Part shown: positions 1 through 64,000 of the stretch, piece after piece
Layout of the letters: each line of letters begins with the position of its first letter
Position numbering within the stretch: the first letter of the stretch is position 1
Source of the DNA: an uncultured Lachnospiraceae bacterium
Lineage (GTDB): Bacteria; Bacillota; Clostridia; Lachnospirales; Lachnospiraceae
Length of the DNA: 64,000 nucleotides
Assembly (NCBI GenBank): GCA_930972465.1
Contig: CAKNHF010000007.1
Location: forward strand, 1 to 64,000
Direction: 5' to 3'
Notes under the pieces: generated by a model
Database searches by the model: none
What the model was told of the DNA's origin: nothing
What the model saw: the letters and a program-made list of their open reading frames with translations, nothing else
Made by a program: the position numbers and the translations under genes

Positions 1-440
1 CCAAGGTTGTTAAAGGTGGTCGTAACTTCAGATTTACAGCTTTAGTTGTTGTCGGCGACGGCAAAGGCCATGTTGGTGCAGGTTTGGGAAAGGCCGCTGA
101 AATCCCGGAGGCGATCCGCAAAGGAAAAGAGGATGCTATGAAGAAAATGATCTCCGTAGCTCTTGATCCGAATGAGAGTATCACACATGATGTGATCGGA
201 AAATTCGGAAGCGCTTCCGTACTTCTCAAGACGGCTCCGGATGGTACCGGTGTTATCGCGGGAGGTCCGGCGCGTGCCGTTATCGAGATGGCGGGAATCA
301 AGAATATCCGTACAAAATCTCTGGGATCCAACAACAAACAGAATGTTGTACTTGCTACAATCGAAGGCCTCAAGGATGTGAAGACTCCGGAGGATGTTGC
401 AAGACTTCGCGGCAAATCAATGGAAGAGATCATGGGCTAG
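1..440 (+). CDS. rpsE: 30S ribosomal protein S5 (5' end outside window)
   Basis: This is the C-terminal part of ribosomal protein S5, which helps set decoding accuracy in the small subunit. The frame is open from the first complete codon at position 3, giving 145 visible residues of a protein that is usually about 165-170 long. Visible S5 features are [21 protein letters not shown] at the left edge, the second-domain stretch [15 protein letters not shown], and the C-terminal [11 protein letters not shown]. The start codon and the N-terminal double-stranded-RNA-binding half lie to the left. It is followed by rpmD 43 bases on, the normal spc operon order. Confidence 0.97.
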
Positions 441-483
441 AGCAGCAGATATGCTCTCTATCGCATAAGGAGGAAAGACAGAA

Positions 484-666
484 ATGGCAAATTTAAAGAT
501 CACATTAGTAAAATCTACGATCGGCGCCATACCAAAGCATAGAAGAACTGTTGAGGCTCTCGGGCTCAGAAAAACGGGCAAGACAGTTGTATTGCCGGAT
601 AACGCAGCTACCAGAGGTATGGTACAGCAGGTCAGACATTTAGTGAAAGTAGAAGAAGAGGCGTAA
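484..666 (+). CDS. rpmD: 50S ribosomal protein L30
   Basis: A 60-residue protein of the large ribosomal subunit. The sequence has the L30 pattern: an N-terminal beta strand ([11 protein letters not shown]), the conserved [15 protein letters not shown] segment, and a C-terminal [14 protein letters not shown] helix-strand. Length matches the bacterial short form of L30. An AGGAGG-type ribosome binding site lies 8-13 bases before the ATG. It sits between rpsE and rplO, as in nearly all Firmicutes spc operons. Confidence 0.97.
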
Positions 667-686
667 AAAGATAAGGAGGTAATGTC

Positions 687-1127
687 ATGGACTTATCAAA
701 CTTAAGACCGGCAGACGGTTCAAAGCAGAGTGATAATTTCAGAAGAGGCCGCGGACATGGTTCAGGAAACGGCAAGACAGCCGGCAAGGGTCACAAAGGA
801 CAGAAAGCCCGTTCAGGCGCAACCAGACCGGGCTTCGAAGGCGGTCAGATGCCTTTATACAGAAGAATACCGAAGAGAGGGTTCACATGCAGAAACTCCA
901 AAACAATTGTCGGTATTAATTTAAGTGCTCTTGAAGTGTTCGAGGACGGCGCTACAGTTTCCGTTGAGACACTGATCGAGAACGGTATTGTTAAGAATCC
1001 GAAGGACGGAGTAAAAATTCTTGGAAATGGAGAGTTAACTAAGAAGCTTACGGTTCAGGCAAATGCATTCAGTGCAAAAGCTGCTGAGAAGATTGAAGCA
1101 CTTGGTGGAAAAGCAGAGGTGATCTAA
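687..1127 (+). CDS. rplO: 50S ribosomal protein L15
   Basis: L15 is a late-assembling large-subunit protein with a long basic N-terminal extension that reaches into 23S rRNA. The 146 residues show the expected Gly/Arg/Lys-rich start ([20 protein letters not shown]), the [18 protein letters not shown] signature, and a C-terminal domain ending in [21 protein letters not shown] ribosome binding site precedes the ATG. Its TAA stop overlaps the secY start by one base (TAATG), so translation of secY is probably coupled. Confidence 0.97.
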
Positions 1128-2479
1128 TGCTGAAGACAGTACGCAGAGCATTTCAGATTGAGGATATAAGGAAACGAATCCTCTATACGTTTGCAATGCT
1201 TATCGTTGTTAGACTTGGATCACAGCTCCCTACACCGGGAGTGGATCCGACCTTCATTCAGGAGTTCTTTGAGAATCAGACCGGTGACGCTTTCAACTTT
1301 TTTGAAGCGTTCACCGGCGGTTCCTTTACTAACATGTCCATCTTTGCCCTGAGTATTACTCCATATATTACTTCTTCCATTATCATGCAGCTTCTCACGA
1401 TTGCGATTCCGAAGCTTGAGGAAATGCAGAAAGAGGGAGAAGACGGAAGAAAGAAGATTGCGGCGATTACCAGATATGTTACAGTCGGCCTTGCTCTTAT
1501 CGAGTCTACAGCTATGGCAGTAGGATTTGGCCGTCAGGGACTTCTTGAAGAGTATAATTTTGTGAACTGTGCAATTGTTGTGTGTACTCTGACTGCAGGA
1601 AGTGCTTTCCTGATGTGGATCGGTGAGCGTATAACAGAAAAGGGAGTCGGGAATGGTATTTCAATTGTTCTTCTGATCAATATTCTGTCGCGCGTACCGG
1701 ATGATTGTGTTACACTGTATACACAGTTTATGAGCGGAAAATCGATTGCACAGGCCGGACTTGCCGGACTTGTTATTCTGGCGGTCATCCTTGTTGTAAT
1801 TATTTTCGTTGTAGTCCTTCAGAGCGGTGAGAGAAGGATTGCCGTGCAGTATTCCAAAAAGGTGCAGGGCAGAAAGATGTATGGCGGACAGTCCACACAT
1901 ATTCCGCTCCGCGTAAATACGGCAGGCGTCATCCCGGTCATCTTTTCTTCATCTCTGATGCAGACGCCGATCGTCATTGCTCAGTTCCTTGGCAAAGGGA
2001 ACGGTACGGGGATCGGAAGCCAGATCCTTGCGGGAATGAACTCCAATAACTGGTGTGACCCTTCAAGACCGATATATTCAGTGGGTCTTCTTGTGTATAT
2101 AGTACTTACAGTATTTTTTGCGTATTTCTATACATCGATTACATTCAATCCGCTTGAGATCGCAAACAATATGAAAAAGAGCGGCGGATTTATCCCGGGT
2201 ATACGTCCCGGAAAGCCGACGGTCGAGTATTTACAGAAGATTCTGAATTATATAATCTTCATCGGAGCATGCGGCCTGATCATCGTACAGGTCATTCCAT
2301 ATTTCTTTAATGGTGTATTCGGTGCGAATGTATCCTTCGGCGGTACGTCTATTATCATTATCGTGGGAGTCGTGCTCGAGACGATCAAAAAGATCGAGTC
2401 TCAGATGCTAGTGAGAAACTATACAGGATTTTTGAATAACAAAGGAAGCAACATGAAGAACAGCTTTCTCGGATATTAA
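1127..2479 (+). CDS. secY: Preprotein translocase subunit SecY
   Basis: SecY is the pore-forming subunit of the SecYEG channel in the cytoplasmic membrane. The 450-residue protein starts in the overlap with rplO. It shows ten hydrophobic segments, the plug-region sequence GSFTNMSIFALSITPYITSSI, the IGERITEKGVGNGIS motif after helix 4, the basic cytoplasmic loop VQYSKKVQGRKMYGG involved in SecA contact, and the late loop with PGIRPGKPTVEYL. Length and motifs are normal for Firmicutes SecY1. No second secY or accessory Sec gene is visible. Confidence 0.97.
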   Translation: MLKTVRRAFQIEDIRKRILYTFAMLIVVRLGSQLPTPGVDPTFIQEFFENQTGDAFNFFEAFTGGSFTNMSIFALSITPYITSSIIMQLLTIAIPKLEEMQKEGEDGRKKIAAITRYVTVGLALIESTAMAVGFGRQGLLEEYNFVNCAIVVCTLTAGSAFLMWIGERITEKGVGNGISIVLLINILSRVPDDCVTLYTQFMSGKSIAQAGLAGLVILAVILVVIIFVVVLQSGERRIAVQYSKKVQGRKMYGGQSTHIPLRVNTAGVIPVIFSSSLMQTPIVIAQFLGKGNGTGIGSQILAGMNSNNWCDPSRPIYSVGLLVYIVLTVFFAYFYTSITFNPLEIANNMKKSGGFIPGIRPGKPTVEYLQKILNYIIFIGACGLIIVQVIPYFFNGVFGANVSFGGTSIIIIVGVVLETIKKIESQMLVRNYTGFLNNKGSNMKNSFLGY

Positions 2480-2496
2480 AACAATTAGCTCGCCCT

Positions 2497-2523
2497 GTTT
2501 TATCCCTTGAAATGGGATAAAAC
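2497..2523 (+). other. Perfect 10-bp hairpin after secY, no U-tract
   Basis: Arms 2497-2506 and 2514-2523 are exact inverted repeats with a 7-base loop, starting 18 bases after the secY stop. There is no run of T after the stem, so a simple intrinsic terminator is unlikely. It may be an attenuator, an RNA-processing or stability stem, or a protein-binding site between secY and adk. Confidence 0.55.
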
Positions 2524-2601
2524 AAAGCGGGTTATATGTGTTTCTGCATAACCGTAAACATGTCCGCCCGTAAAATCTTCCGGAACGGGAGGCGTGGACG
2601 G

Positions 2602-2659
2602 GCAGAGCGGAGAAGCTCTGCAGCACACAGAGTTCAAAGCGCAGAAAGAATGCGCTTTG
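2602..2659 (+). other. Two strong hairpins in the secY-adk leader
   Basis: Arms 2602-2608/2615-2621 (7 bp, 6-base loop) and 2635-2643/2651-2659 (9 bp, 7-base loop) are perfect inverted repeats just upstream of the adk ribosome binding site. Neither is followed by T residues. Together with the hairpin at 2497-2523 they make the 216-base secY-adk gap a folded leader, which suggests RNA-level control or processing rather than termination. Confidence 0.5.
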
Positions 2660-2695
2660 ACTATAGAAACCAAAAGAGAATGGAGGAGTGAAAAG

Positions 2696-3340
2696 ATGAA
2701 GATTATCATGTTGGGAGCGCCGGGAGCCGGCAAGGGAACTCAGGCAAAGAAGATTGCAGAGAAATATTCGATTCCGCATATTTCTACGGGCGATATTTTC
2801 AGAGCAAACATTAAAAACGGTACGGAGCTCGGCAAGAAGGCAAAGACGTTTATGGACCAGGGACTTCTTGTTCCGGATGAACTGGTGGTAGATCTTGTCG
2901 TTGACCGTGTAAAGCAGGACGACTGTGAAAACGGATATGTACTTGACGGTTTCCCGCGTACAATTCCGCAGGCGGAAGCTCTCGACAAAGCGCTCGCAGC
3001 GATGGGAGAGAAAATGAACTATGCGATCAATGTGGAAGTTCCGGACGAGAACATTGTAAACCGTATGTCAGGCAGAAGAGCCTGTGTAGACTGCGGAGCA
3101 ACGTATCACATTGTATATGCGCCGACCCAGAAGGAAGGAATCTGTGATAAATGCGGAGGAGAGCTTATCTTAAGAGACGATGACAAGCCGGAGACAGTGC
3201 AGAAAAGGCTTGGCGTATATCATGAGCAGACCCAGCCGCTGATTGACTACTACTCAGAGGCGGGAATACTTAAGAATGTTGACGGAACGGCTGATATTAA
3301 CGACGTATTTGCAGAGATCGTCGGAATCCTCGGGGAATAA
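2696..3340 (+). CDS. adk: Adenylate kinase, zinc-binding LID form
   Basis: Adenylate kinase converts AMP plus ATP to two ADP in the cytoplasm. The 214-residue protein begins at the ATG at 2696, directly after a GGAGG site. An in-frame upstream extension to 2594 has no family similarity and runs through two hairpins, so it was not used. The P-loop [10 protein letters not shown] lies at about residues 7-16, and the NMP-binding [13 protein letters not shown] at about 84-96. The LID domain has CVDC and CDKC, four cysteines that bind structural zinc as in Gram-positive enzymes. It lies inside the ribosomal operon, as is usual in Firmicutes (there often followed by map). Confidence 0.97.
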
Positions 3341-3346
3341 CAGTCT

Positions 3347-3607
3347 ATGAACTTTGAACCGGGAATGCTTGTCAGATCAAAGGCAGGACATGACAAAAAC
3401 TGTATATATGTCATAATCAGTGTCAAGAATGAATATGTATATCTGGCGGACGGGGCTTCGCGGCCCCTCTGCCGTATGAAAAGAAAGAACATCAGACATC
3501 TTCAGCCGATACTGAAGAAAAGAGCCGATACAGTTTCCAGTGATCAGACACTCAGAAGTGTGATCAGGGAGTACAAGGAGCAGGAGAGAGAAAGAAACAT
3601 AAACTGA
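3347..3607 (+). CDS. KOW-domain RNA-binding protein (L14e/L6e/L27e-like)
   Basis: An 86-residue basic protein, 6 bases after adk and 25 bases before infA. The N-terminal half ([21 protein letters not shown], then YVYLADG and the basic [11 protein letters not shown]) has the spacing of a KOW/SH3-like RNA-binding fold related to archaeal and eukaryotic L14e. The C-terminal third is charged and probably flexible. Such small proteins are common at this place in Lachnospiraceae and other Clostridia. The position between adk and infA suggests a role in the ribosome or in translation, but its partner RNA is not known from the sequence. Confidence 0.8.
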
Positions 3608-3632
3608 TGTTTTATGTGCAGGAGGATTAAAT

Positions 3633-3851
3633 ATGTCAAAAGCTGACGTGATTGAAATCGAGGGAGTTGTTGTGGAGAAACTTCCGAATGCAATGTTTAA
3701 GGTGGAATTGGAGAATGGTCATATCGTTCTGGCTCACATCAGCGGCAAGCTGAGGATGAACTTTATCAAGATTCTGCCGGGAGATAAGGTGACACTTGAA
3801 ATGTCCCCGTATGATCTGAGCAAAGGAAGAATTGTCTGGAGAGACAAATAA
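3633..3851 (+). CDS. infA: Translation initiation factor IF-1
   Basis: IF-1 is a 72-residue OB-fold protein that binds the ribosomal A site during initiation. The sequence matches the family along its length: [19 protein letters not shown] at the start, [24 protein letters not shown] in the middle, and [11 protein letters not shown] at the end. A strong AGGAGG site lies 8 bases before the ATG. It ends a sub-block of the operon, since a weak hairpin and a new promoter follow it. Confidence 0.97.
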
Positions 3852-3860
3852 AAACGAAAG

Positions 3861-3883
3861 AGGGCCGGAGAGCCCTTTATTTG
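3861..3883 (+). terminator. Weak hairpin terminator after infA
   Basis: A short stem (3861-3865 with 3872-3876, 5 bp, 6-base loop) is followed by TTTATTT. It lies 10 bases after the infA stop and upstream of a good promoter, so it may partly terminate the upstream transcript. Confidence 0.5.
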
Positions 3884-3914
3884 CAGGAAAAACTATTTAT
3901 AGAAGAAAAAACAG

Positions 3915-3944
3915 TTGACTTTATCTGCGAAGGGATGCTATACT
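3915..3944 (+). promoter_or_regulatory. Sigma-A promoter upstream of rpmJ
   Basis: TTGACT at 3915-3920 and TATACT at 3939-3944 are separated by 18 bases, a near-consensus vegetative promoter. It would start transcription about 75 bases before rpmJ, giving the rpmJ-rpsM-rpsK-rpsD-rpoA-rplQ part of the operon its own start. Confidence 0.7.
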
Positions 3945-4026
3945 ATGAAATGGTCGTTTTTGGGGTTGGTGTGCCCAAAAACGCCGGAAATTGTAGGCAG
4001 AGCAAAGCAGGGAAGGAGGATTTGAC

Positions 4027-4140
4027 ATGAAGGTTAGATCATCAGTAAAACCAATTTGTGAAAAATGCAAGATCATTAAAAGAAAAGGAAGCATCAGAGT
4101 AATCTGTGAGAATCCGAAGCACAAACAGCGTCAGGGATAA
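4027..4140 (+). CDS. rpmJ: 50S ribosomal protein L36
   Basis: L36 is the smallest large-subunit protein, here 37 residues ([20 protein letters not shown], then [17 protein letters not shown]). It is the zinc-ribbon form: CEKC plus a later Cys and His provide the ligands. The presence of the zinc form suggests no obligatory zinc-sparing replacement at this locus. A GGAGG site is found 9 bases before the ATG. Confidence 0.95.
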
Positions 4141-4557
4141 TACCGGACATCTGGTTTTGTGTAGTTAATTTAGGCAGCTGACAGCGCGACACGCCAGGAG
4201 GTGTGTGGGGCTGTTTAATATACAGTAAGGATACACCGTTTCTGCACACAGGTACCGGCAGAACGTGTGGTCTGCGCATTGCAGGGAGAAGTATTTCTCC
4301 GGTTTCCGGGAAACCGGCGGGGAAAGTACGGCATTGCGGTTGTATATTGCTTATAATACCCGGCGTCTTGCATTGACGGATCGGAACATATCTGAGAGGA
4401 TCCGTGCCGGGAAAGGGTATGCTGTTTCGCATGCCTGGGCTGGGATATCGGAGAAGTCCGGTAGGATGCGGCAACAGAAAGGGAGTTTCCCTCACAGCAT
4501 CCGCAGCCTCAGTTAGGGACAATATGTAAATAGTGAAAGAAAGTGGAGGAAAGACAC
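4141..4557 (+). ncRNA. Candidate structured RNA or leader between rpmJ and rpsM
   Basis: This 417-base gap has no convincing gene but several strong stems. These are 7 bp with an AGGA loop near 4189-4206 (one G-U pair), 7-9 bp at 4299-4317, a 7-bp stem near 4417-4437 closed around TGTTTC, and a nested hairpin at about 4465-4500 (GGATGC with GCATCC, enclosing GGGA with TCCC). None is followed by a U-tract. Possible roles are a ribosomal-protein-sensing leader, an RNA-processing spacer, or a stable small RNA. I recognise no known RNA family. Open frames here have no family character. Confidence 0.4.
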
Positions 4558-4926
4558 ATGGCTCGTATTGCAGGTGTAGACTTACCAAGAGACAAACGCG
4601 TAGAAATCGGTCTGACTTATATCTATGGAATTGGAAGAACAAGTGCAGGCCGTATTCTGGCGGAGGCAGGAGTAAATCCTGACACACGTGTAAGAGATCT
4701 TACAAGTGAAGAAGTAAAGAAGATCAGCGCAGTGATCGATGAGACACAGGTTGTAGAAGGTGATCTCAGAAGAGAAATTCAGCTGAACATCAAGAGACTG
4801 AAAGAAATCGGATGCTACCGTGGAATCCGTCACAGAAAAGGACTTCCGGTGCGTGGTCAGAAGACAAAGACAAATGCAAGAACATGCAAGGGTCCGAAGA
4901 GAACTGTAGCAAATAAGAAGAAATAG
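4558..4926 (+). CDS. rpsM: 30S ribosomal protein S13
   Basis: S13 sits in the head of the small subunit and contacts the P-site tRNA and bridge B1. The 122 residues start at the ATG at 4558 with GGAGG at 4546-4550; an in-frame ATG at 4543 would add five residues but has no spacing to the site. Motifs are [20 protein letters not shown] at the start, the helix-turn [17 protein letters not shown], and the C-terminal basic tail [21 protein letters not shown]. The gene is preceded by an unusual 417-base structured gap. Confidence 0.97.
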
Positions 4927-5081
4927 GCCGGAAGCAGCTTAATGAAAAACGAGCGGAAAGCGAAGTTTGAATTTAGCGCGGGGCCGTTCGTGAATCCTGG
5001 CGGATGCAGACGGATTAGTGATGCATGAGCCTGGCTGAGCGAACCACCTTAACAGAGATTAAAGAAAGTAGGTTAGTTTAA

Positions 5082-5477
5082 ATGGCTAAGAAAGTTGCGA
5101 AAAAAGTAACAAAAAAACGTGTCAAGAAAAACGTTGAACGAGGACAAGCACACATCCAGTCATCTTTTAACAATACAATTGTTACACTTACAGATACTCA
5201 GGGTAATGCTCTTTCATGGGCAAGTGCAGGCGGTCTGGGATTTAGAGGTTCAAGGAAATCTACTCCATATGCAGCGCAGATGGCAGCTGAGACAGCAGCT
5301 AAGGCAGCATTAGTACATGGTCTTAAATCGGTAGACGTATTCGTAAAAGGACCGGGATCAGGAAGAGAAGCAGCAATTCGTGCGCTTCAGGCCTGCGGAA
5401 TTGATGTTGTAAGCATCAAGGACGTGACACCGGTTCCGCACAACGGATGCCGTCCGCCGAAACGCAGAAGAGTGTAA
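5082..5477 (+). CDS. rpsK: 30S ribosomal protein S11
   Basis: S11 is a platform protein near the mRNA exit region of the 30S subunit. The 131 residues have a lysine-rich N-terminal tail ([16 protein letters not shown]), the family core [48 protein letters not shown], and the C-terminal [16 protein letters not shown]. It is separated from rpsM by a 155-base gap in which I see no gene, and from rpsD by 97 bases that include a GC-rich hairpin (5523-5537). Confidence 0.97.
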
Positions 5478-5574
5478 TTGATTCTGTAATATATTTGTTT
5501 AGTGTACACCGGAAGTTGTCAGGCGGCGGTCAGCCGCGGCCGGGCAGACATGTATAAATTTTAGGAGGATAGAC

Positions 5575-6168
5575 ATGGCAGTAAACAGAGTTCCTGTTCT
5601 TAAAAGATGCCGTTCTTTAGGAATGGATCCGATTTATTTAGGAATCACAAAGAAATCTAACAGACAGTTAAAGAGATCAAACAGAAAGATGAGCGAGTAC
5701 GGACTTCAGCTCCGCGAGAAGCAGAAAGCAAAATTCATCTACGGAGTTCTGGAGAAACCGTTCAGAAATTACTATGCGAAGGCAAAACAGATGGAAGGCA
5801 TGACAGGTGAGAACCTGATGAGACTTCTTGAGTCCAGACTGGACAATGTTGTTTTCCGCATGGGATTTGCAAGAACAAGAAGAGAAGCGAGACAGATCGT
5901 TGATCACAAACACGTTCTCGTAAACGGCAAGCAGGTAAACATTCCGTCTTATCTGATCAAAGCCGGAGATACAATTGAGATCAAAGAGACAAAAAAAGGT
6001 TCACAGAGATATAAAGAGATCCTTGAAGTTACAGGCGGCAATATGATTCCGGATTGGCTGGATGTAGATTCAGAGAATCTGAAAGGTACAGTAAAAGAGC
6101 TTCCGACAAGAGAAGCAATCGACGTTCCCGTTGACGAGATGTTGATCGTCGAGTTATATTCCAAATAA
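5575..6168 (+). CDS. rpsD: 30S ribosomal protein S4
   Basis: S4 is a primary 16S rRNA-binding protein needed for 30S assembly. The 197-residue protein lacks the N-terminal zinc cysteines, so it is the C-minus form. It has the conserved SEYGLQLREKQKAKFIYGV, the S4 RNA-binding fold LESRLDNVVFRMGFARTRRE with VDHKHVLVNGKQVNIPSY, and a C-terminal PVDEMLIVELYSK. An AGGAGG site precedes the start. In many Firmicutes S4 controls its own mRNA; the upstream gap has a hairpin, but I do not see enough to call an S4 pseudoknot. Confidence 0.97.
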   Translation: MAVNRVPVLKRCRSLGMDPIYLGITKKSNRQLKRSNRKMSEYGLQLREKQKAKFIYGVLEKPFRNYYAKAKQMEGMTGENLMRLLESRLDNVVFRMGFARTRREARQIVDHKHVLVNGKQVNIPSYLIKAGDTIEIKETKKGSQRYKEILEVTGGNMIPDWLDVDSENLKGTVKELPTREAIDVPVDEMLIVELYSK

Positions 6169-6250
6169 TATCGGCTTTCATAACAAGCGGATATTAGGTG
6201 TAACATCGTACCCCCTCAACATATTTTAACCCACAAGGAGGGTCTGTGTA

Positions 6251-7210
6251 GTGTTTGATTTTAATAAACCGAATATTGAGATTACCGATGTTTCAGATGA
6301 TAAAAAGTATGGAAGATTCGTTGTGGAGCCGCTTGAGAGAGGTTACGGAACAACTCTTGGAAACTCCCTGAGAAGAATCATGCTTTCTTCTCTCCCGGGA
6401 GCAGCCATCAGTTCCGTGAAGATCGACGGCGTTCTGCATGAGTTCAGTTCCATCCCCGGAGTAAAGGAAGATGTAACCGAGATCATCATGAATCTGAAGT
6501 CGCTGGCGATCAAGAACACATCCGAGTCAGATGAGGTCAAGACCGCTTACATCGAGTTTGAGGGTGAAGGCGTTGTAACAGGCGCTGACATTCAGGCTGA
6601 TTCAGACATTGAGATTGTGAATCCTGATCAGGTCATCGCTACTCTGAGCGGAGGGAAAGACAGCAAGCTTTACATGGAACTTACCATCACGAAGGGAAGA
6701 GGATATGTAAGCGCAGACAAGAACAAGACGGAAGATATGCCAATCGGTGTTATTCCGATCGATTCCATCTATACACCGGTAGAGCGTGTGAATCTTTCTG
6801 TTGAGAACACCCGTGTCGGACAGATCACAGATTATGATAAACTTACGCTCGATGTATGGACAAAGGGAACGATGCTTCCGGATGAGGCAGTCAGCCTTGC
6901 AGCAAAAGTGCTGAGCGAGCATCTGAAGCTCTTTATCGATCTCTCTGAAGTTGCTCAGGCGGCAGAGGTTATGATCGAGAAAGAGGACGATGAAAAAGAG
7001 AAAGTTCTCGAGATGAGTATTGATGAACTCGAGCTTTCGGTTCGTTCATATAATTGCCTGAAGAGAGCCGGAATCAATACGGTAGAGGAACTTACGAACA
7101 AGACTCCGGAAGATATGATGAAGGTCCGTAATCTTGGACGTAAATCACTCGAAGAAGTCCTGGCTAAGCTCAAAGAGCTCAATCTCGAGCTGAACCACGG
7201 AGAGGAATAG
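6251..7210 (+). CDS. rpoA: RNA polymerase subunit alpha
   Basis: The alpha subunit dimerises to start RNA polymerase assembly, and its C-terminal domain contacts promoter UP elements and activators. The 319-residue protein starts at a GTG at 6251 after AAGGAGG. The N-terminal domain shows [20 protein letters not shown] and the dimerisation core. A charged linker (about residues 237-250, KEDDEKEKV) leads to the alpha-CTD with its helix-hairpin-helix elements [17 protein letters not shown] and [12 protein letters not shown]. Position between rpsD and rplQ is standard for the alpha operon. Confidence 0.97.
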
Positions 7211-7403
7211 TAAAAGCCGCGAAGGCGACGCAAATATCCTGTCGGTAAACCCGAAGCGTGCGGCAGGAGCATTTGATTAATAAGTCCGAAGATGCATAAC
7301 CAAATGTGTAGTTACGGGACGGCGATACGCAAGCAGAAGCAGAGAATATATTTGCATATTCCTGCGGCTGAACTGTAACGGAATAATTAGGAGGAAATCA
7401 GAA

Positions 7404-7940
7404 ATGGCAAAGTATAGAAAACTCGGCAGAACATCTGGCCAGAGAAAAGCCTTATTAAGAAACCAGGTGACAGCGCTTCTTAACAACGGAAAGATCGTTA
7501 CTACGGAAGCGAAGGCAAAAGAGATCCGCAAGATCGCTGAAGGTCTTATTGCAATGGCAGTAAGAGAGAAAGATAACTATGATGAAGTTACTGTTACTGC
7601 AAAAGTTGCCCGCAAGGACAAAGACGGCAAGAGGGTCAAGGAAGTTGTAGACGGTAAAAAAGTTACTGTTTACGATGAAGTTGAGAAGAAGATCAGAAAG
7701 GATCAGCCGAGCAGACTTCACGCAAGACGTGAAATGCTGAAAGTACTTTATCCGGTCAAGGAAGTGCCTGCAAAGGGAGCCGGAAAGAAGAAAAATACAA
7801 AAGAAGTAGATATGGTTGAGAAGCTCTTCACAGAGATCGCTCCGAAATACGCGGATCGCAACGGTGGTTATACAAGAATCATCAAGATCGGACAGCGTAA
7901 AGGCGATGCAGCAATGGAAGTGCTGATCGAGCTGGTTTAA
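7404..7940 (+). CDS. rplQ: 50S ribosomal protein L17, long clostridial form
   Basis: L17 is a large-subunit protein near the exit tunnel. The ends match the family: AKYRKLGRTSGQRKALLRNQ at the start and LFTEIAPKYADRNGGYTRI toward the end. The protein has 178 residues, against about 112-127 in E. coli and B. subtilis. The extra length is a lysine- and aspartate-rich insertion of about 55-60 residues (roughly residues 60-135) ahead of the conserved VEKLFTEIAP segment. It is the last gene of the operon and is followed by a strong terminator. Confidence 0.96.
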   Translation: MAKYRKLGRTSGQRKALLRNQVTALLNNGKIVTTEAKAKEIRKIAEGLIAMAVREKDNYDEVTVTAKVARKDKDGKRVKEVVDGKKVTVYDEVEKKIRKDQPSRLHARREMLKVLYPVKEVPAKGAGKKKNTKEVDMVEKLFTEIAPKYADRNGGYTRIIKIGQRKGDAAMEVLIELV

Positions 7941-7963
7941 TTAAGAATATCTTGCAATACCGG

Positions 7964-8009
7964 GAACGTCGAATCTGGATCATACTGATACAGATTCGGC
8001 GTTCTTTTT
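7964..8009 (+). terminator. Intrinsic terminator of the ribosomal operon
   Basis: A 14-bp stem (7964-7977 with 7991-8004, one G-U pair) with a 13-base loop is followed by TTTTT. It lies 24 bases after rplQ and marks the end of the spc/alpha operon. Confidence 0.9.
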
Positions 8010-8280
8010 GCTTTGAGACAAATTGATCTCCGGAGAAATATTGTATTCTGTCTGCTGATAAATGACGAAGAAGTGAGAAAATATCGCACAATAAGACGGA
8101 ACAGAATTTTGCTGTTGTGCATATCAGAAGAAAGTGCTATCCTTGATGGTAAGAAAATATAAGTGTTTCCAAGACGAAATATAGTTAATAATGACATGCT
8201 TTGGCGGGAGCACACAGTTCTGTATAGTGCGAAAGATATAAAATCAAAAAAGAGAATATCAGATATTTGTCAGAAGTACA
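8010..8280. other. Upstream part of the adhE intergenic region
   Basis: This AT-rich stretch lies between the rplQ terminator and the adhE control region. I find no gene, RNA or clear repeat in it. A minus-strand open frame here has no family character. Further upstream binding sites for adhE control may lie in it. Confidence 0.5.
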
Positions 8281-8300
8281 CAATAAATGTTAAAAAAATA

Positions 8301-8344
8301 ACGTTAAAATGTTAACAAATTAAAGGTTGACAAATATTTAACAA
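8301..8344 (+). promoter_or_regulatory. Two Rex-type operators upstream of adhE
   Basis: Rex in Clostridia binds TTGTTAA-N4-TTAACAA and represses fermentation genes when NADH/NAD is low. Two 18-base sites here each match 12 of 14 specified positions: ACGTTAA-AATG-TTAACAA at 8301-8318 and TTGACAA-ATAT-TTAACAA at 8327-8344. The second covers the -35 box and spacer of the adhE promoter. A weaker third site overlaps at 8287-8304. The identity of the regulator is inferred from the motif. Confidence 0.7.
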
Positions 8345-8356
8345 ATGGACTATACT
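8327..8356 (+). promoter_or_regulatory. Sigma-A promoter of adhE
   Basis: TTGACA at 8327-8332 and TATACT at 8351-8356 are separated by 18 bases. The -35 box is inside a Rex-like operator, so repressor binding would block RNA polymerase directly. Confidence 0.8.
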
Positions 8357-8405
8357 GTGAACTGTGAGAAACAAGAATAATTCAATTACAGGAGGAATTA
8401 TCAAA

Positions 8406-11024
8406 ATGGCAGAGAAAGAAAAAGCAGTTGTGCCCGAGTTCATCGACAGTGTAGAAGCTCTCGAGGCAAAGATGAAAGCCATGCGTGAGGCACAGAAGGT
8501 CTTCGCTACATTTACCCAGGAGCAGGTGGACAAGATCTTCTTTGAGGCCGCCATGGCAGCAAACAAACAGCGTATCCCGCTTGCAAAGATGGCAGTGGAA
8601 GAGACACAGCGCGGTGTCATGGAAGACAAAGTCATCAAAAATCACTATGCTGCGGAGTATATTTACAATGCGTATAAAGATACGAAGACATGCGGCGTGA
8701 TTGAAGAAGATCCGGCATATGGAATCAAGAAAGTCGCTGAACCCATCGGTCTCATCGCAGCTGTTATTCCGACGACAAACCCGACATCGACGGCGATCTT
8801 CAAAACGCTTATCTGTCTGAAGACGAGAAATGCCATCATTATCAGCCCGCATCCGGCCGCTAAGAAGTGCACTATCGCGGCAGCAAAAGTTGTTCTCGAT
8901 GCAGCGGTAAAAGCAGGCGCTCCGGAAGGAATTATCGGATGGATTGATGCGCCTTCGCTGGAACTGACAACAACAGTTATGAGAGACTCGGATCTGATCC
9001 TTGCCACAGGAGGCCCGGGAATGGTGAAATCGGCTTACTCCTCAGGAAAACCGGCTCTCGGTGTCGGCGCGGGAAATACACCGGTCATCATTGACGATAC
9101 AGCTGATGTCAGAATGGCTGTGAACTCCATCATCCATTCCAAGACATTTGATAACGGTATGATCTGTGCTTCCGAGCAGTCTGTAACTGTTCTGGACAGT
9201 GTATACGACGCGGTGAAGAAGGAATTTCAGTACAGAGGATGCTATTTCCTGAAACCGGGCGAGGAACTGGACAAAGTCCGTAAGACGATCATCATTAACG
9301 GAGCCCTGAACAATAAGATTCCGGGAAAATCCGCCTATGAGATCGCAAAGCTTGCAGGTGTTGACGTGCCTGAGAATACAAAGATTCTGATCGGTGAGGT
9401 TGAGTCTGTTGATATTTCCGAAGAATTTGCTCATGAAAAATTATCTCCTGTACTTGCAATGTATAGAGCAAAGACTTTTGATGAAGCGCTTGCAAAAGCA
9501 GCTCAGCTGGTAGCGGACGGCGGATATGGACATACATCATCTCTCTACGTAAATCCGGCGGAGAAAGAGAAAATCCAGAAACACTATGAGGCCATGAAGA
9601 CATGCCGTGTTCTTATCAATACACCTTCTTCCCAGGGCGGTATCGGTGATCTGTACAACTTCAAACTTGCTCCGTCACTGACACTTGGCTGTGGCTCATG
9701 GGGCGGAAACTCTGTTTCAGAGAACGTTGGAGTAAAACATCTTCTGAATGTGAAGACAGTTGCCGAGAGGAGAGAGAATATGCTGTGGTTCAGGACACCA
9801 GACAAAGTATACTTTAAGAAAGGATGCATGCCTGTGGCTCTTGACGAGCTCGGAAAGGTGATGCACAAGAAGAAAGCATTTATCGTAACAGACAGCTTCC
9901 TTTACAAGAACGGATATGCAAAACCGATCGAGGAGAAGCTGGACGAGCTTGGAATTCAGCATACATGCTTCTTCGATGTGGCTCCGGATCCGACTCTGCA
10001 GTGCGCGCAGAAGGGCGTAGAGCAGATGAGAGATTTTGAGCCGGATACAATCATCGCACTGGGCGGCGGATCCGCTATGGATGCCGGAAAGATCATGTGG
10101 CTGATGTACGAGCATCCGGAGGCAAACTTCGAAGATATGGCAATGGACTTCATGGATATCCGCAAGAGAGTATTCACATTCCCGAAGATGGGAGAGAAGG
10201 CTTACTTTGTGGCAATCCCGACATCCTCGGGAACAGGTTCCGAAGTTACACCGTTTGCGATCATTACAGATGCCGAGACCGGAATCAAATGGCCGATTAC
10301 GGACTATGAACTCATGCCGAATATGGCAATCGTAGACGTGGACAATGCGATGACAGCACCGAAGGGTCTGACAAGCGCATCCGGTATCGATGTTATGACA
10401 CACGCGATTGAGGCATATGTATCGATTATGGCTACGGACTTCACCGACGGGCTTGCAATGAAGGCAGTGAAGATGGTCTTCGAGAATCTTCCGTCCGCAT
10501 ATGAGAACGGCGCAAATGATCCGAAGGCGCGTGAGGAAATGCACAATGCTTCCTGCATGGCCGGAATGGCATTCGCAAACGCCTTTCTCGGAGTAAACCA
10601 CTCCATGGCACATAAACTTGGCGCATTCCATCACCTGCCGCACGGCGTTGCCAATGCTGTTATCCTGACAGAGGTCATGAGATACAACGCGGCAGAAGTT
10701 CCGACAAAGATGGGAACATTCTCTCAGTATCAGTATCCGCACGCGCTGCAGAGATATGCAGAACTGGGACGCTTCGCAGGATGCACGGGAAATACAGACG
10801 AAGAAGTATTCGAGAACTTTATTGCAAAACTGGAAGACCTGAAAGAAAAGATCGGAATCAAGAAAACGATCAAAGATTACGGTGTGGATGAGAAATACTT
10901 CCTGGATACACTGGATGACATGTGCGAGCAGGCATTTAACGATCAGTGTACGGGAGCAAACCCGAGATATCCGTTGATCAAAGAGATCAAAGAGATCTAT
11001 CTGAAATGCTATTATGGCAAATAA
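8406..11024 (+). CDS. adhE: Bifunctional acetaldehyde-CoA/alcohol dehydrogenase AdhE
   Basis: AdhE reduces acetyl-CoA to acetaldehyde and then to ethanol, regenerating NAD in fermentation. The 872-residue protein starts at the ATG at 8406 after AGGAGGA; an in-frame ATG at 8364 lies inside the 5' leader. The N-terminal aldehyde dehydrogenase half has the catalytic cysteine in DNGMICASEQS at about residue 254. The C-terminal iron-dependent alcohol dehydrogenase half has GGGSAMDAGKIMW near 553 and the metal-binding histidines in NHSMAHKLGAFHHLPHG near 730. Length is normal for AdhE. It is monocistronic, with its own promoter, Rex-like operators and terminator. Confidence 0.97.
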   Translation: MAEKEKAVVPEFIDSVEALEAKMKAMREAQKVFATFTQEQVDKIFFEAAMAANKQRIPLAKMAVEETQRGVMEDKVIKNHYAAEYIYNAYKDTKTCGVIEEDPAYGIKKVAEPIGLIAAVIPTTNPTSTAIFKTLICLKTRNAIIISPHPAAKKCTIAAAKVVLDAAVKAGAPEGIIGWIDAPSLELTTTVMRDSDLILATGGPGMVKSAYSSGKPALGVGAGNTPVIIDDTADVRMAVNSIIHSKTFDNGMICASEQSVTVLDSVYDAVKKEFQYRGCYFLKPGEELDKVRKTIIINGALNNKIPGKSAYEIAKLAGVDVPENTKILIGEVESVDISEEFAHEKLSPVLAMYRAKTFDEALAKAAQLVADGGYGHTSSLYVNPAEKEKIQKHYEAMKTCRVLINTPSSQGGIGDLYNFKLAPSLTLGCGSWGGNSVSENVGVKHLLNVKTVAERRENMLWFRTPDKVYFKKGCMPVALDELGKVMHKKKAFIVTDSFLYKNGYAKPIEEKLDELGIQHTCFFDVAPDPTLQCAQKGVEQMRDFEPDTIIALGGGSAMDAGKIMWLMYEHPEANFEDMAMDFMDIRKRVFTFPKMGEKAYFVAIPTSSGTGSEVTPFAIITDAETGIKWPITDYELMPNMAIVDVDNAMTAPKGLTSASGIDVMTHAIEAYVSIMATDFTDGLAMKAVKMVFENLPSAYENGANDPKAREEMHNASCMAGMAFANAFLGVNHSMAHKLGAFHHLPHGVANAVILTEVMRYNAAEVPTKMGTFSQYQYPHALQRYAELGRFAGCTGNTDEEVFENFIAKLEDLKEKIGIKKTIKDYGVDEKYFLDTLDDMCEQAFNDQCTGANPRYPLIKEIKEIYLKCYYGK

Positions 11025-11050
11025 TGCCGCATGCTGGCTGATGCGGCTGA

Positions 11051-11082
11051 AGGGCAGACCCGGCAGGGCCTGCCCTATTTTT
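11051..11082 (+). terminator. Intrinsic terminator of adhE
   Basis: A 7-bp GC-rich stem (11051-11057 with 11070-11076) is followed by ATTTTT. A second hairpin (about 11027-11046, CCGCAT with ATGCGG) lies just before it, right after the adhE stop. Confidence 0.8.
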
Positions 11083-11126
11083 CTGAAAATTCTGAAAACG
11101 GTGAGCAAAGGGGCCTGACCCTTTTG
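11083..11126 (-). repeat. Dispersed palindromic repeat, copy 1 (partial)
   Basis: Read on the minus strand, this stretch matches the right half and centre of the hairpin at 21689-21749: a GGGTCAGGCCCCTTTG core followed by TCACCGTTTTCAGAA, with two mismatches and about 38 shared bases. It lacks the full second arm. Both copies lie immediately downstream of a gene (adhE and trpS). It looks like a short non-autonomous repeat of REP or MITE type. Confidence 0.6.
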
Positions 11127-11269
11127 AGTGATAAAAAATTAACGATAAATAATGATAAAAAAACTTAGTTAAAAAATATACAAAATCGTCTTGAATCCCT
11201 TTTTTTTGCTGATTTTGTGCGGTATAATAGATCCATCGAAAAAAAATGCCTATAAAGGAGGATCATGCA

Positions 11270-12025
11270 ATGAAACTGGAAGAGAAGAATCTCATCGTAA
11301 AACGTCCCTACAAAGAAGTGTACAGATGTGATGACTGTATCGTGAAGATTTTCAGTGAGACGCATCCGAAGTCAGATGTTTTTAATGAAGCGCTGCTTAC
11401 GGCACGCATTGAGGAGACCGGGCTCGATATCCCGAAGGTGAAAGAGGTTGTCCAGATCGACGGCAGATGGGCGATCGCGATCGAGTATAAGGAAGGCAAG
11501 ACTCTGGAAGAGATGATGCAGTCGGACAAAAAGAACATAGATAAATACATGGATGATTTTGTAAATCTTCAGCTGGAAGTGCTCAGCAAGACATCGCCTC
11601 TTCTGAAAGGGATGAAAGACAAGTTTTCACGTCAGATCAACAGTCTGAAAGAGGTGGACGCGACCACCAGATACGAGCTTCTGACCCGTCTTGAGAGTAT
11701 GCCGAAGCACAATAAAGTATGCCACGGCGACTTTAATCCGAGCAATGTTATTGTAGGGAAGAACGGCAAGATGACTGTTGTGGACTGGGCTCATGCCACA
11801 CAGGGCAATGCCAGTGCGGATGCTGCAATGACATATCTTCTGTTTGCGCTTAAAGATCAGGCAGTGGCGGACCTTTACATGGATATGTTCTGCAAAAAGA
11901 GTGATACGGCGAAACAGTATGTGCAGCAGTGGCTTCCGATCGTTGCGGCGGCACAGCTCTCAAAAAACAATGCGCTGGAGAAAGATTTCCTGATGAAGTG
12001 GATTGATGTGATTGATTACCAGTAG
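11270..12025 (+). CDS. Aminoglycoside-phosphotransferase-fold kinase
   Basis: A 251-residue cytoplasmic protein of the APH/choline-kinase fold. The catalytic loop HGDFNPSN (about residues 157-164) and the metal-binding VDWAH (about 176-180) are intact, so it is probably an active phosphotransferase on a small hydroxylated substrate. The substrate cannot be read from the sequence; antibiotic resistance should not be assumed. The start at 11270 was chosen because AAGGAGG lies 9-15 bases upstream; an ATG at 11246 precedes that site. A TATAAT box is at 11223-11228 with a poor -35. It is a single-gene unit closed by a bidirectional terminator. Confidence 0.75.
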   Translation: MKLEEKNLIVKRPYKEVYRCDDCIVKIFSETHPKSDVFNEALLTARIEETGLDIPKVKEVVQIDGRWAIAIEYKEGKTLEEMMQSDKKNIDKYMDDFVNLQLEVLSKTSPLLKGMKDKFSRQINSLKEVDATTRYELLTRLESMPKHNKVCHGDFNPSNVIVGKNGKMTVVDWAHATQGNASADAAMTYLLFALKDQAVADLYMDMFCKKSDTAKQYVQQWLPIVAAAQLSKNNALEKDFLMKWIDVIDYQ

Positions 12026-12075
12026 AAAGCCATATACGGCGGATCTGATCCGGACAGAATTGAATAAAAGCAAAA

Positions 12076-12116
12076 AGAGATGGAAATCGGCCCGATTTCC
12101 ATCTCTCTCTTTTTTG
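12076..12116 (+). terminator. Bidirectional intrinsic terminator
   Basis: A 15-bp perfect stem (12076-12090 with 12092-12106; the tip opens to form the loop) has CTCTTTTTT on the right and, read on the minus strand, TTTTTGCTTTT on the left. It can end both the APH-fold gene and the convergent cell-wall hydrolase gene. Confidence 0.92.
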
Positions 12117-12140
12117 CGACTGCGGCGCGTCTGCCTCATA

Positions 12141-13268
12141 TTACCAGCTCGTAAAGAAAAGATTGCCGCCGATGTTTACTCCGTCTCTGTCAGTGGAGGG
12201 AGCGTACAGGAAATAATAGCAGTCAGAAACCGCTGCTAGGCGGGCACCGTTGATCGCGTCCTGAGCCACCTGCAGTGCAAGACTGCTGGGACCTCTTTCG
12301 AGCCGGTCATCAAGACGGCCTGTCCAAACAGGCTCGAACTGACCGCTGGCGTAGATTACAGAGGTAATGCTGTTGCCGAAACGCGGGCTTTCAACACGAT
12401 TCATGATTACAGTGGCGACAGCGAGCATTGCGTCATAATCCCCGATCGCTTCGCAGTCCAGAAGTGCTGCAAATAACGTCAGTTCATCGGTCGAAGCGTT
12501 AACTGAGCCGCCGTTTATGACAGAGTTATCATAGCTGCCTCCCGACTGAGAACCCTGGGCGCTGGCGGCCGCCTCCTCGGCTGCCTTGCGTGCGGCTTCT
12601 TCCTCTGCTGCTTTCCGCGCGGCTTCCTCGCGGGCGATCCGTTCAGCTTCTTCTTTTTTGGCTTTCTCAAGCTTTTCCTGCACATCTGCAAGATTTGTGG
12701 ATGTAGCCTCAGCCTTGGCCTGCAGCTCTGCCTGCTGATCCTCAAGACTGCTCTGAAGTTCTTCGAAGGACGCCTGCTGCTCTTCGAGAGCGGTCTTCTC
12801 GTCTTCTATCTCCTGATGGATGTTCTGAAGATTTTCAAGAGCGTTCCGGTCATATTCACTCAGATTTTCAATGAATTCAGCCTTGTTGAGGAAATCACTC
12901 ATGTTCTCAGCGGAGAAAAGCATCTCCAGGAGTGTTGCATTGCCGTGCTCATACATATATTTAATACGGGATTTCATGTCTTCATACTGCTGAGCTTCAT
13001 TTTCTTCGGCCTGCTTCAGGTTATCGGAGGTCTTCAGAATTTCACCGTTAAGGATCTCTACCTGCATTTCGGTAGAAGAAATCTCTTCACTCAGGTCGAG
13101 AATATCCTGATTGATCCCCTCCAGTTCATTTTCAAGGGCAGAGGTTTGGTTTTCCAGATTTTCTATCTCATCATTCGCCGCGTTGGCGGGAAGGATGGAC
13201 AGAATGACCGCGAGAGAACAGAGCAGGGCAAGCCCGGTCCTGATTCCTCGTTTTTTGTAGAGTTCCAT
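12141..13268 (-). CDS. Secreted coiled-coil cell-wall hydrolase (SleB domain)
   Basis: A 375-residue exported protein. It begins with a signal peptide (LALLCSLAVILSILPANAA, cleavage near residue 31), followed by a long CwlO/PcsB-like coiled coil (about 33-215), an Ala/Glu/Arg-rich repeat segment (EEAARKAAEEEAARKAAEEA), a Gly/Ser linker, and a C-terminal SleB/Hydrolase_2 domain from about 255. There the catalytic region reads ALLDCEAIGDYDAMLAVATV and MNRVESPRFGNSI, as in spore-cortex-type lytic enzymes. The start at 13268 gives a clean signal peptide; an upstream ATG adds 16 residues of no signal character. It may be controlled through its coiled coil, as CwlO-type hydrolases are by FtsEX. Confidence 0.85.
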   Translation of the reverse strand: MELYKKRGIRTGLALLCSLAVILSILPANAANDEIENLENQTSALENELEGINQDILDLSEEISSTEMQVEILNGEILKTSDNLKQAEENEAQQYEDMKSRIKYMYEHGNATLLEMLFSAENMSDFLNKAEFIENLSEYDRNALENLQNIHQEIEDEKTALEEQQASFEELQSSLEDQQAELQAKAEATSTNLADVQEKLEKAKKEEAERIAREEAARKAAEEEAARKAAEEAAASAQGSQSGGSYDNSVINGGSVNASTDELTLFAALLDCEAIGDYDAMLAVATVIMNRVESPRFGNSITSVIYASGQFEPVWTGRLDDRLERGPSSLALQVAQDAINGARLAAVSDCYYFLYAPSTDRDGVNIGGNLFFTSW

Positions 13269-13346
13269 AATCTCAAATCCTTTCTCAAAACAGTTGATCG
13301 CCCAACAAAAAGTCAAGCGAGCGTATTTCTCGATTATCGGCTTACT

Positions 13347-13375
13347 ATTATACTATAAATTGCGTTATTAGGCAA
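13347..13375 (-). promoter_or_regulatory. Sigma-A promoter of the SleB-domain hydrolase
   Basis: On the minus strand, TTGCCT (13370-13375) and TATAAT (13347-13352) are 17 bases apart, about 80 bases before the hydrolase start. Confidence 0.65.
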
Positions 13376-13540
13376 ACTCTGATAAAATAAATTATAATTT
13401 TTTAAGAATCACAGCTGCAGTTGACAAGGTATTCTATGGAGGGAAGCCGGACCGGCATGACTGCATGCAGGACAATTCTTTCTTCTGCGGAAGGCGGGTG
13501 CAGCCTGTAACAAAGAATATGTGTGAAAGGAACCGGAAAA

Positions 13541-14389
13541 GTGGAACAGAAGATAAAAATGATCGGACTGGATCTGGATGGGACGCTGCTGAATGAAAAG
13601 AAGGAACTGCTTCCATACACAAAGGAAGTGCTGCGGAGAGCTCTGGATAAAGGAGTTGTCGTACTGATTGCGACAGGCCGTCCGTGGATGGGCATACCGG
13701 AAGAACTCAGGACGTTTCCCGGGATGCGCTATGCCCTTACGTCAAACGGGGCAAGGATCCTTGACATCCGTGAGGGGACTGTGCTGATAGAACAGCTTCT
13801 CTCCAGAGAATCAGCCAAAAAAGCATTGGAAATCTGCGGAAAGTATGATACATTACAAGAGGTATATTACGACGGTCAGGGCTATGCTTCCGCAGATAAA
13901 ATGGCACATGTGGAAAAGTACCACCACAATCCGAACATGTGGGAATATCTGAGGACAACGAGAATCCCGGTTCAGGATATTTCCCGTCTGGTGGATGAAG
14001 AAGAAAGAGGACTGGATAAAGTGCAGGCACTGTTTGCGGATATGAATGAACGCAGACTCGCCTGGGATGAACTGAGCAGAGTGGACGGACTGGAGCTGGT
14101 CGGATCGCTGGGATACAATATAGAGGTCAATGCTGCGGGAGTGAATAAAGGAACCGGGCTGATCGAGCTGGGAAAGCTTCTGGGCATAAAACGGGAAGAA
14201 ATCATGGCCTGCGGCGACGGGGATAATGACACGGTCATGCTCCGTGAAGTCGGCTTCGGAGTCGCCATGGCGAATGCGGAAGATCAGGTAAAGGCTGCGG
14301 CAGACTACATAACAGACAGCAATGACAATGAGGGCGCGGCAAAAGCGATTGAGAAATTTGTCCTTGGAGGAGGAAAAGGAATATGTTAG
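13541..14389 (+). CDS. Cof-type HAD-IIB sugar-phosphate phosphatase
   Basis: A 282-residue haloacid-dehalogenase-family hydrolase of the Cof/YidA type, acting on phosphorylated sugars or cofactors in the cytoplasm. Motif I is GLDLDGTLLN near the N-terminus, motif II is ATGRPW, and motif IV is GDGDNDTVML near residue 228, followed by the VAMANAEDQVK signature. The GTG at 13541 follows GAAAGGAA and was preferred over a GTG at 13523. Its last 7 bases overlap uppP, so the two are probably translated together, though a functional link is not shown. Confidence 0.88.
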   Translation: MEQKIKMIGLDLDGTLLNEKKELLPYTKEVLRRALDKGVVVLIATGRPWMGIPEELRTFPGMRYALTSNGARILDIREGTVLIEQLLSRESAKKALEICGKYDTLQEVYYDGQGYASADKMAHVEKYHHNPNMWEYLRTTRIPVQDISRLVDEEERGLDKVQALFADMNERRLAWDELSRVDGLELVGSLGYNIEVNAAGVNKGTGLIELGKLLGIKREEIMACGDGDNDTVMLREVGFGVAMANAEDQVKAAADYITDSNDNEGAAKAIEKFVLGGGKGIC

Positions 14390-15210
14390 ATGTATTGAAG
14401 GTAATTATTTTTGGAATCGTGGAAGGAATTACGGAATGGCTTCCGATCAGCAGTACCGGGCATCTGATCCTTCTGGAGGAACTGCTGAAACTTAATCAGA
14501 ACCAGGAGTTTCTGGATATGTTTTATGTCGTGATACAGCTGGGAGCCATTCTGGCTGTGGTCGTGATTTATTTTCATAAACTGAATCCGTTCTCGCCGAA
14601 GAAAACCCAGAAACAGAAAATGATGACGGTACAGCTTTGGATAAAGGTAGTGATCGGATCGATTCCGGCGGCGGTAATCGGAATCCCGTTCAATGATTTC
14701 ATAGAAGAAAAGTTTAACAATGCGTATGTCGTGGCGGCGATGCTGGTGGTTTACGGTATACTTTTTATCGTGATCGAGAACTATCAGAAAGACAAGGAAC
14801 CGAAGGTGACAAAGCTTTCTCAGCTGACCATACCCATGATCCTTATCATAGGAGTATTCCAGATGCTCGCTATGATACCCGGCACGTCACGGTCGGGAGC
14901 GACGATTGTGGGAGCGCTCCTTCTTGGCGTGTCGAGAGCGATTGCGGCGGAATTTACTTTCTTCCTTGCGATACCGGCAATGGCCGGAGCCAGTGCCGTG
15001 AAGCTGATACATTTCGGATTTAACTTCACGGCCATGCAGGCGTTTCTGCTTCTGCTGGGTACGGCCGTTTCGTTCGCGGTATCTATTGTTGCGATTAAGT
15101 TCCTGATGAGATACATTAAAAAGAACGATTTTAAAGTATTCGGATGGTATCGTATTGCACTCGGAATTATTGTGTTCCTGTTCTTCGGAATCCAGGCAAT
15201 CCTTTCCTGA
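14383..15210 (+). CDS. uppP: Undecaprenyl-diphosphatase UppP (BacA)
   Basis: UppP dephosphorylates undecaprenyl diphosphate so that the lipid carrier can be reused for peptidoglycan and surface polysaccharide; it also gives bacitracin tolerance. The 275-residue membrane protein has the two family motifs: EGITEWLPISSTGHL near residues 14-28 with the catalytic Glu, and PGTSRSGATI near 165. It has about eight hydrophobic segments. It overlaps the HAD gene by 7 bases. The large polysaccharide locus downstream depends on the same carrier. Confidence 0.96.
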   Translation: MLDVLKVIIFGIVEGITEWLPISSTGHLILLEELLKLNQNQEFLDMFYVVIQLGAILAVVVIYFHKLNPFSPKKTQKQKMMTVQLWIKVVIGSIPAAVIGIPFNDFIEEKFNNAYVVAAMLVVYGILFIVIENYQKDKEPKVTKLSQLTIPMILIIGVFQMLAMIPGTSRSGATIVGALLLGVSRAIAAEFTFFLAIPAMAGASAVKLIHFGFNFTAMQAFLLLLGTAVSFAVSIVAIKFLMRYIKKNDFKVFGWYRIALGIIVFLFFGIQAILS

Positions 15211-15266
15211 CGGTATCATTGGAATGATACGGAATATAACGTCAGGCAAACAGAAAACAGGATCTG

Positions 15267-15301
15267 AAAAGACCGGTCTCGGAAAGAGGCTGGTCTTTTT
15301 C
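15267..15301 (+). terminator. Intrinsic terminator after uppP
   Basis: An 11-bp stem (15269-15279 with about 15285-15297, two G-U pairs) ends in a T-run. An 8-bp palindromic hairpin (15212-15229) lies between it and the uppP stop. Confidence 0.8.
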
Positions 15302-15360
15302 TGCATTGCTGTGTTACAATGGCTTCGGGCAAAAATGACAGAAACAGGCAGGGAGTCAGA

Positions 15361-17094
15361 ATGAAGTATGAGAGAATAGAAAAAGCGGTGTTTCTTGAAC
15401 GTCCGAACAGATTTATTGCCTATGTGAATCTCGGAGGAAAAAAGGAGACCGTTCATGTTAAGAATACGGGGCGGTGCGCGGAGCTTCTTGTACCGGGGGC
15501 CTCTGTTTATATACAGCGAACCGCAAATCCGGAGAGAAAGACCAGGTGGGATCTGATCGGAGTGGAAAAAGGTACACGCCTGATCAATATGGATTCCCAG
15601 ATCCCGAACAGGGTGGTAGAAGAATGGATCCGGGAAGGGCATATGTTTGACAATGTAACCATGCTGCGGCCGGAGAAGTCTTACGGGAATTCGCGTTTTG
15701 ATCTGTATGTGGAGGCAGACGGGAAGCGGATCTTCATTGAAGTGAAGGGAGTGACGCTTGAGGAGAACGGAGTGTGCAGATTTCCGGATGCGCCCAGCGA
15801 CAGAGCCGTCAAGCATCTGGAGGAGCTGATGAAGGCGGAAAAAGAAGGCTATGAGACTTATGTTTTTTTCGTGATTCAGATGAAAGGCGTCCGGTATTTT
15901 ACGCCAAATACGGATACACATCCTGCGTTTGCCGAAGCGCTGAGAAGAGCTGCGGAAGGCGGTGTGAGAGTGATGGCCTGTGACTGTGAGGTGACGCCGG
16001 ACTGTATACGGATAGACAGCCCTGTGGATGTGGTGCTGGGAAGTCCGGAACTGAAGGAATCCGCCGGCCCCCTCGTGGAATGGTTCCGGGCCAGCAAGAG
16101 GGATCTCCCGTGGAGGAAACGGATGGATGCGTACAGGGTATGGATTTCAGAGATTATGCTGCAGCAGACAAGAGTGGAGGCGGTAAAGCCTTACTATGAA
16201 CGATTCCTGGAGGAGCTGCCGGATGTTAAGGCTCTGGCCGAGGTCCCGGAAGAGCGTCTCCTGAAGTTGTGGGAAGGGCTCGGCTACTACAGCAGAGCCC
16301 GTAATCTGAAGAAGGCGGCACAGGAGATTATGGAGAGATTCGGCGGGAAATTTCCGGACAATTATGAGGATATACGTTCGCTGAGCGGAATCGGAAATTA
16401 TACTGCGGGGGCGGTGAGCTCATTTGTTTACGGAATTCCGAAGGCTGCAGTTGACGGGAATGTGCTGAGAGTAGTGACAAGACTTACAGCAGATTCTGAC
16501 GACATTACAAGGGCGGCGACTCGCACAAAGATCGAAAAACTGATTGAGGAAGTAATTCCATTCGGTGAGGCGGGAGATTTCAATCAGAGTCTGATCGAGC
16601 TGGGGGCGGTAATCTGTCTGCCGAACGGAGAACCCAAATGCGGAGAATGTCCGGTAAAAAGTTTCTGTCGGGCATATGCGCAGGGAAGTCAGAGAGAGTA
16701 TCCGGTGAAGAAGAAGGGAAAGGAAAGGCGGATTGAGAAAAAGACGGTATTTCTTTTCTGTGACAGTACGACTGTGGCGATAAAGAAACGGCCGGACAGG
16801 GGACTTCTGGCCGGACTGTATGAATTTCCGAATGCGGAAGGACATTTAAAACAGCGGGAGGCAGTGGAATATGCAAAGAGCCTCGGACTTGCGCCGATCC
16901 GGGTAAAGAAGCTGGAAAATGCAAAACATATCTTCAGTCACGTGGAGTGGCATATGATCGGTTATGAGATTCTGGTGGACGGACTGGAGAAAGCGGAGAA
17001 CGAGGATATGATCTTTGCCGGGCGCAGGGATCTGGAAGAGAGATATCCCATGCCGTCTGCTTTTGACGCGTATCTGCGCGCTGTGAGGGTCTGA
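15361..17094 (+). CDS. SfsA-MutY fusion: SfsA nuclease domain plus A/G-specific adenine glycosylase
   Basis: One uninterrupted 577-residue protein with two complete domains. Residues 1 to about 228 are SfsA-like: NRFIAYVNLGGKKETVHVKN, LVPGASVY, and the nuclease-type core RFDLYVEADGKR followed by IEVKG and FPDAPSDRAVKHLEEL. From about 235 it is MutY, which removes adenine opposite 8-oxoguanine: RDLPWRKRMDAYRVW, catalytic Glu in ISEIMLQQTRV, helix-hairpin-helix LSGIGNYTAGAV, catalytic Asp in VDGNVLRVV (about 364), an iron-sulfur cluster C-x7-C-x2-C-x5-C (about 418-436), and the C-terminal FSHVEW of the 8-oxoG-recognition domain. Normally these are separate genes. Start at 15361 follows GGGAG; upstream in-frame codons add nothing recognisable. 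Confidence 0.9.
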   Translation: MKYERIEKAVFLERPNRFIAYVNLGGKKETVHVKNTGRCAELLVPGASVYIQRTANPERKTRWDLIGVEKGTRLINMDSQIPNRVVEEWIREGHMFDNVTMLRPEKSYGNSRFDLYVEADGKRIFIEVKGVTLEENGVCRFPDAPSDRAVKHLEELMKAEKEGYETYVFFVIQMKGVRYFTPNTDTHPAFAEALRRAAEGGVRVMACDCEVTPDCIRIDSPVDVVLGSPELKESAGPLVEWFRASKRDLPWRKRMDAYRVWISEIMLQQTRVEAVKPYYERFLEELPDVKALAEVPEERLLKLWEGLGYYSRARNLKKAAQEIMERFGGKFPDNYEDIRSLSGIGNYTAGAVSSFVYGIPKAAVDGNVLRVVTRLTADSDDITRAATRTKIEKLIEEVIPFGEAGDFNQSLIELGAVICLPNGEPKCGECPVKSFCRAYAQGSQREYPVKKKGKERRIEKKTVFLFCDSTTVAIKKRPDRGLLAGLYEFPNAEGHLKQREAVEYAKSLGLAPIRVKKLENAKHIFSHVEWHMIGYEILVDGLEKAENEDMIFAGRRDLEERYPMPSAFDAYLRAVRV

Positions 17095-17110
17095 ACAGGA
17101 AAATGATAAG

Positions 17111-17133
17111 AACAGAGCCCGCTCTGTTTTCTT
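17111..17133 (+). terminator. Intrinsic terminator after the sfsA-mutY gene
   Basis: A 7-bp stem (17111-17117 with 17122-17128, 4-base loop) is followed by TTCTT. It overlaps by two bases with the next promoter. Confidence 0.7.
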
Positions 17134-17160
17134 GAATCCCGTACTGATTTATGGTATACT
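17132..17160 (+). promoter_or_regulatory. Sigma-A promoter of the TetR-lipid kinase pair
   Basis: TTGAAT (17132-17137) and TATACT (17155-17160) are 17 bases apart, with a TGG extended -10 element. The start would be about 80 bases before the TetR gene. Confidence 0.75.
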
Positions 17161-17244
17161 GTGAACACCTGAAAAGGCGGTGCTTCCGTTCTGCGCGGCG
17201 GCATTTCGCCGGGACGGGATTTATAACAGGAGTGTATTGTACAA

Positions 17245-17877
17245 ATGGACGAGAAAACAGAATTATCCAGGCAGCAGAAGAAATCAAGAGAGACAAGAGA
17301 AAAGATATTTCAGGCGGCAAAAAGAATCCTTCAGAAGAAGGGATATGAGGAACTGTCGATCAAGAATATATGTGAGGAAGCAGGAGTTTCCAACGGAAGT
17401 TTTTATCATCATTTTAAGACGAAGGATGATCTTCTCTCGTACTATATAGAAGACCAGCCGACGATTAATCCGGATGTCCTTGAGATGCCGCAGGATGTAG
17501 AAGGGGCGAAACAGGGAATCATAGGCGTATATATGAATTATGTGAAGTACTGCCGGGAGCTGGGGGTAGAATTCATGTCCGGATACTATGATACGAAGAA
17601 CCAGGCACTGAATGCGGCTGAGCGGTCAGAACGCCCTTATCCTATCGTCACGGTGCAGACTTATGTGGAGAAAGCGGTGGCGGCAGGCGTTATCCGTCTG
17701 AATGTGGGAATAGAAGAATTTACTACGGATATCCGGATGATTGTGATAGGAAATGTGTTTGAATGGTGTGTGCGCAGCGGAAAAGTGGATTTTGAAGGCA
17801 ATATGAGCAGGCTCCTGGGGAAATATCTGGACAGTACGCTGTGTCCGGGAGATGGGAGTGGAACGGATGAAATATGA
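17245..17877 (+). CDS. TetR/AcrR-family transcriptional regulator
   Basis: A 210-residue regulator. The N-terminal DNA-binding domain (about residues 13-60) has RETREKIFQAAKRILQKKGYE, then a helix-turn-helix ICEEAGVSNGSFYHHFKTKDDL typical of TetR. The C-terminal ligand-binding half shows no clear match to a named subfamily, so its effector is unknown. The end overlaps the next gene by 11 bases. The overlap suggests that it controls, or is made together with, the lipid kinase, and its own promoter may be the target. No operator palindrome was identified with confidence. Confidence 0.88.
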   Translation: MDEKTELSRQQKKSRETREKIFQAAKRILQKKGYEELSIKNICEEAGVSNGSFYHHFKTKDDLLSYYIEDQPTINPDVLEMPQDVEGAKQGIIGVYMNYVKYCRELGVEFMSGYYDTKNQALNAAERSERPYPIVTVQTYVEKAVAAGVIRLNVGIEEFTTDIRMIVIGNVFEWCVRSGKVDFEGNMSRLLGKYLDSTLCPGDGSGTDEI

Positions 17878-18784
17878 ATTTATCGTCAATCCCCAGGCCC
17901 GTTCCGGGATGGGCGGAATGATATGGGATATGATCTGTCCTGAACTGAAAAAAAGAAACGTGGATCATACCGTCAGAATGACCCAGAGACGAAGACATGC
18001 GGAGCGGATTGCGAATGAGATCACGGCAGACGGAGAGGAACATCTCATCGTTGTGCTGGGTGGAGACGGCACAGTCAACGAGGTGCTGAACGGGCTGAAC
18101 GCTCCGGAGAAGATTACTCTGGGATACATCCCCATCGGGTCCAGCAATGACTTCGCAAGAGGGCTGGGAATACCCGGAGATCCCATGAAAGCGCTTGCGG
18201 CGGTGCTGAAACAGGACCGCGTCATTGAAATGGATGTGGGAGAAATGACCCGGGCCGGAAGACAGAGACGGTTTGCGGTGAGCGCCGGGATCGGGTTCGA
18301 CGCAGCGGTATGCCATGAGGTATGCGTATCGCGGTGGAAAGTTCTGCTGAACAGGCTGAATCTTGGAAAACTCAGCTACGCGGCGGTGGCTCTGGACCAG
18401 CTCGTCCGCAGCCGGCCGGCAAATGCATGCGTTACGGTGGACGGCCGGCGCAGAGTGTTTGAGAAAATGTATTTTGCCGCATTCATGAACCTTCCCTATG
18501 AAGGGGGCGGCTTCAAGTTCTGCCCCCGGGCTTCTGCTGCCGACGGACAGCTGGATGTAATGATAGCCGCAGGACTGCCTAAGCTGAAGATCCTTCTCCT
18601 GCTCCCCACTGCTTTTTGGGGGAAACATACAGGATTTAAGGGGGTCACGATTCTTCGGGGCAGACATGTCACGGTCGAGTCGGAGAAACCGCTTCCCCTT
18701 CACACGGACGGAGAACCGTCTTTTTTAAGAAGAAATACTGATGTACGGCTGGCGGAGGGAAGAATGAAAGTGATCGTCGGCTGA
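17867..18784 (+). CDS. YegS/BmrU-type lipid kinase (diacylglycerol kinase family)
   Basis: A 305-residue soluble or peripheral membrane kinase that phosphorylates a lipid hydroxyl such as diacylglycerol. The catalytic domain shows FIVNPQARSGMG at the start, the ATP-binding VLGGDGTVNEVLNGL near 60, and YIPIGSSNDFARGLGIP near 86. The C-terminal domain has FMNLPYEGGGFKFCPRA and DGQLDVMI. ATG at 17867 follows GGGAG at 17854; a start at 17852 would precede that site. It overlaps the TetR gene by 11 bases and precedes a glycerophosphodiesterase, so the block looks concerned with membrane lipid turnover. Confidence 0.88.
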   Translation: MKYEFIVNPQARSGMGGMIWDMICPELKKRNVDHTVRMTQRRRHAERIANEITADGEEHLIVVLGGDGTVNEVLNGLNAPEKITLGYIPIGSSNDFARGLGIPGDPMKALAAVLKQDRVIEMDVGEMTRAGRQRRFAVSAGIGFDAAVCHEVCVSRWKVLLNRLNLGKLSYAAVALDQLVRSRPANACVTVDGRRRVFEKMYFAAFMNLPYEGGGFKFCPRASAADGQLDVMIAAGLPKLKILLLLPTAFWGKHTGFKGVTILRGRHVTVESEKPLPLHTDGEPSFLRRNTDVRLAEGRMKVIVG

Positions 18785-18825
18785 ACGGATAACCGGATAA
18801 AATAACTGACAGAGGAGTATAGGAG

Positions 18826-19635
18826 ATGTATATTATTCTGTTGCTTGTCATAATAGGTTTTGTTATTCTGCTTGGATTCCTGCTGGCGCCGGGAATGTCC
18901 GGGCGAAGGAAAGTGAGGCGTTTTCTCGGGGTGAGATGGGCTCACAGAGGACTTCATGACAGAAAGAAGGGAATTCCGGAGAATTCACTTGCGGCATTTC
19001 GGAAAGCAGTGGAAAGAGGATGCGGGATTGAGCTGGATGTACATCTGACAAGGGACCGGCGGCTGGTCGTCTTCCATGACGATACGTTTGAGCGCATGTG
19101 CGGCAGGAGCGGTATCGTGGAGCAGACGGACTATGAAGCGCTCCGGGGCTACAGGCTGGACGGTACCGGGGAGCGGATTCCTCTTCTTGAGGAGGCGCTC
19201 CGCTGCATCGACGGGAGAGTGCCTCTGCTCATAGAGGTAAAGCTTCCGAACACCGATACCGAGATCTGCCGCAGGCTGGATACCGTACTCAGAAGTTACC
19301 GCGGAGAATATATGATACAGTCCTTCAACAGCCTGGTGCTCAGATGGCTCAAAAAGCACCGGGGAGATATCCCGAGAGGCCAGCTCTCGGCGAACCTGAC
19401 AAGAAGTGACAGAACACCGCATTATCTCCTCAGATTCTGTGTGAAATATCTGCTGAGCAACTGTCTGTGCCGCCCGGATTTCATATCCTATAAATGGACG
19501 GACAGAAAGAATCCGGGCTTTTTTATCAACCGGATCCTTTTTCGGGCGCCTTCGGCGGTCTGGACCCTTCACGGAGAGAGAGCCATACGTGAAGCGGGAC
19601 GGAAATTTGACATGTATATATTCGAGATGGAGTAA
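18826..19635 (+). CDS. Membrane-anchored glycerophosphodiester phosphodiesterase
   Basis: A 269-residue enzyme expected to hydrolyse glycerophosphodiesters to glycerol-3-phosphate and an alcohol. One N-terminal hydrophobic segment (about residues 2-22) anchors it. The catalytic TIM barrel shows WAHRGLHD (first His), then ENSLAAFRKAVERG, IELDVHLTRDRRLVVFHDD with the metal-binding Glu/Asp and second His, and IEVKLPN. It lies 41 bases downstream of the lipid kinase and is probably in the same transcript. Confidence 0.88.
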   Translation: MYIILLLVIIGFVILLGFLLAPGMSGRRKVRRFLGVRWAHRGLHDRKKGIPENSLAAFRKAVERGCGIELDVHLTRDRRLVVFHDDTFERMCGRSGIVEQTDYEALRGYRLDGTGERIPLLEEALRCIDGRVPLLIEVKLPNTDTEICRRLDTVLRSYRGEYMIQSFNSLVLRWLKKHRGDIPRGQLSANLTRSDRTPHYLLRFCVKYLLSNCLCRPDFISYKWTDRKNPGFFINRILFRAPSAVWTLHGERAIREAGRKFDMYIFEME

Positions 19636-19679
19636 AACATAAGAAATTCAAAAGATTTGTTAACTATTTATGAAGTCAG

Positions 19680-19708
19680 TTGTTGTTGATTTTGAATCGT
19701 GCTATAAT
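19680..19708 (+). promoter_or_regulatory. Sigma-A promoter of the PAP2 gene
   Basis: TTGTTG (19680-19685) and TATAAT (19703-19708) are 17 bases apart, about 70 bases before the PAP2-family gene. Confidence 0.65.
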
Positions 19709-19776
19709 CGAAAAAAATCAAAAGGGCGGCTGCCGCAGAACAGCGGTTTGGGCCCGGGTCAGAGGGAGCGTCAGAT

Positions 19777-20460
19777 ATGAAGTGGAAGACAGGACTCACT
19801 GAATTGGCAAAAAAATATAAACATGCATGGGTGTTCTTGTATATCCTTATTTATATGCCCTGGTTTTTATATCTCGAAAAACACGTGACGACACACTATC
19901 ATGTGATACAGACAACATTTGATGAGTATATTCCTTTTGTTGAATATTTTATTATTCCGTATCTTCTGTGGTTTGTATTTATCGCTGCGGTCATGCTGTA
20001 CTTTTTCTTTACGGATGTGCCGGGATTCTACAGGATGGCAAAGCTCATGTTTACGGGTATGACAATATTCCTGATTATCTCGACTCTGTTTCCGAACGGA
20101 CAGAATCTGAGACCGATGGTCTTTGAGAGGGACAATATTTTCGTTGACATGGTACGCATGCTGTACCGGGCGGATACCTGCACCAATGTGTTCCCGAGTC
20201 TGCATGTTTTCAATTCTCTGAGTGCATGCATCGCCATTTATGAGAGCGCGGAACTGAGAAAACACAGAGCGGTGAGTACGGGGGCCTATATTCTTGCAGG
20301 TCTTATCATACTGGCAACCATGTTTCTGAAACAGCATTCGGTGCTGGATGTTATGGCGGCATTTGTTATGGCGTATGTTCTGTATCAGTTTGTGTACGCG
20401 GGAGAGAGAAAAAAAGCGCCGGGATATGCGAAACGTCCGGCGCTGCAGAATACAAAGTAA
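19777..20460 (+). CDS. PAP2-superfamily membrane phosphatase
   Basis: A 227-residue protein with about five or six hydrophobic segments. The second and third PAP2 phosphatase motifs are visible: PSLHVFNS (about 147-154, the SxH motif) and KQHSVLDV (about 187-194, H-x3-D). The first motif (K-x6-RP) is represented by QNLRPMVFE. Members remove phosphate from lipid phosphates or transfer phospho-headgroups such as inositol phosphate. The exact lipid substrate is not evident. It is a single gene with its own promoter and terminator. Confidence 0.8.
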
Positions 20461-20480
20461 TACATGGCATACTGATAATC

Positions 20481-20510
20481 GCGGAGAAGAACGGCTCTTC
20501 TCCGCTTTTT
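20481..20510 (+). terminator. Intrinsic terminator after the PAP2 gene
   Basis: A perfect 10-bp stem (20481-20490 with 20496-20505, 5-base loop) is followed by TTTTT. Confidence 0.92.
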
Positions 20511-20600
20511 GCGTGTGAATTTGATGTAGAAAACCCTGGAGGATGGTGTTATAATGGGAAAAGATTACGACTAATGATTGCGAGGAGGAGCATGAGCAAT

Positions 20601-21686
20601 ATGAAAAAGATAATGCTGACCGGCGACCGTCCTACAGGGAGGCTTCATGTGGGACATTATGTTGGATCTCTCAGGAGAAGAGTGGAGCTTCAGAATACAG
20701 GAGAATTTGATGATATATTTATCATGATAGCGGATGCACAGGCACTGACGGATAATGCGGATAATCCGGAGAAGGTGCGGCAGAACATCATCGAGGTAGC
20801 GCTGGATTATCTGGCCTGCGGACTGGATCCCGAGAAGTCCACGCTGCTTATTCAGTCCCAGATACCGGAGCTGTGTGAGCTTTCATTCTACTATATGAAT
20901 CTGGTGACTGTATCAAGACTGCAGCGCAATCCTACTGTAAAGTCTGAGATTCAGATGAGAAATTTCGAGGCCAGCATCCCTGTGGGATTCTTTACGTATC
21001 CGATCAGTCAGGCGGCGGACATCACTGCGTTCAAGGCCACAACAGTGCCTGTTGGTGAAGATCAGATGCCGATGCTGGAACAGACGAAGGAGATCGTGCA
21101 CAAGTTTAATTCCGTTTACGGGGAAACACTGGTGGAACCCAAGATCCTTCTTCCGGAGAATGAGGCGTGCATGCGTCTTCCCGGAATTGACGGCAAGGCC
21201 AAGATGAGCAAATCGCTCGGAAACTGCATCTATCTGTCTGAGGAGCCTGAGGATATCAAGAAGAAAGTGTTCAGTATGTTCACTGATCCGAATCATATCC
21301 GGATTGAGGATCCGGGCAGCCTGGAGGGGAATACAGTATTTACTTATCTTGACGCTTTCTGCAGGCCGGAGTATTTCCAGGAATTTCTGCCGGAGTATGC
21401 GAATCTGGACGAACTGAAAGAACATTACCAGAGGGGCGGACTCGGAGATATGAAGGTCAAGAGATTCCTCAACAATGTACTTCAGGCCGAGCTCGAACCC
21501 ATTCGCACCCGAAGAAAAGAATTCCAGAAGGATATCCCGGCGGTTTACGAGATCCTCAGGAAGGGCAGTGAGAAGGCAGAGAAAGTTGCCGCGCAGACAC
21601 TCCGGGAAGTGAAGGCGGCTATGAAGATTAATTATTTTGATGATCGGGAATTGATAGAAAAACAGTCGGAAAAATTTACAAAATAA
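20601..21686 (+). CDS. trpS: Tryptophan--tRNA ligase
   Basis: TrpRS charges tRNA-Trp with tryptophan using ATP. The class I signatures are present: the HIGH equivalent [14 protein letters not shown] near the N-terminus and the KMSKS loop [11 protein letters not shown] at about residue 203. Length is 361, near the upper end for bacterial TrpRS. GAGGAGGAG lies at 20582-20590. The ATG at 20601 has a workable 10-base spacing, while ATGs at 20592 and 20574 lie too close to or before it. The short upstream region holds no T-box element. A large palindromic repeat follows the stop. Confidence 0.95.
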
Positions 21687-21688
21687 AA

Positions 21689-21749
21689 AATATTCTGAAA
21701 ACGGTGGTCATGGGGGTCAGGCCCCTTTGATCACCGTTTTCAGAATATT
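21689..21749 (+). repeat. Dispersed palindromic repeat, copy 2 (full hairpin)
   Basis: Outer arms 21689-21706 and 21732-21749 are an exact 18-bp inverted repeat. The stem extends inward by about four more pairs (one G-U) and encloses a second GGGG-TCAGG-CCCC hairpin. The whole 61-base element is nearly fully self-complementary and starts two bases after the trpS stop. A partial copy is found at 11083-11126. It may also act as a 3' end for trpS mRNA. Confidence 0.7.
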
Positions 21750-21780
21750 CAGGTAAATCAGCTGAATGTCATGAGCCATA

Positions 21781-21816
21781 CAAAATAAAAAGGATATTGT
21801 CATCAGACAATATCCT
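21781..21816 (-). terminator. Intrinsic terminator of the tRNA-Arg gene
   Basis: On the minus strand an 11-bp perfect stem (21806-21816 with 21791-21801, 4-base loop) is followed by TTTTTATTTTG. It lies just past the 3' end of the tRNA. Confidence 0.9.
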
Positions 21817-21824
21817 TTCCTTTA

Positions 21825-21898
21825 CGTGCGATAGAAGATTCGAACTCCCGACCTTCTGGTCCGTAGCCAGACGCTCTATCCAGCTGAGCTAATCGCAC
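21825..21898 (-). tRNA. tRNA-Arg (anticodon ACG)
   Basis: The minus strand folds into a full cloverleaf. It has a 7-bp acceptor (GTGCGAT with ATCGCAC), a D arm GCTC...GAGC, an anticodon stem TCTGG/CCAGA with loop CTACGGA giving ACG, and a T arm with TTCGAAT. The discriminator base is G. No CCA is encoded. The ACG anticodon (inosine at position 34) reads CGU, CGC and CGA. Confidence 0.95.
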
Positions 21899-21930
21899 AT
21901 GTAGTTGCTGTTTCGTTCACAGCAAAATAT

Positions 21931-21959
21931 ATTTTATTGTATTTTTAAGAATATGTCAA
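21931..21959 (-). promoter_or_regulatory. Sigma-A promoter of tRNA-Arg
   Basis: On the minus strand, TTGACA (21954-21959) and TAAAAT (21931-21936) are 17 bases apart, about 33 bases before the tRNA 5' end. Confidence 0.8.
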
Positions 21960-22277
21960 TATATTTTTTGAAAAAAGTTAATTTTTTTATTATACAATCA
22001 GTTATGAGATAAAAACCGAAGAAGTAGGGATGAAAAGAAGCGGAAAAAGGAGAGAAACAGGCACGTATTTGTTGAAAAAAGAGTAAAAAGAAGAACAGGT
22101 GAAAAAATAATTAAGCAATATTTAAGATTTTTTTAGAATTGTCCGGATTTATTGCGAAACAAGACGAAAAATGCTAACATAGAAAGAGCGTGTATAATAA
22201 AAGCGAAACGTGCCATATAAATATGAGTAACCGGATGCGTTGACGGCATAATATTGAAAAGAGAGGGTTGAACACAA
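21960..22277. other. AT-rich region upstream of the LCP gene
   Basis: No gene is visible in these 318 bases. A TATAAT box at 22193-22198 could be the -10 of the promoter for the polysaccharide locus, but I see no good -35 at 16-18 bases. An activator or a different sigma factor is possible. Otherwise I see nothing. Confidence 0.45.
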
Positions 22278-23891
22278 ATGAGCCAGAGAGATGATATACA
22301 GCGAAGAAAGAAGAAGGTGCATCGCAGAAGATCTTCCTCAGGAAGCGAAACACATGCGACAGGATCTTCCGCCAGACGGAGAAATACATCGCACAGGAGA
22401 AAGTCATCACAGTCCCGTCATGAAGAGAAGAACAATAAGATCAGCCGGAATACAGGTCTTGTAATTGCCGTGATTCAGCTGATCGCTACGATCGTATTCA
22501 TGGCAGGACTGTTTGTGCTTAATATGCTTCCGAACATGTATCTTGCAGCGATCGGAATCCTGCTGTTCCTTTTCTGGGGAATTATACTGGCAAGTCAGTT
22601 TTTCTCAAAGAAAAACGCAATTATGGGAAAGGTGATCAGCATAATCATAACAGTATTCCTGATTATCGGCTCTTACTTTCTGTTCAAGACAAGCGGAACA
22701 ATCTCCAACATAACGGGCGGTGAGTATAAACTGGACAATGTGGTGGTTGCGGTTATGAAGGATGATCCGGCCGAGAGCATCCAGGACGCTGCGGATTATA
22801 CGTTCGGAGTTCAGTACCAGATGAATGGCGATCAGATCAGAGATACTATTGATGCGATCAATTCAGAACTGGGCAGTGAGATCCGGACACAGGAGTACAA
22901 CAGCCTGGCCGAGCAGGCAGAGGCCCTCAACAGCGGAGAAGTAGACGCCATCATCTACAACGAAGGTTACACGGGAATACTGGAAGAGGCATTTGAGGGA
23001 TACAGCGATTATACGAAGATTATCTATTCCCACAGCATTCGAAGCGAGATGCAGAATCAGTCTGCAGATGTAAATGTGGACGACGAGACATTCTGCGTAT
23101 ACATCAGCGGAATAGATGTGTTTGGCGCTATTGAGACAAACAGCCGGAGCGATGTCAATATTATTGCCGTTGTCAATCCGTCTACGCATCAGATTCTTCT
23201 TGTCACCACACCGAGAGATTACTATGTAGAGATTCCGGGCATTTCAGGAGGGCAGAAGGATAAGCTGACTCACGCCGGAATTTACGGCGTGGATGCGTCC
23301 ATGGCCACTCTGGAAGAACTGTATGATACGGATATCGATTTCTATGCAAGAGTCAATTTCACATCTCTGATCGAGATTGTAGATGCCCTCGGAGGAGTAG
23401 AAGTTGAATCTGAATATGCATTTACAACAAGCACTGATTCCGGAAAGGTTGTCAATGTAGTGCAGGGTCTGAACAGCTTTGACGGGGAGGAAGCGCTGGC
23501 ATTCTCCAGGGAGCGCCACAACATTCCGGGAGGCGACAATCAGAGAGGAAAAGACCAGCAGGCTGTAATTACGGCCATGATCAAGAAACTGGTTTCGCCG
23601 GCAATTCTTACCGGAGCCAACGGAATACTCAACAGCGTCAGCGGAAATGTCGAGACTAACATGTCCAACAGCCAGATCCAGGAGCTGATCAAGACGCAGC
23701 TCGCCGAGAGCCCGTCATGGAACATCACATCCATGGCAGCGGAGGGAACGGGAGACAGTCAGTACTGCTACTCTTATTCCGGAGCGCCGCTCTATGTCAT
23801 GCAGCCGGATCAGGCTTCCGTTGACGCTATCAAAGAAGCGATTGATGCCGTGGAGAATGGAGAGACTCTTGAGGGAACTGCAACAGAGTAA
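22278..23891 (+). CDS. LCP-family (LytR-CpsA-Psr) glycopolymer attachment protein
   Basis: LCP proteins transfer lipid-linked glycopolymers such as capsule or teichoic acid to peptidoglycan on the outer face of the membrane. The 537-residue protein has a very basic cytoplasmic N-terminus (about 55 residues, rich in Arg/Lys/Ser), three hydrophobic segments (about 57-135) and an extracellular LCP domain (about 270-460). That domain shows VNPSTHQILLVTTPRDYYVE with the lipid-phosphate-binding Arg, VNFTSLIEIVDALGGV, and EEALAFSRERHNIPGGDNQR. A smaller extracellular segment lies between the last membrane helix and the LCP domain. Its place at the head of the polysaccharide locus fits a role in anchoring the product. 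Confidence 0.92.
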   Translation: MSQRDDIQRRKKKVHRRRSSSGSETHATGSSARRRNTSHRRKSSQSRHEEKNNKISRNTGLVIAVIQLIATIVFMAGLFVLNMLPNMYLAAIGILLFLFWGIILASQFFSKKNAIMGKVISIIITVFLIIGSYFLFKTSGTISNITGGEYKLDNVVVAVMKDDPAESIQDAADYTFGVQYQMNGDQIRDTIDAINSELGSEIRTQEYNSLAEQAEALNSGEVDAIIYNEGYTGILEEAFEGYSDYTKIIYSHSIRSEMQNQSADVNVDDETFCVYISGIDVFGAIETNSRSDVNIIAVVNPSTHQILLVTTPRDYYVEIPGISGGQKDKLTHAGIYGVDASMATLEELYDTDIDFYARVNFTSLIEIVDALGGVEVESEYAFTTSTDSGKVVNVVQGLNSFDGEEALAFSRERHNIPGGDNQRGKDQQAVITAMIKKLVSPAILTGANGILNSVSGNVETNMSNSQIQELIKTQLAESPSWNITSMAAEGTGDSQYCYSYSGAPLYVMQPDQASVDAIKEAIDAVENGETLEGTATE

Positions 23892-23926
23892 TATCTGTGG
23901 AAATACTGTCATCAACTGTGCATGCG

Positions 23927-23947
23927 CCGGCCCTGACAGCGGGCCGG
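23927..23947 (+). other. GC-rich hairpin between the LCP and dehydratase genes
   Basis: Arms 23927-23933 and 23941-23947 (CCGGCCC with GGGCCGG, 7-base loop) sit in the 101-base gap. No U-tract follows, so it may lower but not stop read-through into the polysaccharide genes. Confidence 0.45.
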
Positions 23948-23992
23948 ACACGTGCATAAATGAAATAGATAAATTGAGGATGGGGAAATACG

Positions 23993-25984
23993 ATGAGAAA
24001 ATGGTTGAAAAAGTGGGATCTGTCCGCCATATACAAAGTTTTTCTTGTGCTGCTTGACATTGCGTTTATCAATATCAGTTCATTTCTGGCGCTGTGGCTG
24101 CGGTTTAATATGCATTTATCAGAGATACCGCCGGAATACTATACTTCAGTGAGAGATATGGCCGTGCCGAACACGGTTGTGACTCTGATCGTATTCGCAT
24201 TTTTCAAACTGTACACAAGCCTCTGGCGCTATGCCAGCATCAAGGAGCTTGTAAATGTCATTGAGGCATGCGCAATCTGTATGCTTCTGAATGTGCTCGG
24301 ATATTATCTGACTTACCGGCCGATATACAGAAGCTATTTCATTCTGTACGGAGCGGCCCTTTTCCTGCTGACGTGCATGAGCAGATTTTCCTACCGTCTG
24401 CTGAGACTGCTGTACCGGAGCAATCTGCACGGGGCACACATGAGGAACACGATGATCATCGGCGCGGGGGAAGCCTGCAACGTGGTCATGAAGGAGCTGG
24501 AGCTAAGCTCGGAGCTGGATGCAAAACTGTGCTGCATTATTGACGACAACCCGAGAAAACACGGCACATATATTCATGGAGTCAAGATCGTGGGCGGACG
24601 GGAGACGATCCAGGAAAATGCGAGAAAGTACGGGATCACAGAGATCATTGTCGCAATTCCGAGCGCGCCGAAATGCGAGCAGCGCAAGATACTGGAAATC
24701 TGTCAGAAGGTTCCGAACTGCGAACTGAAGATCCTTCCGGGAGTATACCAGCTTGTCAACGGGGAAGTAACAGTGTCAAAACTGCGTCAGGTGGAGATCG
24801 AGGATCTTCTGGGCAGAGAACCGATACAGATCACCACGGAGAAGATCGGAAGATATGTATCCGACAAAGTCGTTCTCGTGACAGGCGGGGGCGGAAGCAT
24901 CGGAAGCGAGCTCTGCCGTCAGATCGCGGCAAACGGCGTGCGCCAGCTTATTATATTTGATATCTACGAAAACAACGCATATGAGATACAGCAGGAACTG
25001 AAGACAAAATATCCTTACCTGGATCTGGTCGTGCTGATCGGATCAGTGAGAAACGGCCGGAAGGTCAACAGTGTGTTTGCAAAATACAGGCCGGATATTG
25101 TATACCATGCGGCGGCCCACAAACATGTGCCGCTGATGGAGGACAGCCCGAACGAGGCGATCAAAAACAATGTGTTCGGAACTTATAAAGTCGCTCTGGC
25201 GGCGGACCGGTTCGGAGTACAGAAATTCGTGCTTATTTCCACGGACAAAGCGGTAAATCCGACCAATATCATGGGCGCGTCTAAGAGAATGTGCGAGATG
25301 ATCATCCAGATGTTCAATAACCATTCAAAGACCGAATATGTGGCCGTGAGATTTGGAAATGTCCTGGGCAGCAACGGAAGCGTGATTCCGCTGTTCAAGA
25401 AACAGATCGAGGCCGGGGGACCGGTTACAGTGACCCATCCTGATATCATCCGGTATTTCATGACCATACCTGAAGCGGTTTCGCTCGTTCTGCAGGCCGG
25501 AGCCAGCGCAAAGGGCGGAGAAATCTTTGTGCTGGATATGGGACAGCCGGTGAAGATCGCGGATCTTGCAAGGAATCTGATCCGTCTCTCAGGCTATGTG
25601 CCGGACAGAGATATTGAGATCAAATACACAGGCCTGCGCCCGGGTGAGAAGCTCTACGAAGAACTCCTGATGGATGAGGAAGGGCTTCAGGCAACAGAAA
25701 ATGAACTGATACACATAGGAAAACCTATTGAATTTGATGAAAAAGAATTTATCAAAAATCTTGAGGACCTTTACCGGGAAGCATACGCCGAGACGAATGA
25801 GATGAAGAAGATTGTACATCGGATCGTTCCTACGTATCACCTGAGAGAAGCAGACATCGAGAGGGATAGGAAGATACAGGAGAGCCTGCACGATGAGTTC
25901 CCGGATCACAATTCGGAACTCCCGAGTGCATTTTTAAATCAAAGCGTAGCAGACAGCGAGGAGGCCAGCGGGAATGAAAGTTGA
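23993..25984 (+). CDS. Membrane-bound nucleotide-sugar 4,6-dehydratase (PglF/WbpM/CapD-like)
   Basis: A 663-residue enzyme with four N-terminal membrane segments (about residues 12-125), a first Rossmann-like domain (TMIIGAGEACNVVMKEL, about 150) and a C-terminal short-chain-dehydrogenase domain. The latter has LVTGGGGSIGSELCRQ near 296, the signature STDKAVNPTNIMGASKR with the MxxxK active site typical of the FlaA1/PglF class, and GLRPGEKLYEELL. Family members convert UDP-GlcNAc to the 4-keto-6-deoxy sugar. It overlaps the next gene, an aminotransferase, by 11 bases, which fits a two-step route to a 4-amino-4,6-dideoxy sugar. Confidence 0.9.
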   Translation: MRKWLKKWDLSAIYKVFLVLLDIAFINISSFLALWLRFNMHLSEIPPEYYTSVRDMAVPNTVVTLIVFAFFKLYTSLWRYASIKELVNVIEACAICMLLNVLGYYLTYRPIYRSYFILYGAALFLLTCMSRFSYRLLRLLYRSNLHGAHMRNTMIIGAGEACNVVMKELELSSELDAKLCCIIDDNPRKHGTYIHGVKIVGGRETIQENARKYGITEIIVAIPSAPKCEQRKILEICQKVPNCELKILPGVYQLVNGEVTVSKLRQVEIEDLLGREPIQITTEKIGRYVSDKVVLVTGGGGSIGSELCRQIAANGVRQLIIFDIYENNAYEIQQELKTKYPYLDLVVLIGSVRNGRKVNSVFAKYRPDIVYHAAAHKHVPLMEDSPNEAIKNNVFGTYKVALAADRFGVQKFVLISTDKAVNPTNIMGASKRMCEMIIQMFNNHSKTEYVAVRFGNVLGSNGSVIPLFKKQIEAGGPVTVTHPDIIRYFMTIPEAVSLVLQAGASAKGGEIFVLDMGQPVKIADLARNLIRLSGYVPDRDIEIKYTGLRPGEKLYEELLMDEEGLQATENELIHIGKPIEFDEKEFIKNLEDLYREAYAETNEMKKIVHRIVPTYHLREADIERDRKIQESLHDEFPDHNSELPSAFLNQSVADSEEASGNES

Positions 25985-27182
25985 TTTTTCCTTACCGGAT
26001 ATAAGAGAAGAGGACATACAGGAAGTGGTAGAGACGCTTCGAAGCGGCTGGATCACGACCGGACCGAGGACCAAACAGTTCGAAAAAGAGATCGCACGGA
26101 TGTGCGGAACGGAATATGCCGTATGCCTGGCATCGGCGACAGCCAGCATGGAGATGACTCTGCGGATTATGGGAATCGGACCGGGGGATGAGGTCATTAC
26201 TACCGCATATACCTATACCGCATCCTGCAGTGTGATCTGCCATGTGGGGGCTACCCCGGTTCTTGTGGACACGCTGCCGGGAAGTTTTGAGATGGATCCG
26301 GCGCAGGTAGAGCGGGCGGTGACGGAGAAGACGAAGGCGATTATCTGCGTGGATCTGGCGGGAATCGTCTACTCACGATATGACGAGATATACAGGATCG
26401 CGGAAGAGAAGAGACCGATGTTCCGACCGTCGAATGAGAGGCAGGAAGCGCTGGGCCGTATTCTTGTCATGGCTGACGGGGCACATGCTTTCGGCGCGTC
26501 CAGAGACGGAAAAATGTCCGGACAGATCGCGGATTTTACCTGTTTTTCCTTCCATGCGGTCAAGAATCTAACGACAGCGGAAGGCGGCGCGGCTACCTGG
26601 TCCGATACAGTGAGGAAAGCAGGAATTGACGGAAAAAGATTATACAGAGAATACATGCTTCTTTCGCTTCACGGCCAGTCCAAAGACGCGCTGGCGAAGA
26701 CAAGAGCGGGAGCGTGGGAGTATGATATCGTGGCGCCCTTCTACAAGTGCAATATGACAGATATTCAGGCGGCTCTGGGGCTGTCCCAGCTGCGGCGGTA
26801 TGAAAGTATTTTTGACAGACGGCGGGAGATGATCCGCAGATACGATGAGGCATGGCCGGAGGAGAAGGTTCAGGTGCTGAGCCACTACGGCGATACCTGG
26901 AGGTCCAGCGGTCACCTTTATCTGACCCGACTGAACGGAAAGAACAGGGAAGAATGCAGCCGGATCATAGATGAGATGGCGGAACATGACGTTGCGGCAA
27001 ATGTGCATTATAAACCGCTCCCTATGATGACGGCATACAGGAATCTGGGATTCGATATTGCAGATTATCCCAATGCATATGCCCAGTACGAAAATGAGAT
27101 CACCCTGCCTCTGCATACCTGTATGACAGATGATCAGCAGGAATATGTCATTGAAGTATTCCGCAGGTTCGCGGGGCTGTGA
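25974..27182 (+). CDS. DegT/DnrJ/EryC1/StrS-family sugar aminotransferase
   Basis: A 402-residue pyridoxal-phosphate enzyme expected to aminate the 4-keto sugar made by the preceding dehydratase. Family features are RSGWITTGPRTKQFEKEIA at the start, the substrate/cofactor region CLASATASMEMTLRI, DGAHAFGAS, and the PLP lysine in FHAVKNLTTAEGG. There is an insertion of about 25 residues before DGAHAFG (YRIAEEKRPMFRPSNERQEA), which is seen in some sugar aminotransferases. It resembles PglE/WbpE/VioA-type enzymes. The exact sugar cannot be fixed from sequence alone. Confidence 0.9.
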   Translation: MKVDFSLPDIREEDIQEVVETLRSGWITTGPRTKQFEKEIARMCGTEYAVCLASATASMEMTLRIMGIGPGDEVITTAYTYTASCSVICHVGATPVLVDTLPGSFEMDPAQVERAVTEKTKAIICVDLAGIVYSRYDEIYRIAEEKRPMFRPSNERQEALGRILVMADGAHAFGASRDGKMSGQIADFTCFSFHAVKNLTTAEGGAATWSDTVRKAGIDGKRLYREYMLLSLHGQSKDALAKTRAGAWEYDIVAPFYKCNMTDIQAALGLSQLRRYESIFDRRREMIRRYDEAWPEEKVQVLSHYGDTWRSSGHLYLTRLNGKNREECSRIIDEMAEHDVAANVHYKPLPMMTAYRNLGFDIADYPNAYAQYENEITLPLHTCMTDDQQEYVIEVFRRFAGL

Positions 27183-27208
27183 CAGAGACGCGGGGGCATG
27201 AGAGAAGA

Positions 27209-28279
27209 ATGAAAAGACCTTTTTTTACCGTTGTCATGCCGGCATACGGAGTGGAAAAATACCTGTCAGAGGCAGTGCGCAGCATACGGGAGCAGACATT
27301 TCCGGACTGGGAGCTGATCATCGTGGATGACGGGTCTCCGGACAGGACAGGAAATATGGCGGATGAGCTGGCCGGTACAGACGAACGTATACGGGCAGTG
27401 CATCATACGGAAAACAGAGGACTCAGCGAAGCAAGAAATACCGGGATCGATGCGGCCGAAGGACGCTATATCTGGTTTATGGATCCGGATGACCGCGTCG
27501 ATCCCGATCTGCTTGAGCAGGTCCTGGCTGCATTGGAGGAGAATCCTGCGCAGCTTACCGTGTTCGGACATACTGAGGAATATTATGATGCCGGCGGACA
27601 GTTGAATTACACCCATACGATCTGTCCGGAGCGCAGGCGGTTTGCCTCCGCAGAGGAGATGCGGCCGTATGTGATCCGGCTGGAGCAGGAGACGCTCTAC
27701 GGATATGCATGGAATAAAGTATACAGTCTGCAGTGGATCAGGGAAAAAGGACTGCGTTTTGAGACAGTGCGCCTGATCGAGGATATTGTGTTTAACATAC
27801 AGTACTGTATGGACATCGAAAGCATGAATCTTCTGGATATTGCGCCCTACCATTATGCAAAGAGAATGGAAGGCAGCCTGACGACGAAATTCGTTCCTGA
27901 TTATTATGAGCTCCATGAGAGAAGGATCAGGATGCTCTACGAGCAGCAGCAGACCTGGCATACAGATACAGAAGAAACCTGTTCCGTGCTGGGCAGTCTG
28001 TACGGACGGTATATTCTGTCCGCTCTTGAGAGAAACTGTGATAAAAGGGCCGGCATGCGTCACAGAGACCGGAGGGACTTCTGCAGAGAGGTCTTTTCGT
28101 CCGGGCTGTTCGGGGCGCTTATCCCGAAAGCACAGGCCAGGGACAGCCGCGTTCTTAAAGCGGCGCTGATTCCCATGAAGGGCAGGAATATTACGCTCAG
28201 TCTGGCTATGGGGCGGATGGTCCATCTGATCCGCTCGGGGATGCCGATGCTCTATTCGAAAATAAAATCAGAACGTTGA
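27209..28279 (+). CDS. Glycosyltransferase family 2
   Basis: A 356-residue GT-A fold transferase, expected to add one sugar to the lipid-linked repeat unit on the cytoplasmic side. It has the GT2 start FFTVVMPAYGVEKYL, the nucleotide-binding ELIIVDDGSPDRTGN, NRGLSEARNTGIDAAEG and the DxD equivalent FMDPDDRVD. The start at 27209 matches where GT2 proteins begin. A GTG at 27179 overlaps the upstream stop by 4 bases (GTGA) and remains a possible start by translational coupling. Acceptor and donor are unknown. Confidence 0.85.
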   Translation: MKRPFFTVVMPAYGVEKYLSEAVRSIREQTFPDWELIIVDDGSPDRTGNMADELAGTDERIRAVHHTENRGLSEARNTGIDAAEGRYIWFMDPDDRVDPDLLEQVLAALEENPAQLTVFGHTEEYYDAGGQLNYTHTICPERRRFASAEEMRPYVIRLEQETLYGYAWNKVYSLQWIREKGLRFETVRLIEDIVFNIQYCMDIESMNLLDIAPYHYAKRMEGSLTTKFVPDYYELHERRIRMLYEQQQTWHTDTEETCSVLGSLYGRYILSALERNCDKRAGMRHRDRRDFCREVFSSGLFGALIPKAQARDSRVLKAALIPMKGRNITLSLAMGRMVHLIRSGMPMLYSKIKSER

Positions 28280-28318
28280 CGGGGAACATCCCTGTCACGC
28301 GGAAACAGGGGGAAAAAC

Positions 28319-29020
28319 ATGCGGTTGATCAAATGGAACAGGCTTCCGGAAGATATGCGGAACGAAGGCGTCAGACCGTATTATGAATTGCTTGAGAAAC
28401 GAAGGGGCAGCCTGATGCTGAAGCGACTGCTGGACCTTCTTATGGCGGGGATCCTGACGGTGGTCCTCTCGCCGGTCATGCTGATCCTGGCTGTGTGCAT
28501 ACGGATCGACAGCAGAGGCCCGGTATTCTTCCGCCAGAAACGGATCACTCAGTATGGAAGAGAGTACCGGATCTTCAAGTTCCGGACCATGATCGCAGAT
28601 GCGGATAAAAAAGGACCGGCAGTTACAAGAAGCGGGGACAGCCGTATCACCAGGATGGGGAAACTTCTGAGAAAATGCAGGCTGGATGAGCTGCCGCAGC
28701 TGTTTAACGTGCTGACGGGAGATATGACGTTTGTCGGCACACGGCCTGAGGTGAAGAAATATGTGGATGCCTATACGGATGAGATGAGGGCAACGCTCCT
28801 CCTTCCGGCCGGGATCACATCCCGGACAAGCATTGCCTATAAAGATGAAGACGAGGTCATGGAAAAGTACCTGACAGAAACCGGGAAGAGCGTGGACGAG
28901 ATCTATGTGTCTTATGTTCTTCCGGAGAAGATGAAATACAATCTGGAATACCTGAAAGAGTTCAGTGTGTCCGGTGATATCAGAGTTATGATCGATACGG
29001 CGTTCGCCGTGATACGGTAA
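28319..29020 (+). CDS. Monotopic phosphoglycosyl transferase (PglC/WcaJ-like sugar transferase)
   Basis: A 233-residue enzyme that loads the first sugar phosphate onto undecaprenyl phosphate. It has an N-terminal extension of about 30 residues, a single re-entrant membrane segment (LLDLLMAGILTVVLSPVMLI), FFRQKRITQYGREYRIFKFR, then the catalytic-region LRKCRLDELPQLFNVLTGDM and VGTRPEVKKY. It is the small PglC-type, without the five-helix N-terminal part of WbaP/WcaJ. Lying just after PglF- and PglE-like genes, it probably transfers a 4-amino-4,6-dideoxy-HexNAc-type sugar and so starts repeat-unit assembly. Confidence 0.9.
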   Translation: MRLIKWNRLPEDMRNEGVRPYYELLEKRRGSLMLKRLLDLLMAGILTVVLSPVMLILAVCIRIDSRGPVFFRQKRITQYGREYRIFKFRTMIADADKKGPAVTRSGDSRITRMGKLLRKCRLDELPQLFNVLTGDMTFVGTRPEVKKYVDAYTDEMRATLLLPAGITSRTSIAYKDEDEVMEKYLTETGKSVDEIYVSYVLPEKMKYNLEYLKEFSVSGDIRVMIDTAFAVIR

Positions 29021-29042
29021 GATTCTTGACAGGAGTAAGAAG

Positions 29043-30284
29043 ATGTACAAGATCGCAGTTATTACGATGGGAGTCCGCCTGAATGGCGAGAAGGGATACA
29101 CCCGGTTCCGGTATATATGTGAATTTCTTGCGGATGCGGGATATCAGGTGGATCTGATCACTACCACATTCCAGCACTGGGAGAAGGCTCAGAGGGATGT
29201 TGAGAAGATAAAAGCCGATTCCTACAGGTTCGGCATTAAATTCATATATGAACCGGGTTACCGGAAGAATGTAGATTTAAGAAGAATCCGCAGCCACCGC
29301 ATTGCGGCAAAGAATCTGACTGCACTTCTGGAAAGAGAGGGAGACTATGATCTGCTCTATGCAGAGATTCCGCCCAACGATGTGGCGCTTGCCGCGGCCG
29401 AGTTCGCACAGCGCAGGGGGATTCCTTTCGTTGCGGACGTAAACGATTTGTGGCCGGAAGCCATGCGTATGGTGCTGGATATTCCGGTATTCAGCGATAT
29501 TCTGTTCTATCCGCTGAAGAGAGATGCGGAGAAAGTATACCGTCTTGTCTCCGGCGTTATCGGCACTTCCGATGAATACAGAGACCGTCCTTTCCGGAAC
29601 CAGGACCGCCCGGTGCCGAGAGAGACGGTTTATGTGGGGAACGAGCTGAGCGTGTTTGACGCGGGGGCAGAAGAGAATATGGGGAGCATACGGAAGGAAA
29701 GCGGAGAATTCTGGGTTACCTACGCGGGAACAATCGGCACGAGCTATGATATACGTACAATGATCCTGTCGGCGGAAGAACTGGCCGGGCGCGGGAGGAC
29801 GAATATAAAGTTCAAGATACTGGGTGACGGACCAATGAAAAAGGAACTGGAAGATCTTGCTGTTTCAAGAAACATTTCCAATGTTGAATTTCTGGGATAT
29901 GCCCCGTATGATAAGATGGCGGCATACCTGAAGGCCTCGGACATCCTGGTGAACTCCTTTGTCAGAAAAGCGCCGCAGAGCATTGTGACGAAGATCGGCG
30001 ACTATCTCGCGGCAGGGAGAGCGATGATCAATACCTGTATGAGTCCGGAGTTCCGGGCAAAGGTGGAAAACGACGGGTTCGGTGTCAATATCATTCCGGA
30101 AGATGCGGGGATCCTGGCAGATGCCGTGGAGAGCCTGTATCAGGATGAGGCGCTCAGGCTTGAAATGGGACGGAGAGCGAGGCGGATCGCCGAAGAGCAG
30201 TTTGACCGTCCTCAGTCCTACCGCAGGATCGAAAAGCTGATCCGCGGTCTTATTGAACAGAACCGCAGAGATAAAGGGGAGTAA
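29043..30284 (+). CDS. Glycosyltransferase family 4
   Basis: A 413-residue GT-B fold transferase. The N-terminal domain reads KIAVITMGVRLNGEKGYTRF and binds the acceptor; the C-terminal domain shows WVTYAGTIGTSYDIRTMI, FKILGDGPMKKELE and VEFLGYAPYDKMAAYLKASD. The normal E-x7-E region is atypical (SFVRKAPQSIVTKIGDYLAAG), as in the WbuB/WcaI-like group. It lies 22 bases after the initiating transferase and 6 bases before the polymerase gene, so it likely adds an early sugar in the repeat. Confidence 0.85.
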   Translation: MYKIAVITMGVRLNGEKGYTRFRYICEFLADAGYQVDLITTTFQHWEKAQRDVEKIKADSYRFGIKFIYEPGYRKNVDLRRIRSHRIAAKNLTALLEREGDYDLLYAEIPPNDVALAAAEFAQRRGIPFVADVNDLWPEAMRMVLDIPVFSDILFYPLKRDAEKVYRLVSGVIGTSDEYRDRPFRNQDRPVPRETVYVGNELSVFDAGAEENMGSIRKESGEFWVTYAGTIGTSYDIRTMILSAEELAGRGRTNIKFKILGDGPMKKELEDLAVSRNISNVEFLGYAPYDKMAAYLKASDILVNSFVRKAPQSIVTKIGDYLAAGRAMINTCMSPEFRAKVENDGFGVNIIPEDAGILADAVESLYQDEALRLEMGRRARRIAEEQFDRPQSYRRIEKLIRGLIEQNRRDKGE

Positions 30285-30290
30285 TCTGTA

Positions 30291-31802
30291 ATGGAATGGA
30301 TAAAAAAGAACTATGAAGAAACAGCAGAACTTGTGTTTAAGATCTGCTATTTCTTCCTTACAATGGCAACATTTATCTCATATCTTTATGTGTCCGGATT
30401 CCAGCCGCTTATGGTGAAAGCGACAATTCTGCTGGGGGCGGCGCTGCTTCTGATACGCGCAGTTCACATCAGAAAGTATGCAAAAATGCCATGCGCGATA
30501 CTGATGGTACTGTTCTGCGCAAGTTTTCTGCTCACAACAGTGATGAACAGGGAGTATGGAATTACGGAAAACGGCAAGTGGATAATCTGGACCGGGATAC
30601 AGTTTTTTGCGCTCTATGTCTGCGATCCGGAGAGAGACAGAAAAAGGTATATCAGAGAGTTCAGGATCCTTTCACATATTATAATACTGTGCAGCATGGC
30701 AGCGGCTTCGGCCAGTCTGGTCATGCTTTTTCGGGTTTATTCCAGCTTTATCACATCGGCGGACGGGGAGTTTATCGTGACAGGATATACCTGGGGCAGA
30801 CTGTGGGGAGTATATACTGACCCGAATTACGGCGCCGTGTTCGGTGTGATTGCAATCACGCTTTCCCTTCTTTTCCTGCTCAGAAAAAGGGGATCGGTTC
30901 GGATACTGTATGGGATCGGCATTCTTCTGAATTTTCTGTATATTGTCTATTCGGATTCCAGAACAGGCGAGATTACTCTGCTGGTCAGTGCAGGCCTGTT
31001 CCTCATCCTGTATCTGAGAAGAAGGGTGAGCACCAGAAAGAGGGCGGCCAGATTCGGTATGGCAGCAGGCGGGATCATATGCGCCGCGATTCTGATGTTC
31101 GGGGGAATACAGATCCTGAAATCCGGGTATGGAAACTATTATTCTTCCGTAATGACGGAGCGGGCCCAGCAGCAGGCACAGAAAGACCAGAAGAGTCAGA
31201 CAGCGCAGAAGGATCAGAAAGATCAGGCACAGCAAAGTCAGCAGAGTCAGACGCAGAAGAATCAGAATACGCAGGGCGGCACGGAAGAGGCGGTAAACAA
31301 TACGGACACAACGGGCAATACCGCGGCGCGGCAGCAGGATATCGCACAGGACATCTCCAACGGAAGATTCGATCTGTGGAAGAGCGCTGTTGAAGTGTGG
31401 GAGACAAGTCCTGTATGGGGAGCCGGATATTCCACTTTCGTTCCATACGCCAGAGATCATGTGCCGGATACATACGCAGTCAACAATGACCAGGGAGATT
31501 ATACCAGCATGCACAACACCTTCTTTAATACGCTGGCGTTCCAGGGACTGCTGGGGGCTGTGCTCTTTGTTCTTATCGGACTGAGGATTCTTACATACAT
31601 ACTGCTGCCTGTATTGAAGGCAGGAGAAGAAGAGGCGGATGAGCTGTCAGCCATGTTGGCGTGCGTATGCGCTGTGGCGGTAAGCATGATGTTCCTTCTT
31701 GAGGGAGTGTACACGAATTCTCCGGGCAGCTTCGTACTCTGGGTTTTCACAGGATATATGGTACAGTATGCATATCAGAATCGCAGAGAGGAAACAAAAT
31801 GA
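30291..31802 (+). CDS. Wzy/O-antigen-ligase-family membrane protein with Q/K-rich loop
   Basis: A 503-residue protein with about ten to twelve hydrophobic segments, the probable polymerase that joins lipid-linked repeat units outside the cell. It has the Wzy_C-type region GRLWGVYTDPNYGAVFGVIA, the large loop NGRFDLWKSAVEVWETSPVWGAG, and SMHNTFFNTLAFQGLLGAVL. Just before that loop (about residues 290-350) it carries a low-complexity stretch of Gln, Lys, Asp, Ser and Asn (for example QQAQKDQKSQTAQKDQKDQ), which is not typical of the family. Its last 4 bases overlap the next gene (ATGA). It is the only clear Wzy in the window. Confidence 0.85.
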   Translation: MEWIKKNYEETAELVFKICYFFLTMATFISYLYVSGFQPLMVKATILLGAALLLIRAVHIRKYAKMPCAILMVLFCASFLLTTVMNREYGITENGKWIIWTGIQFFALYVCDPERDRKRYIREFRILSHIIILCSMAAASASLVMLFRVYSSFITSADGEFIVTGYTWGRLWGVYTDPNYGAVFGVIAITLSLLFLLRKRGSVRILYGIGILLNFLYIVYSDSRTGEITLLVSAGLFLILYLRRRVSTRKRAARFGMAAGGIICAAILMFGGIQILKSGYGNYYSSVMTERAQQQAQKDQKSQTAQKDQKDQAQQSQQSQTQKNQNTQGGTEEAVNNTDTTGNTAARQQDIAQDISNGRFDLWKSAVEVWETSPVWGAGYSTFVPYARDHVPDTYAVNNDQGDYTSMHNTFFNTLAFQGLLGAVLFVLIGLRILTYILLPVLKAGEEEADELSAMLACVCAVAVSMMFLLEGVYTNSPGSFVLWVFTGYMVQYAYQNRREETK

Positions 31803-32896
31803 AACGGATGCTGGCAGGATTTATAATGGACGGAAGATCCGGCGGGATTGACCGGTATCTTCTGAATTTTATCGAGACTGTATGTGACGGGGATGTTCAG
31901 ATTGACCTGCTTACAAACGAGATCGATGCAGAGCTTAAAGAGGAACTGAGGAAATACCATGCGGGACTTTATGCCATTCCGAATCTGAAGCATCCTGCCG
32001 CCCAGTACAGAAGGGTGAGGGAGATTATACGGAAAGGAAAGTATGACGCGGTTTACCTGAATATATCTACGGCCATTGACTGTATTGCGGCCATTGCGGC
32101 AAAGCATGAAGGTGTGCCCCGGAGGATGATCCACAGTCATTCCAGCGGAAATGACTGTGAAAGTGCGCTAAAGAGGAAGACATTTGATTTTATCCACCGG
32201 GTATGCAGAACATTTCTTCACCGGTACGGGACAGAGTACTACGGCTGTTCCGTCCGGGCCGGGGAGTGGATGTTCCCTTCTGAGATCGTACATTCGAACC
32301 GGTTCAAAGTGATTTACAATGCAGTGGATCGGAAGCAGTACGAATATAATGAACAGATCAGAAAAGAGATGAGAGAACAGCTTGAGGTGGCAGACCGCTT
32401 TGTCATCGGACACGCGGGCAACTTCTGCTATCAGAAGAATCATTTCTTTCTTATCGATGTATTCGCAGAGGTTGTAAAGAAATCGCCGGATGCCGTCCTT
32501 GTACTGGCGGGCGACGGCGTGAGATTTGAAGCGGTAAAGCGAAGAGCCGCGGAGCTGGGACTGGGCCAGTCGGTGCGGTTCCTGGGGAGACGTTCCGATA
32601 CCGCAAGACTCTATCAGGCCATGGATGTGTTCGTCCTTCCGTCCAATTTCGAGGGCCTGCCTATTGCAGGGATTGAGGCTCAGTCCGCCGGACTGCCCTG
32701 TCTTATGAGCAGCCGGATCACGGAAGAATCCCGGATCACGGAAAACTGCCGGTTCTTTCCTCTTGAGGCGGGGGCGGAAGCGTGGGCCGACGAAGTCATC
32801 CACAGCCGTGGGGAGAGAAGGGCGGCAGTCTTTCTGGAAAATGCAGATAACTACGATCTGGCGAATCAGAGAAGACAGCTGAGAAGCCTGCTCTGA
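31799..32896 (+). CDS. Glycosyltransferase family 4 (EpsF/Cps-type)
   Basis: A 365-residue GT-B transferase. It has RMLAGFIMDGRSGGIDRYLL at the start, a His-rich acceptor region MIHSHSSGND, and the donor-binding domain GHAGNFCYQKNHFFLIDVF, LAGDGVRFEAVKRRA, FLGRRSDTARLYQAMDVFVL. The E-x7-E motif is SNFEGLPIAGIEAQSAGLP. This type resembles capsular GT4 enzymes that act on hexose donors. It overlaps the polymerase gene by 4 bases, showing tight coupling in the operon. Confidence 0.87.
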   Translation: MKRMLAGFIMDGRSGGIDRYLLNFIETVCDGDVQIDLLTNEIDAELKEELRKYHAGLYAIPNLKHPAAQYRRVREIIRKGKYDAVYLNISTAIDCIAAIAAKHEGVPRRMIHSHSSGNDCESALKRKTFDFIHRVCRTFLHRYGTEYYGCSVRAGEWMFPSEIVHSNRFKVIYNAVDRKQYEYNEQIRKEMREQLEVADRFVIGHAGNFCYQKNHFFLIDVFAEVVKKSPDAVLVLAGDGVRFEAVKRRAAELGLGQSVRFLGRRSDTARLYQAMDVFVLPSNFEGLPIAGIEAQSAGLPCLMSSRITEESRITENCRFFPLEAGAEAWADEVIHSRGERRAAVFLENADNYDLANQRRQLRSLL

Positions 32897-32924
32897 CAGA
32901 AGAAGACACACAAAAGGAGAAAAT

Positions 32925-33926
32925 ATGGAACTGGTCAGCATAATCGTACCAATCTATAAAGTAGAAAAATATCTGGACGTCTGCGTGCAGAGCATACGGT
33001 GTCAGACATACCCCTGTCTGGAGATCATCCTTGTGGACGACGGCTCTCCGGACAGCTGCCCTCAGCTGTGCGACCGCTACGCACGGGAGGACAGTCGGAT
33101 TACAGTGATCCACAAGAAAAACGGCGGACTGGGAGACGCCAGGAATGCCGGTGCAAAAAGAGCACAGGGGAAATATCTTCTGTTTGTGGACAGTGACGAC
33201 AGGATCAGGGAGGATCTGGTCAGCATTACAGTACAGACGGCAGAAGACAGCGGAGCAGATGTGGTGATATTCGACTATGCCGGGGAGGATACGGACAGAA
33301 GGCAGACAGATCTGTTTACCTTTGATCTTCCGGCAGGCAGGGCTTTTTCACCGGAAGAGGAACCGTCTGTCATAATGAAGACATGCTCTGCGGTGAACAA
33401 GCTCTTCCGCAGGGAGTTCTGGGAGAAGACGGCTTCCGCGTTTCCGGCAGGCAGGTATTATGAGGATCTGGCCGCGATCCCGAAAGCCCTTGCGCTGGCC
33501 GGGCGCATTATTTATCAGAAAGAAGTGCTGTACTACTATCTGAACCGCCAGGGATCGATCATGCACAGCAGTGATTTCTCCAGAAACTATGCGGATCGAA
33601 CGGCGGCCGTGGAAAGTGTGGAAGCATTCTTCCGTGAACACGGGCTGGCAGACCGTTACAGAGACGAGCTGGAATATCTGGTTTTTGAGAATGTCTTTTT
33701 CGTGCCGTCAAAGGAAATTGTGCTCAATGACCGGAGGAGCGCATATCTGGAGAAGTTCCGGAGCTACGCATACGGGAAATATCCCCGGCTGGATCAGAAC
33801 AGATATGTCCGGGAGATGTCAGGAAAAGACAGGATCCTGTGGATGCTTCTGAAAAGAAAATGGTACGGCGTTATGGTTCTTCTCTCCTATGCAAGGCGAG
33901 TGAAGGACAGGATCACCGGAAAGTGA
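32925..33926 (+). CDS. Glycosyltransferase family 2 (tandem paralogue A)
   Basis: A 333-residue GT2 transferase with a GT-A domain in the first 200 residues: MELVSIIVPIYKVEKYLDVC, IILVDDGSPDSCPQLCD, NGGLGDARNAGAKRAQGKYL and the DxD-type FVDSDDRI. A C-terminal basic helical region (YVREMSGKDRILWMLLKRKW) probably lies on the membrane. It is clearly related over its full length to the next gene (shared LEIILVDDGSPD, GKYLLFVDSDD, YRDELEYLVF-like and PSKEIVL-like segments), so the two arose by duplication. Confidence 0.87.
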   Translation: MELVSIIVPIYKVEKYLDVCVQSIRCQTYPCLEIILVDDGSPDSCPQLCDRYAREDSRITVIHKKNGGLGDARNAGAKRAQGKYLLFVDSDDRIREDLVSITVQTAEDSGADVVIFDYAGEDTDRRQTDLFTFDLPAGRAFSPEEEPSVIMKTCSAVNKLFRREFWEKTASAFPAGRYYEDLAAIPKALALAGRIIYQKEVLYYYLNRQGSIMHSSDFSRNYADRTAAVESVEAFFREHGLADRYRDELEYLVFENVFFVPSKEIVLNDRRSAYLEKFRSYAYGKYPRLDQNRYVREMSGKDRILWMLLKRKWYGVMVLLSYARRVKDRITGK

Positions 33927-33941
33927 CAGGAGGAGATGGCA

Positions 33942-34937
33942 ATGGACCTGGTCAGTGTGATTGTCCCTGTATATAAAGTAGAAGAATATCTGGAGAAATG
34001 CGTGGAGAGCATTCTCAATCAGACCTATTCCAATCTGGAGATCATCCTTGTGGACGACGGTTCACCGGACAGATGCCCCCGGATGTGCGACGGGCTGGCC
34101 CGGAAGGATTCAAGGATCCGGGTAATTCACAAGGCCAACGGAGGGCTGAGCGACGCGCGCAACGAGGGCGTGAGACATGCGTCGGGGAAATATCTCCTGT
34201 TTGTGGACAGCGATGACTATATCAGCAGAGAACTGGTAAGTAAGACCGTGAAAGCGGCCCGGGATCAGAAATGTGACATTGTGCTCTTCGACTATTACTG
34301 TGTGGAAGACGGGGTTCAGGAAATACGTTCGACAGATCTCCCTGCAGGAAAGGTCATGAACCTGGACACGGATAAGGAACTGCTGCTTGCTCCGCCTTCG
34401 GCATGGACCAAGCTGTTCGACAGAGAATTCTATATGAGCAGCGGCTGTACGTTCCCTGTGGGAAGATATTTCGAAGATCTGGCTGTCACTCCGCTGCTCT
34501 TCCTTGCCGCGGAAAGAATCGTATATGTGAAGGAGCCTCTGTATTATTACATGATCCGGGAAAATTCCATCATGACCGGAAAGAACTACCGGAAAAGCTG
34601 TGAGGACAAGCTGGCTGTGCTGGATCATATTCTCAGTAGCTACAGAGAGAAGGGAGTCTACGAAAAATACCGGGAGGAACTGGAATATCTTGTGTTCGCC
34701 AACGCTTATTTTGAACCGTCCAAAGAACTGGTGCTGGACCGGGGAGACAGAAAGTGGCTTGAAAGATACAGGGAGTACACATTCCGGCTGTACCCGGATT
34801 TTGTGAAGAACAGATACGTCCGCAGAATGGGGCGGAAAGACAGGCTGCACCTGTGGATCCTTAATACCCGCCAGTACTGGATGATGCGGCTTCTGTCAAA
34901 AGCGCGCCGTATGCGGGACAGGATAAAGGGAAGGTAG
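33942..34937 (+). CDS. Glycosyltransferase family 2 (tandem paralogue B)
   Basis: A 331-residue GT2 transferase, full-length paralogue of the preceding gene. Motifs are MDLVSVIVPVYKVEEYLEKC, LEIILVDDGSPDRCPRMCDG, NGGLSDARNEGVRHASGKYL and FVDSDDYIS, and the tail YVRRMGRKDRLHLWILNTRQ. The ATG at 33942 is spaced 7 bases from AGGAGGAG; the ATG at 33936 is too close to it. Differences in the middle of the protein (around residues 120-160) suggest different donors or acceptors for the two copies. Confidence 0.87.
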   Translation: MDLVSVIVPVYKVEEYLEKCVESILNQTYSNLEIILVDDGSPDRCPRMCDGLARKDSRIRVIHKANGGLSDARNEGVRHASGKYLLFVDSDDYISRELVSKTVKAARDQKCDIVLFDYYCVEDGVQEIRSTDLPAGKVMNLDTDKELLLAPPSAWTKLFDREFYMSSGCTFPVGRYFEDLAVTPLLFLAAERIVYVKEPLYYYMIRENSIMTGKNYRKSCEDKLAVLDHILSSYREKGVYEKYREELEYLVFANAYFEPSKELVLDRGDRKWLERYREYTFRLYPDFVKNRYVRRMGRKDRLHLWILNTRQYWMMRLLSKARRMRDRIKGR

Positions 34938-34946
34938 GACAGAAAT

Positions 34947-35957
34947 TTGGAAAAGATATTGACAATAACGGTACCCGCATATAATGTGGAAAAATTTCTG
35001 GAAAAGACACTGGACTCGTTTCTGGTGGAAGAGATTCTGGATGAGATAGAGGTTCTTGTCGTAGACGACGGATCGGGCGACGGGACAGCGGCCATAGGGC
35101 GGAAATACCAGGAGAGATATCCCGGGAGCTTCCGGCTGATCTCCAAAGAGAACGGAGGACACGGTTCCACAATAAACCGGGGGATCCTGGAGGCCAGAGG
35201 AAAATACTTCAAGGTAGTGGACGGGGACGACTGGGTGGACACCTCCGGTCTGAGAGAGCTGATCCGCAGACTCAGGACATGTGAAGCCGATTATGTGTTT
35301 ACCAACTATTATGAGGTAAATGACGGGACCGGCGAGCGAAAGGCGGTCACATATCCCGGGATCCCGACAGAGAGGGAAATGCCATTTGAAAGTATTGCCG
35401 GACAGACGCGGATCTCCATGCATGCCCTGGTGATCCGTACTTCGCTTCTGAAAGAAAACCGGATCCGGCTGGATGAACACTGCTTCTATGTGGATGTGGA
35501 GTATATCCTGTATCCGGTGCCTTATGTGGAAACTGTCATCTACTATGACATCTTCGTATACATGTACAGGCTGGCTCAGGCGGCACAGAGCGTCAGTATC
35601 CTGGGATATCAGAAGCATATCCAGAATCACATCGATGTGATCTTCCACGTGCTGGATTATATCAATGAATATAAACGGCAGCCGGGATATGATCTGAAAA
35701 AAGCCGATTATATGGCAATGCGCATTGCGGAGATGACACATGATCAGGTGGACATATTCACCAGCTTCCCCGTAAGCGACAGGTCCATCCGGAGGAGATT
35801 CAGGGAGTTTGACCGTACAGTACGGGAAAAAAGCCCTTACGTATATGAAAAGTCCGGAGAGTACAGCGGAATGCTCCGGCTTCTCCGCAGGACCGGATTC
35901 AGATTTTATTCTCTTATCGTGAAAATGAGTAAAGTGAGAAACAAAGCGGCAGATTGA
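34947..35957 (+). CDS. Glycosyltransferase family 2
   Basis: A 336-residue GT2 transferase starting at a TTG codon, 10 bases after the previous stop. It reads ILTITVPAYNVEKFLEKTLD, VEDD-type LVVDDGSGDGTAAIG, NGGHGSTINRGILEARGKYF and VVDGDDWVDT. It is only distantly related to its two GT2 neighbours. The C-terminus is basic (RLLRRTGFRFYSLIVKMSKV) and probably touches the membrane. Sugar specificity is unknown. Confidence 0.85.
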   Translation: MEKILTITVPAYNVEKFLEKTLDSFLVEEILDEIEVLVVDDGSGDGTAAIGRKYQERYPGSFRLISKENGGHGSTINRGILEARGKYFKVVDGDDWVDTSGLRELIRRLRTCEADYVFTNYYEVNDGTGERKAVTYPGIPTEREMPFESIAGQTRISMHALVIRTSLLKENRIRLDEHCFYVDVEYILYPVPYVETVIYYDIFVYMYRLAQAAQSVSILGYQKHIQNHIDVIFHVLDYINEYKRQPGYDLKKADYMAMRIAEMTHDQVDIFTSFPVSDRSIRRRFREFDRTVREKSPYVYEKSGEYSGMLRLLRRTGFRFYSLIVKMSKVRNKAAD

Positions 35958-35970
35958 CAGGAAAGACAGT

Positions 35971-37413
35971 ATGAAAATTCATTCGGTTAAGTTTAATTTC
36001 ATTATGAATTTTATAATGGCGGCATCCTCCATCGTATTTCCCCTTATCACATTTCCCTATGTGTCCAGGGTTCTGATGGCTGCGGGAAACGGCAAGGTAG
36101 CAACAGCAAGCGCGGTGATCACATATTTCAATATGTTTGCTTCGCTGGGAATCCCCACTTACGGGATACGCGCCTGTGCGAAAGTCAGAGATGACAGGGA
36201 TAAGCTCTCTCAGACAGTGCAGGAACTGCTGATCATCAACTCGGTCACCATGCTCATCACATGCGCGGCATTTGTGTTTACAGTGGCCCTTGTGCCCGAG
36301 TTCGCCGCAGAGAAAGAGCTGTACGTGATCAACGGGATCGGCATGGTGCTCAATATGTTTGCCATCACATGGCTGTACAATGCGCTTGAACAGTATGCCT
36401 ATATCACGGTCTGCAATCTGCTGGTGAAGCTGGTCTCGCTTGTTCTGATGCTCCTTATGGTAAAGAGCCCTGATGATTATATTCTCTACGGCGGGATCAC
36501 CGTGTTTGCCAGTTCGGCGTCCTATGTGTTTAATTTCGTTTACGCCCTGCGGTTCATAAGTTTCAAGAAGAAGGGACCTTATAATTTCCGGGTCCATATG
36601 AAGCCTATCATCCGATTTTTCGCCATGTCGGCGGCCACAAGCGTATACACCAATCTGGATGTGGTTATGCTGCGGTTCATGAAAGGTGACACGGAAGTGG
36701 GATACTACAACGCAGCGATCAAGGTGAAGACGATCCTGACTACGCTGATCACCTCGCTGGGTACAGTGCTCCTGCCGAGGCTGTCCTACTATGTAAAACA
36801 GAATGAGAAGGAAAGATTCTATCAGATGATCGGAAAAGCGGTAAACTTCGTGGTTATCGCCGGTCTTCCTCTGACGGTCTACTTCATGCTCTATGCAGAC
36901 GAGTCCATTCTCTTCCTTGCAGGAGAGGGGTATGAGGGTTCCGTACTGCCCATGATCGTTCTGATGCCTACGGTTCTGCTTATCGGACTGTCCAACATCA
37001 CCGGTATCCAGATCCTCACCCCGCAGAATCTGGAGCAGAAGGTACTGAATTCCATTGTGGCCGGGGCGGTAATTGATTTTGTGCTTAATCTGGTTCTGAT
37101 CCCCCGGTTTGCCTCCACGGGAGCCGGGCTGGCTACGCTGGCGGCGGAGGCCGCTGTGCTGGTCATTCAGTGCATGTACCTGAGAAATATTATCGGACAG
37201 ATCGTAAGAGAAGTGAGTCTGGGCAAGATCCTGCTGGCTTCCGCATTAAGCTGCGCCGCAGGGATATTCGTCAAGGTCACGGTGGATCTGGGCGCGTTCC
37301 TGACACTGGCGATAAGCGCGTGCGTATTCTTCGGAGTCTATGGACTGGTGCTGCTTGTGACAAGGGAGAAGTTTGTGTGGGAGATTATCAGGGTATATTA
37401 CAAGGGCAGATGA
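35971..37413 (+). CDS. Oligosaccharide flippase, Wzx type (first)
   Basis: A 480-residue MOP-superfamily membrane protein with about twelve to fourteen hydrophobic segments, expected to flip the lipid-linked repeat unit across the membrane. The start SVKFNFIMNFIMAASSIVFP and the PLITFPYVSRVL motif are typical of the polysaccharide synthesis/export (Polysacc_synt) family. Also visible are TNLDVVMLRFMKGDTEVGYY and the C-terminal half PTVLLIGLSNITGIQILTP. A second flippase of the same family is at 47428-48885. Confidence 0.9.
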   Translation: MKIHSVKFNFIMNFIMAASSIVFPLITFPYVSRVLMAAGNGKVATASAVITYFNMFASLGIPTYGIRACAKVRDDRDKLSQTVQELLIINSVTMLITCAAFVFTVALVPEFAAEKELYVINGIGMVLNMFAITWLYNALEQYAYITVCNLLVKLVSLVLMLLMVKSPDDYILYGGITVFASSASYVFNFVYALRFISFKKKGPYNFRVHMKPIIRFFAMSAATSVYTNLDVVMLRFMKGDTEVGYYNAAIKVKTILTTLITSLGTVLLPRLSYYVKQNEKERFYQMIGKAVNFVVIAGLPLTVYFMLYADESILFLAGEGYEGSVLPMIVLMPTVLLIGLSNITGIQILTPQNLEQKVLNSIVAGAVIDFVLNLVLIPRFASTGAGLATLAAEAAVLVIQCMYLRNIIGQIVREVSLGKILLASALSCAAGIFVKVTVDLGAFLTLAISACVFFGVYGLVLLVTREKFVWEIIRVYYKGR

Positions 37414-37447
37414 CTCCCGTCTGCTCCGGCGGTGAGCAACAGGTCAG

Positions 37448-37480
37448 TATCAGTGGCGGCAGCAGCTGCCATTTCTGATA
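37448..37480 (+). other. Hairpin after the first flippase gene
   Basis: TATCAG-TGGC (37448-37457) pairs with GCCA and CTGATA (37468-37480) with a 3-base bulge. It lies in the 139-base gap before the first GT-C-like gene. No T-run follows. Confidence 0.4.
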
Positions 37481-37552
37481 TACATTCCGTGAGCAGGGAT
37501 TGAATGGGCGAACGCGGCATGAGGATCAAAAGGATGGAAGGAGACGAAAAAG

Positions 37553-39385
37553 ATGTCTAAGGGAGCAGGAAGAGTAAAGAAGAAAAACTATTACATTCTG
37601 GCGGCATTTCTGATTGCCCTGCTGCCCAGGATGATATTCCTTGGAAAAACATATCCCATGAGCATTACGGGAGATGAGTCTTTCCTTTTTATGCCGGCGG
37701 CAGAGTGGGCCGGCTATGACTGGTCAGGGCTGGAAGGGCTGTACAGATACTATGGCTATGGATTCATAGTATTTCTCACACCGCTGTTCAGGCTGATTGA
37801 TGATCCAGTGCTTCTGTATCGGATTATGGTATTTCTTATGATACTGTGTCAGGCTGCCGCTGCGCCGATAAGCTATCATATCATGACACAATTCTTTAGC
37901 ATGAAAGACAGCGCGATGACAATGTTTATTTCCATTGCCTGTTCCTATCTTGTATTTGCGCGTGCAACATATGTGTACAATGAATTTCCCTATGTTACGG
38001 TGTTCTGGCTGACTCTCTGGGTTCTGCTGAGTCTTCAGGAAAATGTCAAAAATCACAGGAAAAGATTTCTTCAGACGCTTCTTCTCCTGGCGCTTCTTCT
38101 TTATGAGATGACGCTCCATTCGCGGGCAGTCACGCTGTTTCTGGCCCTCGGTGTCACAGTAGTGTTCTATTTCTGGACATACCGGAAATGTGTGGTTTCC
38201 ATTCCCGCAGCTGTCGCTGCAGGAGCAGCAGGACTGTATCTTTGCACAAAGGGAATTGACTATATTGTGAGCATGTCATCCGCTGCGGCGTCCAGCTCAG
38301 AAGTAGGAAACACAAGCGTATCTTTTTCCATATCAGCTATATTCGGCTCGACAAAATCCTGGACAGCCTGGCTGTATATTGTTTTGGGGCAGGTGAATAC
38401 GATGGTGCTTTTTACAGGAGGAGTTGCTCTGTTTGCAGCAGTGATGGCATGTGTTTTCCTGTGGAAAGCGCTGATCAGAAAAGAGAAAACGTTTCTGGAA
38501 GAAAACAGGAACTATATTCTGGTATTATTTTACTGCATGTCGGCCTCGGCAATCACCATTCTGGGACAGTCATTTTCCTGGCTTCCGGGAGTAACCAGCG
38601 CAGCCTTTGAGGGTGGAGATCCGGACGGCCTGAGGGCAATCACGTATCTGCGGTATTACGGAGTCTACTTTGTGCCGGTGATTATGCTTTTCCTTGTCTG
38701 GTTCTGCAGAAAGAAGAACTGCAGACAGTTTATAACGCCGGTCTGTGTTACAGCGGGAATTCTTCAGGTATTCTGGTTCTGCTGTATTATTCCCGTGTTC
38801 GGAGAAGGTGTGGGAACAAGCTGGGAATTTAATGCATTTTCACTCACGAAGGGATGGGAAGATGTGATACGGGTAAGGACATATCTGCCGGCCATGGGAG
38901 TTCTGATAATATTTCTCGTCATCAGCATCTATGCCATACAGAAGAAAAGATATATGCTTCCGGTTCTTGTATTTACTGCAGTATTTATCTATCAGTATAT
39001 GTACAACTGCATGTATCATGAGAGAGCACGGGGAGAAGTGAATTATGAGTACTGCAGCGCGGCATATGAAATTCTTGAAGAGGCGGGCGACGAAGTTCCG
39101 GATGAGATCTATGTGGAAAATACATCTGTGCCGGTATACGGGGGGCAGTCCATTGCCAGCGAATATCAGTTCCTGTTCAGAGACAAGACAATATATCCCT
39201 GGGTCCCGGAGAAAGATACGGAGAGCGTATATCTCTGTGTTGATCCGGAGACCGGAGCGGCTCTGGCGGAGGCCGGGTATCGGTGGGCTGAAATTACGGA
39301 TAATTCGTATATTTTCGTAAAGGATGAAGGACTGACAGATGTTCTGGAAGAGAAAGGGTTGAAGTTTTCGGCAGAAACGGAATGA
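37553..39385 (+). CDS. Large GT-C-like membrane glycosyltransferase (paralogue 1)
   Basis: A 610-residue protein with about eleven hydrophobic segments and a soluble C-terminal part of about 120 residues. The first outer loop has SITGDESFLFMPAAEWAGYD, with the Asp-Glu that serves as catalytic site in ArnT/PMT-type GT-C enzymes. It shares long-range similarity with the protein at 48860-50776: AGYDWS, YNE, LHSRA against IHTRA, AWLYIVLGQVNT against AWLNIVLGQLNT, and QSFSWLPG against QSFTWLPG. Such enzymes use polyprenyl-phosphate sugars outside the membrane. I do not recognise a named family. Confidence 0.7.
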   Translation: MSKGAGRVKKKNYYILAAFLIALLPRMIFLGKTYPMSITGDESFLFMPAAEWAGYDWSGLEGLYRYYGYGFIVFLTPLFRLIDDPVLLYRIMVFLMILCQAAAAPISYHIMTQFFSMKDSAMTMFISIACSYLVFARATYVYNEFPYVTVFWLTLWVLLSLQENVKNHRKRFLQTLLLLALLLYEMTLHSRAVTLFLALGVTVVFYFWTYRKCVVSIPAAVAAGAAGLYLCTKGIDYIVSMSSAAASSSEVGNTSVSFSISAIFGSTKSWTAWLYIVLGQVNTMVLFTGGVALFAAVMACVFLWKALIRKEKTFLEENRNYILVLFYCMSASAITILGQSFSWLPGVTSAAFEGGDPDGLRAITYLRYYGVYFVPVIMLFLVWFCRKKNCRQFITPVCVTAGILQVFWFCCIIPVFGEGVGTSWEFNAFSLTKGWEDVIRVRTYLPAMGVLIIFLVISIYAIQKKRYMLPVLVFTAVFIYQYMYNCMYHERARGEVNYEYCSAAYEILEEAGDEVPDEIYVENTSVPVYGGQSIASEYQFLFRDKTIYPWVPEKDTESVYLCVDPETGAALAEAGYRWAEITDNSYIFVKDEGLTDVLEEKGLKFSAETE

Positions 39386-39435
39386 TTACAGTCCGGATAC
39401 AGCAGATACAGGTGTATAAATGCCATAAAATGCTG

Positions 39436-39464
39436 TTTAAAGAAATAGATAAATGTGTTATACT
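39436..39464 (+). promoter_or_regulatory. Likely promoter of the ugd transcript
   Basis: TATACT at 39459-39464 has a TGT extended -10 element directly before it. The -35 region (TTTAAA, 17 bases upstream) is poor. It lies 54 bases before the ugd start. Confidence 0.55.
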
Positions 39465-39518
39465 ACAACAGGATATGTCGAATTATGATAAAATTTGGAA
39501 AATGAGAGGAATATAAAA

Positions 39519-40826
39519 ATGAAGATAGCAGTAGCAGGAACCGGGTATGTCGGTCTGGTAACGGGTGTATGTCTTGCGAGCAAGGGACATGATGTGACCT
39601 GCGTTGATGTAGATGAGAAGAAAGTTGAGATCATGAAGCAGGGGATCTCTCCTATATATGAACCGGGACTGTCTGAACTTATGAAAGAAAGTATGGGCAG
39701 GCTTACATTCACTACAGATTATGCTGCGGCATACAGAGATGCGGAAGTGATTTTCATTGGAGTGGGAACGCCGGAAAAGACAGACGGTTCCGCAAATTTA
39801 AGCTATGTCTACCAGGTAGCCAAGCAGATCGCGGCTTCTGTGGAGCGGGACTGTGTGGTTGTTGTGAAGTCGACAGTACCGATCGGGACAAATGATAAAA
39901 TTGAGTCTTATATTCACGATAAGCAGAAAAATAATGTAAAGATCTATGTTGCTTCTAATCCGGAGTTTCTGTCTCAGGGAACTGCAGTAAGAGATACGCT
40001 GCATGCATCAAGGATAGTGATCGGAGTAAATGAGGAACGGCCAGGAGAAATCCTTCAGGAAGTATACAGAGACTTTGACGCGCCGAAACTTGTGGTAGGA
40101 CGCAGAAGTGCCGAGATGGTCAAATATGCATCAAATGATTTCCTTGCCCTGAAGATAAGCTATGTAAATGAAATCGCCAATCTCTGTGAGACTGTGGGAG
40201 CGGATGTCGAAGAGGTCACCAGAGGAATGGGCTATGACTCACGTATAGGAAATAAATTCTTAAAAGCGGGAATTGGATACGGAGGATCATGCTTTCCGAA
40301 AGATACAAAAGCGCTGAGTTGGCTGGCAAGTTTTAACGACAATGAAATCCGCACAGTCAAAGCGGCTATTGAAGTTAACGACAGCCAGAAATTCAAACTC
40401 GTGAAAAAGGCCAAGAAATATTATGATGATTTTCTCTTCCTCAATATTGCTGTTCTGGGCTGTACGTTCAAGCCGGGAACAGATGATCTGAGAGAGGCAC
40501 CGTCACTTGTAAACGTTCCCCTTCTGTTGGAGGATGGAGCCTATGTAAGAATCTGGGATCCCGTAGGAGAGGAAAATTTTAAAAAGAGAGTACAGCATAA
40601 AAACATACAGTATTTTGATACAATTGAAGAAGCGATCGCAGGGGCGGATCTTTGCCTGATCTTTACAGAATGGGATGACGTGTTGAAATTTGACATCAGG
40701 AAGTATGAGGAACTGATGAAGACCCCGATCGTGCTCGATGGAAGAAACTGCTATCCTCTGAGCGCATTTAAGGGAACAAAAACGACATACTGTTCTATAG
40801 GAAGAAAAACGGTAAACGACAGGTAA
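39519..40826 (+). CDS. UDP-glucose 6-dehydrogenase
   Basis: This NAD-dependent enzyme oxidises UDP-glucose (or a related UDP-hexose) to the uronic acid, giving the locus an acidic sugar. The 435-residue protein starts at 39519 after AGAGGA; a TTG at 39495 would add eight residues before the conserved MKIAVAGTGYVGLVTGVCLA. Other motifs are STVPIGTNDKIE, NPEFLSQGTAV, the catalytic GIGYGGSCFPKDTKAL, and GCTFKPGTDDLREAPS. It has its own promoter and leads into the GtrB-like transferase. Confidence 0.93.
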   Translation: MKIAVAGTGYVGLVTGVCLASKGHDVTCVDVDEKKVEIMKQGISPIYEPGLSELMKESMGRLTFTTDYAAAYRDAEVIFIGVGTPEKTDGSANLSYVYQVAKQIAASVERDCVVVVKSTVPIGTNDKIESYIHDKQKNNVKIYVASNPEFLSQGTAVRDTLHASRIVIGVNEERPGEILQEVYRDFDAPKLVVGRRSAEMVKYASNDFLALKISYVNEIANLCETVGADVEEVTRGMGYDSRIGNKFLKAGIGYGGSCFPKDTKALSWLASFNDNEIRTVKAAIEVNDSQKFKLVKKAKKYYDDFLFLNIAVLGCTFKPGTDDLREAPSLVNVPLLLEDGAYVRIWDPVGEENFKKRVQHKNIQYFDTIEEAIAGADLCLIFTEWDDVLKFDIRKYEELMKTPIVLDGRNCYPLSAFKGTKTTYCSIGRKTVNDR

Positions 40827-40843
40827 TAGAGAGGTACAATGAG

Positions 40844-41824
40844 ATGAAACTTATCATTCAGATCCCATGCTATAATGAGGCGGAGACACTGGAAATCGCG
40901 CTGAATGCGCTTCCGAAACATATAGATGGAGTAGATGTTATTGAATATCTGATTATCAATGACGGAAGTAAAGATAATACAGTGGAAGTTGCGAGAAACT
41001 GGGGAGTAAACTATATCGTAAACTTCCGGAATAATAAGGGACTTGCCAGAGGATTCATGGCAGGTCTCGACGCATGTCTGAGAAACGGTGCGGACATTAT
41101 TGTAAACACAGATGCAGATAATCAGTACTGCGGTGATGACATAGAAAAACTGATCCAGCCGATCTTAAGAGGGGAGGCCGGAATGGTAGTCGGAGAGCGG
41201 CCGATTGATCAGACGGAGCATTTTTCCCCGCTCAAAAAGAAGCTGCAGCATCTGGGAAGCTGGGTTGTGAGAAAAGCGTCCAAAACAGATATACCGGATG
41301 CGCCCAGCGGATTCCGTGCATACAGCAGACATACGGCTATGAGGATGAACGTGATCAACGAGTATACGTATACGCTTGAAACGATCGTGCAGGCCGGAAG
41401 ACAGAAAATGGCAGTGACATCTGTGCCGATCAGGACGAATGCGGAATTAAGGCCTTCCAGACTTTTCAGCAGCATGTTCGGATATGTAAAAAAATCAATG
41501 CTCACAATCGGTCGGGCGCTGATGATGTATAAACCGTTATACTGTTTTGCGTGGATTGCGGGGATATTCGGTGTCATTGGCGTTGCGATTGGAGTACGGT
41601 TCCTTGTATATTTTTTTGGTGGAAGTGGTGCAGGTCATATTCAGTCACTGATATTGGCAAGTATGTTTATTATTATAGCAGTATTATGCGGAGTTATAGG
41701 ACTTCTCGGAGATGTAATTGCAGCTAACAGAAAACTGTTAGAAGAGATACAATTTGAATTGAGGAAAATGGATTATGGACCGGGACATGAAGAAATGAAG
41801 ACTAATGAGAGGCTGGAGGAGTAA
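40844..41824 (+). CDS. GtrB/DPM1-like glycosyltransferase family 2 with two C-terminal membrane helices
   Basis: A 326-residue transferase. The GT-A domain shows KLIIQIPCYNEAETLEIALN, LIINDGSKDNTVEVARNWG, NFRNNKGLARGFMAGLDACL and NTDADNQYCGDD. Two hydrophobic segments follow (about 232-258 and 265-290), the layout of bactoprenol glucosyl transferases that make polyprenyl-phosphate sugars. This would supply the donor for the GT-C-like proteins at 37553 and 48860. Base composition drops to AT-rich in the last third of the gene, at the left edge of the cassette. Confidence 0.85.
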   Translation: MKLIIQIPCYNEAETLEIALNALPKHIDGVDVIEYLIINDGSKDNTVEVARNWGVNYIVNFRNNKGLARGFMAGLDACLRNGADIIVNTDADNQYCGDDIEKLIQPILRGEAGMVVGERPIDQTEHFSPLKKKLQHLGSWVVRKASKTDIPDAPSGFRAYSRHTAMRMNVINEYTYTLETIVQAGRQKMAVTSVPIRTNAELRPSRLFSSMFGYVKKSMLTIGRALMMYKPLYCFAWIAGIFGVIGVAIGVRFLVYFFGGSGAGHIQSLILASMFIIIAVLCGVIGLLGDVIAANRKLLEEIQFELRKMDYGPGHEEMKTNERLEE

Positions 41825-41830
41825 ATTGGT

Positions 41831-42997
41831 ATGAAGCCTAAGTTGTTAGTAACAGCATCAACTTTTCCAAGATGGGCTGGCGATACGGAACCACGTTTTA
41901 TACTAGATCTTTCTAAATCATTATTACCTTTTTTTGAGGTTACTGTATTAGCTCCGGCATGTCCAGGTGCTAAAAAGTATGAAATTTTAGAAGGCATAAA
42001 AGTGATTCGTTATCACTATTTTCCAGTTCATAATTTTGAAACATTATGTTATCCGGGAGCGATAGTGCCAAGAATTAAGGAAAAAAAGTGGAGGATTCTA
42101 TTAGTCCCATTTCTATTTTTGGGGTTATGGTTTAGCCTTTTTAGGCTATTACCGAAATATGATATCGTACATGCTCATTGGTTAATACCTCAAGGGATTG
42201 TTCAGTCATTCTTTAAAAAAAAATATATTATTACTGGACATGGCGGTGACGTTACATCTCTAAATATACCTTTAATTAAAAATTTGAAAATACATGCATT
42301 AAAAAAGGCTGAAAGAATTACAGTTGTTTCACATGCACTTGAGAAATATATTGTTGATTTTATTGGAGACCGTAATATATTTGTTCAACCTATGGGGTGT
42401 GACCTCTCAATGTTTGGTGCGGAAAATCGTGTAGAAAATTATTTTGATCAGGGAGATAAAAAGGTTGTACTTTTTGTTGGAAGGTTGGCGGAAAAAAAGG
42501 GAGTTTCGTACTTAATAGAGGCAGTAAAAAATATAGATGTGAAATTGATTATTGTGGGGGAAGGACCACTGGAAAAACAATTAAAAAGGCAAGCTGAATC
42601 TCAGCGAAACAAAATTTCCTTTTTAGGTGGAAAAACACATGAAGAGTTAAAAAAAATTTATGCATCGGCTGATATTTTTGTGGCACCGTCGATTACTGCG
42701 AAAGACGGAGATAAAGAAGGAGTACCAACTACCATAATGGAAGCTATGGCATCAGGGTTGCCGGTTATTGCAAGTGATTCGAGCGGAATACCGGAGGTTG
42801 TTTCAGATGGAGAAAATGGCTTTTTAACCGAAGAAAAAAATGTTGAGGATATAGCAAAAAGAATTACTCTTTTGATCGAAAATGCTGATTTATATAAACG
42901 TTTAAAAAACGGTGCTATAAATGATTCAAAAGATTTTGATTATAATATTATAGGGGAAAAATACGCAAATATAATTCGAGAATGTCTGAAGGATTAA
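41831..42997 (+). CDS. Glycosyltransferase family 4
   Basis: A 388-residue GT-B transferase at the start of the AT-rich block. It has an N-terminal acceptor domain with TASTFPRWAGDTEPRFILDL and VHAHWLIPQGIVQ and ITGHGGDVTSLNIP, and a donor domain with VLFVGRLAEKKGVSYLIEAV, VGEGPLEKQLKRQA, and the E-x7-E region GVPTTIMEAMASGLPVIASD. This is a complete, normal-length family 4 enzyme. The next gene begins 32 bases later. The sugar added is unknown. Confidence 0.87.
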   Translation: MKPKLLVTASTFPRWAGDTEPRFILDLSKSLLPFFEVTVLAPACPGAKKYEILEGIKVIRYHYFPVHNFETLCYPGAIVPRIKEKKWRILLVPFLFLGLWFSLFRLLPKYDIVHAHWLIPQGIVQSFFKKKYIITGHGGDVTSLNIPLIKNLKIHALKKAERITVVSHALEKYIVDFIGDRNIFVQPMGCDLSMFGAENRVENYFDQGDKKVVLFVGRLAEKKGVSYLIEAVKNIDVKLIIVGEGPLEKQLKRQAESQRNKISFLGGKTHEELKKIYASADIFVAPSITAKDGDKEGVPTTIMEAMASGLPVIASDSSGIPEVVSDGENGFLTEEKNVEDIAKRITLLIENADLYKRLKNGAINDSKDFDYNIIGEKYANIIRECLKD

Positions 42998-43029
42998 GCA
43001 CTATTACTTTCAGAAGAAAAGGAAATATA

Positions 43030-43947
43030 ATGAGTGAAATTTTAATTCTCAAGAGTGATTTTGATGATTATGAAAAGTTCTATATAGATCATATGCAAAT
43101 GGATAACGTGAAAACATTCGGTTATCTTAGAACGCTAAATAGATTTTTTAAGGCAATTGGAATTATTTGGACAAAATATTTCCAGTTACCTTTAGCCTCA
43201 ATCTGGTATGGAAAATGGAAGAAGAAGCTTGGTCAATATTCAACAATAATTTTATTTGACAGAATATTAGGGTGGAAAATTGTTGATTACATTAAGAAAA
43301 AAAATCCTAAATGTAGAATAATAATTTGGTATTGGAATTCAGGGAAACCGCCAATTCCGTCTAAGTATCAGGGAATATGTGAAGGATGGTCGTTTGACGA
43401 AAAAGAATGCCAAAAATTTGGGTACAAATATAATATTCAATTTTCGTTTAGAGATTTAAAGAGAGTGGAAATGCCCATTAAACAGGATTGTTTTTTTGTG
43501 GGAATGGATAAAGGCAGATATCCAATATTAAGCAAAATTCAACAGATATTTGATAAATATGATATTAGTTCTAAAATTTGTGTTATTAAAGATAAATCTT
43601 CAGTGGGGAATAAAAAAGTATATTGTGCACCTTTAAATTATTGCGATGTTCTTAATGAAGTACAAAGTAGTAAATGCATAATAGATATAACCAAAAACGG
43701 GCAATGTGGAGAAACGCTAAGAGTTTTGGAGGCTATATTTTTTGAAAAGAAATTAATTACTACCGATAAAAATATTGTAACTAAGCCATATTACAAAAAA
43801 AATAATATATTCATTTTGGGTATTGACAATGAAATAGAACTGAAAAAATTTATTGATTCTCCCTACGATAGACTGGATAATACAATTATACAGAACTATT
43901 CTTTTGAGAAGTGGATTGAAAATTTTAAGGTGAATGATGAAAGATAA
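43030..43947 (+). CDS. Probable glycosyltransferase of unrecognised family
   Basis: A 305-residue soluble protein I cannot place in a named family. Its general form (ILILKSDFDDYEKFYIDHMQ, then IILFDRILGWKIVDYIKKKN, RIIIWYWNSG, and a C-terminal ETLRVLEAIFFEKKLITTDK followed by YKKNNIFIL) resembles GT-B-like lipopolysaccharide or capsule transferases in which a Glu-rich ETLRVLEA helix binds the donor. The start at 43030 follows AAAAGGA; an in-frame start at 42982 lies inside the previous gene. It overlaps the next gene by 11 bases, so it belongs to the same pathway. The function is inferred from context. Confidence 0.6.
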   Translation: MSEILILKSDFDDYEKFYIDHMQMDNVKTFGYLRTLNRFFKAIGIIWTKYFQLPLASIWYGKWKKKLGQYSTIILFDRILGWKIVDYIKKKNPKCRIIIWYWNSGKPPIPSKYQGICEGWSFDEKECQKFGYKYNIQFSFRDLKRVEMPIKQDCFFVGMDKGRYPILSKIQQIFDKYDISSKICVIKDKSSVGNKKVYCAPLNYCDVLNEVQSSKCIIDITKNGQCGETLRVLEAIFFEKKLITTDKNIVTKPYYKKNNIFILGIDNEIELKKFIDSPYDRLDNTIIQNYSFEKWIENFKVNDER

Positions 43948-44791
43948 TAAAATTGCAACTGTTATTGTTCTTTATAACCCTGATTTAGATCGTTTGTATG
44001 AAAATATCAATGCAGTTATAAGGCAGACAGACTGTGTTATTTTAGTAGATAACAATTCTTCAAATATAGAACAAATAAAAAAAATGTACAGTTCGAATTC
44101 TAAAATACATTTTATTTTTAATGACAGAAATGAAGGAATAGCAAAGGCTTTGAATCAAGGCATTGAGTTATGCAGCGAAGGATATGAATGGGTTTTAACA
44201 TTAGACCAGGACTCAGTAGTTCCTGATACTATGATTTTTGAATATAAAAAATATTTATCATTAGAAAACGTAGGAATACTTACACCTTTGATTTGTGATA
44301 GAAATCAAAAAATCAAATATAATCCAAAGTCTGAATATGAGTATTTAGACCGATGTATTACAAGCGGTTCACTGACAAATATTGCTGTATGGGATAAATG
44401 CGGTAAATTTGATGAGCGGATGTTTATTGATGTTGTTGATTTTGAATATTGTTATAGAATTACCTGGGCTGGCTATAAGATCATTCGGATTAACTCAGTG
44501 CAGCTTTTACACGAATGTGGAAAAATTAGAGAAATTCGGATATTGGGTTATCCTATAAAGATATTTAATCATTCTGCATTAAGAAAATACTATTTTGCCA
44601 GAAATTGGGCTTATGTAAAGAAAAAGCATAGCAAAAAAATTCCTATAATTTTTATTGTAAAACAATATATTGTTTTAATAGGGAAAATACTTTTATTTGA
44701 AAATAGGAAATTCTTTAAAATAAAAGCTGTAATACAAGGACTGATAGACGGCCTTAATTTGAAAATGGGAGAATGCATTCGGGAGATATAA
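43937..44791 (+). CDS. Glycosyltransferase family 2, rhamnosyltransferase-like
   Basis: A 284-residue GT2 enzyme of the RfbF/WbbL group. It has IATVIVLYNPDLDRLYENIN, VILVDNNSSN, NDRNEGIAKALNQGIELC, the DxD equivalent LTLDQDSVVPD, SGSLTNIAVWDKCGKFDERM, and DVVDFEYCYRITWAGYKI. This group often moves rhamnose from dTDP-rhamnose, matching the rfbABDC genes at the end of the locus. Two adjacent ATGs (43934 and 43937) are possible; 43937 is better spaced from AAGG. The TAA stop is followed directly by the next ATG. Confidence 0.85.
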   Translation: MKDNKIATVIVLYNPDLDRLYENINAVIRQTDCVILVDNNSSNIEQIKKMYSSNSKIHFIFNDRNEGIAKALNQGIELCSEGYEWVLTLDQDSVVPDTMIFEYKKYLSLENVGILTPLICDRNQKIKYNPKSEYEYLDRCITSGSLTNIAVWDKCGKFDERMFIDVVDFEYCYRITWAGYKIIRINSVQLLHECGKIREIRILGYPIKIFNHSALRKYYFARNWAYVKKKHSKKIPIIFIVKQYIVLIGKILLFENRKFFKIKAVIQGLIDGLNLKMGECIREI

Positions 44792-45439
44792 ATGTTTAAA
44801 TTTGTTAAAATAATAGTTAAAAGTTTGTGGAGAAGAAGTATAAAAATTTATACGAAGATAAAATGGAGAAAAATAAACACACATAATTTTACACAGATGG
44901 ATAACTTTTTTAATATTAATAGAGTATCTGTTGGAAAAGCTTCTTATGGTAAATTAAGAGTCATAGATTGCTGCCCTGAAGAAAATCATCTTGTCATAGG
45001 TAATTATTGTTCACTGGCAGAAGAAGTTGTTTTTATTTTAGGAGGAGAGCATCCTACCAATTTCTTGTCTACTTATCCTTTTACAACAAAGCTAATTAAT
45101 CCGAGTGTATTTGAAGCGCATTCTAAAGGAGATATAAATATAGGCGACGATGTATGGATAGGTCATAGAAGCATTATTCTATCAGGAGTGACAATTGGAA
45201 AGGGAGCGGTTATTGCAGCAGGTAGTTTAGTGAATAAAGATATTCCTCCATATTCAATTGCAGGGGGAGTACCTGCAAAAGTAATTAAATATAGATTCAG
45301 TGATGGTATAATACAAAAGTTAGTAAATTTTGATTTTGGAAAACTGGATAGAAAATCTATACTGGCTAAAAAGGATTACTTATATATGTCGTTAAATGAG
45401 GAAAATATAGATGAAATCCTAAAAAAATTAAGTGAGTAA
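44792..45439 (+). CDS. CatB-related O-acetyltransferase (left-handed beta helix)
   Basis: A 215-residue acetyl-CoA-dependent transferase of the hexapeptide-repeat family. Features are [20 protein letters not shown], the catalytic His in [10 protein letters not shown], the hexapeptide coils [20 protein letters not shown] and [20 protein letters not shown], and the closing [14 protein letters not shown]. It most likely O-acetylates a sugar of the repeat unit and thereby changes antigenicity. The start follows the stop of the previous gene with no gap. Confidence 0.87.
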
Positions 45440-45453
45440 AATTAGGAGAAAGC

Positions 45454-46245
45454 ATGGAAGAATGTCAAATTTATGTGGTTGCCCATAAAAAATTTCATTG
45501 CCCTGAAGGAAAGTTGTATTTGCCAATTCAGGTCGGTAATGGACAAGCCTTGCCCTATAAGTGTTTAAGAGATAACGTTGGGGAAAATATCTCAGAAAAA
45601 AATGGGACATATTGTGAATTAACGGCACTGTATTGGATCTGGAAAAATGTTACTCATATAAAATATGTTGGTATTTGTCATTACAGAAGATATTTCAGTA
45701 CTTCAGTCTTGAGCAATAGTCCTAAATTTTTTTTGAAAGAGAAGGAAATTTTGCGTATATTAAGTGACTATGATATTATTCTTCCTAAAAAAATAAATGT
45801 AAGGGAGAATATCAGAACTTTTTATTACAAATATGGTAAGGGCAGAGAAAAAGATTTATTCACACTTGATAGAATCATAAAAAATAATTTTAGTGATTAT
45901 TATAATACTTATAAAAACGTAATGAGTCAAAAATCAGGATATTATTGTAATATGATGATTATATCAAAAGAACGGTACGATGATTATTGTAGATGGCTGT
46001 TTCAGATTCTTTTTGAGTTAGAAAGAAAGATTAATCTAACAGGATATTCAAAAGAAGAAAAAAGAGTTTTCGGCTATATTTCAGAGATATTACTAAATGT
46101 ATGGGTAAACGAAAATCAATTAAAAATAAAAGAATATCCAATTGCAAACACGGAGTTAAATCTGAAAAAAAGAATTCGTCGAAGTTTAAGCAATAAGGCT
46201 TATGCTATTATGAATGTAATACAGAGCTACAAAAGAAAAAAATAA
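45454..46245 (+). CDS. DUF4422-domain putative glycosyltransferase
   Basis: A 263-residue protein of the DUF4422 family, found in capsule and exopolysaccharide loci. It has QIYVVAHKKFHCPEG at the start, QVGNGQALPY, the block NGTYCELTALYWIWKNV, and YVGICHYRRYFS, followed by DIILPKKINVRENI. The end (KKRIRRSLSNKAYAIM) is basic. DUF4422 proteins are regarded as glycosyltransferases related to galactosyl transferases of LPS and capsule synthesis, but the sugar is not known. It is 14 bases after the acetyltransferase. Confidence 0.85.
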   Translation: MEECQIYVVAHKKFHCPEGKLYLPIQVGNGQALPYKCLRDNVGENISEKNGTYCELTALYWIWKNVTHIKYVGICHYRRYFSTSVLSNSPKFFLKEKEILRILSDYDIILPKKINVRENIRTFYYKYGKGREKDLFTLDRIIKNNFSDYYNTYKNVMSQKSGYYCNMMIISKERYDDYCRWLFQILFELERKINLTGYSKEEKRVFGYISEILLNVWVNENQLKIKEYPIANTELNLKKRIRRSLSNKAYAIMNVIQSYKRKK

Positions 46246-46266
46246 GGGAAATGTAGTGAGAATAAT

Positions 46267-47421
46267 ATGAAAGTTTTATATTTAGGAACAGACGGCAGTA
46301 AATCAGGCGCGAGTCTTTCAATGATAGGTGTAGCTAAAGAGGCCAGAAAATATGGGATAGAAGTAAGTATTATTATACCATCACATGGTGAGCTGGAAGA
46401 GGAATTAATTAAAGAAAAAATTCGATATAGTGTTGTGCCTACCTTTAATTGGATTGAAGAAAAAAACAAAAAGCCTTTGATTACACATGTGAAAAGGTGG
46501 ATAAAAAAAATATGGAATTTATGGGGCGAACATAGGATTTATTCAATAATGAAAAAAGAAAATCCGGATATAGTTCATTTAAATACAATATGTTCGGGAT
46601 CAGGTGCAATTTCTGCTATAAGACAGAAGAGAAAGCTTGTATGGCATATTAGAGAATTTGTGGAAGAAGATCACGGATATCGCTTTTGGGATAAGAAAAA
46701 GACTTATAAATTATTGAGCAGAGCAGAGCTTATAATAGCTATATCAAAGAGCGTTTATGACAAGTTTTCAAGAGATTTGCCGAATGCAGATATAAAAGTG
46801 ATTTATAATGGGGTTGATGTAGATAAATTTTTAAATAGTAATCACCAAATATTTTCTAATCTACCAAGGATAGATATATTAATGGGAGGAAGTATAGCAG
46901 AAAGCAAGGGGCAACATGAATTGATTGAAGCTGCTAAGCTGCTAAAATCAGATAAGGAACATGAATATAAAATTCATTTTGCAGGCAAAGCCAGGCCAGA
47001 ATATCTCGAAAAGTTAAAATGTATGGTTATTCAATATGAGCTCGCCCATATGGTAGAATTTGAGGGTTTTAAAGACAATATGAATCAGATTTGGGCTAAG
47101 GCAGATATAGCTGTCGTTTGTTCTAGAGCTGAAGCTTTTGGAAGGGTAACCGTGGAAGCAATGCTTTCCGGAGCATTAGTTATAGGTGCTAATACGGCAG
47201 GTACTTCAGAATTAATAGATAATATGAAAACAGGGTTGTTATATAAGCAGGGAGACAGCAGAGACTTGGCATCAGCAATTAAATATGCAGCTCAGAATAA
47301 TAAAATGATGAAAAAAATAGCCTATGAGGGACAAAAACAAGCAGAAGAAAAATATACCTCAGTCAGAAACGCGAAAGAAATCGTTCAGGCTTATCAGGAG
47401 ATACTCAGAATATATGGGTGA
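46267..47421 (+). CDS. Glycosyltransferase family 4
   Basis: A 384-residue GT-B transferase. The N-terminal half has VLYLGTDGSKSGASLSMIGV and IVHLNTICSGSGAISAIRQK; the donor-binding half has IKVIYNGVDVDKF, ILMGGSIAESKGQHELIEAA, VEFEGFKDNMNQIWAKADIA and the E-x7-E region SRAEAFGRVTVEAMLSGALV. It is complete and normal in length. It lies 21 bases after the DUF4422 gene and 6 bases before the second flippase. Confidence 0.88.
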   Translation: MKVLYLGTDGSKSGASLSMIGVAKEARKYGIEVSIIIPSHGELEEELIKEKIRYSVVPTFNWIEEKNKKPLITHVKRWIKKIWNLWGEHRIYSIMKKENPDIVHLNTICSGSGAISAIRQKRKLVWHIREFVEEDHGYRFWDKKKTYKLLSRAELIIAISKSVYDKFSRDLPNADIKVIYNGVDVDKFLNSNHQIFSNLPRIDILMGGSIAESKGQHELIEAAKLLKSDKEHEYKIHFAGKARPEYLEKLKCMVIQYELAHMVEFEGFKDNMNQIWAKADIAVVCSRAEAFGRVTVEAMLSGALVIGANTAGTSELIDNMKTGLLYKQGDSRDLASAIKYAAQNNKMMKKIAYEGQKQAEEKYTSVRNAKEIVQAYQEILRIYG

Positions 47422-47427
47422 TTTATA

Positions 47428-48885
47428 ATGAATATAAAAAAGAACTTAATTTTAAATAGTTCCTATCAATTATTAAATATAATTGTACCGTTGATTACAT
47501 CCCCTTATTTATCTAGAGTGATAGGAGCAGAGGGGATTGGTATATACTCATACTATAATTCTATTGCATATTACTTTATACTTTTTATTATGTTAGGACT
47601 GAATAATTATGGTAATAGAACAATTGCCAGAGTTCGGGACAATAAGTACCATTTAAGTGAGAATTTTATAGAAATATATTTCATGCAGTTTGTTACTGGA
47701 ATAATATGTATTTCAGTCTACATTTTTTTTGTGTTTTTTTTCGTTAGAGACAATATAATTGTTGCTCTATTAAATATAATATATGTTTTGTCGGGGCTAT
47801 TTGATATAAATTGGTTTTTTTCCGGATTAGAAAAATTTAAAATAATAGTTATAAGAAACGCATTAATTAAACTAGGGTCTCTAATTGCAATATTAAGTTT
47901 CGTTAAACAAAGAGACGATCTGGAAATATATGTTTTTATTATAGCATTTTCTACTTTAATATCCCAGATTTCAGTCTGGCCATTTTTAAAAAGAGAAGTG
48001 GTATGGATTCGTCCTCAGTGGAGAAAGATAAAACGGCATATTAAACCTAATTTGGTTTTATTTATTCCGGTTATTGCAGTTAGTCTATACAAAATTATGG
48101 ATAAGATAATGATCGGACTATTGAGTACCAAAGAAGAAGTGGGATTTTACGAAAACTCTGAAAGGATAATTAATATTCCGCAAGCGCTGATAAATTCTTT
48201 AGGTACAGTAATGTTGCCTAGAATAACAAATCTGCTTGCACAAGGCAAACAAAAAAAGAGTAAGCAGTATACAAGAGATTCCATGCAATATGCGATGATA
48301 ATGTCTATGGGTGCGGCTTTCGGGTTAATAGGAATTTCTACAAATTTTGCAACTTGGTTTTTTGGGGATGAGTTTGATGAGTGTGCAATTTTGATTGCTT
48401 TCCTGGCGCCAACAATTATTTTTAATGCTTGGGCAAATGTTATAAGAACGCAGTATTTGATTCCTTTAAATAAAGATAAAAGTTATATAGTCTCTGTATC
48501 ACTGGGAGCAATAGTTAATTTAATTATTAATTATATGTTGATTGGAAAATTAGGGGCATTTGGGGCCGTTATTGGTACAATAATTGCTGAGTTTGTGGTT
48601 ATGTTTGTCCAGACATTATATGTTTATAAAGAGATAGAAGTTATAAAGTATATAAAAGATAATATACTGTTTTTATTTTCCGGATGTATTATGTTTGGTG
48701 TAACAAAATTAGTAAGTTTTATGGAACTAAACGGATTAATAAAATTAGTTTTACAGATTGCCACAGGAGCAGTAGTATATCTATCAGTAGGAATGTTATT
48801 ACTCGCATTAGTAGATAGAGATAGAGCAAAGTATATTTTTAATAGTTTGGTGAATAGGAATGAAAAAAATAGGAGAAAAAATTAA
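47428..48885 (+). CDS. Oligosaccharide flippase, Wzx type (second)
   Basis: A 485-residue MOP-superfamily transporter with about twelve to fourteen hydrophobic segments. It begins NIKKNLILNSSYQLLNIIVP, followed by LITSPYLSRVIGAEGIGIYS, a strong RfbX-type signature, and later YKIMDKIMIGLLSTKEEVGF and the second half LAPTIIFNAWANVIRTQYLI. Its last 26 bases overlap the next gene. It is the flippase native to the AT-rich cassette, while the one at 35971 belongs to the GC-richer part; possession of both is unusual for one repeat unit. Confidence 0.9.
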   Translation: MNIKKNLILNSSYQLLNIIVPLITSPYLSRVIGAEGIGIYSYYNSIAYYFILFIMLGLNNYGNRTIARVRDNKYHLSENFIEIYFMQFVTGIICISVYIFFVFFFVRDNIIVALLNIIYVLSGLFDINWFFSGLEKFKIIVIRNALIKLGSLIAILSFVKQRDDLEIYVFIIAFSTLISQISVWPFLKREVVWIRPQWRKIKRHIKPNLVLFIPVIAVSLYKIMDKIMIGLLSTKEEVGFYENSERIINIPQALINSLGTVMLPRITNLLAQGKQKKSKQYTRDSMQYAMIMSMGAAFGLIGISTNFATWFFGDEFDECAILIAFLAPTIIFNAWANVIRTQYLIPLNKDKSYIVSVSLGAIVNLIINYMLIGKLGAFGAVIGTIIAEFVVMFVQTLYVYKEIEVIKYIKDNILFLFSGCIMFGVTKLVSFMELNGLIKLVLQIATGAVVYLSVGMLLLALVDRDRAKYIFNSLVNRNEKNRRKN

Positions 48886-50776
48886 AGAAGTACGTTATCA
48901 GAATAAAAAAATGTTATATGCAATGATGATTACATTTTTATGTGCTTTTATTGTTAAAAGTGTTTTTTGTGTTTTTGCACTTCCTGTTAGGACATTGTCG
49001 GATGAGGTGGCAACAATTTCAGGAGCGGCTTACTTAGCTGGATATGATTGGTCATCAGTTGTTTCAAATGCTGGATATTATGGAGTTGGATTTACCTCAT
49101 TACTATCAGTTTTCTTTTTGATCTTTGAAAATCCAGTATATATATATCGTAGTATGCTGATAGTATGCGCATTAGTTCAAAGTATGTCCGTTTTTCTGGT
49201 ATTTTATGTATGTATACATTATTGTAGAATAAAAAATGTTTTAGCTGTTTCACTTATTGCATTGAGCAGTTCCTTTTTTGTTGTTACAAGAGCAACTATT
49301 GTCTATAACGAACACATATTAATTCTTATTTCATGGATTTGTATGATTTTGTTATTGAAACTGGTTGAATATAGTGAAAATAAGAATAAAAAGCGTTGCT
49401 ATACATTTGGGTTGATGATCTGCCTTGCATATTCACTCACAATACATACGAGAGCATTAATATTATGGATTGCTTTAGTTGTAACAGTAGTTTTTTGGGG
49501 CTGGATAAAAAAGAAATGGTTAGTTTCTCCAGGTGTAGTTGCGTTGACAGGTGTGGTAGGGTACGTTTTCAGCCAAATGTATATTAAAAATATGCAGACT
49601 CAAATTTGGACAGCATCGGAAGGCCAATCTTTACGAAATGCCAGTATACCTGTGCCTGAAGTTAATATGGATCTATTTAGTGCAGATAAATGGCAGGCTT
49701 GGCTAAATATCGTTTTAGGTCAATTAAACACTATTAATATTTTTTCCGGAGGGCTGCTAATTCTGTTTTTAGTTTTTTTTGTCTATGTTTTATGGAAAAC
49801 ATTTATTAAAGACAAAAGTTTTAAATTAGAATTGGAGAATAAAGATATATATATATTTGTGCCTGTTATAGCATTTTTTTCTCTCTGTGTTGCGATGACA
49901 ATTTTTGCACAATCGTTTACATGGCTACCTGGAGCAGCTACTTCATTAGCAGAAGGAATTTACAATACAAATTATGGTACCAAAGCGTTTACGTATGTTC
50001 GATATATGGGACCTTATTGTGGACCGTTATTTATGGTGGGATGTATTTGGCTTTATCAATCAGTCTCAAAAAAACATTCTATAGGGATATATTATAAAAC
50101 AGGTTTGGCTGTTCTTATTTCCGTCAGCATTTATTGGGTGGCATGTATCGTACCGTATTTTCATCAGACTACAGCAACTAATGTTTTAGAGGTGCTGATC
50201 CCATTTTCTCTATCTACAGTAGAAATTGAACATGCCAGATTATCGGTTATTTTGCCAGCAACTGCCATTGTAATAGTATTGTACAGTTGCTATGGATTTT
50301 TAATAAAAAAGCATAAAATAAATGCTATTTTAATTATTACATGTGTGATTCTCATATATCAATATGCGTATGATGCTGTATACTGGGATTTCCCTACACA
50401 AACAAATAATTATTACAAAATCGGATATGATGTCAGCAATTATATTCGAGAAGTAGAAAACGAAGTAGATTTGCCTGATAAAATATATGTACAAGACGTA
50501 AGGGATATTACAGATCATCAAATTTTTTACGAGATTCAGTTTTTATTATATGATTATCGGGTTATTCCATTAGATAAAGAAAGTTATTCAGTTGGTGAGG
50601 AAGATTTTATATTAGTTACAAATGAATCGGATACGGAAAAAATAAATGAATGGGTATCATTAGGGTGTCGATATGTTAATTTTGATGACTATTATATATT
50701 AATAGGGGGAACGGATTTGCAGCAGCAGTTTATTGATAACCAAATAGAATTAACGGAATATATAGAATTGAATTGA
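48860..50776 (+). CDS. Large GT-C-like membrane glycosyltransferase (paralogue 2)
   Basis: A 638-residue membrane protein with about eleven or twelve hydrophobic segments and a C-terminal soluble domain of about 140 residues. It is a divergent relative of the 610-residue protein at 37553-39385, with the same landmarks in the same order: an Asp-Glu in the first outer loop (RTLSDEVATISGAAYLAGYD), IVYNE, IHTRA, AWLNIVLGQLNT and QSFTWLPG. Base composition is AT-rich, unlike its relative. A GT-C role with a polyprenyl-phosphate donor is inferred from topology and the first-loop motif. It overlaps the flippase gene by 26 bases. Confidence 0.68.
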   Translation: MKKIGEKIKEVRYQNKKMLYAMMITFLCAFIVKSVFCVFALPVRTLSDEVATISGAAYLAGYDWSSVVSNAGYYGVGFTSLLSVFFLIFENPVYIYRSMLIVCALVQSMSVFLVFYVCIHYCRIKNVLAVSLIALSSSFFVVTRATIVYNEHILILISWICMILLLKLVEYSENKNKKRCYTFGLMICLAYSLTIHTRALILWIALVVTVVFWGWIKKKWLVSPGVVALTGVVGYVFSQMYIKNMQTQIWTASEGQSLRNASIPVPEVNMDLFSADKWQAWLNIVLGQLNTINIFSGGLLILFLVFFVYVLWKTFIKDKSFKLELENKDIYIFVPVIAFFSLCVAMTIFAQSFTWLPGAATSLAEGIYNTNYGTKAFTYVRYMGPYCGPLFMVGCIWLYQSVSKKHSIGIYYKTGLAVLISVSIYWVACIVPYFHQTTATNVLEVLIPFSLSTVEIEHARLSVILPATAIVIVLYSCYGFLIKKHKINAILIITCVILIYQYAYDAVYWDFPTQTNNYYKIGYDVSNYIREVENEVDLPDKIYVQDVRDITDHQIFYEIQFLLYDYRVIPLDKESYSVGEEDFILVTNESDTEKINEWVSLGCRYVNFDDYYILIGGTDLQQQFIDNQIELTEYIELN

Positions 50777-50785
50777 GGATTCAAT

Positions 50786-51829
50786 ATGGAATACCAAAGA
50801 AAAAAGTACCTAGATATTGCAAAAGGAATAGGAATTATACTTGTGGTCTGGGCACATGCGAATGGACCGGGATCGCGATATATTAATTTATTTCATATGC
50901 CATTGTTTTTCTTTATTTCAGGAATACTGTTTAATGAAAATGACAGTTGCGAGACATTTATAGTTAAAAAAGTCAAATCATTATATATTCCCTTTGTATT
51001 ATGGAATGTATTGATTTATTTCATAGAGTATAGTGCCAGAATTGCCTTAGAAGGTAAAACTTTTAATTTGGACACATATATAAGTTTGGTATTTCAAATT
51101 GAGGCGGGAGTTAACAAAGCTTCATTTTTGGGTGCAACATGGTTTTTAGCAGCTCTATTTTGGATTACGGTCTTTTATAAGGTTATATATACTTATTTAT
51201 TAAACCATACTGAGCATGCTGAAATTGTTATGTTCTTACTCTCGACGTTTATGGCAATAATCGCATTTAAGATCACCTTTCCGTATTTTATAAGCCGAAC
51301 AATAATATGCAGTTTGTTTTATTCAGCGGGACATTTAACAAGTAAATTAATACCTATGCTTTTAGCACAGAAAGGGAAGTATTGGTTTTCCGGATTACTT
51401 TTTGTGATATTTATATTTATAAATAATTCTAATTATGCCAATATGGGACAAAATCAATATAATAATTCGATTTGTTTTGTGATTGGTGCATTTTTGGGAA
51501 CTGTTGCATTAATTATTGTATCGAAAGGTATTGAAGATTTTACAGAAAAGTTGGCTCAACTTTTGGAGTGTCTTGGTAAAAATAGTATAACAATTGTAAT
51601 ATGGCAGTTTATTGCGTTTATTCCTGTGTTTTTGATTCAGGCAGTAAACGACAATATTCCTTTGAAAGATATATTACTGCTTTTATATCAACAGCATACT
51701 TATAATACAGAAGCATTTGGGTGGATATGGTACTGTATTACAGGGATTTTTATTCCTGTTCTGGTTGGAATGTTATTGAAAGATACTTTTATAAATAAAG
51801 TATTAAAAAAATTATATATGGTAAGATAA
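50786..51829 (+). CDS. Acyltransferase family 3 membrane protein
   Basis: A 347-residue protein with about ten hydrophobic segments. The start RKKYLDIAKGIGIILVVWAH with the conserved His, then INLFHMPLFFFISGILF and SLYIPFVLWNVLIYF, is typical of the Acyl_transf_3/OafA-type family. Such enzymes move acetyl or other acyl groups across the membrane onto surface sugars or lipids. With the CatB-type enzyme this gives the cassette two separate acylation functions. It is the last gene of the AT-rich block. Confidence 0.88.
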   Translation: MEYQRKKYLDIAKGIGIILVVWAHANGPGSRYINLFHMPLFFFISGILFNENDSCETFIVKKVKSLYIPFVLWNVLIYFIEYSARIALEGKTFNLDTYISLVFQIEAGVNKASFLGATWFLAALFWITVFYKVIYTYLLNHTEHAEIVMFLLSTFMAIIAFKITFPYFISRTIICSLFYSAGHLTSKLIPMLLAQKGKYWFSGLLFVIFIFINNSNYANMGQNQYNNSICFVIGAFLGTVALIIVSKGIEDFTEKLAQLLECLGKNSITIVIWQFIAFIPVFLIQAVNDNIPLKDILLLLYQQHTYNTEAFGWIWYCITGIFIPVLVGMLLKDTFINKVLKKLYMVR

Positions 51830-51934
51830 TTAGCCAAAGACATAAGAGATATATAATACCCTAAAAGGCAGGAGAGCTTGTGTGCAAAATTTTGATAAAA
51901 AGAGTTTAATGTAGAACAGAAGGAGGGACTCCAC

Positions 51935-52831
51935 ATGAAAGGTATCATTCTCGCCGGCGGTTCCGGCACACGACTGTATCCGTTGACCATGGTCACATCG
52001 AAGCAGCTGCTTCCGATCTATGACAAGCCGATGATCTATTATCCGATGTCCGTTCTCATGAACGCGGGAATCCGGGATATCCTGATAATTTCTACGCCGC
52101 AGGACACCCCCAGGTTCCATGAACTGCTGGGTGACGGGCATCAGTTTGGTGTAAAGCTCTCGTATGAAATCCAGCCCAGCCCGGATGGACTGGCACAGGC
52201 TTTTATCATAGGCGAGAAGTTCATCGGAGACGAGTGCGTTGCGATGGTTCTGGGAGACAATATCTTCGCGGGGCATGGCTTGAAGAAGCGGCTGAAAGCC
52301 GCTGTTGCAAATGCGGAATCGGGAAAAGGCGCGACTGTATTCGGCTATTATGTGGATGATCCGGAACGTTTTGGCATTGTCGAGTTTGATCACGATGGGA
52401 CAGTGGTTTCAATTGAAGAGAAGCCGGAAAATCCTAAGAGCAATTACTGTGTTACGGGACTCTATTTTTATGATAACCATGTTGTAGAATATGCAAAGAG
52501 TCTGAAACCGAGCGCCAGAGGGGAATTGGAGATTACGGATCTGAACAAGATGTATCTTGAGCATCAGAGCCTTCATGTAGAACTCCTTGGTCAGGGATTT
52601 ACATGGCTTGACACAGGAACCCATGAAAGTCTCGTAGAGGCGACCAATTTTGTTAAGACGATGGAGTCTCATCAACACCGGAAGATTGCCTGCCTGGAGG
52701 AGATTGCTTACCTGAACGGGTGGATCACAAGGGAAGATGTACTGAAGGTATATGAGATACTGAAAAAGAATCAGTACGGTCAGTATCTGAAAGATGTGCT
52801 GGACGGAAAATTCCAGGACGGTCTGTATTAG
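51935..52831 (+). CDS. rfbA: Glucose-1-phosphate thymidylyltransferase
   Basis: RfbA (RmlA) makes dTDP-glucose from glucose-1-phosphate and dTTP, the first step to dTDP-L-rhamnose. The 298-residue protein has the nucleotide-binding [20 protein letters not shown] with [44 protein letters not shown] and the allosteric-region [22 protein letters not shown] precedes the ATG. A weak TATAAT (51852-51857) lies upstream without a good -35. It starts a four-gene run and marks the return to normal base composition. Confidence 0.95.
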
Positions 52832-52871
52832 ACCGCGCAGAAATACAAAGTCATTACAAGGAGAAGAAACA

Positions 52872-53891
52872 ATGAATATTATCGTAACCGGCGGCGCCGG
52901 GTTTATCGGAAGCAATTTTATATTTCACATGTTAGATAAATATCCGGATTACAGGATTATCTGCCTGGATTGTCTGACCTATGCGGGCAATCTGTCCACA
53001 CTTGAACCTGTGATGGGAAATCCGAATTTCCGTTTCGTGAAAGAGAGCATTACAGACCGTGATGCTGTTTATAAACTTTTTGAGGAGGAGCATCCGGATG
53101 TTGTGGTGAATTTTGCCGCGGAGAGTCATGTAGACAGATCAATTGAGAATCCGGAAATATTCCTTGATACAAACATCAAGGGAACGGCCGTGCTTATGGA
53201 TGCGTGCAGGAAATACGGTATTACAAGGTATCATCAGGTATCCACGGATGAAGTATACGGCGATCTGCCGCTGGACAGGCCTGATTTGTTTTTCACTGAG
53301 GAGACTCCGCTTCATACGAGCAGTCCCTACAGTGCATCAAAGGCTTCGGCGGATCTGCTGGTTCTTGCATATCACAGGACCTACGGGCTGCCGGTGACAA
53401 TCAGCAGATGTTCCAATAATTATGGACCCTATCATTTTCCGGAGAAACTGATCCCTTTGATGATAGCCAACGCCCTGAATGACAAGCCTCTTCCGGTATA
53501 TGGAAAAGGGGAGAACGTGCGCGACTGGCTTTATGTGGAAGATCACTGCAAGGCGATCGATTTGATTATCCACAAGGGGCGTGTCGGAGAGGTCTATAAT
53601 ATTGGCGGACATAATGAGATGAAGAATACTGATATTGTAAAGATCATATGCAAGGAGCTTGGAAAACCGGAGAGCCTTATCACCTACGTGACAGATCGGA
53701 AAGGGCATGACATGAGATATGCCATTGATCCGACGAAGATTCACAATGAACTGGGCTGGCTTCCGGAGACAAAGTTTGCAGACGGTATAAAGAAGACGAT
53801 CAGGTGGTATCTGGAACACAAAGACTGGTGGGAGACTATCATTTCCGGCGAGTATCAGAACTACTATGAGAAAATGTATGGGAACCGTTAG
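52872..53891 (+). CDS. rfbB: dTDP-glucose 4,6-dehydratase
   Basis: RfbB (RmlB) converts dTDP-glucose to the 4-keto-6-deoxy intermediate with bound NAD. The 339-residue protein begins MNIIVTGGAGFIGSNFIF; an in-frame start at 52794 lies inside rfbA and was rejected. It has LDCLTYAGNLSTL, AAESHVDRSIENPEIF, STDEVYGDL with the Thr-Asp-Glu catalytic set, and the YSASKASAD Tyr-x3-Lys pair. Later are SNNYGPYHFPEKLIPLMI and the C-terminal DMRYAIDPTKIHNELGW. Spacing to rfbA is 40 bases. Confidence 0.95.
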   Translation: MNIIVTGGAGFIGSNFIFHMLDKYPDYRIICLDCLTYAGNLSTLEPVMGNPNFRFVKESITDRDAVYKLFEEEHPDVVVNFAAESHVDRSIENPEIFLDTNIKGTAVLMDACRKYGITRYHQVSTDEVYGDLPLDRPDLFFTEETPLHTSSPYSASKASADLLVLAYHRTYGLPVTISRCSNNYGPYHFPEKLIPLMIANALNDKPLPVYGKGENVRDWLYVEDHCKAIDLIIHKGRVGEVYNIGGHNEMKNTDIVKIICKELGKPESLITYVTDRKGHDMRYAIDPTKIHNELGWLPETKFADGIKKTIRWYLEHKDWWETIISGEYQNYYEKMYGNR

Positions 53892-53908
53892 TCAGGAGGA
53901 GAGCGCGA

Positions 53909-54850
53909 ATGAAGGTTTTTGTTACGGGAGCGGCAGGACAGCTTGGGCATGATGTGCTGAACGAGCTGGCTGCACGCGGTCATGAGGGCATCGGCTCGGA
54001 TATAAAAGAGGCGTACAGCGGAGTGTGTGATGGAACAGCGGCTGAGAAAATGCCGTACATCCCGCTGGATATTACGGACGCGGATGCAGTCAGGCGCGTA
54101 TTGGAGAATGTATGGCCTGACGTGGTTGTACATTGTGCGGCCTGGACGGCGGTGGACCTGGCGGAAGAGGAAGAAAAGCAGGAGACAGTGCGTGCCGTAA
54201 ATGCGGAAGGAACGCGAAATATAGCGGCATTGTGCAGGGATCTTGGGGCTAAGATGGTCTATATCAGTACAGATTATGTGTTCAATGGAGAAGGACAGGA
54301 GCCGTGGCAGCCGGACTGCAAGGATTACAGTCCTCTGAATGTTTACGGGAGGACAAAGCTGGAGGGAGAACTGGCCGTATCAGAGATCCTGGACAAATAT
54401 TTTATTGTCCGTATTGCCTGGGTATTTGGCAAAAGCGGAAAGAACTTTATCCGCACCATGCTGAATGTGGGAAAGAATCATGACAGGCTGACAGTGGTGA
54501 ATGACCAGATCGGCACACCGACTTATACCTATGATCTTGCCAGACTGCTTGTGGACATGATAGAGACAGAAAAGTATGGTTATTATCATGCGACCAACGA
54601 GGGCGGATATATAAGCTGGTATGATTTCTCGGTTGAGATTTTCCGGCAGGCTGCGGAGATGGGGCATCCGGAGTATGATGCGGGGCATCTGACAGTGGTG
54701 CCTGTAACGACGGAGGAATACGGAATATCCAAAGCTGCGCGGCCGTTCAACAGCCGTCTGGACAGAAGCAAACTTGCAGAGAACGGGTTTGAGCCGCTTC
54801 CGGACTGGAAGGACGCGCTGAGCCGCTATCTGAAGGAAATAGAGCTTTAA
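53909..54850 (+). CDS. rfbD: dTDP-4-dehydrorhamnose reductase
   Basis: RfbD (RmlD) reduces dTDP-4-keto-L-rhamnose to dTDP-L-rhamnose with NAD(P)H, the last step. The 313-residue SDR has VFVTGAAGQLGHDVLNELAA, VVHCAAWTAVDLAEEEE, ISTDYVFNGEGQEPW and the active-site NVYGRTKLEGE (Tyr-x3-Lys). An insertion around residues 35-48 (KEAYSGVCDGTAAEKMP) is small. It precedes rfbC, so the order here is A-B-D-C. Confidence 0.93.
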   Translation: MKVFVTGAAGQLGHDVLNELAARGHEGIGSDIKEAYSGVCDGTAAEKMPYIPLDITDADAVRRVLENVWPDVVVHCAAWTAVDLAEEEEKQETVRAVNAEGTRNIAALCRDLGAKMVYISTDYVFNGEGQEPWQPDCKDYSPLNVYGRTKLEGELAVSEILDKYFIVRIAWVFGKSGKNFIRTMLNVGKNHDRLTVVNDQIGTPTYTYDLARLLVDMIETEKYGYYHATNEGGYISWYDFSVEIFRQAAEMGHPEYDAGHLTVVPVTTEEYGISKAARPFNSRLDRSKLAENGFEPLPDWKDALSRYLKEIEL

Positions 54851-54863
54851 GGGAGAGAAGGAA

Positions 54864-55460
54864 ATGGGACAGATCAGGGTAGAGAAGAATGCAGGAGGAA
54901 TCGAGGGACTCTGTGTGATAGAGCCGGCGGTGCACGGCGATTCCAGGGGATATTTTATGGAGACATACAATCAGCGTGATATGGAGGAGGCCGGCCTTAC
55001 AATGACATTTGTTCAGGATAATCAGTCCTGTTCGACGAAAGGGGTCTTAAGAGGACTTCATTTTCAGAAACAATATCCTCAGGGGAAACTGGTAAGGGTG
55101 ATACGGGGCAGCGTATATGATGTTGCCGTCGATCTCAGAGAGGGAAGCGAAACGTATGGCAAATGGTGCGGAATGGAACTCTCGGAGGAAAACAAGAAAC
55201 AGTTTTATATTCCCGAAGGATTTGCCCACGGATTTCTTGTGCTGAGTGACGTCGCAGAATTCTGCTATAAGTGTACAGATTTCTACCATCCCGGAGATGA
55301 AGGGGGACTGGCATGGAATGATCCCGTGATCGGCGTAAACTGGCCGGGAGTAAACGGGGAATATGACGGCACGGCTTCCGCAGAAGGGTACTCTATGGAG
55401 GACGGGACAAAACTGATCTTGAGTGACAAGGATCAAAAGTGGCCGGGACTGGAGAAATAG
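54864..55460 (+). CDS. rfbC: dTDP-4-dehydrorhamnose 3,5-epimerase
   Basis: RfbC (RmlC) epimerises C3 and C5 of dTDP-4-keto-6-deoxyglucose before the final reduction. The 198-residue cupin protein has DSRGYFMETYNQRDMEEAGL, FVQDNQSCSTKGVLRGLHFQ with the catalytic His, VRVIRGSVYDVAVDLREGS, and IPEGFAHGFLVLSD followed by YKCTDFYHPGDEGGLAWND. It is 13 bases after rfbD and completes the dTDP-rhamnose set, giving strong support that the polysaccharide contains L-rhamnose. Confidence 0.95.
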   Translation: MGQIRVEKNAGGIEGLCVIEPAVHGDSRGYFMETYNQRDMEEAGLTMTFVQDNQSCSTKGVLRGLHFQKQYPQGKLVRVIRGSVYDVAVDLREGSETYGKWCGMELSEENKKQFYIPEGFAHGFLVLSDVAEFCYKCTDFYHPGDEGGLAWNDPVIGVNWPGVNGEYDGTASAEGYSMEDGTKLILSDKDQKWPGLEK

Positions 55461-55539
55461 AAGAGCAGGGATGAATATTGACATCATCTGAAACAGATAT
55501 CCGCAATACAGAATATTCAAGGCGAAAGGGGGAGAAACT

Positions 55540-56661
55540 ATGAAGAAGAAACTGGCAGTTTTTCTGATCATGGCGCTGGCCGGATTGGCCGTGCCGGGCT
55601 GTTCCTGCTCGAAACAGGAAGAGGAGCCTGCGAAGCCGGCGGCCGCAGAGGCGGATGAACCGAAGGACCCTCCGGCAGAGCCGGAAGAGGAAGCGGAACC
55701 TGAGGAGCCGGAGGAAGTGATACCCGAGAATGAGAATCTTCTTACGGGAGTTCCGGATCTCTCCGACGGGGCGATCGGAAAAAGACCTGTGGCAGTCATG
55801 GTGAATAATATACCGGCGGCGATGCCGCAGTATGGAGTGGAGGAAGCCGATCTTATTTTTGAGATTCCTGTAGAGGGGGATCAGACCCGTTTTATGGCGC
55901 TTTACGGAGATTATACGAAGGTGCCGAAAGTTTGTGCGATCCGGAGCTGCAGGGCTTATTTCCCCGCCATCTCCCAGGGATTTGACGCGTTTTATGTGAA
56001 CTGGGGGATCGATGAGAGCATGGGCGATTATATTGCGGCGCTGGGGCTGGATCAATATGATGGAATGTATAATCCCGGCGGTCTCTTCGGACGGGATCAG
56101 GACAGGCTGAATTCCGGCTATGCTCTGGAACATACAGCTTATTTCGACGGGACGAAATTCGCGTCCTATGTGCAGTCACAGGGGACAAGAACGGATCTCA
56201 GAGAGAACATGACAGATCCGGCGTTTCAGTTTAACGGGCTGGAAGAACAGATCCGGCCGGACGGAGACAGCTGCAGTCAGGTTGATATTGATTTCGGCGC
56301 TCAGACAGCATCCCTCAAGTATGATGAGCAGAGCGGAACATACAGGAAGGAAAACAGCGGAAAACCTCAGGTAGACGGCCGGACGGGGAATCAGCTGGCA
56401 TTTACCAACGTGATCGTGCTGGAGACCACAATCAGAGTGCGGGATGAGGTCGGACACAAGGATGTGGACTGGTCCGGCGGAGATAACGCAAAGGGCTATT
56501 ATATCTCCAACGGCGGAGTACAGGAGATCAGATGGTACAAGGAAGCGAACAATGAGCTTGACAGGATCCATCTCTGTGACGGGAACTGGAATGAGATATC
56601 CATCAACCGGGGAAAGACATACATAGCGATCAACTATCCGGGACAGACACAGATGAAATAG
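55540..56661 (+). CDS. DUF3048-domain lipoprotein (YerB-like)
   Basis: A 373-residue exported lipoprotein. The signal peptide ends in a lipobox VPGC with Cys at residue 21. A Glu/Pro/Ala-rich spacer (about 25-65) follows, then the DUF3048 domain: PVAVMVNNIPAAMPQYGVEE, ADLIFEIPVEGDQTRFMALY, VCAIRSCRAYF, and a C-terminal part with VIVLETTIRV and WYKEANNELDRIHLCDGNWN. The function of the family is unknown; B. subtilis YerB is a member. It follows rfbC by 79 bases and may be part of the surface locus or simply its neighbour. Confidence 0.85.
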   Translation: MKKKLAVFLIMALAGLAVPGCSCSKQEEEPAKPAAAEADEPKDPPAEPEEEAEPEEPEEVIPENENLLTGVPDLSDGAIGKRPVAVMVNNIPAAMPQYGVEEADLIFEIPVEGDQTRFMALYGDYTKVPKVCAIRSCRAYFPAISQGFDAFYVNWGIDESMGDYIAALGLDQYDGMYNPGGLFGRDQDRLNSGYALEHTAYFDGTKFASYVQSQGTRTDLRENMTDPAFQFNGLEEQIRPDGDSCSQVDIDFGAQTASLKYDEQSGTYRKENSGKPQVDGRTGNQLAFTNVIVLETTIRVRDEVGHKDVDWSGGDNAKGYYISNGGVQEIRWYKEANNELDRIHLCDGNWNEISINRGKTYIAINYPGQTQMK

Positions 56662-56679
56662 GCGGGCAATGTGCCCGCC
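56661..56679. terminator. Hairpin between convergent genes
   Basis: GGCGGGCA (56661-56668) pairs perfectly with TGCCCGCC (56672-56679) around a 3-base loop, followed by TTCTCT. It starts at the last base of the DUF3048 gene and 5 bases before the end of the minus-strand gene, so it probably ends at least the plus-strand transcript. Confidence 0.6.
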
Positions 56680-56683
56680 TTCT

Positions 56684-56947
56684 CTATTCTTCGATGATCT
56701 GTATCTCAAGATAGTCGAAATCAATGGAATCTACAAAGTTGTCCTGATAAAAACGTGCTTTTGCGTGCCGTTTGAATTCATTGATCGTCGAGTCCAGCCA
56801 GATCGGCTTGCTGAGATCAAACTCGTAGCAGATCGCGTCAAGCGCGTTAAATATCTTGTGAGTGCGGGTGTCGTCAGTCTCGTCGCAGATGACGGTATCC
56901 CGCACCATTCGGTTGTCCTTGAATTCCTTTCCCCAGAGACGGAACAT
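56684..56947 (-). CDS. Small conserved protein of unknown function
   Basis: An 87-residue acidic protein without a signal peptide or membrane segment. It starts MFRLWGKEFKDNRMVRDTVI, continues CDETDDTRTHKIFNALDAIC and YEFDLSKPIWLDSTINEFKR, and ends in a strongly acidic FDYLEIQIIEE. I recall similar small proteins in other Lachnospiraceae, which would support it as real, but I know no function. It points against its neighbours. A purine-rich GAAAGGA site lies 8 bases before the ATG. Confidence 0.7.
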   Translation of the reverse strand: MFRLWGKEFKDNRMVRDTVICDETDDTRTHKIFNALDAICYEFDLSKPIWLDSTINEFKRHAKARFYQDNFVDSIDFDYLEIQIIEE

Positions 56948-57067
56948 GGTGAATCAGTCCTTTCATTCAATCAGATGTCATGTGAAAAGCGGAAGAAAGA
57001 TGTCCGCGTATACTGACGCTATTCTACCACAAACGGAAGACAAAGTCACCTGGAGTTTTCGCCCTTC

Positions 57068-57096
57068 TTGACACGGTTATGGGAAATCATTATACT
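57068..57096 (+). promoter_or_regulatory. Consensus-like sigma-A promoter
   Basis: TTGACA (57068-57073) and TATACT (57091-57096) are exactly 17 bases apart. It would start transcription about 45 bases before the GNAT-like fragment. Confidence 0.85.
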
Positions 57097-57148
57097 TGGA
57101 AAATGTAGGGGCCTGCGGGCCCAGTACGATAGAAAGGACAGTATAACC

Positions 57149-57523
57149 ATGATTATACAGTGCAGGGAAAAAGACAGGGAGATGCTGCTTGCGTTTCTGG
57201 AAGAGGATGCGGAATATAATGCGCCTGTCATCCGGGAGCTTGAAAGCTGCAGTTTTGATGAGAAACAGCACCTGGTTTATGCCGAGGTGGAAAAAGAAGA
57301 GTGCGTAGGCGTTTATCTCTGCTCATGCGGGAGCAGAAATCTTATGATCAGCTGCAGGGAACATTGTGTCAACGTGGATTTTCTCGAGCAGTTTTTCGGT
57401 ATGTATCTTCCCGACACGGTTACGGGAAAACCGGATGATGTGAGGGTAGCGGGCTGGCTGCTTACAGATTATGAGATGACGGTCTCAGACGGGCGGGCGG
57501 TACTGTCGGCCGGCAAGGCCTAA
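57149..57523 (+). CDS. Short GNAT-like protein, probably truncated
   Basis: A 124-residue protein starting at an ATG preceded by GAAAGGA. Its sequence (MIIQCREKDREMLLAFLEED, then APVIRELESCSFDEKQHLVY and SRNLMISCREHCVNVDFLEQ) resembles the N-terminal half of a larger GNAT-type acetyltransferase of Clostridia. The half that would bind acetyl-CoA is missing, since the frame stops at 57523 and no matching continuation follows. It has a near-perfect promoter, so it may be a degraded gene still expressed or a small protein in its own right. The family link is tentative. Confidence 0.5.
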   Translation: MIIQCREKDREMLLAFLEEDAEYNAPVIRELESCSFDEKQHLVYAEVEKEECVGVYLCSCGSRNLMISCREHCVNVDFLEQFFGMYLPDTVTGKPDDVRVAGWLLTDYEMTVSDGRAVLSAGKA

Positions 57524-57575
57524 AGAGACTGCGGGCAGAGATTCCACATGCAGACAGGAAAGCGGAAACGCTTAA

Positions 57576-57600
57576 GAATTCATTAAAAAAGAGTGAATTC
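57576..57600. promoter_or_regulatory. Inverted repeat next to the alarmone synthetase promoter
   Basis: GAATTCA (57576-57582) and TGAATTC (57594-57600) are a perfect 7-bp inverted repeat spaced by 11 AT-rich bases, ending one base before the putative -35. It could be an operator. The regulator is unknown. Confidence 0.4.
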
Positions 57601-57601
57601 G

Positions 57602-57630
57602 GTGACGGGAAATACAAAATATGGTATACT
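57602..57630 (+). promoter_or_regulatory. Promoter of the small alarmone synthetase gene
   Basis: TATACT (57625-57630) has a TGG extended -10 element; GTGACG (57602-57607) lies 17 bases upstream as a moderate -35. Confidence 0.6.
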
Positions 57631-57666
57631 GTTGGAAAACAAATCAACCAATGGGGGATGTCTGCA

Positions 57667-58416
57667 ATGAAAGGCGAACAGCAGGTGGAGGCTGCATTGA
57701 AAAGCTATGAAGATGTGGACAGCTGGAAAACGATGATATTTCTCTACAATTCTGCGATGAAAGAAGTAGAGACGAAACTGGAGATTCTCAATGACGAATT
57801 CCAGCATGTTCATCAGTACAATCCGATCGAGCATATCAAGACCCGGATTAAGACACCGGAGAGCATTGTAAAGAAGCTGAGACGTTACGGATATGAAAGT
57901 TCGATCGAGAACATGGTGCGGTATATCAATGATATTGCCGGAGTGAGACTCATCTGTTCCTTTACGTCAGATATTTACCGGTTGGCCGAGATGATTGGAA
58001 ATCAGAGTGACCTTAAGGTACTTTCCATCAAAGACTATATCAGAAATCCGAAGGAGAGCGGATATAAAAGTTATCATATGCTTGTATCCGTACCGGTCTT
58101 CCTGTCAGACAGTGTTGTGGATACCAAGGTGGAGATCCAGATCCGGACGATCGCCATGGATTTCTGGGCAAGCCTTGAGCACAAGATCTATTATAAGTTT
58201 GAAGGAAATGCACCGGAGTATATCAGCCGGGATCTGCGGGAATGTGCGAAGATGGTAGCGGAACTTGACGATAAGATGCTTTCGCTGAATGAGGCAATTC
58301 AGGAATGTATAGTTCAGGAGGCCAGCAGGAGAAATATGGATGACGTGCTCGACAATGTGGTCGGGACCAGAAGAGGACAGGGAGTTATTCATTTCAGATC
58401 ACAGAAAACTGAATAG
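57667..58416 (+). CDS. Small alarmone synthetase, RelP (YwaC) type
   Basis: A 249-residue cytoplasmic (p)ppGpp synthetase with only a synthetase domain. Motifs include YNPIEHIKTRIKTPESIVKK, INDIAGVRLICSFTSDIYRL, the G-loop region IRNPKESGYKSYHMLV, and VEIQIRTIAMDFWASLEHKI. NPIEH, DIAGVR, SDIY and AMDFWASLEHKIYYK match RelP/YwaC more closely than RelQ/YjbM. The ATG at 57667 is spaced 9 bases from GGGGG; the ATG at 57658 is too close to it. A C-terminal tail of about 35 residues (IQECIVQEASRRNMDDVLDN) exceeds the usual length of about 210. Such genes respond to cell-envelope stress in Bacilli. Confidence 0.9.
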   Translation: MKGEQQVEAALKSYEDVDSWKTMIFLYNSAMKEVETKLEILNDEFQHVHQYNPIEHIKTRIKTPESIVKKLRRYGYESSIENMVRYINDIAGVRLICSFTSDIYRLAEMIGNQSDLKVLSIKDYIRNPKESGYKSYHMLVSVPVFLSDSVVDTKVEIQIRTIAMDFWASLEHKIYYKFEGNAPEYISRDLRECAKMVAELDDKMLSLNEAIQECIVQEASRRNMDDVLDNVVGTRRGQGVIHFRSQKTE

Positions 58417-58425
58417 TATATGAAG

Positions 58426-58465
58426 GAAACCGGATATGAGAGAGTGGCTCCCCGTATCCGGTTTC
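58426..58465 (+). other. Perfect 11-bp hairpin after the alarmone synthetase gene
   Basis: Arms 58426-58436 and 58455-58465 are exact inverted repeats around an 18-base loop, 9 bases after the stop. No T-run follows, so it may protect the mRNA end or separate expression of the ATPase gene downstream. Confidence 0.5.
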
Positions 58466-58500
58466 AGATGTGAAGTGAGGAACTCCGAGGGGGAAGAGGA

Positions 58501-60357
58501 ATGACAAAAGAGGTAAAAAAGAAGGGGATTGAGATCGGGGCGGGGATTGTACTGTATCTGACCGTGTGGGCGGCTTCAGTACAGACCGGGCTGAACCGGC
58601 AGGAGGAGACGACTGTGTTTCTTCTGCCTTATATTGTCCTTGCTCTGGAAACATACAAGAGTCTGTTCAGACAGATCATAAAGCTCAGATTTCCGGATGA
58701 AGATCTTCTGATCGTTATTGCGACTGTGGGGGCATTTTTTGTCGGCCGCAACAAAGAAGCAGTGGCGGCCATGCTGTTCTATCAGGTGGGAAAGATGATC
58801 GAGGAGATCTCGATGAGCCGGACAAAGAAGTCGATTGCGGAGTTTATTGATATCCGTCCGGAATATGCGAACCTTAAAACCGGCGGAATGGAAGAGATTG
58901 TTCTGCCGCAGGACCTGAAGACAGGGCAGACGATCATACTCCGTCCGGGCGGAAGGATCCCGGTGGATGCGGAAGTGACCGCGGGAACGGGAACCGTTGA
59001 TACGAAGGCGATCACCGGAGAGGCGGAACCGAAAGTGGTGGGCCCCGGTGACAGAATCTACAGCGGCTGCATCAATCTGAGCGGAGTGCTGGAGGCAAAA
59101 GTCATCCGCCTTTATAAGGATTCTACGGCGGAAAAGGTTATTGAACTCGTGGAGCGGGCCAATGAAAAGAAATCAGACAGCCTGCATTTTGCGGATCGGT
59201 TCACAAGGTATTACACGCCGATCGTCATCCTGATCGCATTTGTGACGATCCTGGTTCTTCCCATGATGTTTACGGGAGAACGGGAAGAGTGGATCTACCG
59301 CGGGCTGATCATACTTGTGGCGGCCTGCCCGTGCGGCCTTATGGTGTCGATCCCCATGGCCTTCCTGGGAGGCATCGGATCCGCGTCAAAGTATGGGGTG
59401 CTGTTTAAGGGAAGTGCTTTTCTGGAGGATCTGACCAAGGTGGATACTTTTGTGTTTGACAAGACGGGAACTCTGACAGAAGGGGTGTTCCATGTACAGA
59501 AGATTGTTCCCAGCCAGATGACAGAAGAGGAACTTCTGGAGAAGGCTGTTTTGGGAGAAGCTTACTCGATGCATCCCATTGCCGTATCACTCAGGGAGGC
59601 TTACGGCAAAACAATAGACCGTGCGAGAGTGAAGGGGATAAGCGATTTCCCCGGATACGGGCTGAGAGCCGTTGTGGACGGAAAAGAAGTTTACATCGGC
59701 AATTCACGTCTGATGAAAAAGCGAGGGCTGTTCTATCAGCCTGTGACGGAAGTCGGGAGTGCGGTTCACGTTGCCGTGGACGGAAAGTATGCAGGTTATA
59801 TTCTTATCTCTGATGCCATACGTGAAGATACGGAGAAACTCATGAAATGGCTTCACAGGCGGGGGCTTTCCACAGTCATGCTGACCGGAGACAACGAGCG
59901 TGTGGCCGAGGCCGTGGCGAAGCAGCTTGGAATTGAAAGTGTCTATGCGGAACTGATGCCGGAGGATAAAGTAGAGCAGATCGAAGACTTTATGGAAAGC
60001 AGGATGGAGGATGAGAAAGTCGCGTTCATAGGAGACGGGATTAATGATGCTCCGGTTCTTGCAAGGGCGGATATCGGGATTGCCATGGGCGGTCTGGGAG
60101 CAGACGCGGCTCTGGAGGCTGCGGATATTATCCTGATGGAGGATGAGCCGTCCCGGATCATCAGCGCCATAAGGATCGCCAGGGCGACGCTCAGATCGGT
60201 GAAGCAGAACATGATTTTTGCCATTGGGATGAAAGTAATTCTTATCGCACTGGCATTTGCGGGATATGTCACGATGCAGAATGCGATTATCGCGGATATG
60301 GCGGTCATGCTGATCAATATTATGAATTCATTCTGGATGATGAAATATCCGGAATAA
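58501..60357 (+). CDS. P1B-type heavy-metal-transporting ATPase without N-terminal metal-binding domain
   Basis: A 618-residue ion pump of the plasma membrane. It has the actuator ITGEAEPKVV (about 178), CPCG in the membrane helix (AACPCGLMVSIPMAFLGG, about 275), the phosphorylation site DKTGTLTEG (about 319), the P1B hallmark SMHPIA (about 358), MLTGDNERVAEAVA and GDGINDAPVLARADIGIAMG. The last helix has IADMAVMLINIMNSFWMM, whose Asp fits zinc/cadmium/lead-type pumps rather than copper pumps. No N-terminal HMA domain or Cys-rich stretch exists; the protein starts almost directly with a membrane segment. Substrate most likely Zn/Cd-like, not proven. Confidence 0.88.
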   Translation: MTKEVKKKGIEIGAGIVLYLTVWAASVQTGLNRQEETTVFLLPYIVLALETYKSLFRQIIKLRFPDEDLLIVIATVGAFFVGRNKEAVAAMLFYQVGKMIEEISMSRTKKSIAEFIDIRPEYANLKTGGMEEIVLPQDLKTGQTIILRPGGRIPVDAEVTAGTGTVDTKAITGEAEPKVVGPGDRIYSGCINLSGVLEAKVIRLYKDSTAEKVIELVERANEKKSDSLHFADRFTRYYTPIVILIAFVTILVLPMMFTGEREEWIYRGLIILVAACPCGLMVSIPMAFLGGIGSASKYGVLFKGSAFLEDLTKVDTFVFDKTGTLTEGVFHVQKIVPSQMTEEELLEKAVLGEAYSMHPIAVSLREAYGKTIDRARVKGISDFPGYGLRAVVDGKEVYIGNSRLMKKRGLFYQPVTEVGSAVHVAVDGKYAGYILISDAIREDTEKLMKWLHRRGLSTVMLTGDNERVAEAVAKQLGIESVYAELMPEDKVEQIEDFMESRMEDEKVAFIGDGINDAPVLARADIGIAMGGLGADAALEAADIILMEDEPSRIISAIRIARATLRSVKQNMIFAIGMKVILIALAFAGYVTMQNAIIADMAVMLINIMNSFWMMKYPE

Positions 60358-60376
60358 ATGGAAGAGGAGTATAAAG

Positions 60377-60931
60377 ATGGGTAGAAAAAGAATCGGATTG
60401 ATATGTACGGCGCTTCTTTCTGCATGCCTTCTTGCGGGATGTTCAAGCGCGCTGAAAGAAGGAACGGAGGCTCTCGGCGCGGGAGATTATGAGAAAGCGC
60501 TGACAGATTTTCAGGAGGCGGCTTCGGACGAAGACCGGGAAACTGCGGCGGAAGGATACCGCGGACTGGGAATCGTGTATTATGAGAGCGGAGATTACGG
60601 ACAGGCTCTGGAAGCTTTTGAGAATGCGCTGGATAATGGGGCGGAACAGACGGTACAGCTGTATAATCTGATGGGCGCCGCTGCCATGCAGGAGCAGAAC
60701 TACGAGAAGGCGCTGGAGTATTTCCAGGCCGGACTTGAACTTGCGGAGACGCAGTCAGGGGAAGATTCTGCGGATGCCGGCATGATTCAGGAGATGGAAT
60801 ACAATGAGATCGTCTGTTATGAGCAGACTGCTGACTGGGAGAATGCGAAGCAGAAGATCACGGAATATACTGAAAAATATCCGGATGACGAGAATGCGAA
60901 GAAAGAAGCGGAATTTCTCGAGACCCGGTAG
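60377..60931 (+). CDS. TPR-repeat lipoprotein
   Basis: A 184-residue exported lipoprotein. The signal peptide ends in the lipobox LLAGC (Cys at residue 22). Four or so tetratricopeptide-like repeats follow: ALGAGDYEKALTDFQEAA, GIVYYESGDYGQALEAFENA, GAAAMQEQNYEKALEYFQAG, and CYEQTADWENAKQKITEY. TPR repeats serve as protein-binding scaffolds; a partner cannot be named. It lies 19 bases after the ATPase gene and is probably co-transcribed. Confidence 0.85.
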   Translation: MGRKRIGLICTALLSACLLAGCSSALKEGTEALGAGDYEKALTDFQEAASDEDRETAAEGYRGLGIVYYESGDYGQALEAFENALDNGAEQTVQLYNLMGAAAMQEQNYEKALEYFQAGLELAETQSGEDSADAGMIQEMEYNEIVCYEQTADWENAKQKITEYTEKYPDDENAKKEAEFLETR

Positions 60932-60941
60932 ACATAGGACA

Positions 60942-60974
60942 GGGGCAGATCCTTCCGGAGGAAGGACCGGCCCC
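60942..60974 (+). other. Long imperfect hairpin after the TPR gene
   Basis: GGGGC plus GATCCTTCC (60942-60957) pair with GGAAGGACC and GGCCCC across a 3-base loop, with a one-base mismatch. CTTCG follows rather than a T-run. Could be a partial terminator ahead of the methyltransferase gene. Confidence 0.4.
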
Positions 60975-61011
60975 TTCGCCGACCGTGGAAATACCGGTGA
61001 GAGGAGAGCAT

Positions 61012-61692
61012 ATGGAGTTGAGAAGAAAATATCAGATAACGGAATACTGCCACCGGTTCCTGGAAGAATATATACATGAGGGAGACGTGTGTATTGATGC
61101 GACGGCAGGAAATGGAAACGACACGGAATTTCTCTGCCGCAGGGCGGGGGAGAACGGAAAGGTTTATGCATTTGACATACAGCGCCGCGCGATTGAGAAT
61201 ACGGGAAAGAGACTGGAGGAATCCGGCCTTGCCGGGCGGGCAGTCCTGATCTGTGCGGGACATGAGCATATGAAAGAGTATGTGAAGGAGCCGGCTGCCG
61301 CGGTGGTATTCAATCTGGGCTATCTTCCGGGAGGAGACCATGCTCTGGCTACCAGGCCGGATACAACAGTTGAGGCGGTGAAGCAGGGGCTTGAGATTCT
61401 TCGCCCGGGAGGAGTGATGAGTCTGTGCATCTACAGCGGCGGTGATACAGGCTATGAGGAGAGGGACACTCTGCTCGCCTGGCTGAGGGATCTGGATCCC
61501 GCAAAATGGCTTGTCCTTGTGAACTGTTATTATAACAGGAAGAACGATCCGCCCCTGCCGGTTTTTATTATCCGGACAGATCAGAGCGGGCCGGAAACGA
61601 ATAAGGGAAAAAGCAGCGCGGAAGGCGGGACGCAAAAGGCGGTACAGAACCGGAGAGGCGCATTGACAGAAGGAGAACCGGAATATGTATGA
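61012..61692 (+). CDS. YtqB/MnmM-type SAM-dependent RNA methyltransferase
   Basis: A 226-residue class I methyltransferase. It has the SAM-binding DATAGNGNDTEFLCRRAGEN, AFDIQRRAIENT, and the family-specific FNLGYLPGGDHALATRP, IYSGGDTGYEERDTLLAWLR and NCYYNRKNDPPLPVFII. B. subtilis YtqB was shown to be MnmM, which methylates 5-aminomethyl-2-thiouridine at tRNA position 34; a similar role is inferred. The C-terminus carries about 35 extra polar residues (QSGPETNKGKSSAEGGTQ onward). The start at 61012 follows GAGGAGAG. It overlaps hflX by 8 bases. Confidence 0.82.
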   Translation: MELRRKYQITEYCHRFLEEYIHEGDVCIDATAGNGNDTEFLCRRAGENGKVYAFDIQRRAIENTGKRLEESGLAGRAVLICAGHEHMKEYVKEPAAAVVFNLGYLPGGDHALATRPDTTVEAVKQGLEILRPGGVMSLCIYSGGDTGYEERDTLLAWLRDLDPAKWLVLVNCYYNRKNDPPLPVFIIRTDQSGPETNKGKSSAEGGTQKAVQNRRGALTEGEPEYV

Positions 61693-62920
61693 AACAGATA
61701 AGATTGAAGAGAAAGTGATCCTGGTAGGAGTGGATACCGGGGGAGCAGAATCAGAAGAATCCTCTCTTGATGAACTTGCCGAGCTTGCCCGCACAGCGGG
61801 AGCACAGGTGGCCGGCAGGCTGATCCAGGCCAGAGAGAGCATTCATCCGGGGACTTATATCGGGAAGGGGAAGCTTTCCGAGCTGAAGAATCTGCTGTGG
61901 GAAACGGATTCCACAGGAATCATCTGCGATGATGAACTGACCAGCGCCCAGATCGGAAATCTGGAGGAGGAGCTTTCCTGCAAGGTGATCGACCGGACGC
62001 TGCTGATTCTGGATATTTTCGCCGCACGGGCGGTTTCCGGAGAGGGAAAGATACAGGTTGAGCTGGCTCAGCTGCGATACAGGGCATCCCGGCTTTCCGG
62101 ACTGGGCAGGTCTCTGTCACGGCTCGGCGGCGGAATCGGAACCAGGGGGCCCGGTGAGAAGAAGCTTGAGATGGACCGGCGGCTGATCCGGGAGCGTATC
62201 AGCAGGCTGAAGAAGGAACTCAGAGATGTGGAGAGGCACCGGGAGCTGATAAGGAATCAGAGAAGCCAGTCGGGGATGAAAACTGCGGCTCTGGTAGGGT
62301 ATACTTCCGCCGGGAAGAGCAGTATAGAAAATGCCCTGACGGATGCAGGGATTCCTGAGGATGCCATGCTTTTCTCCACACTGGATACGACGACACGGGG
62401 ACTGATGCTGGACGGGACACAGGAGATTCTTGTCACGGACACAGTCGGGTTCATCCGCAAACTGCCGCATCATCTGGTGGAGGCCTTCCGGAGCACGCTG
62501 GAGGAAGCGGCGTATGCCGATATAATCATTCATGTAGTGGATGTATCCAATCCGCAGATGGATACCCAGATGCATGTGGTGTATGAGACACTGCGGCAGC
62601 TGGGGGCGGAGGGAAAGCCGGTGGTGACATTGTTCAATAAGCAGGACCTGCTCGACGAACCGGGGGTTCAGAGAGACTTTCGGGCAGACTATTCGATTCC
62701 CACATCTGCGAGAACAGGTGAAGGCCTGGATGAACTGAAACATGCTCTGCTGGAGATCATCCGGCGGGATCAGATCTATATCGAGCGCCTGTATGATTTC
62801 GCGGACGCGGGAAAGATCCAGCTTATCCGGAGCAGAGGACAGCTTGTGTCGGAAGAGTATGTGCCGGAAGGAATCGCTGTGAAGGCCTATGTGCCGCAGG
62901 ATATATATGGAAGAGTATAG
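61685..62920 (+). CDS. hflX: GTPase HflX
   Basis: HflX is a ribosome-binding GTPase that splits stalled or heat-damaged 70S ribosomes. The 411-residue protein has the N-terminal domain (LILVGVDTGG-like start, SIHPGTYIGKGKLSELKNLL, RTLLILDIFAARAVSGEGKI), the glycine-rich LSRLGGGIGTRGPGEKKLE, a coiled coil, and the G domain: P-loop GYTSAGKSS (about 205), DTVGFIRKLPHHLVEAFRST, NKQD (about 319) and SARTGEGL. A serine replaces the usual Asn in GYTNAGKS. It overlaps the methyltransferase gene by 8 bases. Confidence 0.95.
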   Translation: MYETDKIEEKVILVGVDTGGAESEESSLDELAELARTAGAQVAGRLIQARESIHPGTYIGKGKLSELKNLLWETDSTGIICDDELTSAQIGNLEEELSCKVIDRTLLILDIFAARAVSGEGKIQVELAQLRYRASRLSGLGRSLSRLGGGIGTRGPGEKKLEMDRRLIRERISRLKKELRDVERHRELIRNQRSQSGMKTAALVGYTSAGKSSIENALTDAGIPEDAMLFSTLDTTTRGLMLDGTQEILVTDTVGFIRKLPHHLVEAFRSTLEEAAYADIIIHVVDVSNPQMDTQMHVVYETLRQLGAEGKPVVTLFNKQDLLDEPGVQRDFRADYSIPTSARTGEGLDELKHALLEIIRRDQIYIERLYDFADAGKIQLIRSRGQLVSEEYVPEGIAVKAYVPQDIYGRV

Positions 62921-62990
62921 GGAAGAAATATGCGGCAGAGTCCGCTTTTGACGACGGCATGCCGGAAAAGTGAGTTACGGAGGTAGTGAG

Positions 62991-63782
62991 ATGATTACGA
63001 TTGATGAAGAAAAATGTATAGGATGCGGACTCTGTGAAAAGGATTGCCCTGCGGGAAAGATCCGGGTCAGAGAGGGCAGAGCGGTATACAGACCGGAATG
63101 TATTCAGTGCGGCCACTGTGTGGCAGTCTGTCCCCGGAACGCGGTTTCCATACCGGAGTATGACATGGCGGATGTGGAAGAATATGACAGGGATACGTTT
63201 GAGGTGAAGCCTGAAAATTTCCTTCATTCGGTAAAATTCCGAAGGAGCATCAGAAACTATCAGAAGAGAAAGCTGGAGAAGGATTGCCTTGAGCGGATTC
63301 TGGATGCAGGCCGATATACAGCGACGGCGAAGAACAGTCAGAAGTGCCGTTTTATTGTTCTTCAGGAAGAACTGGATGCGTTCAGACAGAAACTCTGGGA
63401 CCAGGTGCCTGCCATGGCGGACCGCATAAAGGAGGAAATGCCCCACTATGCGATGATGTTTAAATTTCTCTATCGCAGGCACCGGGATAATCCGGAGGAC
63501 GACGGGCTGTTTTTCAATGCTCCGGCCATGATCCTCATCGCCACGGACAATCCGCTGGACGGCGGGCTTGCTGCTGCGAACATTGAGAATATGGCTGTGG
63601 CGGAGGGCGCCGGAGTCCTCTACTGCGGATATCTGATGAGAATCATCGAGGCCAGTCCGGAACTGAAGCAGTGGCTCGGCATACCGGATACCCCGATCGC
63701 ATGCTGCATGCTTGCGGGCTATCCGGCTGTAAGATACAGAAGGACGGCTCCCCGGAAAAAGGCGGACATTGTGTGGAGATAG
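62991..63782 (+). CDS. Nitroreductase-family protein with two 4Fe-4S clusters
   Basis: A 263-residue fusion of a 2x[4Fe-4S] ferredoxin domain (C9, C12, C15, C19 and C37, C40, C43, C47) with an FMN-binding nitroreductase domain from about residue 65 (VKFRRSIRNYQKRKLEKDCL, AGRYTATAKNSQKCRFIVLQ, NAPAMILIATDN, GAGVLYCGYLM). Ferredoxin-nitroreductase proteins are common in strict anaerobes; natural substrates are mostly unknown. ATG at 62991 is 7 bases after GGAGG; a GTG at 62970 precedes that site. It converges on the SDR gene at the window edge; a palindrome (63787-63798) lies between them. Confidence 0.88.
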   Translation: MITIDEEKCIGCGLCEKDCPAGKIRVREGRAVYRPECIQCGHCVAVCPRNAVSIPEYDMADVEEYDRDTFEVKPENFLHSVKFRRSIRNYQKRKLEKDCLERILDAGRYTATAKNSQKCRFIVLQEELDAFRQKLWDQVPAMADRIKEEMPHYAMMFKFLYRRHRDNPEDDGLFFNAPAMILIATDNPLDGGLAAANIENMAVAEGAGVLYCGYLMRIIEASPELKQWLGIPDTPIACCMLAGYPAVRYRRTAPRKKADIVWR

Positions 63783-63815
63783 CCGCGTATCCGGATACAT
63801 AACGGAAAGAGTGTT

Positions 63816-64000
63816 TCAGAGGAAACCGCCGTCAAGGCCGATGATCTGGCCTGTCAGATAGGAGGGGGCCTCCGCAAGCATCAGCGTCAGACGGGCGGCT
63901 TCCTCCGGAGTGCCGAAGCGTCCGGCGGGCACTTCATCTGCCAGAGCAGAACGCTCTTCCGGAGTAAGCCGGGCGTTCATCTCTGTATCGATCACTCCGC
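63816..64000 (-). CDS. Short-chain dehydrogenase/reductase, C-terminal part (5' end outside window)
   Basis: Read on the minus strand, the frame entering from the right edge gives about 60 residues ending at TGA (63816-63818): GVIDTEMNARLTPEERSALA, then RFGTPEEAARLTLMLAEA and YLTGQIIGLDGGFL. This is the standard C-terminus of FabG-like SDR enzymes. The catalytic Tyr-x3-Lys and NAD(P)-binding motif lie outside the window. The specific reaction cannot be told; 3-oxoacyl-ACP reductase is one possibility. Confidence 0.85.
   Translation of the reverse strand, partial: GVIDTEMNARLTPEERSALADEVPAGRFGTPEEAARLTLMLAEAPSYLTGQIIGLDGGFL

Follow-up and report, generated by a model that had tools for sequence, protein, structure and literature searches.

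Gene and domain architecture of the locus

The window analyzed here is a 64,000-nucleotide stretch of DNA from an uncultured Lachnospiraceae gut bacterium, and on its forward strand a single stop-free frame, spanning 15319/15361 to 17094, joins an SfsA protein to a MutY adenine glycosylase. The ATG at 15361, shortly preceded by a GGGAG, gives a protein of 577 residues, and an alternative start at ATG 15319 would give one of 591. The gene, its parts, and its immediate neighbors are as follows.

14383..15210, + strand: upstream neighbor uppP/bacA (PF02673), context outside the fusion
15361..17094, + strand: sfsA-mutY fusion gene, 577 residues plus stop in a single stop-free frame
15394..15591, + strand: SfsA N-terminal OB-fold domain, residues 12-77 (SfsA_N PF17746, E 6.1e-23)
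15598..16002, + strand: SfsA PD-(D/E)XK nuclease domain, residues 80-214 (PF03749, E 4.6e-49)
16033..16080, + strand: junction, residues 225-240, the 16 residues from the end of SfsA to MutY Trp241
16081..16668, + strand: MutY catalytic domain, approximately residues 241-436 (TIGR01084, PF00730, PF00633)
16744..17079, + strand: MutY C-terminal NUDIX-like domain, residues 462-573 (NUDIX_4 PF14815), with an FSH motif at 525-527
17245..17877, + strand: downstream neighbor, a TetR-type regulator (PF00440), context outside the fusion

A sequence-only reading of this stretch had described one frame of 577 codons holding a complete SfsA and a complete MutY, and the Pfam and NCBIfam scores bear this out: the window protein scores 180.7 bits against the sfsA model (TIGR00230, cut-off 126.45) and 328.3 bits against the mutY equivalog model (TIGR01084, cut-off 286.5). 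The MutY catalytic domain carries Glu264, Asp365, a helix–hairpin–helix, and four Fe-S cysteines (C419/C427/C430/C436), with HhH-GPD at residues 262-396 plus HHH in the Pfam profile search, and the junction contains the start of the first MutY helix (229-245 in the predicted model). The fusion is the sole SfsA match and the sole MutY match above the cut-off in the window genome, which is 86% complete.

Relatives of the neighboring genes recur at other fused loci. With duplicates kept, a uppP/bacA relative occurs at 30 and a TetR-type relative at 35 of the 57 fused loci of at least 9 kb, versus 0 of 8 adjacent-pair loci in each case. Elsewhere in the window, a frame at 12141-13316 on the minus strand combines a PcsB-like coiled coil with a cell wall hydrolase domain.

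Distribution among genomes

The spread of the architecture was followed in 299 Lachnospiraceae genomes, one per genus of the family to which the window belongs; the closest named relatives of the window protein are those of Mediterraneibacter (79-80% identity). SfsA is found in 155 of these genomes and MutY, at E 1e-45 or better, in 213, such that 125 have both, 30 have SfsA without a strong MutY match, 88 have MutY only, and 56 have neither. The two occur together more often than independent draws predict (Fisher p 2e-4, and p 0.018 with the 34 fused genomes removed), in tests that treat genomes as independent and take no account of shared ancestry or genome completeness.

The genes are fused in at least 34 of the 155 SfsA-bearing genomes, all of them among the 125 with both, a figure that is a minimum because 6 of the 125 were left unplaced, their SfsA matches falling outside those listed. 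Two of the 34 fused copies are incomplete: one has a TAG within its MutY part (G005, locus L120) and the other stops within MutY at a contig end (G113). In 18 further genomes sfsA lies directly 5' of mutY on the same strand as two genes, and in 67 of the 125 the genes are distant or on different contigs, a class in which contig ends may conceal some adjacent pairs. A second contig collection, overlapping in part with this sample, yielded 58 loci for the window protein, of which 38 are fused, 1 is adjacent, and 19 contain MutY only. Within one genus (g23), a long SfsA frame is present in G022, G486, G501, G533, and G563, and G568 has no SfsA match.

A frameshift or assembly error joining two adjacent genes had been named as what might undo the initial observation, and it is ruled out. 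The fusion is not an artefact because at least 34 of 155 genomes contain it and because both domains share a frame at 76 of 124 loci; with duplicates removed these loci give 71 distinct fused frames, that of the window included, all of which were read. The related concern that relatives would have separate genes with a stop between the domains is borne out for 18 of the 155 SfsA genomes, in which the genes are adjacent, but not for the 34 or more that are fused, and the fusion proves to be conserved in dozens of genera. Outside Lachnospiraceae no SfsA–MutY fusion appears among the matches listed for 295 genomes of the order, 291 of the class, and 299 of the phylum. Adjacency, counted by eye in the class and phylum matches listed, is likewise seen in 0 of 37 non-Lachnospiraceae genomes with both genes; the nearest approach is G872, with mutY first and approximately 9 kb between the genes.

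Conserved residues, linker, and predicted structure

With duplicates removed, SfsA residues D114, E127, and K129 are invariant in 71/71 fused, 18/18 adjacent, and 26/26 separate copies, so that the acidic and lysine residues whose retention had been in question are kept in every fused protein. This invariance bears directly on the notion that the SfsA part is chiefly a DNA-binding or regulatory module that raises the affinity of MutY for DNA without cutting it. SfsA does bear an OB-fold domain, and non-specific DNA binding by the Escherichia coli protein is reported in work cited by PMC1189080 (in excerpt), but a nuclease triad retained in all fused, adjacent, and separate copies would be unexpected if binding alone mattered, which makes a role of this kind very improbable.

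The MutY half is equally intact. Residues E264, D365, Y347, and C419/C427/C430/C436 are invariant in 71/71 fused, 18/18 adjacent, and 38/38 separate copies; E264 and D365 correspond to the catalytic Glu and Asp of MutY, Y347 to its Tyr, and the four cysteines to its Fe-S ligands. The FSH motif of the MutY C-terminal domain serves in 8-oxoguanine recognition, and F[ST]H is present in the NUDIX-like domain of 70 of the 71 distinct fused frames.

In 54 of these frames the linker has 16 residues, and across all 71 it varies between 14 and 62, the longest being that of L014; a rigid geometry is thus unnecessary in some fusions. The possibility that MutY is also translated on its own, from a start codon inside the gene, was considered and is weak at most: an in-frame ATG occurs near the junction in 19 of 71 fused frames, and a start codon with a Shine–Dalgarno match of at least five bases in 11, the window not among them.

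Predicted structures of the window protein (pLDDT 88.7, pTM 0.79) and of a distant fused protein (pLDDT 86.6, pTM 0.74) are confident within each domain and fair as wholes. In a structure search, the window model resembles SfsA of E. coli (4dap, TMt 0.89), the SfsA–DNA complex of Pyrococcus furiosus (4dav, TMt 0.87), and MutY–DNA complexes. Among fused proteins the mean identity is 61.7% for SfsA and 60.6% for MutY, and the pairwise identities of the two halves correlate at 0.72, as they should if the two halves are inherited together. The corresponding values are 0.19 for adjacent and 0.09 for separate genes, and the comparison serves for description only, given that the groups differ in how closely their members are related.

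Origin of the fusion and apparent loss of SfsA

Several two-gene loci lie a very short step from the fused form. In L012 and L096 SfsA is followed by exactly TAA-ATG and then MutY, and in L094 and L098 one in-frame stop separates the two. A closely spaced sfsA–mutY pair in Lachnospiraceae would thus have become a fusion through loss of the intergenic stop codon; both the two-gene and the fused forms are seen, and the direction from pair to fusion seems the natural one to infer.

In a joint SfsA and MutY tree of 78 rows, built by a quick method with SH-aLRT support only, 31 fused rows form one clade (SH-aLRT 98) with no two-gene pair among the sampled rows, and a neighboring clade (99) holds 12 more fused rows together with two adjacent pairs. 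The remaining fused rows, L014 and L114, sit among adjacent pairs. Grouping all 45 fused rows in a single clade is compatible with the joint tree (p 0.113), and on this count several independent fusions are not favored; 43 rows as one clade, a set that leaves out L014 and L114 and was picked after the tree was seen, do no worse than the free tree (p 0.541). These two values point to one main origin of the fusion and possibly two more. On the joint tree the starred branches make two or more state changes unavoidable, and the fused label needs 5 changes there, 6 on the SfsA tree, and 9 on the MutY tree, the single-domain trees being likewise quick and agreeing with it in outline.

The MutY proteins of L068/L069 and of L070 nest within the fused clade of the MutY tree, tied to fused relatives by branches with support of 96 and 99, and a genome search finds no SfsA match in these three genomes, where unrelated genes lie 5' of mutY. 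SfsA was apparently lost twice with MutY retained, once in L068/L069 and once in L070; alternatively, MutY may have been transferred into genomes that had no SfsA. Ahead of MutY, the frame of L068 contains a repeated stretch resembling EEKHVS.

These histories might be expected if a shared operon, and then a shared frame, served joint expression only, with the job of SfsA unrelated to that of MutY and the fusion near neutral. The adjacent pairs are just one stop codon short of fusion, two apparent losses of SfsA left MutY in place, over half of the genomes that have both genes keep them apart, and a few fusions have long linkers of up to 62 residues. Such an account fits less well with a well-supported clade of 31 fused rows (SH-aLRT 98 on a quick tree) devoid of two-gene pairs among the sampled rows, with a 16-residue linker that is near constant, and with a parallel fusion of SfsA to DUF123. 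Joint expression without mechanistic coupling is nevertheless a substantial possibility, and the main rival to joint action in repair.

Other fusions of SfsA and MutY

SfsA has other fusion partners. In another family (f157), 15 of 17 genomes have a near full-length SfsA–DUF123 fusion, one of the 15 with a TGA within the match; of the exceptions, G1154 has a partial match and G1166 lacks one. The representative on which the DUF123 profile was run, and the only one, is the first of the two below.

L179:1262-2461 (G917): SfsA–DUF123 fusion
L166:449-1900 (G672): SfsA with a YjjG-type noncanonical pyrimidine nucleotidase, a single case among the 16 genomes in that family

DUF123 presumably corresponds to COG1833 and is, as we take it, a DNA-processing domain, so that on this understanding the SfsA–DUF123 fusion may likewise hint at DNA processing.

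MutY is also found in frame behind other domains: a DNA-deoxyinosine glycosylase at L173:1220-2881 (G162, Lachnospiraceae), giving two glycosylases in one protein, an extra NUDIX domain at L174:1142-2839 (G1015), and a HAD-type hydrolase at L175:1121-3331 (G1034).

Discussion

The window encodes a real, conserved architecture that joins two known families. Its SfsA part resembles the SfsA family (COG1489; PF03749, PF17746; TIGR00230; 4dap, 4da2, 4dav) in full length, in fold, and in its D ... E-V-K residues, but SfsA proteins of solved structure are free-standing, whereas here a 16-residue junction leads from the SfsA C-terminus into MutY. Its MutY part is approximately 40% identical to solved MutY–DNA complexes and is like MutY (TIGR01084; 4ypr, 1rrq) in full length, in its four Fe-S cysteines, and in its C-terminal NUDIX-like domain; it differs in bearing a predicted nuclease at its N-terminus. 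No description of an SfsA–MutY fusion was found in the literature searched, which lay within sources other than subscription journals and preprints.

Several studies have placed SfsA among nucleases by prediction. In the excerpts consulted, it is predicted to combine an OB domain with a PD-(D/E)XK nuclease whose active-site motif is D and E-x-K (PMC1189080), and it is grouped with PD-(D/E)XK nucleases (PMC2743648, PMC1913061). SfsA and MutY are both named in PMC8230064 and in PMC3135505, the latter of which lists SfsA in a table of regulator families. Nuclease activity of the family appears in the sources searched as prediction and annotation only, and no settled substrate for SfsA was found in that literature. 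The fusion with MutY links SfsA to base-excision repair.

There is some reason to think that the SfsA half works with the MutY half in base-excision repair, which is the best reading of these data, at a confidence that stops a little short of even. The product of the fusion gene would be a two-enzyme base-excision-repair protein, in which the MutY half, judging by family membership and intact catalytic residues, would excise adenine opposite 8-oxoguanine. The SfsA half, with its predicted nuclease and OB domains, would be kept beside MutY and act on DNA during that repair, its likeliest target being the MutY product or a nicked or gapped strand derived from it. The sequence-only reading had suggested that SfsA processes DNA at, or is guided to, sites of 8-oxoguanine repair; the part of this interpretation that stands is that the fusion is real and conserved with its SfsA nuclease residues intact, and the functional part is carried forward here tentatively. 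Tethering SfsA to MutY would be useful rather than obligatory. Tight coupling is argued against because 67 of 125 genomes keep the genes apart, 30 of 155 have SfsA without a strong MutY match, L068–L070 have MutY without SfsA, and 32 of the 34 fused genomes contain the AP endonuclease Nfo.

The last of these observations also bears on the proposal that SfsA is itself an AP endonuclease that cuts the abasic site left by MutY, making the fusion self-sufficient. The match to the SfsA fold and the intact catalytic triad are consistent with it, as is a precedent in which an endonuclease III-type glycosylase and a predicted nuclease share one chain (COG1833, MJ0613). For that fusion, the excerpted account (PMC1564403) proposes joint action in base-excision repair, with the GIY-YIG part cutting beside the damage; the excerpt also places it in two archaea only, and it differs from the present fusion in its glycosylase, its nuclease fold, and its reversed domain order. 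However, Nfo is found in 32/34 fused genomes (the two without it are 77% and 87% complete) versus 28/34 genomes that have MutY but no SfsA. There is accordingly no missing step in those 32 genomes for SfsA to fill, absence of AP endonuclease IV is unsupported as a cause of the fusion, and SfsA seems to be no substitute for Nfo, the enzyme by which AP endonuclease was checked; the self-sufficient form of the proposal is improbable.

Joint action of the two halves in repair remains the preferred reading, and a broader view can be built on it. SfsA at large might be a base-excision-repair nuclease, coupled to MutY for trimming or incision at A:8-oxoG in Lachnospiraceae and working elsewhere with other DNA-processing partners such as DUF123, although this generalization is speculative and on present evidence rather unlikely. 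What the fusion offers is a hint that SfsA has a nuclease role in the repair of oxidized DNA and, through its natural union with a repair enzyme whose substrate is known, an indication of where to look, namely A:8-oxoG DNA or the products of MutY. If true, this would reveal an unrecognized bacterial nuclease step in the repair of oxidized guanine.
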